From contig JAKFXL010000056.1 of NCBI GenBank assembly GCA_021731365.1, positions 2,289-47,349 on the forward strand: 45,061 nucleotides of DNA, written 5' to 3'. Made by a program: the position numbers and the translations under genes. Source of the DNA: Gammaproteobacteria bacterium (GTDB taxonomy: Bacteria > Pseudomonadota > Gammaproteobacteria > Tenderiales > Tenderiaceae). The notes under the pieces were generated by a model, which searched no databases, was not told the origin of the DNA, and saw nothing but the letters and a program-made list of their open reading frames with translations. Of this stretch, positions 1 to 45,061 are shown piece by piece (the first letter of the stretch is position 1; the number at the start of each line of letters is the position of its first letter).

Positions 1-2227
1 GTTGTCATACCCACGGTATTCACTGTGCCCACCACCAATGGACCCGCCGTGTGTACGTTGGCCGTACCGGTACTGCCCGCCAGAACCGGAATGGTATTGG
101 TATCACGGGTAAGGGCAAAGTTGCCGCCGGTGCCGAGCAGTTCCAGCCCGGCTGTGGCGAGATCCTGGGTCTGGGTCACTGCGCCAGTGGTGGCAAGGGT
201 CAGATTGCCGCTGGTGGTCAGCCCGGTGCTGTTGACACTACCGATATCAAAGCCTGAGTTTTCACGGAACGCCACGGTGCCGGTATTGCCCGCCAGGGTG
301 GTGATGGTGTTGCCCGTATTATTTAAGGTATAGCTACCGCCCGCGCCCAACAGTTCCAGCCCGGTGGCGCTGATTTTTTGCGCCTGTGTCACTGGCCCAC
401 TGCTGTCGAGGGTCAGGTTGCCGCTGGTGGTCATGCCAACCGTGGCATTGATGGTATCAATCGCAAAGCCAGTGTTGTCTTTGAACTTCACTGTGCCGCT
501 ATTGCCCGCCAGTGTGGTGACATCGTTATTAACGCTGTTCAAGGTATAGGTGCCGTTTGTTCCCAACAGCTCCAGGCCACTTGCCACCACTGCTTGTGTC
601 TGGGTGACGCTGCCGGTGCTGGTGAGTGTGACGTTGCCACTGCTGGTGAGTCCATTGGTGGCGTTGACGGAACCAATGGCGTAGCCACTGTTTTCGGTCA
701 GATTAACGCTGCCGGTATTGCCGGCCAGGGTGGTGATGGCGTTATTGCCGAGCACCAGTGTATGTGTGCCTGGTCCTAGCAATTCCAGACCGGCAGCGCT
801 CAGGGTGCTGGTGGCATCCTGGCTCAGGGTCTGACCCGCAGCGGCGGTCAGGGTGATATTGCCGTTGGTGGTCAAGCTCTTCAGGAGTGCCGATGTGGCC
901 GGAGCCAGGGCGATATTGCCCGCTGCGTCGGCATTATCCGCGCCATTGCGTGAGGCGGCATTGACCGAGGCAAAGCTGCTGCCGTTGGCAATGGTGATAT
1001 TGCCGCCCGCGTCATTCAGGGTTTTGAGATCGGCCAGACCGGTGACCGCAACGGCACCGCTGGTGCTGATGTCGCCGCTGGATACCACGGTGAGGGTATC
1101 AACCGTCACAGCGGCGAGGGTGACGCCGTCAGCCTTCAGCTCAAGATTGCCAGCGGTTGTCATACCCACGGTATTCACTGTGCCCACCACCAATGGACCC
1201 GCCGTGTGTACGTTGGCCGTACCGGTACTGCCCGCCAGAACCGGAATGGTATTGGTATCACGGGTAAGGGCAAAGTTGCCGCCGGTGCCGAGCAGTTCCA
1301 GCCCGGCTGTGGCGAGATCCTGGGTCTGGGTCACTGCGCCAGTGGTGGCAAGGGTCAGATTGCCGCTGGTGGTCAGCCCGGTGCTGTTGACACTACCGAT
1401 ATCAAAGCCTGAGTTTTCACGGAACGCCACGGTGCCGGTATTGCCCGCCAGGGTGGTGATGGTGTTGCCCGTATTATTTAAGGTATAGCTACCGCCCGCG
1501 CCCAACAGTTCCAGCCCGGTGGCGCTGATTTTTTGCGCCTGTGTCACTGGCCCACTGCTGTCGAGGGTCAGGTTGCCGCTGGTGGTCATGCCAACCGTGG
1601 CATTGATGGTATCAATCGCAAAGCCAGTGTTGTCTTTGAACTTCACTGTGCCGCTATTGCCCGCCAGTGTGGTGACATCGTTATTAACGCTGTTCAAGGT
1701 ATAGGTGCCGTTTGTTCCCAACAGCTCCAGGCCACTTGCCACCACTGCTTGTGTCTGGGTGACGCTGCCGGTGCTGGTGAGTGTGACGTTGCCACTGCTG
1801 GTGAGTCCATTGGTGGCGTTGACGGAACCAATGGCGTAGCCACTGTTTTCGGTCAGATTAACGCTGCCGGTATTGCCGGCCAGGGTGGTGATGGCGTTAT
1901 TGCCGAGCACCAGTGTATGTGTGCCTGGTCCTAGCAATTCCAGACCGGCAGCGCTCAGGGTGCTGGTGGCATCCTGGCTCAGGGTCTGACCCGCAGCGGC
2001 GGTCAGGGTGATATTGCCGTTGGTGGTCAAGCTCTTCAGGAGTGCCGATGTGGCCGGAGCCAGGGCGATATTGCCCGCTGCGTCGGCATTATCCGCGCCA
2101 TTGCGTGAGGCGGCATTGACCGAGGCAAAGCTGCTGCCGTTGGCAATGGTGATATTGCCGCCCGCGTCATTCAGGGTTTTGAGATCGGCCAGACCGGTGA
2201 CCGCAACGGCACCGCTGGTGCTGATGT
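1..2227 (-). repeat. 1155-bp in-frame tandem repeat inside tpsA (one full copy, one cut by the window edge)
   Basis: Positions 1-1072 match 1156-2227 without a difference that I could see, an offset of 1155 bp or exactly 385 codons. In coding direction copy one is 2227-1073, and copy two is 1072 to beyond the left edge. The first mismatch is at 1073 versus 2228 (c versus t). After that the flanks diverge quickly, so 2228 marks the N-terminal border of the repeated block. The total number of copies cannot be known from this window. Confidence 0.95.
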
Positions 2228-5200
2228 TGCCGCTGGAGATCACGGTAAGGGTATTGACAGTCGATGTACCAAGATCGGTAGGCGCATCCTCAGTAATTTG
2301 AGCGGTTCCGCCATTAAGCGCCAGGGTGCCAAAGCTGTTGCCTGGTGTAGTCAGGGTAATGTTATTAATACCGGCATTCAGGGTGACCGGTGCCGTGCCC
2401 AGCGCCCAGGCACCGCCCTGGGTAATATGGGTGGAGTCGGCAATATTGACTGAGCTGGGGGTACCAGTAACGGTAATCGCCCCCAGGCTGTTGCTGGTAT
2501 TGCTCAAATCGATCGCCGCACCAGCGGCACGCAGGGTGACGTTGCCGTTAGCGGTCAGGGTGCCACCGGGCTGGCTGATGCCACCACCGCCGTGCAGTGT
2601 CAGTGGCAGGTTGCCGAAATTGACGTTGCCGGCAATGGCCAGACTACCCGTGCCATTGCTTCTGCCGAAGGTCAGACTGGTCGCATTGGCCGGAAGACGC
2701 GCCAACTCTGCGGCGGTGATGTCCAATACCGCCCCGGCATTGGTGCTGCCGCCGATTTCCATAGCACGGCCGACCGATGCCGGTTGCAGTGTGAGATTGC
2801 CCGTGCCACTGACGGCATTGGCAAAGTCGATCTTGTCACCGGTGAAGGTCAGGTCATGGGTATTGGCATTGAGGGTATCGGAAAAGCTCAGGGTTCCTGT
2901 TCCAGAGTTCAGCTCCAGACCGTTGTTGGTCACCTCTGCCACGTTATTAAAGGCCAGTCCAACCCCACCGAGATTACCGGTGATGGAGATTTTGCCGCCG
3001 GTGTTATAGGTCTGCGGGCCAGCAATGGTGATGGAGGGCAGTGCCAACGCGGAGTTGCTGTTGACGGTGAAGCCCGTCAGGGTGTTCTGGATTCTGCCTA
3101 GGCTGGTGGTGGTGATCGCACCGCCGCCGAGGTTGAGTACCAGGGTGCTGGCGCTGGCAACATTGCCACCAAAGGTGAGGTTACCATTGCCTGTGGTGAT
3201 GGTCAGTGGGTTGGAGACGTCCAACGTATTTTGGAAGTCAATCGCACTGCCACCACTGTTGATGGTGGATGCGCCAGAGACAGCTACCGGGGTAACAAAG
3301 GTGAGCGGATCGTTGGTGGTCGAAAGGTTGACACCGACGTTGGTGGTGCCGCCCGCTGCATTCATGGTCAGTGCGTTGAAGGTGGAGGCAGCCGTTGCAA
3401 AATTCACGTTACCAGTGCCTGTTGCACTCAGTGTTGTCACGCCGGAGATGTTGTTGCTGTTGGCGGCAGTGATGTTGTTGACGGTGATGTCGCCCGCCCC
3501 GCTTGTGACCAGGTTGAGGCCACCAGAGGTGGAGATACGCTGCAACTCAGCACCGGAGATCGTCATCTGACCGGCGGTATCACCCAGGCCGATGCTGCCG
3601 CCGTTGCTGGCTGTGATGGTCATCAGGCCACTGCCTGATGAGATGGTGCTGGTGCCCTGCAGATCCAGATCGGCGGCGCTGATGTTGAGTGTGGTATTTG
3701 AGGCGTTGAGTGATACTCCGGTCGGCAGGATAAAGGAGCCCACGCCGCTGTTGTCGGAGTCCGCTGTGAAGCTGATGGGCGCACCCAGGGTACGACTCTG
3801 ATTAAGGGTGATGTTATTCAGCGCGGTGAAGCTCTGATTGGCATCACCCACCGTATTCACAACCGGCACTGTCAGGTTATTGCCCGACGCAGTGACGCCA
3901 GTGAGCTGAGAAACCCCACCGACCAGACCGCCCAGGGTTACATCTCCCGTCCCGGCGGCGAGGGTAAGATTATGGGCACCGTTGACTGTGCTGGTGGCAC
4001 CGGAGAAGTTGATGTTACCGGCACCGCTGCCGGTTGAGATAGCGGTGTCACTGCCCAAGGTAGTGGGGCCGGTCAGGGTGACGTTGCTGTTTGTGGTGGT
4101 CAGGTCGCCATTAAGCGCGATACCCACAACACCCGCATAGGACTGTGCGCCGCTGGTGGTAACAGTACCGACGGCGATGCTATTAGCCACACCAGCGAGC
4201 CCGGTCAATGGCGTTGTGCCACCCACTGCCCCTACGAACTGTAGGGTACCGGTACCGGCATTGGTGGTGAGCGCGTTGGCACCGTTGACTGTTCCACCAA
4301 AGGTGATGCCATTGGCGCTGAGCACTGCATTGGCAGCGAGGTTAACGTTTTCGTTATAGGTCTGGGCACCGGTGGTGGTAATGGCACTGGCATTAAGGGT
4401 GACCGTACCTGGGGCATCCGTGGTGATGGAGGTCAGCGGCGTTGCGCCAACAACACCATTAAATATAGTGGCACCCGCGGTGTTGATGGCCAGGGTCTGA
4501 CCATTATTAAGGGTGGAGCCAAAGGTGATATCACCAGCGGCGGTGGAGGTCAGGGTGGTTGCGGCCCCCAGCGTCACGGCATCGTTGTATGTCTGTGCAC
4601 CTGTGGTTTTAACCTGGCCGCCATTAATCGCTGTCGTGCCGCCGGCATCGGTGGTCACACTGGTCAAGGCGACAGTATCACCAACAGCACCCGTAAAGGT
4701 GGTTGCTGCTGTGCCCGCGTTGACTGTCAATGGCTGACCACCGTTCACGCTGCCGGTAAAATTAACGGCGGCATCATTAGTGGTCACGGTGACTGCTCCT
4801 GTGGCAAGCGTGACTGGGCCGGTGAAATCAATCTGTCCCGTGGCGGGGGCAGCGCTATTGCCGACGGCACCATTGAGGGTGATGCCGCCCACTGCGGTGA
4901 AGTCCATAGTACCGGCAACTGCCAGCCCGCTGTTTGGCAGACTCAGGGTCTGGCCTGTGACCGACAGCTTGGTGAGATCAGAGGTAAAGCCGATCCAGTC
5001 GAGACCGATGACGGTGCCAGCACCGCCGGCAAAGGTGTTGAGTGTCAGATTCTGCGGGCCAGTCACGGCAGCGCCAAAGGCTAGGGTGCCGCCGTTGGTA
5101 ACAATATTGACCGGGCCACCGACCAGGGTGAGGCCACCATTGAAGGCCATACCGTCATAGCTACCCAATGTATTACCACTAGCACCACCACTGGTGACCA

Positions 5201-8200
5201 TGCCGGTAAAGGTGGAACCGGTATCGCCATTGGTCAGCGCGACATCTTTGGCGAACGTAACAGGGCCGGCCGCGGTGATACCGGAACGGGCAGCGACCGT
5301 GTCACTGAAGCTGGTCACCCCACTACCCTGCAAGATAAGCGCCGCACCGACGCCATCACCCAACGAATTGGTACCCCCTACTTTATTGGCAAACGTCTTT
5401 GGCGCAGTTCCGGAATTGATCGTCAGATCCCGGGTACCGTCGACAATATCCATGAAGGAAATGGCTGAATTAGTGCTTGTCACCGTAGCTGTGCCGAGCA
5501 CACTGACTGGGCTGTTAAAGGTGATCGCCCCCGCCGCCGTGCTGGTGACATTGCCGTTCAGGGTGATGCTGGTGCCCGTGTCGGCCGTATAGGTCTGCGG
5601 CCCGGCAATGCTAATGCCGCCAGAAGGGATAGTCGGTGTGTAGGCCGAAACAGTCAGCCCCGTCAGATCACTGCCCATCAGGTTCAAGCCACTGATGGTG
5701 GCATTGCCGCCGGTACCGGCATTAAGCTCCAGCGCAAACGGGCCATGCACGGTGCCGCCATTAAAACGCAACGGAAAGTTGTTGGTGACAATGGTCGCGG
5801 GGCCGCTCGCCAGGGAGATGCCGCTATTAAAATCCATATATTTGTAACCGGAGAGATTCATCCCGCCAGCCTTGCCCAGGGTGACTTCGCCGGTAAAGGT
5901 CGAGCCGATGCCGCCATTCAGCAGGGTCACAGTGTCCTTGAAGGTTGAGGGGCCAGAGACCAGCAGGCCATTGTTGGCTGACAGGGTGCTATTAAAGATA
6001 GTGGCGCCTGCGGTTGCCGTTACCGTCAGTGCGGCATTCGAAGTGAGTGTATTACCAAGATTACTGACCGCACCATTGAAGGTGATCGCGTCGATACCCG
6101 CATTGATACCCAAACTATTGGTGCCACCCGCCACTGTCGAGCCGAAGGTAATGGGCGAGTTGGTGGAACTGACGGTCAGATCACGATTGAGGGTAACCGG
6201 ACTGTTAAAATTAATCGCCCCTGTTGCGGTGCTGCCAAGGTTACCGTCAAGGGTGATGCCGGTACCGCCCGCCGTATAGGATTGTGGTCCGGCGATATTC
6301 AGTGCCGGAACGGTGATGCCGGCACCGGTGTTGATGGTCAGGGCGGAGGCCGATGAGCTGATGCTGTTCAGACCGGTCAGCGTGCCTGCCACCGAGGTCA
6401 ATACGACCGGATTTGCACCGACCGTAACACTTGTCAGACTGACATTGTCAGCATCGGTGTATTGCAGACCACCACCAGCAGTAAAGGCCACCGCCAGTGA
6501 TGCCACATTATTGGTGTGGGTATTAAGCACTGCCGACGCCCCACTGCCGTTCATGACAAAGGCATTGGCGGTGATGGCATTGGCGGTCTGGGTAATGGCA
6601 CCGCCCGCGGTCACGGTCAATGTCCCTGTCACGTTGGCGCTGTCGAGGATAATGCCATTGACGTCGGCAATGTCGGCGTTAGCGGCAGAGACAATACGGA
6701 CCGTGCCAAAATTACTTCTCGGGTTAGCATCAAGCACGATGGCGTTGGTACCCGCCGTCAGTGTTGTCAAACCGGGCACAGCCCAGGCAGTACTGTCGGT
6801 AATACCGTGATTCTCCACCACCGTCACATTTTGAGCCGTCAGGCTCAAGTCACCCAGCTGGTTAGCGGCCTGGGTGAGCAGGATGTCGCGGCTTTGTGCA
6901 TTGAGTGTGACCGGCGCAGTCGGCAGGATCCAGGCAGATGCTTGAGTAATGTCGTCATCCTCGGTAATCGTCACCGCCGTGGTCGTTGCATTGACGGCGA
7001 TATTGCCCAACACATTGGCAAGGTTATCGAGAATAATCCCATTGCTGCCAGGGTTAATGCTGGTCGTGCCGGTGGTCTGCCAACCGGCCGCACCATCGGT
7101 AATGGCACCGTTCTCGGTGATGCCGACGGTGGCCCCCTTCAGATTGAGATCGCCCAAACTATTGTTAGTATTGGTCAGCGCAATATTGCCGCCACCGACT
7201 GTGTCCCCGGCAATGTTGTAGGCATGAAGTGTGGTTGTGCCTGTGGTCCAGGCACCCGCTGCACCACTATCAGTGATCGCATCACGCCCGGCGGTCTGCT
7301 TGGCGTAGAGGGTGACACTGGTGACACCGGAAGTACCACCAATCAGTTGTAATGGACCAAAAATATTGTCTTTCACGGCGAGGTTGATGCCATAACCATT
7401 GGCATCAATCTTGGTGGCCCCCTGTGTCAGCCAGGGGGTGGCTGTTTGGGTGATACCGTTGGCGGCATCGGACTCTTTAATAGAGACAGCACCACTGCCG
7501 GAACCGTTTTGCGTCACCGTCAGATTGCCCAGCAGATTGTTGAAATCGCCAAGATTGATCGCCTGTGCATTGGTGGTGGCGAGTGTGACCAGCGCTGTTC
7601 CCAGGGACCAGGCAGAGTTTTGGGTAATAGCATCGTTTTCCGTAACGCTAACCGCCGTGGGGGTACCGTTGATGGCGATATTGGCCAGCACGTTGCCGGT
7701 TTGGGTCAGGGTAATGGGGGCTGCAACGATGTTCAGGGTGGTAATACCGTGGGTGATCCAGGCACCGCTCTGGGTGATTCCGGACGGATCAACCTCCGTG
7801 ATCAGAACATCACCAAAGCTGGTTGCTCCGCTGTTGTATTGGGTAATGGCCAGACCGCCCAAAATATTATTCTGGTTGAGTGTAATGGCCTGATCGTTAG
7901 AGGTGGCCAGGGTAACCGGCGAACTCCCCAGCAGCCACGCGGTAGTCTGGGTGATCGGATCATTTTCGCGAATACTCGCCAGGCTGGGTGTGCCCGCCAA
8001 GGTGATATTACCCAACACGTTGCTGGCGTTAGTGAGCAATATCTGGTTGGAACCGGCATTGAGTGTCACCGGCGCAGTGCCCACGCCCCAGGCCGACGCC
8101 TGGGTAATGTCATCATTCTCAGTAATAGTAACAACGGTTGGGGTATAGGCACCGTTGACCGTGATGGGGCCCAGCACGTTACCGGCCACGGGAAGATTAA

Positions 8201-11200
8201 CAGCGGCATTGGTATCCAGCGTGGTGGTGCCACGGGTGGTCCAAGCGCCAGCACCTGGCTGGGTAATACCTGCGGTGTCGATCTCACGAATAGCAACGGC
8301 ACCCGTGCCGGTCCCGTTCTGTGTCACGATCAGGTTGCCTAACAGGTTATCTCTAGCCCCCAGGCTGATGGCCTGGCCATTGGTTGTCACCAGGGTCACT
8401 GGTGTGGTGGTGCCACTGCTCGGTTTGAAATCCCAGACAGCACCCTGGGTAATGGCGTCGTCCTCGGTGATATTTACCGAGGTCGGAACCATATTCAAAT
8501 CCTGATTATTGGCGGTATTGCTTTTTGTGGTGATGGTGATGTTACCCAGTACGTTGGCCGTCTGAGTCAAGTTGATAGCGCGATTGAACGCATTCAGGGT
8601 GACCGGTGCTGTACCCAGCGTCCAGGCGGAGGCCTGATCGATATTGTCATTCTCGGCAATAGTGACCGACGAGGGGTGCGTGCCACCGCTGGTACCAACA
8701 ATGGCAATCGGGCCGATCACATTCAAATTATTGTCGAGGGTAATGGCGTTAGCCCCTGAGTTCAGGGTTGTGACACCAGTGGTGCGCCAAGCTTGGGAAC
8801 TGAAACCGTTGGCACTACCGTAATCGGTAATCGCACTGTTATCGGTAATCGAAACCGTGCCACCATAAAGGGTCAGATCCCCTAAAACGTTGGCCGCATT
8901 GCTCAGATTGATAGTGCCGGTCGTGGCGGTAGAGCCACTGTTATAGGCGCGCAGATCGGTATAGCCGCTGCTCCATGCACCGGTCGAACCCACATCCGTA
9001 ATCGCATCATTGCCTGTCCAATCCTTGGCATAGATGTACGTTGTACCACCACCGAGTACCTGGAGTGGGCCAAAGGTATTGTTCTGGTTTTGCAACACAA
9101 CCTGATTGCCCGAAGCGTTCAGCGTCGTCCGACCGTGTGTTACCCATGGCTGGGCCTGATAAATGTGGTTACCGGTCTCCCTGACAAAAACATCACCTGC
9201 ACTCGCCGCACCATTATTGATCTGCGTAATATTGACGGTTCCAAAATAGTTGGCCTGATCAAGCGTGATCGCCTGATCATTGGAGGTTGTAAAGTAGAAA
9301 GCACTGCCGCGCCAGGTCGCCCCAGCCTGGGTGATGGCGTCATTTTCACGAATCGTAACGTTTTCGCTGTTCATTAACAGATTGCCAAAGACGTTGTTGG
9401 TCTCGGTGGCGGAACCCAGCACGATGCCATTAAAATTGTTAAACGTCGTTGTGCCACCTGTTGTAATAGTTGATCCGGTAGTCTGCGATAGCTGATACCC
9501 ACCATTAGCGGTGAGTGTCAGTGTGCCCGCGATTGTAGAGTTCTCGAAAATGATGTTGCTTTGATTACCGATGGAGACGTTCCCGGCAGAGGGGATGGCA
9601 ATCTTGCTCCACTGGTTACGGTTATCATTCAGCGAAATGTTGTTAGTCGCCGAGACACTCTTCGTGGCCGAAAAAGTGGCCGTACCACTGGTGACACGTA
9701 GAGCGATGGAGTTATTCAGGACGGTCTGGGTGATATCCCCATCCAGCGCCGAAACATTCAGATTTCCCGAAACTGTGAAGTTTCTCCAGTTATACCCATC
9801 GTGGTAGGTGTGCAGATTGACGCTGTTTTTATCAACAATCGTCACATCCTTCCCGGTTGTCACATTGATCGAACTGAAATCATTACCCACATTATCCAAG
9901 AGAACGGCTTTGCCCGCGCCGCTACTGGATTCGATGGTCGTGACTCCCGCAACCACCAGCGCTGCCGATTGGCCGATGCTCCCGTTTGGTGCTTTTGCAA
10001 ACAAGGTTCCGCTCAGTGTCATGCCTGGGACAGTCAGACTGGTCGCATTATCATAGGTCAGCGAAACGTTGCGCAATGAACCACCCAAACCGGCAATAGT
10101 GCCCGCGCCAGAATTAATATTTCTCAACTGGATGTCACGGTATGAACCAGCCCCGGACGTATTAATAGTCACTGTCCCGGTCAGATTATTTGACTGTCCA
10201 GCTGTGCCTGGTATCGGTCCAATAAGTAGATCACTGTTAGCCGCTGTAACAGTAAAGGTGGAGGCACCCGAAACCGCCAGCGCCGACTGATATCCAGTGG
10301 ACCAATTGTAGTCATTTTGACTAATAGTACCGCCGGCTGTAACCGCAAGATTGCCCGAGATAGTGCTATTGGCGTGGGCCGAGTTGTTGTAAGAACCAAA
10401 ATTAATGGCATTGGTATCCGCCAGCGTGACATCTTTACCCGATACTATTCGAACCCCATTAAAATTGTTCGTGGAGTTATTCAGTGTGATGTCATTTGCG
10501 GAGGTTGCAGTAATAGTGGTCTGCTGTGGTGCAGTGATCGTGGTGGCGGCCACTTGTGTCACCGCTCCCCCTGCTGTAACGGTCAACCCGGTACCCACAG
10601 TTGTGTTAGCCAGTGTAACCGCCCCGGCAGCAGCAACAGTCACGCTGGTGCCAGCATTGACATTGCCTGCCTGCGTAAACGCGCCGCCGCCAGTGGTGGA
10701 GACTGTCATACTGGTACCAGTACTCACGTTACCGGTCTGCGTAACTGTGCCTCCGGCTGTGATATCCAGACTGGTGCCCGTCGACACATTGCCAACAGTC
10801 ATTGCACCGGTGTCATTGACAGTTGCGTAGCCACTGGCAACAGTCGCTGTAAACGTACCTGTGAAATGGTTAGCATAGGGCAAGGAGAGATAAGGCGTTG
10901 TAGTACCAAACCCCCCGCTATTGGCAGTAAATGTCGACGTTCCGGTGACCAATACCGGACCCAGCGAACCAATCGGGCCGTAGGCGGTTAAATTCAGGTT
11001 CCCGCGGATATTTGATATCCCCAAAGATGAACCAATCTGCACCGCGTTGGTATCTGCCAGTGTGAAGTCAGTTGCATTCACAAAGACCTGAGTAAGATTG
11101 GTCGCCGGATTAGATAATGTAATGTTACCGCACACAGTGGCACCCACATTACAAGAGTCCAGTGTGGTTTTCCCCGGGACACCTGTCGTGCCAATATTGA

Positions 11201-13091
11201 CCACTGTACCGCTGGGATTGGAAATATCCGTACCGCCGGAATAGACCTTCAATTGATTATCCACAACCGTCTGCCCAAGAACCAGCGGCCCGGCAAGCGC
11301 GATCTTAGCTGCATTGATGGTCACGTTATTACCAGACAGGAAACCGGTAGAGATGGCCCCTATGGTATTTTTCGATCCGACATTAATCGTCAGGTCACCC
11401 GCCCCTGTATCGATATGCACAATATTTGTAAAATTCGCGGTGCCACCGACAGCGCTTGTCGCGCCATCATCATTTATGTTTAGGGTTATATTACCGTCGT
11501 CACTGATAATATCCGCATTCACCAGAATGCTTCTGCCAGCGGTGAATGTCAGTGCACCACCGTTACCACCCGGATTGTTGGAAATTATGCCGTTATTAAC
11601 GGTGATATCCCCATTGGCCTGCAAAGTAACCGCCGTACCCGCATTAGTAATAGCCGTAATGGTAGAGGGCGCTATCGTGTAATCAGTCGCCGGATTGGTG
11701 GCAAAGGTCAACGGATTGGGAGAGACCGGGTCGGCCCCGGCCGCCTGAACAATAATATTGAGCGGATCCAACAACAAACTACCCGCTTGGCCATTTTTCG
11801 CGCTGGCATCTACAAAACCCTGGAAATTAAGCCAGCTCTTGCCCGACACCTCCACCAGACCACCGTCACCAAAAACACCGCCGCCTATAGCACTGATGTT
11901 ACCGCCAAAAAATGTATGTTCATCAGACCAGAGCACAACCGTACCGCCATTGCCACTTTCAACGGCATTGGCAGAGATCACACTATCGCTGGAAACATAG
12001 TTATTGCTGGCGTTGCTGAGATCCGCATCCCCGCCCTGCCAGCCACCACCAACACGAATACGACCACCACCAGTCTGCCCGTCGGCATACAGTTGCGCAC
12101 CGTTAAGAATGGTCTGTTTTGCAGTGATGGCAATTTCACCACCCTGCCCTTGATCACTGCTAACGTTGAGTGTGCCACCGACATTGACATTGTCACTGGC
12201 AGTGAGACGAATAACACCGCCATTATTAACAAAACCCGTTGCTTCTACTCTGCCACTATTATTGACCACACCACCCTGCAGGCTATTGGCGGCTTGAGCC
12301 GACATAATAATAAGCCCGCCTGGTGCATGCACGGCGTTACCATTTTCTACCAACACCTTTATAGTGCTAGCCTCGACACGAATATTGGCCAAGGTATTGT
12401 TACTGCCAAATTGCAGTTCATAACGCTCGCCAGCGGCCAGCGCTACCGTACCTAACTGGGCAACAACAACCCCCTGGTTGCGCACCTCGGGGGCGAGCAG
12501 CGCGATATAACCATCAAGCGACGCGGTGAGGCTACCTTCATTAATTATGCCAGCGGTGGCACCATCGCGATTAAAAACGTAACGCCCAGCCATAAAATCT
12601 TCATTGCTGATGCTGTGCGTGGTAGCGGCCAAGCCACCCACATCGACACTGGCACCGCGTGCAAAATAGACACCATTGGGATTACTAAGGAAGATCTGGC
12701 CGTTGGCATTGATGCGGCCAAATATCTGGCTTGCATTGTTATCCAATACCCGATTAAGCATCACACTACTAACGGACGGTTGATTAAAATTCACCGTTGC
12801 CGCGCTACCAACGTTGAAGCTATTCCAGTTCACTGCCGCACTGTCAGTGGCCTGGTTGATACTCATGGCGCTGCCAGCCTGGCTGATCGTCGCCTGCCCG
12901 GCAACAACAGTGCCACCCGTAGGAAGCTCCGTCGACACTGGCGGTGCAGAATATGCCGAGCCTGCTGCGGCAATCAGCGCGAACGTCAAAAGAGATCTGC
13001 CCCTGGCACGGATGAACCCTGCAACCATCGCGACAAATGCGCAGATGGTGCCCGTAATCAATCGATATACATGATTCAAGATATTTATCAT
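1..13091 (-). CDS. Giant TpsA-type secreted exoprotein (filamentous haemagglutinin-like), C-terminus outside the window
   Basis: One frame stays open for 4363 codons from 13091 to the left edge. The N-terminus (NHVYRLI... then RARGRS before a hydrophobic stretch ending SAYSA) looks like an extended signal peptide (ESPR). A TPS secretion domain follows at about residues 50-290, with INQATDSAAVNWNSFNVG, LNRVL and the diagnostic NPNGVYF at 137-143. The rest is Gly/Thr/Asn/Val-rich beta-helix repeat of several classes. By family, TPS exoproteins cross the outer membrane through a TpsB pore and act in adhesion, biofilm or contact inhibition; the function here is unknown because the C-terminal domain is missing. 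It starts 5 bp after the tpsB stop, so the two are one operon. The ATG at 13091 has no clear ribosome site; a TTG at 13079, giving MNHVYRL, would fit the ESPR consensus better. Confidence 0.93.
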   Translation of the reverse strand, partial: MINILNHVYRLITGTICAFVAMVAGFIRARGRSLLTFALIAAAGSAYSAPPVSTELPTGGTVVAGQATISQAGSAMSINQATDSAAVNWNSFNVGSAATVNFNQPSVSSVMLNRVLDNNASQIFGRINANGQIFLSNPNGVYFARGASVDVGGLAATTHSISNEDFMAGRYVFNRDGATAGIINEGSLTASLDGYIALLAPEVRNQGVVVAQLGTVALAAGERYELQFGSNNTLANIRVEASTIKVLVENGNAVHAPGGLIIMSAQAANSLQGGVVNNSGRVEATGFVNNGGVIRLTASDNVNVGGTLNVSSDQGQGGEIAITAKQTILNGAQLYADGQTGGGRIRVGGGWQGGDADLSNASNNYVSSDSVISANAVESGNGGTVVLWSDEHTFFGGNISAIGGGVFGDGGLVEVSGKSWLNFQGFVDASAKNGQAGSLLLDPLNIIVQAAGADPVSPNPLTFATNPATDYTIAPSTITAITNAGTAVTLQANGDITVNNGIISNNPGGNGGALTFTAGRSILVNADIISDDGNITLNINDDGATSAVGGTANFTNIVHIDTGAGDLTINVGSKNTIGAISTGFLSGNNVTINAAKIALAGPLVLGQTVVDNQLKVYSGGTDISNPSGTVVNIGTTGVPGKTTLDSCNVGATVCGNITLSNPATNLTQVFVNATDFTLADTNAVQIGSSLGISNIRGNLNLTAYGPIGSLGPVLVTGTSTFTANSGGFGTTTPYLSLPYANHFTGTFTATVASGYATVNDTGAMTVGNVSTGTSLDITAGGTVTQTGNVSTGTSMTVSTTGGGAFTQAGNVNAGTSVTVAAAGAVTLANTTVGTGLTVTAGGAVTQVAATTITAPQQTTITATSANDITLNNSTNNFNGVRIVSGKDVTLADTNAINFGSYNNSAHANSTISGNLAVTAGGTISQNDYNWSTGYQSALAVSGASTFTVTAANSDLLIGPIPGTAGQSNNLTGTVTINTSGAGSYRDIQLRNINSGAGTIAGLGGSLRNVSLTYDNATSLTVPGMTLSGTLFAKAPNGSIGQSAALVVAGVTTIESSSGAGKAVLLDNVGNDFSSINVTTGKDVTIVDKNSVNLHTYHDGYNWRNFTVSGNLNVSALDGDITQTVLNNSIALRVTSGTATFSATKSVSATNNISLNDNRNQWSKIAIPSAGNVSIGNQSNIIFENSTIAGTLTLTANGGYQLSQTTGSTITTGGTTTFNNFNGIVLGSATETNNVFGNLLMNSENVTIRENDAITQAGATWRGSAFYFTTSNDQAITLDQANYFGTVNITQINNGAASAGDVFVRETGNHIYQAQPWVTHGRTTLNASGNQVVLQNQNNTFGPLQVLGGGTTYIYAKDWTGNDAITDVGSTGAWSSGYTDLRAYNSGSTATTGTINLSNAANVLGDLTLYGGTVSITDNSAITDYGSANGFSSQAWRTTGVTTLNSGANAITLDNNLNVIGPIAIVGTSGGTHPSSVTIAENDNIDQASAWTLGTAPVTLNAFNRAINLTQTANVLGNITITTKSNTANNQDLNMVPTSVNITEDDAITQGAVWDFKPSSGTTTPVTLVTTNGQAISLGARDNLLGNLIVTQNGTGTGAVAIREIDTAGITQPGAGAWTTRGTTTLDTNAAVNLPVAGNVLGPITVNGAYTPTVVTITENDDITQASAWGVGTAPVTLNAGSNQILLTNASNVLGNITLAGTPSLASIRENDPITQTTAWLLGSSPVTLATSNDQAITLNQNNILGGLAITQYNSGATSFGDVLITEVDPSGITQSGAWITHGITTLNIVAAPITLTQTGNVLANIAINGTPTAVSVTENDAITQNSAWSLGTALVTLATTNAQAINLGDFNNLLGNLTVTQNGSGSGAVSIKESDAANGITQTATPWLTQGATKIDANGYGINLAVKDNIFGPLQLIGGTSGVTSVTLYAKQTAGRDAITDSGAAGAWTTGTTTLHAYNIAGDTVGGGNIALTNTNNSLGDLNLKGATVGITENGAITDGAAGWQTTGTTSINPGSNGIILDNLANVLGNIAVNATTTAVTITEDDDITQASAWILPTAPVTLNAQSRDILLTQAANQLGDLSLTAQNVTVVENHGITDSTAWAVPGLTTLTAGTNAIVLDANPRSNFGTVRIVSAANADIADVNGIILDSANVTGTLTVTAGGAITQTANAITANAFVMNGSGASAVLNTHTNNVASLAVAFTAGGGLQYTDADNVSLTSVTVGANPVVLTSVAGTLTGLNSISSSASALTINTGAGITVPALNIAGPQSYTAGGTGITLDGNLGSTATGAINFNSPVTLNRDLTVSSTNSPITFGSTVAGGTNSLGINAGIDAITFNGAVSNLGNTLTSNAALTVTATAGATIFNSTLSANNGLLVSGPSTFKDTVTLLNGGIGSTFTGEVTLGKAGGMNLSGYKYMDFNSGISLASGPATIVTNNFPLRFNGGTVHGPFALELNAGTGGNATISGLNLMGSDLTGLTVSAYTPTIPSGGISIAGPQTYTADTGTSITLNGNVTSTAAGAITFNSPVSVLGTATVTSTNSAISFMDIVDGTRDLTINSGTAPKTFANKVGGTNSLGDGVGAALILQGSGVTSFSDTVAARSGITAAGPVTFAKDVALTNGDTGSTFTGMVTSGGASGNTLGSYDGMAFNGGLTLVGGPVNIVTNGGTLAFGAAVTGPQNLTLNTFAGGAGTVIGLDWIGFTSDLTKLSVTGQTLSLPNSGLAVAGTMDFTAVGGITLNGAVGNSAAPATGQIDFTGPVTLATGAVTVTTNDAAVNFTGSVNGGQPLTVNAGTAATTFTGAVGDTVALTSVTTDAGGTTAINGGQVKTTGAQTYNDAVTLGAATTLTSTAAGDITFGSTLNNGQTLAINTAGATIFNGVVGATPLTSITTDAPGTVTLNASAITTTGAQTYNENVNLAANAVLSANGITFGGTVNGANALTTNAGTGTLQFVGAVGGTTPLTGLAGVANSIAVGTVTTSGAQSYAGVVGIALNGDLTTTNSNVTLTGPTTLGSDTAISTGSGAGNINFSGATSTVNGAHNLTLAAGTGDVTLGGLVGGVSQLTGVTASGNNLTVPVVNTVGDANQSFTALNNITLNQSRTLGAPISFTADSDNSGVGSFILPTGVSLNASNTTLNISAADLDLQGTSTISSGSGLMTITASNGGSIGLGDTAGQMTISGAELQRISTSGGLNLVTSGAGDITVNNITAANSNNISGVTTLSATGTGNVNFATAASTFNALTMNAAGGTTNVGVNLSTTNDPLTFVTPVAVSGASTINSGGSAIDFQNTLDVSNPLTITTGNGNLTFGGNVASASTLVLNLGGGAITTTSLGRIQNTLTGFTVNSNSALALPSITIAGPQTYNTGGKISITGNLGGVGLAFNNVAEVTNNGLELNSGTGTLSFSDTLNANTHDLTFTGDKIDFANAVSGTGNLTLQPASVGRAMEIGGSTNAGAVLDITAAELARLPANATSLTFGRSNGTGSLAIAGNVNFGNLPLTLHGGGGISQPGGTLTANGNVTLRAAGAAIDLSNTSNSLGAITVTGTPSSVNIADSTHITQGGAWALGTAPVTLNAGINNITLTTPGNSFGTLALNGGTAQITEDAPTDLGTSTVNTLTVISSGNISTSGAVAVTGLADLKTLNDAGGNITIANGSSFASVNAASRNGADNADAAGNIALAPATSALLKSLTTNGNITLTAAAGQTLSQDATSTLSAAGLELLGPGTHTLVLGNNAITTLAGNTGSVNLTENSGYAIGSVNATNGLTSSGNVTLTSTGSVTQTQAVVASGLELLGTNGTYTLNSVNNDVTTLAGNSGTVKFKDNTGFAIDTINATVGMTTSGNLTLDSSGPVTQAQKISATGLELLGAGGSYTLNNTGNTITTLAGNTGTVAFRENSGFDIGSVNSTGLTTSGNLTLATTGAVTQTQDLATAGLELLGTGGNFALTRDTNTIPVLAGSTGTANVHTAGPLVVGTVNTVGMTTAGNLELKADGVTLAAVTVDTLTVVSSGDISTSGAVAVTGLADLKTLNDAGGNITIANGSSFASVNAASRNGADNADAAGNIALAPATSALLKSLTTNGNITLTAAAGQTLSQDATSTLSAAGLELLGPGTHTLVLGNNAITTLAGNTGSVNLTENSGYAIGSVNATNGLTSSGNVTLTSTGSVTQTQAVVASGLELLGTNGTYTLNSVNNDVTTLAGNSGTVKFKDNTGFAIDTINATVGMTTSGNLTLDSSGPVTQAQKISATGLELLGAGGSYTLNNTGNTITTLAGNTGTVAFRENSGFDIGSVNSTGLTTSGNLTLATTGAVTQTQDLATAGLELLGTGGNFALTRDTNTIPVLAGSTGTANVHTAGPLVVGTVNTVGMT
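130..800 (-). repeat. Four degenerate 72-residue sub-repeats within each 1155-bp unit
   Basis: Within the unit, a block beginning GLELLG and continuing with TTLAGNTG, ENSGFxIGSVN, TTSGNLTL and VTQTQ recurs at a spacing of 216 bp. The GLELLG points lie near 135, 350, 566 and 780, and again 1155 bp further right in the other copy. Four sub-repeats of 72 residues plus a spacer of about 97 residues (with ASVNAASRNGADNAAG) make up the 385-residue unit. The sub-repeats differ from each other, unlike the two large copies, so they are older. Confidence 0.85.
6690..9360 (-). repeat. Imperfect repeats of roughly 55-65 residues with ITEND-ITQ-AW core in tpsA
   Basis: Translating the minus strand gives about a dozen imperfect repeats with the pattern ITENDxITQxxAW, then GTAPVTLNA, then a phrase such as LTxxxNVLGNI. 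Variants include IREND, ITEDD and ITDxxAW. One isolated copy also occurs near 2400-2450. These would be rungs of a right-handed beta-helix. The plus-strand reading frames here are by-products of this repetitive composition. Confidence 0.8.
10510..10850 (-). repeat. Short (about 20-25 residue) GNVSTGTS/TVTAGGAVTQ repeats in tpsA
   Basis: Four or five consecutive short repeats are readable on the minus strand, alternating GNVSTGTS-type turns with TVTAGGAVTQ-type strands. They lie between the TPS domain side of the protein and the longer ITQ/AW repeats, and resemble single beta-helix coils of about one turn each. Confidence 0.7.
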
Positions 13092-13096
13092 CCAGA

Positions 13097-14800
13097 TTAA
13101 AACGGCATTGAGGCTTGCAGCCAGAAGCGATTTTTGTTCAACGAACCATCTTGGTCGTTGCCTGCAAGGGTGGGATTAGGGTTACTTCCGATTCGGTGTG
13201 CCCAGGTGGCCTTGAGATTCAACCCAAGTTGCGCCTGCCAGCCGAGTGCCAAACCAGCGCCTTTAAGCATGTAGCTGTTGGAACTCGCGCCGGTATTATT
13301 GACATGACCCACATCAAAAAAACCACTGGCGTTGTAGCCCTTCGGCAGACGTTGACGCACTTCAAGATTGAGCAATTGACCACTCGAACCACTGCCTTCA
13401 TTGGCAGGATAGGCACGCACCCCGGCGGCCCCACCCAGAGAGAATTTTTCAGACGAATCAAGTTTGGCGCTGGCGGCTTGGCCAGAGAGCGTGGCAATGG
13501 CTGAAATCGAATCCGTAACCGCTTGCTGGCGGCTGGCGTAGTAATTCAACTTGGTAAAACTGCCGCTGGGTGCGCCTAGCTCATTAAAGTCCAGACTGCC
13601 CAGATCGACACTGCCCCCCGTCAGGGTCAGCCCCGCACTGTTGCCACTATTCCCCAGTCTGTCAAAAAGGTTGCCGTTAAGACTGACAGAAATTCTATTG
13701 ATACTGTAGCGACTGCTCGTGACGTTACGTGTCTCGTTGTCAAACCGCTTATGGTCGTAGTTCAGTCCCAAATAGAGATTTTTAAAATGTGAACGAATCA
13801 TTGGGAGAGTGGCATCCACTCCAAACGTAGTCGAACCACCCTCGCCATCGAGCGCTTTAAACTCATCAGCCACCAAGTTGTAGCTCAACGCAGCAACACT
13901 GATACCGGTGCGCCAGCCAACATTTCCCTGCGGCATTGAGTAGGCCAGACGAGCGTAATTGATCCCCTCGGAGTGAATAAGGTTGGCAACTGCCAGATCG
14001 CCCCGTTTAGAGGGACTGTTAAGATAAATATTGCCAGTGATACGTTCTCTGCCAGTGGAACGAAGCCCCGTATTATCGATAGCGACACTGCCATTAATCA
14101 GCGGCTCATCGATCAACTTCAATACCAGTACCGTCTCCTTTTCCGCAGCACCCGGCTGAAGGCTTACTGCAGCACTCACGCCAGGCAGGTCATCTACCAA
14201 CAACACACCACGTTCAATATTGTCCACATTGATGGGATCACCACGGCGCTGAACGGCATCTATTTTTGCCACTGCACGCTCCCATGTTAATCGGCTGGAT
14301 TGCTCACCTTCCTGGTGGGCACCACCAAAAACGGCCTCGACAACCTGAATAGTAACAACACCATTTTGAATATCTTGCTGCGGCAGATAACTGCGCACGA
14401 TCCAGCCAGCTTCGCGATAGGCTTCGGCCACTGCAACAGCGGCACTTTGTAATTCGGCAAAACTAATGGGATGGTTGGTAAATGCAGCAACCCTCTTTTG
14501 CAATAGGTCACTGGTGATCAAGGTATTGCCCGCAAACTGGAACGAAGTCACTGTAATAGTGGCCCCCTTCACAGACTCCTGGGGCTGCGGCGCGATTATA
14601 ACGTCGGGGAGGGTTCTCTTTGGTAGCTCGGCACCACGCTCTTTTTCTATCTGCTGCATAAGTTGGCCAGCATCGGCGGACTCCGCCTGCACTGCTGCCG
14701 AAAACCCCAGGGAATACAGCACCAAGAAGTTACACGCAATCAACGCCGCACAATCCCAGCGTCTTACACCCCCCCGATTAATCCAAGCTACTGATTTCAA
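13097..14800 (-). CDS. TpsB outer-membrane transporter of a two-partner secretion system (ShlB/FhaC/HecB family)
   Basis: The 567-residue product would be the outer-membrane pore that recognises the TPS domain of the downstream exoprotein and threads it to the surface. A signal peptide ends near VQAES, followed by the family's N-terminal helix region and a proline-rich linker. A POTRA domain follows (ITVTSFQFAGNTLITSDLL, then EAYREAGWIVRSYLPQQDI), and then the ShlB barrel (GSVAIDNTGLRSTGRERI) ending in a C-terminal Phe typical of outer-membrane barrels. I chose the TTG at 14800 because a perfect AAGGAG lies 6 bases upstream of it. A GTG at 14818 would place that AAGGAG inside the gene. It is the first gene of the tpsB-tpsA operon. 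Confidence 0.92.
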   Translation of the reverse strand: MKSVAWINRGGVRRWDCAALIACNFLVLYSLGFSAAVQAESADAGQLMQQIEKERGAELPKRTLPDVIIAPQPQESVKGATITVTSFQFAGNTLITSDLLQKRVAAFTNHPISFAELQSAAVAVAEAYREAGWIVRSYLPQQDIQNGVVTIQVVEAVFGGAHQEGEQSSRLTWERAVAKIDAVQRRGDPINVDNIERGVLLVDDLPGVSAAVSLQPGAAEKETVLVLKLIDEPLINGSVAIDNTGLRSTGRERITGNIYLNSPSKRGDLAVANLIHSEGINYARLAYSMPQGNVGWRTGISVAALSYNLVADEFKALDGEGGSTTFGVDATLPMIRSHFKNLYLGLNYDHKRFDNETRNVTSSRYSINRISVSLNGNLFDRLGNSGNSAGLTLTGGSVDLGSLDFNELGAPSGSFTKLNYYASRQQAVTDSISAIATLSGQAASAKLDSSEKFSLGGAAGVRAYPANEGSGSSGQLLNLEVRQRLPKGYNASGFFDVGHVNNTGASSNSYMLKGAGLALGWQAQLGLNLKATWAHRIGSNPNPTLAGNDQDGSLNKNRFWLQASMPF

Positions 14801-15450
14801 CGTACGCTCCTTATACACAGCAACATTCCAATGTCATTATTTTTATCAGCATCTTTAATAAAGCTACTGAGTCAGCGCCTGGGGCAATATCCGGCTATCG
14901 ATGCTACCTGCACATCTAACTAGCCATTAAGCTTATTCACCATTCAAAAAACGCAATCACCAACAGGTTTCTGTAGCGCTGCCGTACAATGATGGGCAAG
15001 CTGTCGGCCGTTCCAGAAGATACTTTAGCCCCATATATGTAAATAAATTGTGGAGCACTTGCAGCTTTCGGCATGGGCTGGGGATACTTTAGGGAAACTC
15101 TGAATAAATACCCCACACCCAAAACAGTTCGTGAGGCAGGCTCTTCGTGATGAGATTAGCGAACTGTAATCGGAGAATGCCGACGTTCGTAGTGCCGCGC
15201 AGGGCAGTGGGGCAACTCACGCGGCCATTCGAGATAGCTACTGTAAGGGTCTACCCGCGAAATGCTTTGGGTATACCATACCGACGAGAGGTTTCTGCGG
15301 CAGCCTGAAAAATAGATGGGTTAACCATCTTACGAATCCGATGGGTTTGAGAAACGGGCTTATTCAAAGGTTTTAGCTGCGCCATACATTTTGTTATTGA
15401 TCAACTGCTCTGGGACGCTGTCTCAAAATGCGGATGCTCTCAACACCCCA
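14801..15450. other. 650-bp gap without a recognisable gene between tpsB and the lipase gene
   Basis: No open frame here looks like a real protein. The part next to 14801 should carry the tpsB promoter on the minus strand, but I cannot identify one with confidence. An 8-bp perfect inverted repeat (ACAGTTCG at 15124-15131, CGAACTGT at 15160-15167) is separated by 28 bases. Short segments such as GGGAAACTCTGAATAAATA near 15090 remind me of insertion-sequence ends, but no transposase remnant could be read, so a decayed mobile element is only a guess. Confidence 0.5.
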
Positions 15451-16398
15451 TTAACCACCAAAAAGATTAAAGAGGTTAATCTCTGTTTCATAAGGCACCA
15501 TGTTGGCTGCTTTAGTTTTAAGCTCAAGTTTGTGTAAATACTCCCCTAAATTATGGTATTCAATGTTTGCTGGCCCCAATGTTGTATTAATGATCCTACC
15601 GGCGCGCATCATGCTTTTCACCCCCTCCAGCACAGCATAGTCACGCTCTTCAAGAAGCACAACCTCCTTGCCCAGGTGCCAATAGATATCGATATTATTG
15701 ATATCCATAAAATCCAGTGGCGGCACCAGTGGCACCACATCCTGCGGTGTAACAACACGGATAATATTGAGGTGCCGGAATAGCGTCGCGCCGGTGATAT
15801 TGGTGAGTTTGGGTTGGCCAAAAGTGATGATAGGCCCAAGTGTATAACGATCAATATCAAGATACATCGCCAGTATCACAGCAATAGCACCCCCCAGACT
15901 GTGGCCTGTTGTACTAACGGTGTAATTTTTATTTAGTTTGGGCAGCAGCATTTTGTAGATACCTTCTGCCGCTTGTGCAAACCCCTGATGAAGGGCGATA
16001 CCCGCGTGGGCATCAGGCAGCAGTTTAAGTGATAGATTAACAATGGCGTTTTCGACATTTGCAGAGCCACGAACAGCAATGATCTGATGTTTAAGCGCAT
16101 CATTGGTGGCAATAAAGTAGCTCACCTCGACCCCGGGCACATTGTTGTATTGTTCGAGCCGATACCCTTGTGCCTTGATCACGGCCTGTGCTTGCTGTTC
16201 ACTAAAATAAGCAGCGTTGGCCAGATTGGCGTACTGTTTTAATTGGACGAAGAGACTGGGGGCTGCATTCGCGGTGGTTGTTACAGCGACCAGGAAAACG
16301 CCAATCAACAGATTCAATATAAAATAGGAATAGGCTGTTTTCATGCCAAGTGGAGGCCGCTGCTTAGAATAGGTGGATTTATAAACTAACCGCAACAC
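15451..16398 (-). CDS. Secreted class 3 lipase (Lipase_3 alpha/beta hydrolase)
   Basis: The 315-residue product probably hydrolyses acyl esters outside the cytoplasm. The nucleophile elbow GHSLGG sits at 165-170 (Ser167). Asp220 in TPQDVVP and His282 in EYHNLGEYL are the likely partners of the catalytic triad, and IIAVRGS near 106-112 fits the oxyanion-hole strand of the family. A hydrophobic signal segment (about residues 24-45, ending ANA) suggests export. Two starts are possible. The GTG at 16398 has a good AGGAGA site just upstream, while the ATG at 16344 (MKTAYSYF) gives a more normal signal peptide but lacks a clear ribosome site. Substrate and any link to the neighbouring TPS adhesin are unknown. 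Confidence 0.82.
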   Translation of the reverse strand: MLRLVYKSTYSKQRPPLGMKTAYSYFILNLLIGVFLVAVTTTANAAPSLFVQLKQYANLANAAYFSEQQAQAVIKAQGYRLEQYNNVPGVEVSYFIATNDALKHQIIAVRGSANVENAIVNLSLKLLPDAHAGIALHQGFAQAAEGIYKMLLPKLNKNYTVSTTGHSLGGAIAVILAMYLDIDRYTLGPIITFGQPKLTNITGATLFRHLNIIRVVTPQDVVPLVPPLDFMDINNIDIYWHLGKEVVLLEERDYAVLEGVKSMMRAGRIINTTLGPANIEYHNLGEYLHKLELKTKAANMVPYETEINLFNLFGG

Positions 16399-16513
16399 AA
16401 CTCTCCTGAAGCAAAAAAATCTGCGACAATAGCGCCAGACTCAGATACATAAACAGCTCTATAACAACGACTAATAATCACACAACCACAACCTCGCCAG
16501 ACGAACACAGCTG

Positions 16514-17071
16514 TTAGCTTCTGAACGTACCGTCGGCCATCTCTTTATTACGTTGGGTTGAGTCGTAATCCTTTTGAAGGTGCGCTGTGTGTTCATCAAG
16601 AGACCAGAGACCCAGTTCTAATCTCTTTAAATTCGCCTTTGCTATATCATCTATTGGCAATGGCTCCATTCTTCCGTTATTCGCAACATGTTGAGTGCCA
16701 AATATTTGTGGCCGCCCCTCTTGCACAAGAACTCGATCTTGAAGATATGCTAAATGCCAACCATTTGCCTCACCTGCGCCAACAGCTTCTTTTATAAGGC
16801 CAACGCATTTTTTTTGAAACTCAGGATCTAAAACAGCATGTTGTACAATTAACCACGCAGCCTCGGCACCCTCCACCCCCACACTGCTCTCTTTTGGCCA
16901 ACCATGCTCATCCACTATCGCCTTCATTCGAAGATTATTATTTTCATGAACTTTTTTCATCTCCAAGTGGTAAGAATCATAGGTCAACTCACCACTATCA
17001 GACAATTTTTTTCGAGTGGAAACATCTTTCTCCCGCATGGACAGCAGCTCTTGCTTTAGTTTTTCGTTCAT
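16514..17071 (-). CDS. DUF6624-like hypothetical protein
   Basis: A soluble, charged 185-residue protein without signal peptide or membrane segment. The central part (MKAIVDEHGWPKESSVG, then AAWLIVQHAVLDPEFQKKC, then YLQDRVLVQEGRPQIFGTQ) matches my memory of the DUF6624 family, whose function is not known. I used the ATG at 17071 (MNEKLKQELL), preceded by GGGATAAAG; an upstream in-frame start at 17119 has no support. It sits in an AT-richer cluster with two other unknown genes read in the same direction, with a gap of about 100 bp from the upstream lipoprotein gene. Confidence 0.7.
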   Translation of the reverse strand: MNEKLKQELLSMREKDVSTRKKLSDSGELTYDSYHLEMKKVHENNNLRMKAIVDEHGWPKESSVGVEGAEAAWLIVQHAVLDPEFQKKCVGLIKEAVGAGEANGWHLAYLQDRVLVQEGRPQIFGTQHVANNGRMEPLPIDDIAKANLKRLELGLWSLDEHTAHLQKDYDSTQRNKEMADGTFRS

Positions 17072-17170
17072 AACTTTATCCCGATAATCTACAGTTAAAT
17101 AGAATGCCGTTTTATACAAACACGAGCCACACTCATTATAGGACGAAGCCCAAGCCTACCAGGCCAGAAC

Positions 17171-17704
17171 TTACTTTTGATAAAGCCCATCAATTGTTTC
17201 AAAAACCATAAACGGGACCTTTAGCTCTTCTATCGCTTCCAATTTATGCCTAATATTTTCGTCAATATCCAAATATTGGGCCTCAAATTCTAACTTCTTC
17301 CAATCCTGAGAAAACATCAAATCTTCAGTATAATCTTCCGCATCACCCGCACTTAGCCCGTAATGTTTTGCAACTTGCCTATGCACCCCGGATGCGTAAA
17401 AAAATCTCAACCTCGCATCACCTTCACATGCCTCTTCAGCGCGGCTGTTGAGAACAAACAAAGCCGTCTTTACCTCATTAACGGTCATCTTTAATGGAGA
17501 AATTAGAAGTGCAGGGACAACATCTCTTTTTTCATCACATCTTTTTATAGCACTTTCTAGCTGATTTTTTTCTGACTCATACCTATTCAGGGATATATCA
17601 AATGCGCCCCCAGAACTGACAGTTAAACTGGCACATCCAACACTCACTAAAGGCACAAAAAAAGCCGCCACAAATAACACATGCTTATTGAACATCGCAG
17701 CCAT
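17171..17704 (-). CDS. Probable lipoprotein of unknown function
   Basis: A 177-residue protein with an N-terminal hydrophobic segment followed by VSVGC (Cys24). This resembles a lipobox, although Ser at -3 is not ideal. The mature part is hydrophilic and largely helical. I do not recognise a family. The ATG at 17704 follows GGAGAGGGG at a suitable distance and lies inside the end of the preceding small gene, whose stop is at 17685. The two overlap by 20 bp and are probably translationally coupled. An alternative ATG lies at 17695. Confidence 0.65.
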   Translation of the reverse strand: MAAMFNKHVLFVAAFFVPLVSVGCASLTVSSGGAFDISLNRYESEKNQLESAIKRCDEKRDVVPALLISPLKMTVNEVKTALFVLNSRAEEACEGDARLRFFYASGVHRQVAKHYGLSAGDAEDYTEDLMFSQDWKKLEFEAQYLDIDENIRHKLEAIEELKVPFMVFETIDGLYQK

Positions 17705-18014
17705 CTGCCACCCCTCTCCAAAAATCAGCTTCTTTCCCCGTATGCGCAAGCGATTGCATTGTTGCGATATCACGAATAACCTTTCTCTGAATCAGCGGCA
17801 CAGATGCCATCGCCTTTGATAATAACTCGAAGTCTGTTTGGGATATATTGTAAGCTGATTGCAATGGTTTATTACCCAAAAAAATATTAATCATAACCCC
17901 CGCTGGCATAACGCCTGACAATGCCGCGGCCAACTGACTTCTCCTTCGAATATCTTTGATTGCATCCGCACTAGCTTGACTAAACGTAACCTCATTTATG
18001 AACGCGCACTTCAT
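17685..18014 (-). CDS. Small unknown protein with one hydrophobic segment
   Basis: A 109-residue product starting MKCAFINEVTF, chosen because AGGGGG lies just upstream of the ATG at 18014; a longer in-frame start at 18047 lacks a site. Residues about 28-47 (LAAALSGVMPAGVMINIFLG) are hydrophobic and Gly-rich enough to be a membrane segment. The C-terminus is polar, ending DGCDVQ. No family is recognised. It overlaps the lipoprotein gene downstream, so they likely act together. Codon use and base content are AT-richer than the amgK gene upstream. Confidence 0.6.
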   Translation of the reverse strand: MKCAFINEVTFSQASADAIKDIRRRSQLAAALSGVMPAGVMINIFLGNKPLQSAYNISQTDFELLSKAMASVPLIQRKVIRDIATMQSLAHTGKEADFWRGVADGCDVQ

Positions 18015-18097
18015 ATAGCCCCCTATATTTTTTGCATGACACCCCACTTCAACGGGGCATCTTCATGTCGGATTTTATACTCGATTCCTGATCGCCA

Positions 18098-19075
18098 TCA
18101 AATCACCTGCTCTTCCAACAAACGTCGCAACGGTTGCAGCTCCGGCACCCGTCGCACCACCTCCAATACATATTCCATAATGCGTGGAATATCTTGCAGG
18201 TAGCCGGGTTTGTTGTCGCGGATGTTGAGGCGGGCGAAGATGCCGAGCACTTTCAGATGGCGCTGCACACCCATCATGTCAAACCAGTGCAGTAGCTGTT
18301 GCTGGCTTTCGCCTGCGTTGACTCCTGCCGCCATTGCTTGTTGGCGATACTGCGCTACCCATGCCTCTACACGTTGACGTGGCCAGGCGATGTAACAATC
18401 TTTGAGCAGTGAGACAAGGTCGTAACTGACTGGCCCGATCACTGCGTCCTGAAAGTCGAGTACGCCAGGGTTGTGTTGGGTGGTGAGCATCAGGTTGCGT
18501 GAGTGGTAGTCGCGGTGGACCCAGACGTAGGGCTGTTGCAGTGACTGTTGCGCCAACCACTCCAGCACTTCATTCAACTCGTGCTGCTGTTCTGCGGTCA
18601 ATCTGATTTGCAGATGTTTTTCCAGGAACCACTCCTGGAACAGCGCCATCTCGCGCATCAACAGGGCGTGATCGTAACGTGGCAGCGCTGCGTCGGTCAG
18701 TTTGCCGTTGGCTTGCAACTGCACCAGGGCGGTGATGGCGTCGCCATAGAGTTGATCTGCACTCTGCTCATTCAGGGCGGGTAGGTATTGCTGATGGCCC
18801 AGATCACTCAGCAGCAGGAACCCTTGCGTCAGATCCTGCTCCAGCACTACCGGCACGTTGAGGCCATAATCCGCCATGGCCGCTGAGATCTTGATGAAGG
18901 GGCCGCAATCCTCTTTTTCTGGCGGCGCATCCATGACGATGTGGCTCGTGCCCGGCAGCGTTATCCGGAAGTAGCGCCGGAAGCTGGCATCGCTGGAGGC
19001 GGGGGCGATTTGACCACCACTGATACCGAGTGTCTGCTCTACCCAAACGGTTAACTGTTCCAATCTTCTGTCCAT
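18098..19075 (-). CDS. amgK: AmgK-like aminoglycoside-phosphotransferase-fold kinase (cell-wall sugar recycling)
   Basis: A 325-residue APH/choline-kinase fold protein. The catalytic loop HRDYHSRNLM and the metal-binding motif DFQDAVIGPVSYDL are clear. By family and by its position divergent from lptD, as in Pseudomonas, it should be AmgK. That enzyme phosphorylates N-acetylmuramate/N-acetylglucosamine at the anomeric position for peptidoglycan recycling. AmgK normally works with the nucleotidyltransferase MurU, usually encoded next to it. Here the next gene on the strand is an unknown small protein and no murU is present in the window. The ATG at 19075 follows AAAGGG at good spacing. A related APH-fold kinase of other specificity remains possible. 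Confidence 0.75.
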   Translation of the reverse strand: MDRRLEQLTVWVEQTLGISGGQIAPASSDASFRRYFRITLPGTSHIVMDAPPEKEDCGPFIKISAAMADYGLNVPVVLEQDLTQGFLLLSDLGHQQYLPALNEQSADQLYGDAITALVQLQANGKLTDAALPRYDHALLMREMALFQEWFLEKHLQIRLTAEQQHELNEVLEWLAQQSLQQPYVWVHRDYHSRNLMLTTQHNPGVLDFQDAVIGPVSYDLVSLLKDCYIAWPRQRVEAWVAQYRQQAMAAGVNAGESQQQLLHWFDMMGVQRHLKVLGIFARLNIRDNKPGYLQDIPRIMEYVLEVVRRVPELQPLRRLLEEQVI

Positions 19076-19270
19076 TGTGACCCTTTGTGACTGCTTTGCT
19101 GAACGACCTAGCCCCCGTTTGCCGCTGAAAAACGGGTATACTTGCCAACCTTATATATGAACATCAGCGTGTGGGCCTGACCATTTATGAATTCTGCAGT
19201 AAGTTACGATAAAACCCGTGATTGTGCCATCTCTTCACTTGACTGCCGCAGCTGCTGACAGCATCTGTCG

Positions 19271-21520
19271 ATGTACAAATTCCATAAAAATACTCTTCTG
19301 ACTCTTGCCCTCTCTGCTGCTATCAATGCCGCCCAGGGGGAAGAAAGCCCTGTACTATGGGGGCAGTGCCACGCCTGGCCGCTCCCTGAGTTTAGTTATC
19401 CTGGTGAGAATCGTGGTGAACAGTCTGCCACTTTTCTGGGGGCGGACTCCAGTGAGGGGCGCGACAATGAGGTGATTGATCTGCTTGGCAACATTCGTGT
19501 GCAGCGCCCTGATCAGCAGCTGTTTGCCGATAAGGCCACCTACAACCGGGCGTTGAAGACGCTGGAGGTACATGGCAATATCCGTTACGAGGCGGTGGAT
19601 TTTACCACCCAGGCCGACTACGCACTCATAGCGTTGGAGGGTGGCAAAGGGCGGTTTGAGAACAGTCAGTACGTCATTCCTACACGCCACGCCCGTGGCA
19701 GCAGCCGTGTCATCGACATTCAAAGCAGTGATCTGACGGTATTTCGTCAAGCCAGTTACACCACCTGTGATCCCGGCAATGAAGACTGGATTCTGCGCGC
19801 CAGTAGTGTTGAACTGAATCGGGGCAGTGGCATGGGCAGCGCCTGGAACGCCCGAATCGCTTTTCAGGGGGTGCCATTTATCTACATCCCCTATATCCGT
19901 TTCCCCATTACCAACGAACGTATGACAGGGCTGCTCGCCCCCACCTATGGCACCTCAAAACTGGGGGGTACTGAACTGGCACTGCCGATCTATATTAACC
20001 TGCACCCTCAGCTCGACCTGACCATTACCCCTCACAACTATACCAACCGTGGTTTGAAGTGGGATAACGAGCTGCGTTACCTCAGCCACTATGGCAGCGG
20101 CAAGATTCACACAGAACAGATAGATGATGGCGTCTATGGCCAGGAGCGCCGCCTGTTTGAATATAACCACACGGGTCAGCTAACAGGCGGCTGGAGCAGT
20201 GACCTGCTCTACAATCGTGTCTCTGACCGTTACTACTTTAACGATTTTGGGAACTCACTCAGCGTTAGCAGCCTGACCCATCTGGAGCGTCACGCCCAGC
20301 TGACACACACTGATCGTTATGGTCGTTTTTTCATTCAGGCACAGGGATTTCAAACCATTGATGACTCCACCCCCTACAGCGAGCGCCCCTATCGCCGCCT
20401 GCCACAGCTCACCTATACCAGCGTACCGTATGAGATGGGCGCACTACGGCTGAACCTGAACAGCGAGCTGGTCCGTTTTCAGCAGCATGAACGGCTCACG
20501 GGCAGCCGCGCCAACATCACGCCGTCACTGTCGCTACCTTATCAACGCCCGGCGGGCTTTATCACCCCCAAGCTCAGTCTCAGCCTCAGTCGTTATGCGC
20601 TGGAAGAGGCTTACAATACGCTCGACACCCGCACACTGCATCGTGTAGTGCCAATCACCAGCATCGACAGTGGGCTCTATCTGGAGCGTGAAACAACACT
20701 CTTTGGCGGCAACTATTTACAGACCCTCGAACCCCGCGCCTTCTATCTCTACGTGCCCTATCGTGACCAGTCTGACTACCCGCTGTTTGATAGCGGCAGC
20801 TATGACTTCAGCAGTGCCCAGCTCTTTCGCACCAACCGGTTTGCCGGCATCGATCGTATTGGTGACGCCAATCAGATCACCGTTGCCCTCACCTCACGAC
20901 TACTGCAACAGCAGGATGGCTGGGAGCTTGTGCGTGGCAGTATTGGGCAGATCCAATATTTTAAAGATCGCCAGGTAACACTTACCGGCAATCAGATCGA
21001 CAGCCGCAACCACTCCGAAACCATTATTGATGCTGAGTTTCACCCCACCCGACCACTCAGCATCCGTGGCGATCTGTTCTTGAACAGTGACAACAACAGC
21101 GTCACACGGCGCGATCTGCGCCTGCAATATATGAACGACAAACGCCACATTCTAAGCATTAACTATCGCCAGCGCAGCACACCCGACACCGTCGCCAATA
21201 CCACCACACGGGAAATCGACAGTTCCATTCTCTGGCCGCTCACCAGCCAGTGGAGTATCATTGGACGCCGCTACCACTCCCTTGATGATAACCGCACGCT
21301 GGAAAAACTGGCGGGGGTTGAATACAGCGACTGCTGCTGGGCGTTTCGTGCTGTGCGCCACGCCACCTTTGTGGAGTCCGCCGGTGCCACCAGCGCCCCC
21401 TACGGAACCTTGCGCTACGGCTGGTATCTACAGCTTGAGCTGAAAGGACTCACCAGCCTGGGCGACAGCATCGACAAACTGATGCAGGATAAAATTCTCG
21501 GCTATAAGGCCATACCTTAG
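19271..21520 (+). CDS. lptD: LPS-assembly outer-membrane protein LptD
   Basis: The 749-residue product inserts lipopolysaccharide into the outer leaflet with LptE. A signal peptide (cleaved after about residue 22) is followed by an OstA/LptA-like jellyroll at about 60-160 (LLGNIRVQRPDQQLFADKA, LEVHGNIRYEA). The barrel begins with IPYIRFPI and runs to the C-terminus. Cysteines fall where the E. coli disulfides need them: Cys33 and Cys166 near the N-terminus, and a Cys-Cys pair at 688-689. It is the first gene of lptD-surA-pdxA-rsmA and diverges from amgK across 195 bp. I did not find a convincing sigma-E promoter there. Confidence 0.96.
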   Translation: MYKFHKNTLLTLALSAAINAAQGEESPVLWGQCHAWPLPEFSYPGENRGEQSATFLGADSSEGRDNEVIDLLGNIRVQRPDQQLFADKATYNRALKTLEVHGNIRYEAVDFTTQADYALIALEGGKGRFENSQYVIPTRHARGSSRVIDIQSSDLTVFRQASYTTCDPGNEDWILRASSVELNRGSGMGSAWNARIAFQGVPFIYIPYIRFPITNERMTGLLAPTYGTSKLGGTELALPIYINLHPQLDLTITPHNYTNRGLKWDNELRYLSHYGSGKIHTEQIDDGVYGQERRLFEYNHTGQLTGGWSSDLLYNRVSDRYYFNDFGNSLSVSSLTHLERHAQLTHTDRYGRFFIQAQGFQTIDDSTPYSERPYRRLPQLTYTSVPYEMGALRLNLNSELVRFQQHERLTGSRANITPSLSLPYQRPAGFITPKLSLSLSRYALEEAYNTLDTRTLHRVVPITSIDSGLYLERETTLFGGNYLQTLEPRAFYLYVPYRDQSDYPLFDSGSYDFSSAQLFRTNRFAGIDRIGDANQITVALTSRLLQQQDGWELVRGSIGQIQYFKDRQVTLTGNQIDSRNHSETIIDAEFHPTRPLSIRGDLFLNSDNNSVTRRDLRLQYMNDKRHILSINYRQRSTPDTVANTTTREIDSSILWPLTSQWSIIGRRYHSLDDNRTLEKLAGVEYSDCCWAFRAVRHATFVESAGATSAPYGTLRYGWYLQLELKGLTSLGDSIDKLMQDKILGYKAIP

Positions 21521-21545
21521 ATTTGATCATCAACAGGTCACCAAC

Positions 21546-22817
21546 ATGAAATATTTTCTTACAATACTCACTCTGATTGCCACACTCAACGCACAGGCAG
21601 CGCCGGTAAAAATCGACGGCATCGCCGCCATCGTCAATGAAGAGGCAGTGACGCTGAGTGAACTGGATAACGAAATAAAAACCGTCAAGGCCCAACTGCA
21701 ACAGCAAAAAAGCAGCCAGCCCAGCGATGCTGCCCTGCAACGGCAGGTGCTGGAACGTTTAATTGTCATTCATCTGAAGCAGCAACTGGCCGACCGTAAC
21801 AACATCATCATTGATGACGAGACCCTCAACCGCGCTATCAGCAGCATCGCCAAACAGAACAACATTTCACTGGCACAATTACGCAATGTTATCGAACGGG
21901 ACGGTTTTGATTTCAATCTCTACCGTGAAAACATTCGCCACGAGATTCTCCATACCCGGCTGCGCCAGCGTTATGTCGACAACCGTATCAACATCACCAG
22001 CGCCGAGATTGAACTCTTTCTCAAACAGCAGGAGAAGAGTGGCGGCAATGAAAACGAGTATCAGCTTAACCATATCCTGATCAGCATCCCCGAAGGTGCC
22101 AGCGCCGAAACCATTCAAACAGCCAAACAGCACGCCCAAGCCATTCTCGACCGTCTCGCCAAAGGTGAGCCGTTTGCAGAGCTCGCCATCGCCGAATCCG
22201 ACAGCCAACAGGCGCTAAGCGGTGGCGACCTTGGCTGGCGCAAACTGGGGGAGATCCCTTCACTCTTTGCCAACATTGTGGTGGATATGAAAAAAGGCGA
22301 TGTCAGCACCCTCATCCGCAACCCCAGCGGCTTTCACATCATCAAACTCAACGATGAGCGTGGTGGCGACCGCCACATGGTCAACCAGAGCCACGTTCGC
22401 CACATCCTGATCAAGACCGATGAGGTCACCGACGACAACGCCGCACTGCACAAAGTTGAAGAGCTGAAATCACGTATCGAACAGGGCGATGATTTTAATC
22501 TCATTGCAAAAGCACACTCCGATGACAAAGGCAGTGCTGCCAAAGGTGGCGACCTCGGCTGGGCCAGCCCCGGTCAAATGGTGCCGGCGTTTGAAAAGGT
22601 GATGAACGACATCGCCCCGAATAAAATCAGCGACCCCTTCCAGAGTCCGTTTGGCTGGCACATTTTAGAGGTACTGGAACGCCGCACTCAGGATGATACT
22701 GACCAGTACAAACGCAACATCGCCCGTCAACAGCTCTTCGAACGTAAAGTGAGTGAAGAGGAAGAGCTGTGGTTACGGCAACTGCGTGATGAAGCGTATG
22801 TTGAGATTCGAATTTAG
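21546..22817 (+). CDS. surA: Periplasmic chaperone and peptidyl-prolyl isomerase SurA
   Basis: The 423-residue protein escorts unfolded outer-membrane proteins to the BAM complex. A signal peptide ends at QAAP (about residue 19) and an N-terminal chaperone helix domain covers about 20-165. Two parvulin domains follow at about 172-270 (YQLNHILI, GGDLGW, GFHIIKL) and 282-380 (SHVRHILIKTD, GGDLGWASPGQMVPAFE, GWHILEVLERR), then a C-terminal helix. Length and architecture are as in E. coli. It lies 25 bp after lptD, whose product is its classic client. Confidence 0.96.
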   Translation: MKYFLTILTLIATLNAQAAPVKIDGIAAIVNEEAVTLSELDNEIKTVKAQLQQQKSSQPSDAALQRQVLERLIVIHLKQQLADRNNIIIDDETLNRAISSIAKQNNISLAQLRNVIERDGFDFNLYRENIRHEILHTRLRQRYVDNRINITSAEIELFLKQQEKSGGNENEYQLNHILISIPEGASAETIQTAKQHAQAILDRLAKGEPFAELAIAESDSQQALSGGDLGWRKLGEIPSLFANIVVDMKKGDVSTLIRNPSGFHIIKLNDERGGDRHMVNQSHVRHILIKTDEVTDDNAALHKVEELKSRIEQGDDFNLIAKAHSDDKGSAAKGGDLGWASPGQMVPAFEKVMNDIAPNKISDPFQSPFGWHILEVLERRTQDDTDQYKRNIARQQLFERKVSEEEELWLRQLRDEAYVEIRI

Positions 22818-22890
22818 CTGATCGCCTGATCCCCCTTCACTGTCCAACCGGCACCAAAGGGGAACACCATTTAACAGACAGAGTATCGGC

Positions 22891-23889
22891 ATGAACAGAC
22901 CGCTCAGACTCGCCATCACCCCCGGAGAACCTGCAGGCATCGGCCCCGACCTGGTTGTCACGCTGGCACAGCAGCCACACGCACATCAGCTCATCGCCAT
23001 TGCCGACCCAGCACTGCTCAGCACCCGCGCACAGCAGTTGGGATTGCCGCTGACACTCAAAACTTTTAATGCCAATGCACCTGTTGAGCCACACCAACCC
23101 GGCGTGCTTAACATACTGCCCGTTGCACTGCACAACACAACCACACCGGGCCATCTTGATATCAATAACGCCACCTACGTACTGGAGACGTTACGCCAGG
23201 CAACACTCGGCTGTATACATGGCCAGTTTGATGCACTCATCACCGCCCCCGTACACAAAGGGGTGATTAACGATGCCGGCATTAAATTCAGCGGCCACAC
23301 AGAGTTTCTTGCTGAGCTCACACAGACACCACAAGTGGTCATGATGCTTGCCACCCCCGGTCTGCGGGTAGCATTGGCAACCACTCACCTGCCTTTGCGT
23401 CAAGTAGCCGATGCCATTACCCAACCGCTGCTGGAAGATGTAATTACTGTTCTGAACAGCGCGCTGATCAATCAGTTTGGCATCCAGCAGCCGCATATTT
23501 TTGTCTGCGGCCTTAATCCACACGCCGGTGAGAATGGCCATCTCGGCCATGAAGATGAAGAGATTGTCGCCCCCGTGTTGGAGCGTTTACGTTGCAAAGG
23601 GATACACCTGACTGGCCCGCTGCCCGCCGATACACTTTTTGTGCCTAAATATCTCAACCATGCCGATGCGGTACTGGCCATGTATCACGACCAGGGATTG
23701 CCTGTGCTCAAACACAAAGGGTTTGGCAACGCCGTTAACATCACGCTTGGCCTGCCGATCATCCGCACCTCCGTTGATCACGGTACCGCGCTGGAGCTGG
23801 CGGGCACTGGCAGGGCCGACAGCGGCAGCCTCGCCTACGCGATTACTATTGCCATCGAGATGGCACAACAGAAGAGCCTCGCCTCATGA
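22891..23889 (+). CDS. pdxA: 4-hydroxythreonine-4-phosphate dehydrogenase PdxA
   Basis: The enzyme oxidises 4-phosphooxy-threonine in the DXP-dependent route to pyridoxal 5'-phosphate. It is 332 residues long, beginning with the family signature [12 protein letters not shown]. The three metal ligands are His166 (TTHLPLR), His211 (NPHAGENG) and His266 (YHDQG), at the same numbers as in E. coli. The C-terminal [18 protein letters not shown] motif is intact. The stop overlaps the rsmA start by four bases (ATGA), showing tight coupling. Confidence 0.96.
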
Positions 23890-24695
23890 ACCAGCAAAAT
23901 GACAGCCATCGCGCCCGCAAACGTTTTGGTCAAAATTTCTTACATGATCAACAAGTCATTCAACGCATTGTCAGTTCACTCAGGGCCAAGCCCGGTGATC
24001 GTATTGTGGAAATTGGCCCAGGGCTCGGCGCACTCACACAACCTTTGATCGACATTGTTGGTAAAATTGATGTCGTGGAGATCGATCGTGATCTGGTTGC
24101 ACGGCTGCAGCAACACTACTCACCCGAGGTGATGACCATCCACAGCCATGACGCCTTGAAATTTGATTTTCATACACTGGTCACCACAGGTGAAAAACTT
24201 CGCATCATCGGTAACTTGCCGTACAACATCTCCACCCCACTGCTGTTTCATCTGATGGAACAGCTCGATGTTGTGCAGGATATTCATTGCATGCTGCAAA
24301 AAGAGGTTGTTGAACGTATGGCGGCAAAACCCGGCGACAGCGCTTACGGCAGACTCAGCATCATGCTGCAATACCATTGCGATGTGGTGAAACTTTTCAA
24401 CGTTGGTCCGGGGGCATTTCATCCTGCACCCAAAGTTGACTCCGCCGTAGCGCGACTCACACCCCACACCACTAAACCCACACATGTCAACGATGAAAAA
24501 ATATTCAGTAAGGTTGTCAATCAGGCCTTTAGCCAACGCCGTAAAACACTGCGCAACTGCCTTAAAACATTACTAAGCGCCGAACAGATTGAATCATGCA
24601 ACATAGATCCAACGGCACGCCCAGAGACGCTCTCACTGTCTGACTTCGCCAAACTTAGCAACATCACCGTAGACTCACCAGACATATCCAAGTGA
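23886..24695 (+). CDS. rsmA: 16S rRNA dimethyladenosine transferase RsmA (KsgA)
   Basis: RsmA dimethylates A1518 and A1519 in helix 45 of 16S rRNA late in 30S assembly. The 269-residue product shows the SAM-binding motif [13 protein letters not shown] at 43-54, the acidic ribose-binding VEIDRDL, and the catalytic [11 protein letters not shown] at 110-120. The C-terminal helical domain contains [12 protein letters not shown]. It overlaps pdxA upstream and a small membrane-protein gene downstream by four bases each. In enterobacteria apaG and apaH follow; they are absent here. Confidence 0.96.
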
Positions 24696-25102
24696 GACTT
24701 AAAGGACAATTCTGGTCAGGCTGGTATACAGCCCTGCTGCTTACTGCAGGTGTAGTTTTTATAATCATCGAACTGCCACAAGGCTATAGCAGCGACCTCT
24801 CTATCATCGGCCAGGGTAAAGATGCAATTGTCATTGTTCACGATAGCAAAAGTTTTCCCAGTGTCGAGTTTCTCAGTCGCATGAATGTCATTCGTGACAA
24901 ACATAAACAGCAGGCAGTTTTTTCCGTGGCTGATATTAAAGATAAGGCCGGGGCTGAATTTGCACAAAAACACAGTGCAAAACCACTATCACTCCTGCTC
25001 TTCACCGCTGACGGCACACCATTAGGCAGCATCAGCGGTAACCGCTCCTCTGATGTCATACTGGATGCTATTGAAGGAAAATTTCAGTGGCAGCACAACT
25101 AA
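24692..25102 (+). CDS. Small membrane-anchored protein, thioredoxin-fold-like without CxxC
   Basis: A 136-residue product starting with a GTG that overlaps the rsmA stop (GTGA). One N-terminal membrane segment lies at about 10-28 (WYTALLLTAGVVFIIIEL). The remainder (KDAIVIVHDSKSFPSVEFL, then LLLFTADGTPLGSISG) has the strand-helix order of a thioredoxin fold, with a SKSF sequence where CxxC would be expected. It would face the periplasm. I do not recognise a named family, and the fold call is inference from pattern. Confidence 0.65.
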   Translation: MRLKGQFWSGWYTALLLTAGVVFIIIELPQGYSSDLSIIGQGKDAIVIVHDSKSFPSVEFLSRMNVIRDKHKQQAVFSVADIKDKAGAEFAQKHSAKPLSLLLFTADGTPLGSISGNRSSDVILDAIEGKFQWQHN

Positions 25103-25294
25103 CAGGGGCACCCCATCAACAACACCAGCAAAACACAACCCCACCCAGGGTGATTCACAAGAGATGGTGGCAAACAGTCTGATTCTATTTAAGCCCTTAG
25201 CCAAGGCACAACCTGTCAATGCCCGCAGATCAACGATTCCGCTTACACATCCAGACATGCATCAGCAACAGCCATAGTAGAGACAATATGGTAT

Positions 25295-25329
25295 TCAGAT
25301 TTCATCTTACGTATAAAAATTAAATCTGA
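25295..25329. promoter_or_regulatory. 8-bp perfect inverted repeat upstream of the FadL-like gene (possible operator)
   Basis: TCAGATTT at 25295-25302 is mirrored by AAATCTGA at 25322-25329, with 19 bases between. It lies about 75 bp upstream of the FadL-like start, inside a 300-bp stretch (25103-25402) that otherwise holds no gene. An operator or an mRNA hairpin in the leader are both possible. Confidence 0.4.
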
Positions 25330-25402
25330 GGACAATCTCCATTTACCTTTACACTCTCAGTCCTGCACTCCAAAGCAGTTAAAAGGATGACAGGACAACT
25401 TT

Positions 25403-26860
25403 ATGAACCACTCTCCATTACGGCGCACCATCGCCCTGCTCTCTCTGACACCGCTTTCTGCCCTTGCCACCAATGGCATGAACCTGGAAGGATACGGCCC
25501 CATTGCATTAGGTATGGGGGGGGCCTCCTTTGCTTACGACAACGGCACAGCGGCGGTCATCAACAATCCTGCCACACTGGGGTTAATGGAACGTTCAAGC
25601 CAGCTCGACCTGGCCGTTGGTTTCTTAGGCCCCGATGTCAGCTCCACACACACAGCCAGTGGCATGGGTGCTGACTCGTCTGCTGACGGTTTCTACATGC
25701 CCGCAGTTGGCTGGGCCACACGCTCTGGTCCCTGGACCTCTGGCGTGGCGCTGTTTGGCCAGGGCGGCATGGGCACAGAGTTCTCCAGCAGCAGTTTTAT
25801 GTCCAATCCCGGCGGCATGTCACCCTCACCCGATCTGATTAACCGTTCAGAGGTGAGTCTGGGCCGTGCAATAGCGCCACTTGTCTACGCCGTAAACCCG
25901 CGACTCCAGATTGGCGGCAGTATTGATTTTGTCTGGGCAGGCATGGACCTGCGGATGGCAATGAGCGAATCACAATTTCAGGATCTGGCCAACCCCTCCA
26001 GTCGTCAATATGGATCTGCCTCCGGCTCCATGGTCAACGCCTTTGGGGCGATGTACGAACCCTTTGGTGGCTCGGGCATTAACAAGCTTTACCACGCTTA
26101 TTTCGACTTCAGTAATAACAACGACTTTTCCGGTAAGGCCCGTGGATATGGTTTAGGTGCAAAACTGGGGCTGACCTACCAGATGAACCCAAAAGTCACT
26201 GTCGGTGCAACCTACCACGCTAAAACCTGGCTCAATGATCTCACCACCAACGAAGCGCAGATGAGCATGGCCGTCAACGGTGATGAAGGACTCCTCACCA
26301 CGGGCACACCTTCTGGAAGTGATGTCGACAAGATCATCAACCTGACCGGGCAGATCGCCGTCAAAAACTTTGAGTGGCCCGCCATCACAGGTATTGGTTT
26401 TGCCTTTCGGCCCACAGGTGAGTGGTTACTGGTTGCGGACTACAAACGGATCTTCTGGTCAGATGTGATGGATAATTTCAGCATGACCTTCACCGCCGCC
26501 AATCAGACAAGCAATGGTGGCTTTGCCGGAAAACAGCTCGACGCAACCCTTTACCAGCGCTGGCAGGATCAGGACGTAATTGCACTGGGTGCCGCCTATC
26601 AGCTAACAGACACATGGACAGTGCGGGCGGGCGCAAACTTTGGTGACAACCCGATCCCCGACCGTTTTCTGAATGCCCTTTTTCCCGCCACCATTGAAAA
26701 ACACTACACTGCAGGCGTTGGTTACCAGATCAATAAACAGAGCGCCATTAACAGCGCCATCAGCATTGCCCCCGAGGCACGTTTTATTGCCGCCAACGGC
26801 ATTGCCAGTCAACACCAGCAACTCAACTGGCAACTGATGTACTCCCGGCTATGGGAGTAG
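25403..26860 (+). CDS. FadL/TodX-family outer-membrane hydrophobic-compound transporter
   Basis: A 485-residue outer-membrane barrel predicted to let fatty acids or other hydrophobic molecules diffuse laterally into the membrane. After a short signal peptide (cleaved after LSALA) the mature protein starts TNGMNLEGYGPIALGMGGAS. That is the plug/hatch signature of the family, followed by the typical AAVINNPATLGLM. The C-terminus ends in an aromatic strand (LMYSRLWE). The ATG at 25403 has AGGA eight bases upstream. It is longer than E. coli FadL (446 residues). The substrate is not predictable from sequence, so I give no gene symbol. Confidence 0.88.
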   Translation: MNHSPLRRTIALLSLTPLSALATNGMNLEGYGPIALGMGGASFAYDNGTAAVINNPATLGLMERSSQLDLAVGFLGPDVSSTHTASGMGADSSADGFYMPAVGWATRSGPWTSGVALFGQGGMGTEFSSSSFMSNPGGMSPSPDLINRSEVSLGRAIAPLVYAVNPRLQIGGSIDFVWAGMDLRMAMSESQFQDLANPSSRQYGSASGSMVNAFGAMYEPFGGSGINKLYHAYFDFSNNNDFSGKARGYGLGAKLGLTYQMNPKVTVGATYHAKTWLNDLTTNEAQMSMAVNGDEGLLTTGTPSGSDVDKIINLTGQIAVKNFEWPAITGIGFAFRPTGEWLLVADYKRIFWSDVMDNFSMTFTAANQTSNGGFAGKQLDATLYQRWQDQDVIALGAAYQLTDTWTVRAGANFGDNPIPDRFLNALFPATIEKHYTAGVGYQINKQSAINSAISIAPEARFIAANGIASQHQQLNWQLMYSRLWE

Positions 26861-26916
26861 AGACACGCAGGTAACATATCGATCACCCGATAAATCTGGA
26901 TTGCAAGGATGCAGTC

Positions 26917-27267
26917 ATGACCATAAAAACCATCACGACGAACGCAAGACCAGGACGCCACTTTGCCGTCACCCTCTTAGCCATTGCCGTGACAGCAATG
27001 CCCGCCATCACCCTCTCCTTATCTGATAGCCACTCTGGCTTTTCTCTCCACTACTTAAGCGCCCAGCCACCAACAGGCAGCGATAAAACACCGCGCCCGG
27101 CCATTATCATCACCGGAAAAACAGACCAGCAGTTAAACACAGAGTTGACACAGGCGGAGCAGGAGCTACAGCAAGCTAAAACTGAGCGGGAAAAGACACT
27201 ACGGAGAATCGAGCAGCTCAACAAAATATTAAAAAGAAAACTCGATGAGGCGCAGCTCGCGCAATAA
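26917..27267 (+). CDS. Small exported coiled-coil protein of unknown function
   Basis: A 116-residue product with an N-terminal hydrophobic segment (about 17-35) that could be a signal peptide or anchor. A Pro-rich stretch follows, and then a strongly charged heptad region (TQAEQELQQAKTEREKTL and onward, about 70-115) predicted to be a coiled coil. No family is recognised. It follows the FadL-like gene by 56 bp on the same strand and ends at a hairpin, so it may be co-transcribed with that porin. Confidence 0.6.
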   Translation: MTIKTITTNARPGRHFAVTLLAIAVTAMPAITLSLSDSHSGFSLHYLSAQPPTGSDKTPRPAIIITGKTDQQLNTELTQAEQELQQAKTEREKTLRRIEQLNKILKRKLDEAQLAQ

Positions 27268-27287
27268 AACAGATCACCAAAACAGAA

Positions 27288-27309
27288 CAGGGCGACCAAG
27301 GCCGCCCTG
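27288..27309. terminator. Hairpin between converging genes
   Basis: CAGGGCG (27288-27294) pairs with CGCCCTG (27303-27309) around an 8-base loop. It lies between the coiled-coil gene and the oppositely oriented yceI gene. A long T run is lacking, so efficiency is uncertain. Confidence 0.6.
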
Positions 27310-27334
27310 CTACATACTCAAAACAACACTCTGA

Positions 27335-27910
27335 TTATTTACGTTCGGCCTCAACCTCAAAGGTCAACACCATATCGTCGCCTACCGCAGGCAGTGCGTA
27401 TTTAATCCCGAAATCTGAACGTTTAATTTTGGCACTGGCATCAAAACCACAGACATAAGCCCCTTTTTTCATGGGGTGATCACCACAGTTAATACGCTCA
27501 ACCTTAAGGGTTACCGGCTTAGTGGTGCCTGCCAGTGTCAACTCACCCTCAACTGTTGCACTCTTTTTATCGGCAATCACCACTTTAGTGGATTTATAGG
27601 TAATCGTTGGAAACTCGCCCGCGTTCAGGAAATCAGGCGAACGCAGGTGGTCGTCACGCTTGGCAAAGCCGGTATTCACCGATGCTGCATCAATCTTGAT
27701 ATCAACCGTACCGCTGTTTTTGGCCCAATCAATCGTCAACGCACCTTCTGTTTTATCAAAACGACCATGCAGGGTGGAAAATCCCAGATGGCTAATTGCA
27801 AAGTGTGGATAGGTATGGGTAGGGTCAATGGTGTACTGCTCCGCAGCATTCACCAGCACCGGAGCCGAAACAGCACTCATCATTGCCACTGCCAAATAGA
27901 TCTTACGCAT
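27335..27910 (-). CDS. YceI-family periplasmic lipid-binding protein
   Basis: A 191-residue protein with a signal peptide ending VNAAE. The lipocalin-like YceI pattern is complete: YTIDPTHTYPHFAISHLG at the start, FDKTEGALTID, FAKRDDHLRSPDFL, TVEGELTLAGTTKPVTL, and C-terminal KRSDFGIKY. Family members bind polyisoprenoids or quinone-like lipids in the periplasm; the in vivo role is often unknown. The ATG at 27910 follows GAGAGGAA. It lies 39 bp behind a polytopic membrane-protein gene, an arrangement that recalls YceI with its cytochrome b561 neighbour, although that protein is different here. Confidence 0.9.
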   Translation of the reverse strand: MRKIYLAVAMMSAVSAPVLVNAAEQYTIDPTHTYPHFAISHLGFSTLHGRFDKTEGALTIDWAKNSGTVDIKIDAASVNTGFAKRDDHLRSPDFLNAGEFPTITYKSTKVVIADKKSATVEGELTLAGTTKPVTLKVERINCGDHPMKKGAYVCGFDASAKIKRSDFGIKYALPAVGDDMVLTFEVEAERK

Positions 27911-27949
27911 CGTTATTCCTCTCTGTTGAGTTAAAAACAAACACACATA

Positions 27950-28771
27950 TCAAATAGGTGGCGCACCCAGATCACGCCAGGTTAAATACACCGCCACCGC
28001 GGCGGGAACCGACGATACTACTACCCGCACAACCAACTGCACAAACAGTGGCCAAGCCGCAGAGACCGGCAACCGCGCCAACAGCGGCACACACGCCAAC
28101 AGGGCCAATGTATACCAAGGCAGCTTGGAGTAGGCCAGCGCCCCGATTCCCAGCAACGCAATAACAACCACCAGTGGCACAACCATCATCGCCCCTGCCG
28201 CCACCGGCTTGCCAAACAGCTGTAACAGTAACCGCGCGCCCACAGCAGCGGCGATAGCCGACGCCAGCTGTCCATACAGTGCCGTTGCACCCAGCAGCGC
28301 TGTCAGCCCGGTACCCAAGGCCAACGCAAAGATCAGACTATCCGCCTGTACCGGTTTATCCTTCAGCCCCACACTCGCGGCGACCAACCACCCCACGTAT
28401 GCACTGCCTGCTACTGCCAGCAGCCAGACGGGCCATTCGCCAAAACTGTTAATCCTTGGCCATAACAGCCAGACAGTCGCCGCTGCACCGGCCACAAACA
28501 GCAATCCAGGGGCCAAACGCCGCCACCGCACCAGATCAAACAACAACCCCAATACCACGGCACCACAACCAAGCAGTACAATTTTACGGTCTGCCCGTAA
28601 CGGGAAGAGCTGAAGATCGGTAATCAGATAGAGTGCCGCCGCAAAACCAGCCAACGCCGACAATCCCGCCCAATACCAGCCGTGCGGGCGCAAAATAAGC
28701 GCTACTACCAGACTGATAGTGAAAGGGACTACGGCTGACTGTACTAACGGGTTTGTGAGTAGATTGTCCAT
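27950..28771 (-). CDS. Polytopic inner-membrane protein of unknown function
   Basis: About 273 residues with eight or nine hydrophobic helices (for example VPFTISLVVALIL, WLLAVAGSAYVGWLVAA, AAGAMMVVPLVVVIALLG) separated by short loops with few charges. I recognise no catalytic motif, and the His pairs expected for cytochrome b561 are absent. It is probably co-transcribed with yceI just downstream. The start may be the ATG at 28771 or the one at 28780; neither has a strong ribosome site. Confidence 0.7.
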   Translation of the reverse strand: MDNLLTNPLVQSAVVPFTISLVVALILRPHGWYWAGLSALAGFAAALYLITDLQLFPLRADRKIVLLGCGAVVLGLLFDLVRWRRLAPGLLFVAGAAATVWLLWPRINSFGEWPVWLLAVAGSAYVGWLVAASVGLKDKPVQADSLIFALALGTGLTALLGATALYGQLASAIAAAVGARLLLQLFGKPVAAGAMMVVPLVVVIALLGIGALAYSKLPWYTLALLACVPLLARLPVSAAWPLFVQLVVRVVVSSVPAAVAVYLTWRDLGAPPI

Positions 28772-28944
28772 GGGCACCATGTAGAGCAGAATAGCCTTTA
28801 AAAGTTCAAAAAAAGTGGAGCTGACCTACCGCTCCTGACATACACCATACTACACATTCATTTAAGCTTTAGTTAAACACATTAAAAATGCAGGATATAT
28901 ACTCGCCATAAAACCTAACAGACTCAACCTTGGATAATAGACAA

Positions 28945-29916
28945 ATGAACAGAATAAAAACAAATAAAGCACTGATATTAAGCACAGCATGCGCCCTGCT
29001 GCTCGCTGCCTGCGGCGGCGGGAGTGATAGCGGACTCCCCTACACCGGCACCACCACGCCAGCGGCCATCAGCCCAAATAATGGCAACGAGATTGCCACA
29101 CGCGCCTATACCAACGGTGAGGGAGGTGCCTCGCTGGGCAACATCTTCGCCTCTGCAACACCACAAACAACTCAATACCAAGGTGACCGGTTAAACATTA
29201 CTGCAGTAACGCAGCGACTGTTCGGCATTGCTAACAGTGCCACGCTGACCGCCCCACACAGCCCATCCCTCAACCGCGCCGTCACTACGCAGAATGAGAA
29301 CATAGCGGGTAACTGCGGTGGCTCAATGCAGTTTAGTATTCGTATTGACGATGTAAATGGCAATGTCGATGGCAGCTTCATCTTCTCAGGCTACTGTGAA
29401 GATGGCGATACCCTCAATGGTCAGATGAACATAACCAGCAGCATCAACCTCCAAACCAGTACCGCCGGGCTGATGACTATGCGCTTTTCCAATCTCACCA
29501 TCAGCTCAAACAGCGAATCAGCAACCCTTAACGGTACGGTTGCAACCTATCCTGACTCCGATCCCATGGTCATCACCACAAACATGCAGATCAAGGACAA
29601 TAACAGCGGCAAGGTCTATTGGGCCGACAACCATGTCACCTCCATCAACAGCGTGGTATCAGGTGAAGAGCTGTTTATCAGTGGCCGCTTCTACCACCCT
29701 GACTACGGCTATGTGGATCTCACCACCCCTACCCGTTTGTATATAGCCTATGGTGACGAGTGGCCATCCTCTGGCGTCATGATCGCTACCGGGGCCAACA
29801 ACTCAAAAGTTAAACTGACAGCGGTCTCCAACACCACTTACCACTACGAGGTGGATGCCAACGGTGACGGTGTTTATGAAGTGCAACAACTCGAGCTGTT
29901 GTGGGACGACCTGTAA
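28945..29916 (+). CDS. Secreted lipoprotein, unknown function
   Basis: A 323-residue lipoprotein. The signal segment ends in LLAAC followed by GGGSDSG, a flexible Gly/Ser linker after the lipidated Cys. The mature body is rich in Ser, Thr and Asn and reads like beta-sheet (MQFSIRIDDVNGNVDGSFI, YVDLTTPTRLYIAY). A DANGDGVYE loop near the C-terminus resembles calcium-binding DxNxDG loops. Two Cys in the body (NCGG and YCEDGD) could form a disulfide. A TTG at 28930 is an alternative start, but the ATG at 28945 gives a normal signal peptide. No named family is recognised. Confidence 0.75.
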   Translation: MNRIKTNKALILSTACALLLAACGGGSDSGLPYTGTTTPAAISPNNGNEIATRAYTNGEGGASLGNIFASATPQTTQYQGDRLNITAVTQRLFGIANSATLTAPHSPSLNRAVTTQNENIAGNCGGSMQFSIRIDDVNGNVDGSFIFSGYCEDGDTLNGQMNITSSINLQTSTAGLMTMRFSNLTISSNSESATLNGTVATYPDSDPMVITTNMQIKDNNSGKVYWADNHVTSINSVVSGEELFISGRFYHPDYGYVDLTTPTRLYIAYGDEWPSSGVMIATGANNSKVKLTAVSNTTYHYEVDANGDGVYEVQQLELLWDDL

Positions 29917-29928
29917 ACCATCCTTAAC

Positions 29929-29953
29929 AAAAGGGCGCTGAACGCGCCCTTTT
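29929..29953. terminator. Strong bidirectional Rho-independent terminator
   Basis: AAAAGGGCGC pairs with GCGCCCTTTT around a TGAAC loop, a 10-bp stem with A and T runs on either side. It lies between the converging lipoprotein and plsC genes and should stop both. Confidence 0.9.
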
Positions 29954-29958
29954 TCTAC

Positions 29959-30693
29959 CTACTTCCGCTCTACCAGCACTTCCGGCTGCCCCGTAATCTC
30001 AGACATCGCCTGCACCATCCACTGCTCTGCCTGCTCGTTGATCTCGGCCGCCTTAAGGCTCTTGCTGTCGATCACCGGACCGACCTTGACACGAATCACC
30101 CCTGGCCTTTTAAGAAACCCATGACGCGGCCAGAAACTGCCCGCATTGTGGGCAATTGGCAACACAGGATGGCCACTCTTCTCCGCCAGCAGCGCACCGC
30201 CATACCCGAATTTACGCATCGTGCCCGGCGCCATCCGTGTGCCTTCCGGAAAGATGATGAGCCAACGCCCCTCATCAAGACAGAGCTTTCCCAACGCCAC
30301 CAGCTGTTTAAGTGCCTGGCGGCCAGAGGCCCGGTCAATCGCCACCGGCTTGAGCATTGCCAACCCCCAACCAAAAAAGGGCACCCGCAAGAGCTCCCGT
30401 TTTAACACCCAGGTCTGGGGTGGCAGGATCGCCTGCAACGCCAACGTCTCCCAGGTGGAGGCATGTTTACAAAAAACAATGGCGGTCTCCCTGGGCACAT
30501 GCTCCAGCCCCTCAACCTCAAAGCGAAGGTTACAGGTGAGACGCAACCACCAGAGATTAAGTTTGGCCCACTGGCTGATCACCCGGTAGCGGGTGGCAAA
30601 GCTGAAAGGCCAGACCAGTACTGCCAACAGCGCAAACAAAATCGCTGTGACCACCATAAAAAGAAAAAACAGAGACGAACGCAGATAACCCAT
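29959..30693 (-). CDS. plsC: 1-acyl-sn-glycerol-3-phosphate acyltransferase (PlsC family)
   Basis: The 244-residue membrane-bound enzyme would acylate lysophosphatidic acid to phosphatidic acid in phospholipid synthesis. An N-terminal membrane helix (about 7-30) precedes the acyltransferase domain. The catalytic block is HASTWE at 77-82, i.e. HX4E rather than the textbook HX4D. The substrate motif FPEGTR is at 148-153, followed by VLPIAHNAG. It ends the glyQ-glyS-gmhB-plsC run, 89 bp after gmhB. Confidence 0.88.
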   Translation of the reverse strand: MGYLRSSLFFLFMVVTAILFALLAVLVWPFSFATRYRVISQWAKLNLWWLRLTCNLRFEVEGLEHVPRETAIVFCKHASTWETLALQAILPPQTWVLKRELLRVPFFGWGLAMLKPVAIDRASGRQALKQLVALGKLCLDEGRWLIIFPEGTRMAPGTMRKFGYGGALLAEKSGHPVLPIAHNAGSFWPRHGFLKRPGVIRVKVGPVIDSKSLKAAEINEQAEQWMVQAMSEITGQPEVLVERK

Positions 30694-30782
30694 CTAAACC
30701 TATTCCTTGAACCCTATGCCACAGCACCAGCAACCACTACACGCAACCCGGACGACAATGGGCGCATCGATAAGGCATGCAG

Positions 30783-31325
30783 TTACTGAGCCTCCTGCAG
30801 CAACATATTCACCACTGCCGCCAGATCGTCATACACCTCCAGCCCCGCACGGCTGCCTATCGTCGCCAGGGTCCGCATCCCTTTACCGGTACGCACCAGA
30901 ATGGGACGGGCACCCACCGCCTCCGCCGCTTGCAGGTCACGCAGGGAGTCACCCACCACCGGCACATTGGTCAGACTGACCCGCAGCCGCGTACCAATCT
31001 CACGCATCATGCCCGCCTTCGGCTTGCGGCACTCGCAGCCATCATCCGGTCCATGAGGACAGAAAAAGACCGCTTCGATAGCGCCACCCGCCTCGTTCAC
31101 CAGCTGGTGCATTTTGTCGTGCATGCTCATCAATGTATCAATACCAAACATGTCACGAGCAATGCCGGACTGGTTGGTGGCCACCACCACGCGATAGTCG
31201 TTCATGGTAAGTCGAGCGATGGCGTCGATGCTGCCGGGCAGTGGAATCCACTCATCAACAGACTTGATGAACGCATCGGAATCTTCGTTGATGACACCAT
31301 CACGGTCGAGAATAATCAGTTTCAT
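30783..31325 (-). CDS. gmhB: D-glycero-D-manno-heptose-1,7-bisphosphate 7-phosphatase GmhB
   Basis: The 180-residue HAD phosphatase removes the C7 phosphate in ADP-heptose synthesis for the LPS inner core. The nucleophile motif is LDRDGVIN (Asp7, Asp9). The family zinc knuckle is formed by Cys89, His91, Cys97 and Cys99 (FFCPHGPDDGCEC), and the Lys motif is CRKPKAGM, with GDSLRDL carrying the last acidic pair. Length is as expected. Its start lies 3 bp after the glyS stop, so it is translated from the glyQS transcript. Confidence 0.93.
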   Translation of the reverse strand: MKLIILDRDGVINEDSDAFIKSVDEWIPLPGSIDAIARLTMNDYRVVVATNQSGIARDMFGIDTLMSMHDKMHQLVNEAGGAIEAVFFCPHGPDDGCECRKPKAGMMREIGTRLRVSLTNVPVVGDSLRDLQAAEAVGARPILVRTGKGMRTLATIGSRAGLEVYDDLAAVVNMLLQEAQ

Positions 31326-31328
31326 TGG

Positions 31329-33413
31329 TTATCCTTGCAGCCGTGAGACGTCGGCGATCTGCATGAAGAGATTGCGCAACTGGTTGAGCAGGGCAAGACG
31401 ATTGAGTTTCACTTGTTCATCATCGGCCATCACCATCACCTGGTCGAAGAAGGCATCAACCGGCTCACGCAGTGCCGCCATCTGTTGCAGTGCGCTGGCG
31501 TAGTCGAGCTGTTCCAGTGCTGGCCTCACCGCCAAGGCCACTGCATTGATACGTTCGGCCAACGTCTTTTCCGCTACATCCTGCAACAGCGCCGCGTTGA
31601 TAGCCGCAGGAATCTGTATGCCACCCTCTTGTGCCTGACGCAGGATGTTGGAGGCGCGTTTATTCGCAGCGGCCAATGACGTTGCCTCACTCAAACTGCG
31701 GAAGGCATTGACGGCACGCACGCGTTGATCAAAGTCGTAAGGGCGTGTAGCGCGTACTGCTGACACCGCTTCAAAGATATCAACCGATATTCCGGCATCG
31801 GTGTAATAGACACGCAGACGTTCCATCATAAAGTCGAACAGCTGGCCATCAACATGAGCGGAGAACTCACGACCGCTGACACGGTAGTGAGTAATGCTCT
31901 CATCAATCAACACCGTTAGATCAAGTGGCAACTGCTGTTCAATGATGCTGCGCAACACACCCAGTGCGGCACGGCGTAGCGCAAACGGATCTTTTGAACC
32001 GGTAGGCAGCTGACCAATACCAAAGATACCGACGAGTGTATCGAGTTTGTCGGCAATCGCCACCGCCTGACCAATCACACCCTTGGGTAGCTCATCACCG
32101 GCAAAACGTGGCATGTACTGTTCATCCATGGCGTTGGCCACCGCTTCGTGCTCACCATCATGCTGCGCGTAGTAGCGCCCCATGATGCCTTGCAACTCAG
32201 GGAACTCGCCCACCATGTGGGTCATCAAATCACACTTGGCGAGCTGTCCGGCACGGATGCCATCCACTTTTTTACCGCCCAGCTGCTCGGCGATAAAACC
32301 GGCCAGTGCGGCGATGCGTTCTGACTTATCAAACACGGTACCGAGCTGCTGCTGGAAGACGACGTTTTTCAATACTTCACGTTGTGATTCAAGCTTGCTC
32401 TTACGGTCCTGATTCCAGAAAAATTCGGCATCGGTGAGACGTGGACGAATCACCCGTTCGTTACCCCCCCGTACCGCCGACACATCTTTACTCTCGATGT
32501 TGCTGACGGTGATGAAGTTGGGCATCAGCTTGCCGTGGTTATCAACCACGTGAAAATATTTCTGGTGCCCCTTCATCGCCGAGATCAACGCCTCGGCAGG
32601 CACGGCGAGAAAACGCTCTTCAAACGAACCGGCAATCGCCATGGGCCATTCGATCATGCCGGTCACTTCATCGAGCAGCGCATCATCAATCACCGCCGTG
32701 CCGCCCAGCTTGACGGCGGCGGCCTGCACCTGACCACGAATCGCTTCACGGCGATCACCAAAGCTGGCCACAACACGCCCCTCGGTCTGAAGCAGCGGCG
32801 CATACGCGGCTGGCTCTGTTATATAAAGTTTGGCGGGGTGATGGAAGCGGTGGCCGCGTGTCTCACGGCCAGACTTCACCGCCAGGATTTCCGCATCAAT
32901 CACTTCGTTACCCAACAGCAGTACCAGCCAGTGCACCGGACGGACAAACTCAGCGCTAAGATCGCCCCAACGCATCCGCTTTGGAATCGGCAGTGTATCG
33001 AGTGACTGCTGCACAATGGCAGGGATCAACGCCTGAGTGGGTTTACCTTTCTCCATGCCGCGATAGACCAGCCAGCTGCCCTTGTCGGTTTCGAATCGTT
33101 CCAGCAGATCCATGGTGACACCACACGACGCGGCAAAACCGAGCGCCGCCTTGGTGGGACCATCAGGACCAAAGGCGGCCTGAAGTGCGGGACCACGCCG
33201 CTCAGTGGCCTTGTCAGGCTGGGCAATGGCGAGGGCCTCTATCCAGACCGCCAGACGCCGCGGCGCGGCGTAGCTGTGAACCGTGCCGTGGGGCAGTCCG
33301 GCCTTAGCAAAGCCTTCAACGATGCCGTTGGTAAATGCCTCTGAAAGTTTTTTCAACGCCTTGGGCGGCAACTCTTCCGTTCCCAGCTCGACCAGAAAAT
33401 CGCGGGTAGTCAT
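31329..33413 (-). CDS. glyS: Glycine-tRNA ligase beta subunit
   Basis: The 694-residue subunit carries the tRNA-binding body of the alpha2-beta2 glycyl-tRNA synthetase. It starts TTRDFLVELGTEELPPKAL, the family signature, and contains KPTQALIPAIVQQ, MRWG and FVRPVHWLVLL in order. An HD-like region follows (KCDLMTHMVGEFPELQG, then YYAQHDGEHEAVA). A C-terminal anticodon-binding domain includes RPALEQLDYASALQ and VMVMADDEQVKLNRLALL. The ATG follows the glyQ stop with no gap, so the two subunits are made in step. Confidence 0.97.
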   Translation of the reverse strand: MTTRDFLVELGTEELPPKALKKLSEAFTNGIVEGFAKAGLPHGTVHSYAAPRRLAVWIEALAIAQPDKATERRGPALQAAFGPDGPTKAALGFAASCGVTMDLLERFETDKGSWLVYRGMEKGKPTQALIPAIVQQSLDTLPIPKRMRWGDLSAEFVRPVHWLVLLLGNEVIDAEILAVKSGRETRGHRFHHPAKLYITEPAAYAPLLQTEGRVVASFGDRREAIRGQVQAAAVKLGGTAVIDDALLDEVTGMIEWPMAIAGSFEERFLAVPAEALISAMKGHQKYFHVVDNHGKLMPNFITVSNIESKDVSAVRGGNERVIRPRLTDAEFFWNQDRKSKLESQREVLKNVVFQQQLGTVFDKSERIAALAGFIAEQLGGKKVDGIRAGQLAKCDLMTHMVGEFPELQGIMGRYYAQHDGEHEAVANAMDEQYMPRFAGDELPKGVIGQAVAIADKLDTLVGIFGIGQLPTGSKDPFALRRAALGVLRSIIEQQLPLDLTVLIDESITHYRVSGREFSAHVDGQLFDFMMERLRVYYTDAGISVDIFEAVSAVRATRPYDFDQRVRAVNAFRSLSEATSLAAANKRASNILRQAQEGGIQIPAAINAALLQDVAEKTLAERINAVALAVRPALEQLDYASALQQMAALREPVDAFFDQVMVMADDEQVKLNRLALLNQLRNLFMQIADVSRLQG

Positions 33414-34379
33414 TTAGTTTTTCTCCCCTTTCAAATTGCTTTTCAACATGGGGAAGCCCAGCGCTTCACGACGGGCGTAATAGACCTCGGCCACGGCACG
33501 GGCCAGCACCCGCACACGGCCGATAAAACGGGCACGTTCAGTCACGGAGATGGCACGGCGGGCATCGAGCATATTGAAGGTGTGTGACGCCTTCATCATC
33601 TGTTCGTAGGCGGGCAGTGGCAGCCCTAGCTCAATCAGTTTGCTGCTCTCTTTTTCGCAGGCATCGAACCACTGGAACAGCGCATCGACGTTGGCGTGTT
33701 CGAAGTTGTAAGCGGACTGCTCCACCTCGTTCTGGTGGAAGACATCGCCGTAGGTGACATCGCCGCCATCGCCATCAGCAGGACCACGGGTCCAGATCAG
33801 GTCATAGACGCTGTCCACACCCTGAATGTACATCGCCAGCCGTTCAAGGCCGTAGGTGATCTCACCGGTGACAGGTTTGCAGTCGAGGCCGCCCACCTGC
33901 TGGAAGTAGGTGAACTGCGTCACCTCCATGCCATTGAGCCACACCTCCCAGCCGAGACCCCAGGCGCCGAGTGTGGGTGACTCCCAGTTGTCTTCAACAA
34001 AGCGGATGTCGTGCACCAATGGATCGAAACCGAGCAGCTTCAGCGAACCGAGATACAACTCCTGAATATCCAGCGGTGAGGGTTTGAGCACGACCTGGAA
34101 CTGATAATAGTGTTGCAGACGGTTGGGGTTTTCACCGTAGCGGCCATCGGTAGGACGACGCGACGGCTGCACATAGGCGGCACGCCAAGGCTCAGGCCCC
34201 ATGGCGCGCAGGAAGGTGGCGGTGTGAAAAGTACCGGCGCCCACTTCCATGTCGTAAGGCTGTAATACCACACACCCCTGTTCGGCCCAGTAACTTTGCA
34301 GGGCCATGATCAGCCCCTGAAAGGTGGAAATATCGTACTCGGCAGCAACGCTGCGCGGACTGTTGGTCACCACAATCAC
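33414..34379 (-). CDS. glyQ: Glycine-tRNA ligase alpha subunit
   Basis: The catalytic class II subunit, up to 321 residues. It contains [56 protein letters not shown] and [18 protein letters not shown]-type motifs in order, all typical of GlyQ. The reading frame opens with GTG codons at 34379, 34373 and 34370. An AAGGGG sequence suits the second or third of these better than the first, so the true N-terminus may be two or three residues shorter. It is the first gene of glyQ-glyS-gmhB-plsC. Confidence 0.97.
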
Positions 34380-34450
34380 CCCTTAAGAGACACTCGTCTG
34401 TGCAAAAGGAGGGGATTATACCCTCTGCCCGACGTTGGTGGCAGCCGCGC

Positions 34451-35398
34451 TTAGCGCAGCATCAGCCCGAGATTAAGCGACAGCGACTCCCAGTTCACCT
34501 CATTCAGGCGTGTACTACCCACATCACCGTCCGAAAAGTAGGTGATATCTACGCCATGATCAGTAGTCCAATTGCCATAGTCGATCCCCACCAGCCACGA
34601 TAGATGCCGACTCAATGGCGACGTGACTTTAAAGGCAACCGTTACACCTTGGCCATCCGCGCTGTGTTCGTAGCTTTTAGGGTGGGCAAAATCAGTCCGC
34701 AGATTCCAGTCGGCCACCGCGTCGTAACGCACCATATGGTATTTCACATCCAGCACCAGCTTTAACCCGCTGGCCAACGACTCATTCACAAAACTCATCC
34801 CGCCCCACGCCCCGCGCCACTCAGTGTCATAACTGGAGTTCAGCCCCGCAAAAGGCCCAAGTGACGGCGGATCGTTATAGGGGTCCATGGTTTGATTACC
34901 GTTAAACATCGTCAGCTCCTGGCGGTGCATCGAATAACCGGCCATGGGCATCAGATATCCCCGATAACCACGGGAAGCCGGGGCTTCCAACCGATAACCT
35001 ACTCCGATACCGGCATCGGCAACACGCCCCCCGGCCCCGTTATTGGAACGGGAAAACTCCGCCTGACGGTTATCCAACAAGTAGTCAGAGTCCTGGTTGG
35101 CACCCGAATCGATATCACCGTATCCCCCGCTCCCAAACAGGTGGAGTGCGCCACTGCTCAGATCCAGCTTGAGCTTGGTCTGCCGCGTCACCAAGTTGTT
35201 CCAGGTCAATTCAGAGAGAATGTTTGGGCTCTGGCCGTTGCCCTGGCCCGCAATGGTCCAGTCCAATCTGTCAACACGATACCCACGCTCCGCCGTCAAC
35301 TCGAACCCCAGCCCGGCATCACCCGGCTCAGCTACCGCCCCCTGACAAACGCCTGTGCCTACCAATAAAATCACCACCCATCGCCTGTTACTCATCAT
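34451..35398 (-). CDS. Outer-membrane beta-barrel protein, omptin/Protochlamydia-OMP-like
   Basis: A 315-residue protein with a signal peptide ending GAVAE. Amphipathic strands follow, including RVDRLDWTIAG, NILSELTWNNL, NQDSDYLLDNRQ and the C-terminal NEVNWESLSLNLGLMLR. The phrases LSELTW, DSDY and NLRTDFAHPKSYEH recall the family of Protochlamydia-type outer-membrane proteins distantly related to omptins. No omptin catalytic residues were assigned, so protease activity should not be assumed. The start is one of two adjacent ATGs (35398, 35395); GGGAAAAG upstream fits the second better. Confidence 0.7.
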   Translation of the reverse strand: MMSNRRWVVILLVGTGVCQGAVAEPGDAGLGFELTAERGYRVDRLDWTIAGQGNGQSPNILSELTWNNLVTRQTKLKLDLSSGALHLFGSGGYGDIDSGANQDSDYLLDNRQAEFSRSNNGAGGRVADAGIGVGYRLEAPASRGYRGYLMPMAGYSMHRQELTMFNGNQTMDPYNDPPSLGPFAGLNSSYDTEWRGAWGGMSFVNESLASGLKLVLDVKYHMVRYDAVADWNLRTDFAHPKSYEHSADGQGVTVAFKVTSPLSRHLSWLVGIDYGNWTTDHGVDITYFSDGDVGSTRLNEVNWESLSLNLGLMLR

Positions 35399-35536
35399 CT
35401 TTTCCCATGTACACCCGCCATTATCGCCCAGACCAAGTCATTCCCGATCTTTTACCCATAAATTCAAAACACTATTCAAGAGAGACTACATTACAGCCGA
35501 TTTACCCTATGTAAAGTGCAAAATAGGGACGCCGCC

Positions 35537-36148
35537 ATGAACCATATCGTCACTGAGAGCCACATCGTCACAGAGCCGACTGCTACCGCCCAATGGCAAC
35601 ACCTGGTGCACGAGGCTGAAACGCGAGCACACCGCACCCTCGGCGAGACTCTGGAGAGCTATCTTGTCTTCACACTCATGCGTTTCACCCAGCGCCCCCA
35701 GCTGCTGGAAGGCATTATGGCCCTGGAATTTCTCAACAGCCTCCATACACAAGGCACCCAGCGCCACAACAATCTACGGGATGTGGGCGACCAGTGCCTG
35801 CTGTTTGCCGGCCTGTTCCCCCAAAATGCCCGCCGTCGCCTGGTCCGGATTGGCTATTTTGTCAGTCTCGGACGCAGCGCCTACCAGCAAATTCACGATA
35901 ATCAACGACATACTACCGCCAAGCTCTACGGTCAGCTAGCCTCAGATTTTATTGCCATGATGGATGTCCTACTGGCCATACGCAGTATCAACCCTGCCAA
36001 TGTCGTACTGTCACCGCTGGAAGCCTTTGAATTATGGGAAGATACCGGCAGTCAGCAGGCCCGCGCCTCGCTGGCACAACGGACAACGGCAGCGCCCATC
36101 GCCAGCCGCCACCCCCTTAAACACGACGCCCGCCCCCGCCACCATTAA
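35537..36148 (+). CDS. Hypothetical cytoplasmic protein
   Basis: A 203-residue helical protein without signal or membrane segment. The central part (ESYLVFTLMRFTQRPQLLEG, DVGDQCLLFAGLFPQNARRR, YFVSLGRSAYQQI) looks like a compact alpha-helical domain that I believe is conserved in other gammaproteobacteria. I cannot name it. The ATG at 35537 is used, with AGGGAC about ten bases upstream; a GTG at 35516 is in frame. It ends at a strong hairpin, so it forms its own transcription unit. Confidence 0.7.
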   Translation: MNHIVTESHIVTEPTATAQWQHLVHEAETRAHRTLGETLESYLVFTLMRFTQRPQLLEGIMALEFLNSLHTQGTQRHNNLRDVGDQCLLFAGLFPQNARRRLVRIGYFVSLGRSAYQQIHDNQRHTTAKLYGQLASDFIAMMDVLLAIRSINPANVVLSPLEAFELWEDTGSQQARASLAQRTTAAPIASRHPLKHDARPRHH

Positions 36149-36162
36149 GTAACTCGCCGTCC

Positions 36163-36191
36163 GGCGGCCAAATTTGGTATATTTGGCCGCC
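36163..36191 (+). terminator. Hairpin terminator after the hypothetical gene
   Basis: GGCGGCCAAAT (36163-36173) pairs perfectly with ATTTGGCCGCC (36181-36191) around a 7-base loop, followed by TTT. The 11-bp stem lies 15 bp after the stop codon and 32 bp before the next gene. Confidence 0.8.
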
Positions 36192-36222
36192 TTTCCAACT
36201 CAAGTAGTCAGCAACCTCCCCC

Positions 36223-37269
36223 ATGTCAAAACAGATCAAAGCAGTAGCCCTCATCTCTGGCGGCCTCGACTCCATGCTCGCCGTGCGTGCCATGCAGGAC
36301 CAGGGCATCCATATCGAGGGCATCAACTTTTTCACCGGTTTTTGCGTTGAGGGGCATACCCACGCCATCCGCAAGCAGGATCAGAACAAACAGAAACGCA
36401 ACAACGCGCTGTGGGTGGCGGAACAACTTGGCATCAAGCTGCACATTATCGATGTAATCGAAGAGTACAAAGATGTACTCATCAACCCCAAACATGGCTA
36501 CGGTGCCAACATGAACCCCTGCCTCGACTGCAAGACCTTTATGGTACGCAAGGCGATGGAATGGATTAAAGAGAATGAGTTTGACTTCATCATCACCGGT
36601 GAAGTGGTCGGGCAGCGCCCCATGTCACAACGCAAGGATACGATGCAGATAGTGGTCAAGGAGTCTGGCGCGGGCGGGCTATTGGTACGGCCACTCTGCG
36701 CCCAGAACCTGGCCCCGACACTGCCTGAACAGGAGGGGTGGATCGACCGTGAAAAGATGCTCGGTTTTAATGGCCGTTCACGCAAACCGCAGATTGCCCT
36801 GGCCGAAGAGTACGGTTTTACCGACTTTGCCCAACCGGCGGGCGGCTGCTGCTTTTTGACAGATGAGAGCTACTCCAAAAAACTGGTCGACCTCTGGCAG
36901 GTACAAGGCCACAAAGAGTATGAGTTTGACGACATCATGCTGCTAAAAGTGGGGCGGCATATTCGGCCATCGCCCCTCTACAAACTGATTGTCGGGCGTG
37001 AAGAGGGGGAGAACCGCTTCATGGAGGGGTACCGCAACCGCTTTGACTACTTCTTTAACAGTAGCCACCCCGGCCCACTGGTACTGATGGACGGTCAGCT
37101 CAATACCCCAGAAGATATCGAACTGGCCGCCCGGGTTGTCGCCCGTTTTGGTCAGGGACGTGACGCCGAACAGGTGACCGTCACCTACACCCCCTTACAG
37201 GGTGACCCACAATCAATCACCGTCAAACCCTTTACCGCCGACGAGATGCCCAAGGAGTGGTACATATGA
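36223..37269 (+). CDS. PP-loop ATPase, predicted tRNA thiolase (MnmA/ThiI-like) with extra cysteines
   Basis: A 348-residue protein. The N-terminal PP-loop SGGLDS at 12-17 binds ATP to adenylate a substrate carbonyl, as in MnmA, ThiI and TtcA. Conserved-looking cysteines are Cys100 and Cys103 (NPCLDC) and the pair Cys209-Cys210 (PAGGCCFLTD). A CxxC plus a later Cys is the ligand pattern of [4Fe-4S]-dependent thiolases such as TtuA, so a cluster enzyme is plausible; alternatively these are persulfide-relay cysteines. Its stop overlaps the start of a TusA-type sulfur carrier (ATGA), which supports a sulfur-transfer role. The exact nucleoside or other substrate is unknown. No ribosome site is visible before the ATG. 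Confidence 0.8.
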   Translation: MSKQIKAVALISGGLDSMLAVRAMQDQGIHIEGINFFTGFCVEGHTHAIRKQDQNKQKRNNALWVAEQLGIKLHIIDVIEEYKDVLINPKHGYGANMNPCLDCKTFMVRKAMEWIKENEFDFIITGEVVGQRPMSQRKDTMQIVVKESGAGGLLVRPLCAQNLAPTLPEQEGWIDREKMLGFNGRSRKPQIALAEEYGFTDFAQPAGGCCFLTDESYSKKLVDLWQVQGHKEYEFDDIMLLKVGRHIRPSPLYKLIVGREEGENRFMEGYRNRFDYFFNSSHPGPLVLMDGQLNTPEDIELAARVVARFGQGRDAEQVTVTYTPLQGDPQSITVKPFTADEMPKEWYI

Positions 37270-37505
37270 GCACACCACAACAGACCCTGGATGTGCGTGG
37301 CCATCTCTGCCCCATCCCCGTCATTCGTACCCAGAACCATGCAAAAAAACTTGCGGCGGGGGATATACTGGAGGTACTGTGCACGGACCCGGGTGTTACC
37401 AGCGATATTCCAGCATGGTGCCGCATCAATGGCCACAGCGTGATCAGCATAGAGACACGCGACGGTGTCATCGTTGTCACAATTATGATTGGTAACGAGA
37501 GCTAA
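37266..37505 (+). CDS. TusA-family sulfur-carrier protein
   Basis: A 79-residue protein of the TusA/SirA fold. The active-site motif CPIP is at Cys15 (LDVRGHLCPIPVI), followed by the typical TDPGVTSDIPAWC and a C-terminal beta-strand. TusA proteins hold a persulfide on this Cys and pass it to thiolases or to dissimilatory sulfur enzymes. The four-base overlap with the PP-loop gene suggests that this copy donates sulfur to that enzyme, which is inference. I used the ATG at 37266 rather than an upstream in-frame start at 37257. Confidence 0.88.
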   Translation: MSTPQQTLDVRGHLCPIPVIRTQNHAKKLAAGDILEVLCTDPGVTSDIPAWCRINGHSVISIETRDGVIVVTIMIGNES

Positions 37506-37508
37506 AAA

Positions 37509-37523
37509 GCACCAAAATAGGGC
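37509..37523. promoter_or_regulatory. Candidate NtrC box, distal, upstream of glnA
   Basis: GCACC-AAAAT-AGGGC matches the left half of the NtrC operator (TGCACC-N5-GGTGCA) well and the right half partly. Its centre is about 132 bp before the inferred glnA start site. Confidence 0.55.
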
Positions 37524-37539
37524 GAAAAATCCAGCGATC

Positions 37540-37554
37540 GCACCAAAAAGACGC
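37540..37554. promoter_or_regulatory. Candidate NtrC box, proximal, upstream of glnA
   Basis: GCACC-AAAAA-GACGC repeats the same half-site 31 bp, about three helical turns, after the distal box. Its centre lies about 101 bp before the inferred start site. The two E. coli glnA enhancer sites are similarly spaced and placed. Confidence 0.55.
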
Positions 37555-37621
37555 CCGCAGGATTTTTGTAGAAAATTACTAGTTCATTGTTACAGTTCGA
37601 CTTTTGCCATTCCAAAGCATA

Positions 37622-37637
37622 TGGCATATTTCCTGCT
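37622..37637 (+). promoter_or_regulatory. Sigma-54 promoter of glnA
   Basis: TGGCATATTTCCTGCT fits the -24/-12 consensus TGGCAYR-N4-TTGCW with one mismatch, and the GG and GC doublets are separated by the required 10 bases. Transcription would begin near 37648, giving a leader of about 90 bases. Confidence 0.8.
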
Positions 37638-37739
37638 GTAGTTCTGAACTCAAAATAATGCCGTACCAATAGGTCCGGTCAGTGTTAACCTTGGCAACCT
37701 AAAAAACTGTTCACGAGCCTTTCGCAGGGAGAAAAAGCA

Positions 37740-39146
37740 ATGTCAGCTGCTGTGCTTAATATGATCAAAGAGAACGACGTAAAATTCGTCGACTTCCGTT
37801 TCACCGATACCCATGGCAAGGAGCAACACCTCTCTATACCTGCCAAAACCCTCGTCGCCGATGACTTCAAGGATGGCCGCATGTTTGACGGCTCCTCCAT
37901 CGCCGGCTGGAAGGGTATTGAAGCGTCCGACATGGTGCTGCTGCCTGATGCCAACACCGCTGTGCTTGACCCCTTTGCTGATGAGACCCAGCTTATCCTC
38001 CGCTGTGACATCCTCGAACCCAACACCATGACCGGTTACGAGCGTGACCCACGCTCTGTTGCCAGACGTGCTGAAGAGTACCTGAAGTCCACCGGTATCG
38101 CCGACACCGCCTTTTTTGGCCCTGAACCAGAGTTTTTCATTTTTGACGATGTCCGCTGGGGTGCCGACATGAGCGGCTGCTTCGTGAAGATCGACTCCGA
38201 AGAGGCCGACTGGAACTCCGAAAAGGTTTATCCAGGTGGCAACATGGGTCATCGCCCCAATACCAAGGGCGGCTACTTTCCCGTCCCACCGGTCGACAGC
38301 CTGCACGACATCCGTGCCGCCATGTGCCTGGCGATGGAGGAGATGGGTGTTGAGGTTGAAGTTCACCACCACGAAGTGGCCACTGCCGGCCAGTGCGAAA
38401 TCGGCACCAAATACAGCACACTGGTAGACCGCGCTGATAAAACCCAGATCATGAAGTTTGTCATTCACAACGTTGCCCACGCCTACGGCAAGACCGCTAC
38501 TTTCATGCCTAAGCCGATGGTTGGCGACAACGGCTCTGGAATGCATGTGCACCAGTCACTGGCAAAAGATGGCGTTAACCTCTTCAGCGGCAACCTCTAC
38601 GGTGGTCTCTCTGAAATGGCACTTTTCTACATCGGCGGTATCATCAAACACGCCAAGGCACTGAACGCCATCACCAACCCGACCACCAACAGCTACAAAC
38701 GTCTGGTGCCACACTATGAAGCCCCGATCCTGCTGGCCTACTCTGCCCGCAACCGTTCTGCCTCGATCCGTATCCCCTTCGTGGCCAATCCACGGGGCCG
38801 TCGTATCGAAGTACGCTTCCCAGATCCAATGGCCAACTCCTACCTGGCCTTCTCGGCCATGATGATGGCCGGCCTGGACGGTATCCAGAACAAGATCCAC
38901 CCTGGCGATGCCATGGATAAAAACCTCTACGATCTGCCGCCAGAAGAGCTGAAGCAGGTTCCACACGTCAGCCACTCGCTGGAAGAGGCGTTGAACGCCC
39001 TGGATGCAGACCGCGAGTTTCTGACCCGTGGCGGCGTCTTCAGTGACGACATGATTGACGCCTACATCGCCCTGAAGATGCAGGATGTACAACGTGTCCG
39101 CATGACCACTCACCCGGTTGAGTTCGACATGTACTACAGCCTGTAA
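37740..39146 (+). CDS. glnA: Glutamine synthetase, type I
   Basis: The 468-residue dodecameric enzyme makes glutamine from glutamate, ammonia and ATP. Key blocks are [17 protein letters not shown], the glutamate/ATP region [27 protein letters not shown]-like sequence (here [17 protein letters not shown]) and the metal-site block. Tyr397 in NLYDLPPEE is the adenylylation site, at the same number as in E. coli, so GlnE-type control should operate. AGGGAG precedes the ATG by eight bases. Expression is probably driven by the sigma-54/NtrC elements upstream, and a terminator follows. Confidence 0.98.
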
Positions 39147-39171
39147 GCTTGTCCTTGTAGTTGTTGTTTGT

Positions 39172-39203
39172 AAAAAAGCCTCCGCTTGCGGGGGCTTTTT
39201 TAT
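39172..39203 (+). terminator. glnA Rho-independent terminator
   Basis: AAAAAAGCCTCCGC pairs with GCGGGGGCTTTTTT around a tiny loop (one G-T wobble), giving a GC-rich stem and a T run 25 bases after the glnA stop. It separates glnA from ntrBC, although readthrough is known at the E. coli counterpart. Confidence 0.88.
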
Positions 39204-39217
39204 TAATGAAGATTAAA

Positions 39218-39234
39218 TGCACCACTTAAGTGCA
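39218..39234. promoter_or_regulatory. NtrC box upstream of ntrB
   Basis: TGCACCACTTAAGTGCA is a 17-bp near-palindrome matching TGCACC-N5-GGTGCA with one mismatch. It lies between the glnA terminator and the ntrB start (159 bp away). In E. coli a single NtrC site at the same place represses the glnL promoter; autoregulation here is inferred. Confidence 0.75.
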
Positions 39235-39392
39235 AACATTTACAATCGATGCATAGAAGGGTGGCGAAAAGTACTTGCCGTGACTTAACATCATTAACAA
39301 AAATTCTTCAACCACCTGTTTTTAAATACATTTCAATCTAAACAAACAGCCCGACACCAAACTGGCTTGGAGTTTGCTACAGCAGGTACATC

Positions 39393-40466
39393 ATGGCCAA
39401 AGCATTTAATCAAGACGCACTCTTCAAGCGCATTCTGGAAAATACTAACGAGGCAATCCTGGTATTTGATCAGGCGCTACACCTCACCTGGCTCAACCCG
39501 GCGGCTGAAATGCTCTTTGCCATCAGCGTCCGCCGCGCCCAAGGCCAAGCACTGCACACCCTTTTTAATGACATCAACAACTTCAGTGGCCATGTCAAAC
39601 AGGCGCTGGCCAGCAACCACCCCTTTACAGAGAGGGAACGGGTGTTTCATCTGCATCACGAACGTCTGGTTACCGCTGACTGCACCGTCACACCGCTACA
39701 AGACGCTCAATCAGGGGCGGCTATATTAATCGAGCTCAACCAGGTTGATCGCCAACTACGTATCGCCCGTGAAGAGCATCTGTTGACCCAACACAGCGCC
39801 ACCCGGGAGGTTATTCGCGGCCTGGCCCACGAAATCAAAAACCCCCTGGGTGGACTGCGAGGTGCCGCACAGCTGCTGGAAGCGGAACTCGACAGCGATG
39901 TACTCAAGGAGTACACCGGCATTATCATTCAAGAAGCCGACCGCCTCCGTAACCTGATGAATCGAATGCTCGGCCCCAATACCCTGCCGCAGAAACGCAA
40001 CATTAACATTCATGAGCAGCTGGAACATGTGCGCCAGCTGGTAAAAAACGACTGCCCGCCAAACATAGAGCTGTTGCGTGACTACGACCCCAGCGTGCCG
40101 GACCTGTTTGCCGATCCCGACCTGATCATCCAGGCACTGCTCAATCTGGTGCGTAATGCTGTTCAGGCGCTGGAGAGTGGCGGCAACATCACCCTGCGAA
40201 CACGTTGCCAGCGCCAGATCACCATTGGCCATACCCGCCACAAACTGGTGGCCAGCATTGATATCATCGATACCGGCAGCGGTATTGCCACCGACATGGT
40301 TGATAAGATTTTCTACCCCATGGTGACCGGTCGTGCCGATGGCACCGGATTGGGACTGCCCATCGCCCAGGCACTGATCCACCAGCATGATGGCCTGATT
40401 GAGTGCAACAGCCGCCCTGGCGAAACCATCTTTACCATTTTAATTCCCCTGGAGACACACCCATGA
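39393..40466 (+). CDS. ntrB: Nitrogen-regulation sensor histidine kinase NtrB (GlnL)
   Basis: A 357-residue soluble kinase/phosphatase that, under PII control, sets the phosphorylation of NtrC. An N-terminal PAS domain covers about 12-115 (ILENTNEAILVFDQ, LTWLNPAAEMLF). The H-box GLAHEIKNPLGGLRGAAQLL carries His146. The ATPase domain has the N-box LLNLVRNAVQAL, DTGSGI and GTGLGLPIAQ. There is no membrane segment, as expected. Its stop overlaps the ntrC start (ATGA). Confidence 0.96.
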   Translation: MAKAFNQDALFKRILENTNEAILVFDQALHLTWLNPAAEMLFAISVRRAQGQALHTLFNDINNFSGHVKQALASNHPFTERERVFHLHHERLVTADCTVTPLQDAQSGAAILIELNQVDRQLRIAREEHLLTQHSATREVIRGLAHEIKNPLGGLRGAAQLLEAELDSDVLKEYTGIIIQEADRLRNLMNRMLGPNTLPQKRNINIHEQLEHVRQLVKNDCPPNIELLRDYDPSVPDLFADPDLIIQALLNLVRNAVQALESGGNITLRTRCQRQITIGHTRHKLVASIDIIDTGSGIATDMVDKIFYPMVTGRADGTGLGLPIAQALIHQHDGLIECNSRPGETIFTILIPLETHP

Positions 40467-41872
40467 ATACCGCTACCCATATCTGGGTGATTGACGATGA
40501 CCGCTCCATCCGCTGGGTGCTGGAAAAGGCGCTTCAGAAGGTCGGTATGGAGGTGACCTGCTTTGAGAGTGGCTCGCGCATCCCGGAACTACTGCGTCAA
40601 CAACAACCCGATGCACTGATCACGGATATCCGCATGCCGGGCACTGATGGCCTGGAGCTGCTCGATATGATCCACCTGAGCCACCCCGAACTGCCGGTGA
40701 TCATCATGACCGCCCATTCAGACCTCGATAGCGCCGTCTCCGCCTATCAAGGAGGGGCCTTTGAGTACATGCCCAAGCCGTTTGATGTCGATGAGGCGGT
40801 GGCCATCGTCAAACGTGCCATCGATCACCGCAACCAGCAGCGCAGCAGCCAGAGCCAACCGCCAAAAGAGGAGACACCCGAAATCATCGGCGAGGCCCCG
40901 GCGATGCAGGAGGTATTTCGCGCCATCGGCCGCCTCTCGCGCTCCAACATCACCGTGCTCATCAACGGTGAGTCTGGTACCGGCAAGGAGCTGGTCGCCC
41001 ACGCCCTGCACCGCCACAGCCCACGTGCCAACAGGGCATTTATCGCCCTGAACACCGCGGCCATCCCCCGCGACCTGCTGGAGTCGGAACTCTTCGGTCA
41101 TGAACGGGGGGCCTTTACCGGTGCCCAGGCGAGCCGTCGTGGCCGTTTTGAACAGGCCGACGGCGGCACCCTGTTTTTGGATGAGATTGGCGATATGCCT
41201 GCCGAACTGCAAACGCGCCTGCTGCGGGTATTGGCCGATGGCGAGTTCTACCGCGTCGGCGGCCATACCCCAGTCAAGGTCGATGTCCGGATCATCGCCG
41301 CCACCCATCAGGACCTGGAAGAGCGCGTTCGCCAGGGGCTATTCCGCGAAGATCTGTTCCATCGCCTCAACGTCATCCGCATCCACATCCCGGCGCTGCG
41401 CCAGCGGCGCGAGGATATCCCACTCCTGCTCAAACACTTCCTTGCCAGCGCCGCCAGCGAGTTAAGTGTTGAGACCAAGCAGCTACGCAGCGACGTGGAA
41501 AGCTATCTCTGCACCCTGGAGTGGCCCGGCAATGTACGCCAGCTGGAGAACATCTGCCGCTGGCTCACCGTCATGGCCTCCAGCCGCGAAGTACATATGG
41601 AGGATGTCCCACCCGAACTCAAATCCAAACAGAGCCAGAGCAGCGTTACCGGCGACTGGGAGGTCTCACTTAAACGCTGGGCTGAGCAGCGGCTGGCCGG
41701 GGGGGATGACAACCTGCTCAACGACGCCCTGCCGGCCTTTGAAAGTGTGATGATCAAAGCGGCCCTGAACCACTCTGGTGGCCGCCGCCAGGATGCTGCC
41801 AAACTGCTGGGCTGGGGACGCAACACCCTCACCCGCAAAATCCAGGAGCTGGCGCTGGAAAACGAAGTGTAA
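40463..41872 (+). CDS. ntrC: Nitrogen-regulation response regulator NtrC (GlnG), sigma-54 activator
   Basis: A 469-residue enhancer-binding protein. The receiver domain has IDDD at 10-13 and the phospho-acceptor Asp55 (ITDIRMPG). The AAA+ domain shows Walker A GESGTGKE at 169-176, the sigma-54-contacting GAFTGA at 216-221 and Walker [12 protein letters not shown]. The C-terminal Fis-type helix-turn-helix is [21 protein letters not shown]. The ATG at 40463 follows GGAG and overlaps the ntrB stop; a longer upstream frame from 40403 lies inside ntrB and is not used. Its likely targets include the glnA and ntrB boxes in this window. Confidence 0.97.
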
Positions 41873-41904
41873 ACCAGCAACAGCAAACGATTAACCGACC
41901 ACCC

Positions 41905-41951
41905 CACACCACCCCACGCAATCCCAGCTTGGAAAGCTCTGCGGTGGTGTG
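41905..41951 (+). terminator. Two-level hairpin between ntrC and trmL
   Basis: CACACCACC (41905-41913) pairs perfectly with GGTGGTGTG (41943-41951), and the loop holds a second small stem (AGCTT / AAGCT). There is no T run, so it may be an attenuating or translation-controlling structure 13 bases before the trmL ATG rather than an intrinsic terminator. Confidence 0.4.
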
Positions 41952-41964
41952 TATGCTTCCCACC

Positions 41965-42483
41965 ATGTTTCACATCGTCCTCTTTCAGCCCGAGATACCG
42001 CCCAACACCGGTAACATCATCCGCCTCTGTGCCAACAGTGGCGCAGCGCTCCATCTCATCCAGCCTCTGGGTTTTACACTGGATGACAAACGGCTGCGGC
42101 GTGCGGGACTCGATTACCACGAATTTGCCAGCGTGCAACAACACGTGTCACTGGACCATTTTATAGAACAGTGTCAACCCAACCGGCTGTTCGCCTTCTC
42201 CACCAAAGGGCAACACGGTTACAGCGAGACCCGCTACCAGTCAGGTGACGCCCTGCTGTTTGGCCCCGAGAGCCGTGGCCTGCCTGGCGAGATTCTCAGC
42301 CAGCTGCCCGCAGAGAACATCTTAAGAATCCCTATGCTTAACAATAGTCGCAGCTTAAATTTATCCAACACCGTGGCAATCGCCCTGTTTGAGGCGTGGC
42401 GTCAAAATGGCTTTGCCACCGAAGCGCCCGTTGATGGACAATCCACTCGCTGCATTCACCCCCCTGTAGCAACAGCGGTATAA
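41965..42483 (+). CDS. trmL: tRNA (cytidine/uridine-2'-O-)-methyltransferase TrmL
   Basis: A 172-residue SPOUT methyltransferase that 2'-O-methylates the wobble base 34 of the two tRNA-Leu isoacceptors. It begins [20 protein letters not shown]. The trefoil-knot motifs are GPESRGLP and [23 protein letters not shown] in order, and the length is close to that of E. coli TrmL. The ATG at 41965 aligns with the family N-terminus; in-frame starts at 41953 and 41929 would add unconserved residues. There is no clear ribosome site, and a hairpin lies immediately upstream. Confidence 0.92.
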
Positions 42484-42490
42484 TCAAACG

Positions 42491-44962
42491 ATGTATCTAA
42501 CCACTCCTTTCAAATTGACACTACTGCTGTTACTGGCCATCACCTTGAGTGGTTGCATCAACGCCAGCACCACCAACCCGGATCAACCCAAAACCATTGA
42601 GCCGCCAACAACAGTCACGCCGCCCACCCCTGCCCCAAACACACCCAAGGCGCTGCCACTTGTTGGCTTTAAAACCGTCAATACCGGGCAGGACCACAGC
42701 TGCGCCATTAAAAACAGCGACAATACACTCTGGTGCTGGGGCAGCAATACTCAAGGCCAGGCAGGATTCAATAACAGCACCAGCACCAGCTCGCCGATAC
42801 AGATAGGCAGTGACCTGCTGTGGCAAAACATCTCCGGCGGCTACGGCCACGCGTGCGGCGTTGCCATCAGTGAGGTCAACGACCTGAGCGATAGCGCCCA
42901 TAAAATCGAGCTCCACCAGCTGCTCTGCTGGGGAGACAACAGGAAAGGGGCGGTCGGCTTTGGCAGCGCCACCGCCAACTACTACGAACCCACCGCTATC
43001 CAGGATGATGACTGGCGAGTAGTCAGCGCCGGCAACAGCCATAGCTGCGCCATCCGCCTCGACAACAGCCTCTGGTGCTGGGGCGACAACAGCAGCTCAC
43101 AGCTGGGCCATGTGTCCGCCAAAACCACCAGCCCATCACCGGTGGTCAGCAGCAGAGACTGGAGCAGCGTCAGCGCCAGTGATCAGTTCACCTGTGCCCT
43201 CAAAACAGACCAGACACTCTGGTGTTGGGGCAAAAACGATACATCCCAGTTTGGTAATGGCACGACCAACAGCACCACGGTACCCACCCTGATCAGCAGC
43301 GGCTGGAAAACCATCGCCACTGGCCAGGCCCACAGTTGCGCCATCAACAGCAGCGACGAACTCTACTGCTGGGGCGACAACCGCTACGGACAGATTGGCA
43401 ACGGCACCACCGTCAATCAGCCCACCCCCTTCAAGGTCACCACTGCCAGCGCCACCACCTGGTCGGCCGTTGCCAGCAGCCGACAACACACCTGCGCCAT
43501 CACCCTCACCGACAAGTCATTATGGTGTTGGGGCAATAATGAAACGGGCCAGCTGGGGATCAACAATACTGCCCACCAGCCCCGTCCCATCAAAATCAAC
43601 CACACCACCAGCTGGCTGACGGTATCGACCGGGGAGTCCCACACCTGCGCCAACGATAAAGCCAATGTCATTCACTGCTGGGGGCTTAACCACTACGGCC
43701 AGCTGGGCAACGGTCTATCCAGCGATACTGAACGGGCACGGCTGTTTGATACCTCCGCCAACTGGCAGGCCATCGCCAGCGGCTACCGCCACAGCTGCGG
43801 GCTCAAAGGCAGCGCCGTCCCTTATTCACTCTGGTGCAGTGGTTTTAACCATTACGGGCAGGTCGGCACCGCCTCTACCAGCAGCCAGGCAACCCTGATA
43901 CAAGTTCGGGCAACCACTGACAGCGCCATACTCTCCGATTGGGAGAGCCTGAGCACCGGCCCCCACCACAGCTGCGCCATCGCCATCAGCGGGGCCAGCC
44001 ACCCACTCTTCTGCTGGGGCGATAATCGACGCGGCCAGCTGGGTGACAACGTCACCCTCAGCAATGTACCGCAGCACTGGTGGGCCAACAGCCGTTCACA
44101 GGTGGTTGTGGGGGCTGATGACTGGACCATGGTAGCAACGGGGGCCAACAACAGCTGCGGTATAAAAGCGGGCAATGAGCTCTGGTGCTGGGGCGACAAC
44201 AGCGGTGGCCAGATCGGCAATGGCACACTCAGCCTGCCAACCGACGCCCCCTTCTTACCCTATAAAATCGCCGGTAGCTGGCTCACCGTCGCTGTCGGCG
44301 GGGCTGAAGGTGACGGCGGCCATGTCTGTGCCATCAAATCCAGCGGCACCCTCTGGTGCTGGGGCAAAAATAGCCATTCACAACTGGGCAATAGCGGCGG
44401 CAACCTGGCCACCCCCACCCAGATCGGCGCGGCCAACAGCTGGGTTCAGCTCCAGGCGGGCGAATACCACACCTGCGGACTGCGGGACGACAATACCCTC
44501 TGGTGCTGGGGCGATAATAGTCGTGGCCAGACCGGCTCACCCCAGGTGACACAGACCATTCCCGATCCCGCCGACCCCACAAAAAACATCTCCATCACCC
44601 TCTACCCCACCACGGTGACCGCCCCGACACAGGAGTCCGAGGAGGGCCGCTGGCTGAATATGAGCCTGGGGAGTAACTTCAGTTGTGGCGTACGTAACAA
44701 CCGCACCCTCTGGTGCTGGGGTGACAACCGTTACAAACAGCTCACCGGGGCGATACTATCCGAAAGTGCGTTTGCACCTGCAGTGATCCAGAGTAGCCCT
44801 GAATGGCAGCAGATAACCTTGGGGCAGCGGCACGGCTGCGCCATCCGCGAGGATGCCAACACCTTAGACCGTTACACCTACTGCTGGGGCGAACGCTCAC
44901 CCTATCAGTTTGGCGATGGCAACGCCTGGAAGAGTACACCACAACCGCTGTCGCTACAGTAA
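42491..44962 (+). CDS. RCC1-repeat lipoprotein (seven-bladed propeller type repeats)
   Basis: An 823-residue lipoprotein. The signal peptide ends LSGC (Cys22), followed by a Thr/Pro-rich linker to about residue 55. From there to the end run about 14 RCC1-type repeats, each with HSCAI (or a variant) and, about ten residues later, LWCWGDN and a GQLG-like turn. Cysteine recurs in pairs in nearly every repeat, which suggests a disulfide per blade stabilising the protein outside the cytoplasm. Fourteen repeats could form two seven-bladed propellers. The partner or ligand is unknown. It starts 7 bp after trmL, but no ribosome site is visible. Confidence 0.88.
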   Translation: MYLTTPFKLTLLLLLAITLSGCINASTTNPDQPKTIEPPTTVTPPTPAPNTPKALPLVGFKTVNTGQDHSCAIKNSDNTLWCWGSNTQGQAGFNNSTSTSSPIQIGSDLLWQNISGGYGHACGVAISEVNDLSDSAHKIELHQLLCWGDNRKGAVGFGSATANYYEPTAIQDDDWRVVSAGNSHSCAIRLDNSLWCWGDNSSSQLGHVSAKTTSPSPVVSSRDWSSVSASDQFTCALKTDQTLWCWGKNDTSQFGNGTTNSTTVPTLISSGWKTIATGQAHSCAINSSDELYCWGDNRYGQIGNGTTVNQPTPFKVTTASATTWSAVASSRQHTCAITLTDKSLWCWGNNETGQLGINNTAHQPRPIKINHTTSWLTVSTGESHTCANDKANVIHCWGLNHYGQLGNGLSSDTERARLFDTSANWQAIASGYRHSCGLKGSAVPYSLWCSGFNHYGQVGTASTSSQATLIQVRATTDSAILSDWESLSTGPHHSCAIAISGASHPLFCWGDNRRGQLGDNVTLSNVPQHWWANSRSQVVVGADDWTMVATGANNSCGIKAGNELWCWGDNSGGQIGNGTLSLPTDAPFLPYKIAGSWLTVAVGGAEGDGGHVCAIKSSGTLWCWGKNSHSQLGNSGGNLATPTQIGAANSWVQLQAGEYHTCGLRDDNTLWCWGDNSRGQTGSPQVTQTIPDPADPTKNISITLYPTTVTAPTQESEEGRWLNMSLGSNFSCGVRNNRTLWCWGDNRYKQLTGAILSESAFAPAVIQSSPEWQQITLGQRHGCAIREDANTLDRYTYCWGERSPYQFGDGNAWKSTPQPLSLQ

Positions 44963-44966
44963 TAAC

Positions 44967-44983
44967 GGGGCAAACACCGCCCC
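44967..44983. terminator. Small hairpin after the RCC1 gene
   Basis: GGGGC (44967-44971) pairs with GCCCC (44979-44983) around a 7-base loop, just after the stop and before a convergent reading frame. The stem is short and there is no T run. Confidence 0.4.
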
Positions 44984-45011
44984 ACCACATTACCGGATAG
45001 AGCCAACGGCA

Positions 45012-45061
45012 TTAAGGCAACAGCGTCTCGTGGGCAAACAGTTCGTCTACGGACTCACGAC
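45012..45061 (-). CDS. C-terminal end of a convergent gene, cut by the window edge
   Basis: On the minus strand a frame enters from the right edge and reads RESVDELFAHETLLP before a TAA at 45012-45014. The residues look like a protein C-terminus, and its convergence with the RCC1 gene fits the hairpin between them, but 15 codons are too few to identify a product. Confidence 0.35.
   Translation of the reverse strand, partial: RESVDELFAHETLLP

Follow-up and report, generated by a model that had tools for sequence, protein, structure and literature searches.

The window analyzed here, a 45,061-nucleotide stretch of DNA, contains a pair of overlapping genes encoding a PP-loop protein and a TusA-family sulfur carrier. 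The ATG of tusA at position 37266 overlaps the TGA stop of the PP-loop gene (37267-37269) as ATGA, which confirms the stop/start overlap claimed in a preliminary description of this DNA. The SGGLDS, Cys100-x2-Cys103 and Cys209-Cys210 motifs reported there are also present, and they are conserved among 76 homologues. The features of the pair are as follows:

36223..37269, + strand: gene for a PP-loop plus NFACT-R_2 protein, 348 aa, predicted tRNA U8 4-thiouridine synthase replacing ThiI
36256..36273, + strand: SGGLDS PP-loop, residues 12-17, the ATP pyrophosphatase motif, invariant among homologues
36343..36345, + strand: Cys41 in a TGFC..H motif, found in Pseudomonadota members only, candidate persulfide or accessory site
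36520..36531, + strand: Cys100-x2-Cys103 (NPCLDC), invariant in intact homologues, in register with MnmA D99/C102
36847..36852, + strand: Cys209-Cys210 (GGCC), with C210 invariant and aligned, in a weakly aligned stretch, with MnmA C199
36952..37263, + strand: NFACT-R_2 RNA-binding domain, residues 244-347 (Pfam)
37266..37505, + strand: TusA-family sulfur carrier, 79 aa, with persulfide Cys15, of a subfamily with W51-C52 (Pfam and alignment)

In Pfam searches, residues 7-133 of the PP-loop protein match tRNA_Me_trans (47 bits) and residues 4-158 match ThiI (42 bits), while no match to a THUMP domain was found. The C-terminus matches NFACT-R_2 (PF18297) at 110.6 bits against a cut-off of 26.9, a domain that the preliminary description did not report. 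The carrier belongs to PF01206 (78.6 bits). The pair lies among glyQS, a gene for an outer-membrane protein, glnA and ntrBC, with no biosynthetic neighbors. The outer-membrane protein gene, which adjoins glyQS at 34451-35398 on the - strand, encodes a Pom family member (PF17251, Protochlamydia outer membrane protein), and directly upstream of the PP-loop gene, at 35516-36148 on the + strand, lies a 210-aa frame that matches nothing in Pfam and has no significant hit in NCBIfam.

Family placement, conserved cysteines, and the TusA partner

The PP-loop protein falls far below the thresholds of the families it most resembles. The NCBIfam ThiI profile TIGR00342 yields about 35-36.5 bits against a cut-off of 264.5, with the match confined to PP-loop positions 172-313, and the MnmA profiles TIGR00420 and NF001138 yield 44-48 bits against cut-offs of 237 and 284. 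The ThiI motif TGE-x-x-GQ..SQ...RPL is retained in the PP-loop protein and is lacking in MnmA. Phylogenetic analysis of PP-loop domains placed the protein outside both the ThiI group (support 99/100) and the MnmA group (100/100), a tree that is read solely as "neither ThiI nor MnmA" because of its long branches. Judged by its sequence, the protein is a third lineage, neither MnmA nor ThiI, in agreement with the earlier proposal of a PP-loop thiolase distinct from both. Orthology to MnmA was rejected on the basis of the scores, the tree and a separate mnmA in the same genome.

An AlphaFold model of the PP-loop protein (pLDDT 86, pTM 0.80) has as its best structural match the ThiI-RNA complex 4kr6 (VIA-align Z 16.0, 2.4 A over 164 residues). 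Other matches include ThiI 2c5s (Z 15.6), YcfA structures (Z about 15), and LarE and MnmA (Z about 13-14). Structures of RqcH, which contains an NFACT-R domain, are among the Foldseek matches of the model.

Homologues occur widely in Gammaproteobacteria, among them Legionella, Francisella, methanotrophs and SUP05. Among 76 distinct homologues, no intact copy lacks C100 or C103, C210 is present in 76/76, and C209 is missing from a single one; since these cysteines are conserved and TusA lies downstream in 62/76 loci, the motifs are real and not chance occurrences. Conservation of C100, C103 and C210 extends to relatives of 38-42% identity in Fusobacteriota and Auribacterota, thus spanning three phyla. 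C41 and C209 are missing from the Auribacterota protein and from both aligned Fusobacteriota proteins. Four PP-loop proteins taken from the phylum's other classes carry TGFC, NPCLDC and GGCC. As judged from the alignment, the cysteines are split into a core of three (C100/C103/C210) and two that are confined to Pseudomonadota (C41/C209), a division that is new here. The RefSeq names of the Fusobacteriota members (L083, L085), "MnmA/TRMU family protein" and "7-cyano-7-deazaguanine synthase," are both unsuitable, and the RefSeq names of relatives would need correcting if the assignment made below is confirmed. Two damaged copies were seen: the PP-loop gene of the Francisella noatunensis locus is a broken fragment (it is intact in the other Francisella loci examined), and a 1.4-Mb genome carries a decayed PP-loop/NFACT copy with in-frame stops (G040:C1:280560-280901).

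The preliminary description had likened the cysteine layout to that of cluster-dependent thiolases and had set the protein apart from MnmA. The likeness is borne out by the conservation of C100/C103/C210 across phyla, and the protein does form a distinct family, but MnmA has cysteines at matching positions: C103 pairs with its C102 and, in a weakly aligned stretch, C210 with its C199, and at MnmA D99 the protein has a cysteine (C100), as C-type MnmA does. Three-cysteine [4Fe-4S] sites are used by NcsA, TtuA and some archaeal U8 thiolases, and the NcsA cluster is held by C142, C145 and C233 (PMC10067955). C100, C103 and C210 rather likely fit a predicted site of this three-cysteine kind with an open iron, and C209 and C41 probably help accept persulfide from TusA.

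TusA is encoded directly downstream of the PP-loop gene in 62 of the 76 evaluable loci. All of these linked TusA proteins (62/62) carry the C15-P-x-P persulfide motif, and they also have W51-C52 (C52 in 58/62), which is absent from the other TusA of the window's genome. That second TusA is paired with a DsrE2 protein, and no DsrC/TusE was found in the window's genome, so the free TusA is the one encoded in the window, and MnmA lacks a complete TusBCDE relay. The claim of a fixed donor-acceptor pair holds in that TusA is coupled to the enzyme in most Pseudomonadota, but the coupling is not obligate: 14/76 loci, many of them from SUP05/Thioglobus, have no adjacent TusA, and the Fusobacteriota and Auribacterota relatives have no neighboring TusA where the neighborhood is visible. 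The sulfur donor may differ in SUP05/Thioglobus-type loci without adjacent TusA. In six such loci (L036, L043, L048, L052, L053 and L056), a gene for a ThiS-like beta-grasp sulfur carrier ending in GG is found nearby on the opposite strand, convergent in several.

Distribution relative to ThiI and RudS

The window's genome is a 3.41-Mb draft, 98.8% complete. It encodes a separate D-type MnmA (460 bits, with NPDVLC and STGIC) and no full ThiI, with the window's PP-loop protein as the lone TIGR00342 match. The family and genome comparison called for in the preliminary description therefore gives a separate mnmA, no thiI and no TusE/DsrC, with no MnmA or ThiI orthology of the PP-loop protein and with its cysteines conserved in homologues.

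The same genome encodes RudS (TudS 123 bits, DUF1722 134 bits), a TudS-DUF1722 protein that acts as an s4U-tRNA desulfidase and removes s4U from tRNA (PMC11417400). RudS lies near a DNA photolyase and a MerR/B12-domain (LitR-like) regulator, with one small gene between RudS and the regulator; the cluster (L089 338-4305, G000:C27:3337-7304) holds the photolyase, the LitR-like regulator, a glutathione-peroxidase-like gene and RudS. The photolyase-LitR-RudS grouping is one described as light-controlled in Pseudomonas (PMC11417400). A light-response s4U eraser in a genome without ThiI implies that another s4U writer is needed, and the PP-loop protein is the candidate. At one other locus (L071), the PP-loop gene and a TudS-domain gene are about 0.6 kb apart.

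We surveyed a class sample of 232 Gammaproteobacteria-class genomes, at least 90% complete and from more than 150 families, and a phylum sample of 328 genomes. In the class sample the PP-loop/NFACT protein is present in 118/232 genomes (the decayed G040 copy was left out of this count) and full ThiI in 17/232, and none has both. Co-occurrence expected by chance is 8.6 versus 0 observed (Fisher 3e-6, a p-value that, like the one below, is indicative only and overstates independence because the sampled genomes are related). The phylum sample gives 29 genomes with the PP-loop/NFACT protein, 102 with ThiI and none with both, and the union of the two samples has 144 PP-loop/NFACT genomes versus 115 ThiI genomes with no overlap. 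Contamination of the PF18297 counts by RqcH was considered and rejected, as the class-sample frames are mostly about 350 aa and the longer PF18297 frames, those checked by eye, have a PP-loop match about 500 bases upstream.

RudS, counted by DUF1722 in the class sample, was found in 64 genomes, 56 with the PP-loop/NFACT protein and 8 with ThiI. None of the 97 class-sample genomes with neither writer has RudS (Fisher 1e-18 among ThiI-less genomes, likewise only indicative given their relatedness). The pattern is the same in the phylum sample, where RudS is found in 91 genomes, 16 with the PP-loop/NFACT protein and 75 with ThiI, and in 0/197 genomes with neither. The rule that RudS needs a writer thus has zero exceptions in either sample, while RudS is absent from 62/118 PP-loop/NFACT genomes of the class sample. 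DNA photolyase served as a control, covering 182/184 genomes, and is not depleted in genomes with neither writer; among photolyase-positive genomes, RudS is found in 0/45 with neither writer versus 37/43 with a writer. The possibility that lifestyle or genome size produces the RudS pattern as an artefact was rejected, since the photolyase control lacks such a pattern.

Proposed function and relation to known thiolases

We consider it very likely that the gene pair encodes an s4U synthase that acts on tRNA and substitutes for ThiI, together with a sulfur carrier that serves it. Our confidence is high for s4U as the product and moderate for TusA as the direct sulfur donor. The target would be tRNA position 8 by analogy, a point that the RudS pattern does not settle since co-occurrence with RudS indicates the presence of s4U and not its position. 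In the proposed reaction, NFACT-R_2 would grip the tRNA in place of the THUMP/NFLD module of ThiI, and the PP-loop domain would use ATP to adenylate the uridine at O4. TusA Cys15 would carry sulfur from a cysteine desulfurase in persulfide form and pass it to the enzyme's C100/C103/C210 site, for which a [4Fe-4S] cluster held by three cysteines and with one iron left open is most likely; this site would then thiolate the activated uridine. In its fullest form, the proposal is that of a third class of s4U8-tRNA synthase in which a [4Fe-4S] cluster receives persulfide straight from TusA, gated by C209/C41 and with no part for TusBCDE, and we see the chances of this form as about evenly balanced.

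The same product could be made by persulfide chemistry without a cluster, with sulfur passing from TusA-SSH to C209/C210 or C41 and on to the adenylated uridine. This route is likened to that of E. coli ThiI, whose rhodanese domain carries the persulfide (PMC10067955), with TusA in the rhodanese domain's role. TusA is coupled at most loci, C41 and C209 are extra in the TusA-associated branch, and the neighboring C209-C210 could resolve a disulfide. However, C100/C103/C210 are the cysteines kept in the Fusobacteriota and Auribacterota relatives without C41/C209 or a visible adjacent TusA, and these core cysteines match the three-cysteine cluster sites of NcsA and TtuA, so we think a cluster-free mechanism somewhat unlikely. 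Persulfide and cluster mechanisms are likewise disputed for E. coli MnmA (PMC11784392).

It is improbable that the protein is an MnmA paralogue that takes sulfur straight from TusA, bypassing TusBCDE, and serves as a second enzyme for s2U34 or another 2-thiolation, given a full D-type mnmA (460 bits) in the genome, mnmA above cut-off in 51/56 relatives, the presence of NFACT-R_2 where MnmA has its own C-terminal domain, and the ThiI motif TGE..GQ..SQ. Moreover, the enzyme with which it is mutually exclusive is ThiI, and the modification targeted by RudS is s4U. These points stand against a PP-loop that scores slightly higher against MnmA than against ThiI (47 versus 42 bits in Pfam), C103/C210 in register with MnmA C102/C199, a genome without TusE, and the entry of sulfur into the E. 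coli s2U34 pathway through TusA (PMC11784392). The preliminary description had also allowed for a small-molecule substrate, as for a LarE-like or other cofactor enzyme with TusA as donor. The PP-loop domain is structurally similar to LarE (Z about 14), of which a [4Fe-4S] form also exists, but the RNA-binding NFACT-R_2 domain, the absence of biosynthetic neighbors, ThiI exclusion, RudS dependence and a very broad, housekeeping-like distribution (118/232) leave this idea barely credible.

The s4U synthase reading bears on a problem raised by the 2024 RudS study, which described two distinct groups of RudS bacteria without ThiI, one of them ("Group B") made up of thermophilic sulfate reducers, and which supposed a ThiI of other architecture but could not name the s4U maker in these groups (PMC11417400). 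The PP-loop/NFACT protein is a plausible answer to this puzzle of RudS without ThiI. About half of the class genomes (118/232) carry the PP-loop/NFACT enzyme where E. coli has ThiI, with loci that include Legionella, Francisella, methanotrophs and SUP05 symbionts. If s4U is made, the tRNA near-UV sensor and the s4U erasure pathway extend to PP-loop/NFACT bacteria, and the writer missing from RudS-positive, ThiI-negative bacteria would be an enzyme class that is widespread in Pseudomonadota and also occurs in other phyla. Since TusA appears to act without TusBCDE, the pair is also a natural system in which to study the disputed transfer of sulfur from a persulfide carrier to a cluster-type thiolase.

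The route is not undescribed, as had first been suggested: Burroughs and Aravind (2014, RNA Biol 11:360) reportedly predicted an s4U synthesis pathway made up of NFACT-R, a ThiI-like PP-loop and TusA. Their system has the same architecture, TusA partner and proposed product, but it was a prediction. In the literature searched, we found no experimental proof of s4U synthesis by NFACT-R/PP-loop/TusA and no published s4U measurements in Legionella, Francisella or Geobacter. New here are the findings that the protein and ThiI strictly exclude each other and that RudS depends on one of two writers, as well as a concrete candidate for ThiI-less RudS genomes.

The PP-loop/NFACT protein shares features with several known systems. 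Like ThiI, it has the PP-loop fold, the TGE..GQ..SQ..RPL motif, a predicted s4U product and an association with RudS and light-response genes; unlike ThiI, it has no THUMP/NFLD or rhodanese domain, has a C-terminal NFACT-R_2, a CxxC in the PP-loop domain and a separate TusA, and never shares a genome with ThiI in our samples. With MnmA, especially the C-type with CxxC + C, it shares the N-terminal PP-loop and NP(D/C)xxC plus a second cysteine in register, but it lacks the MnmA central and C-terminal domains, and its genome has its own mnmA. The CxxC + C arrangement in a PP-loop enzyme is also that of the [4Fe-4S] tRNA thiolases TtuA, NcsA and TtcA, which differ in their RNA-binding part; the zinc-finger modules of TtuA and NcsA are absent here, and the carrier is TusA as opposed to TtuB or Urm1-type proteins for TtuA and Ctu1. 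RqcH/NEMF has a homologous C-terminal NFACT-R (PF18297), but in RqcH it is accompanied by NFACT-N, HhH and coiled coils, and a PP-loop is lacking.

The archaeal U8-tRNA sulfurases (TtuI) are likewise PP-loop U8 thiolases with three conserved cysteines, CxxC + C, whereas the window protein has NFACT-R_2 and TusA. TtuI is reported (He et al. 2022) to hold a [4Fe-4S] cluster with these cysteines and to have a THUMP architecture. Two genomes of one family in the same phylum (L097 and L098, from G247 and G250, family f185) encode a rhodanese-less bacterial ThiI with a CDIC motif near its C-terminus, a CxxC layout that is reported for some archaeal U8 thiolases.
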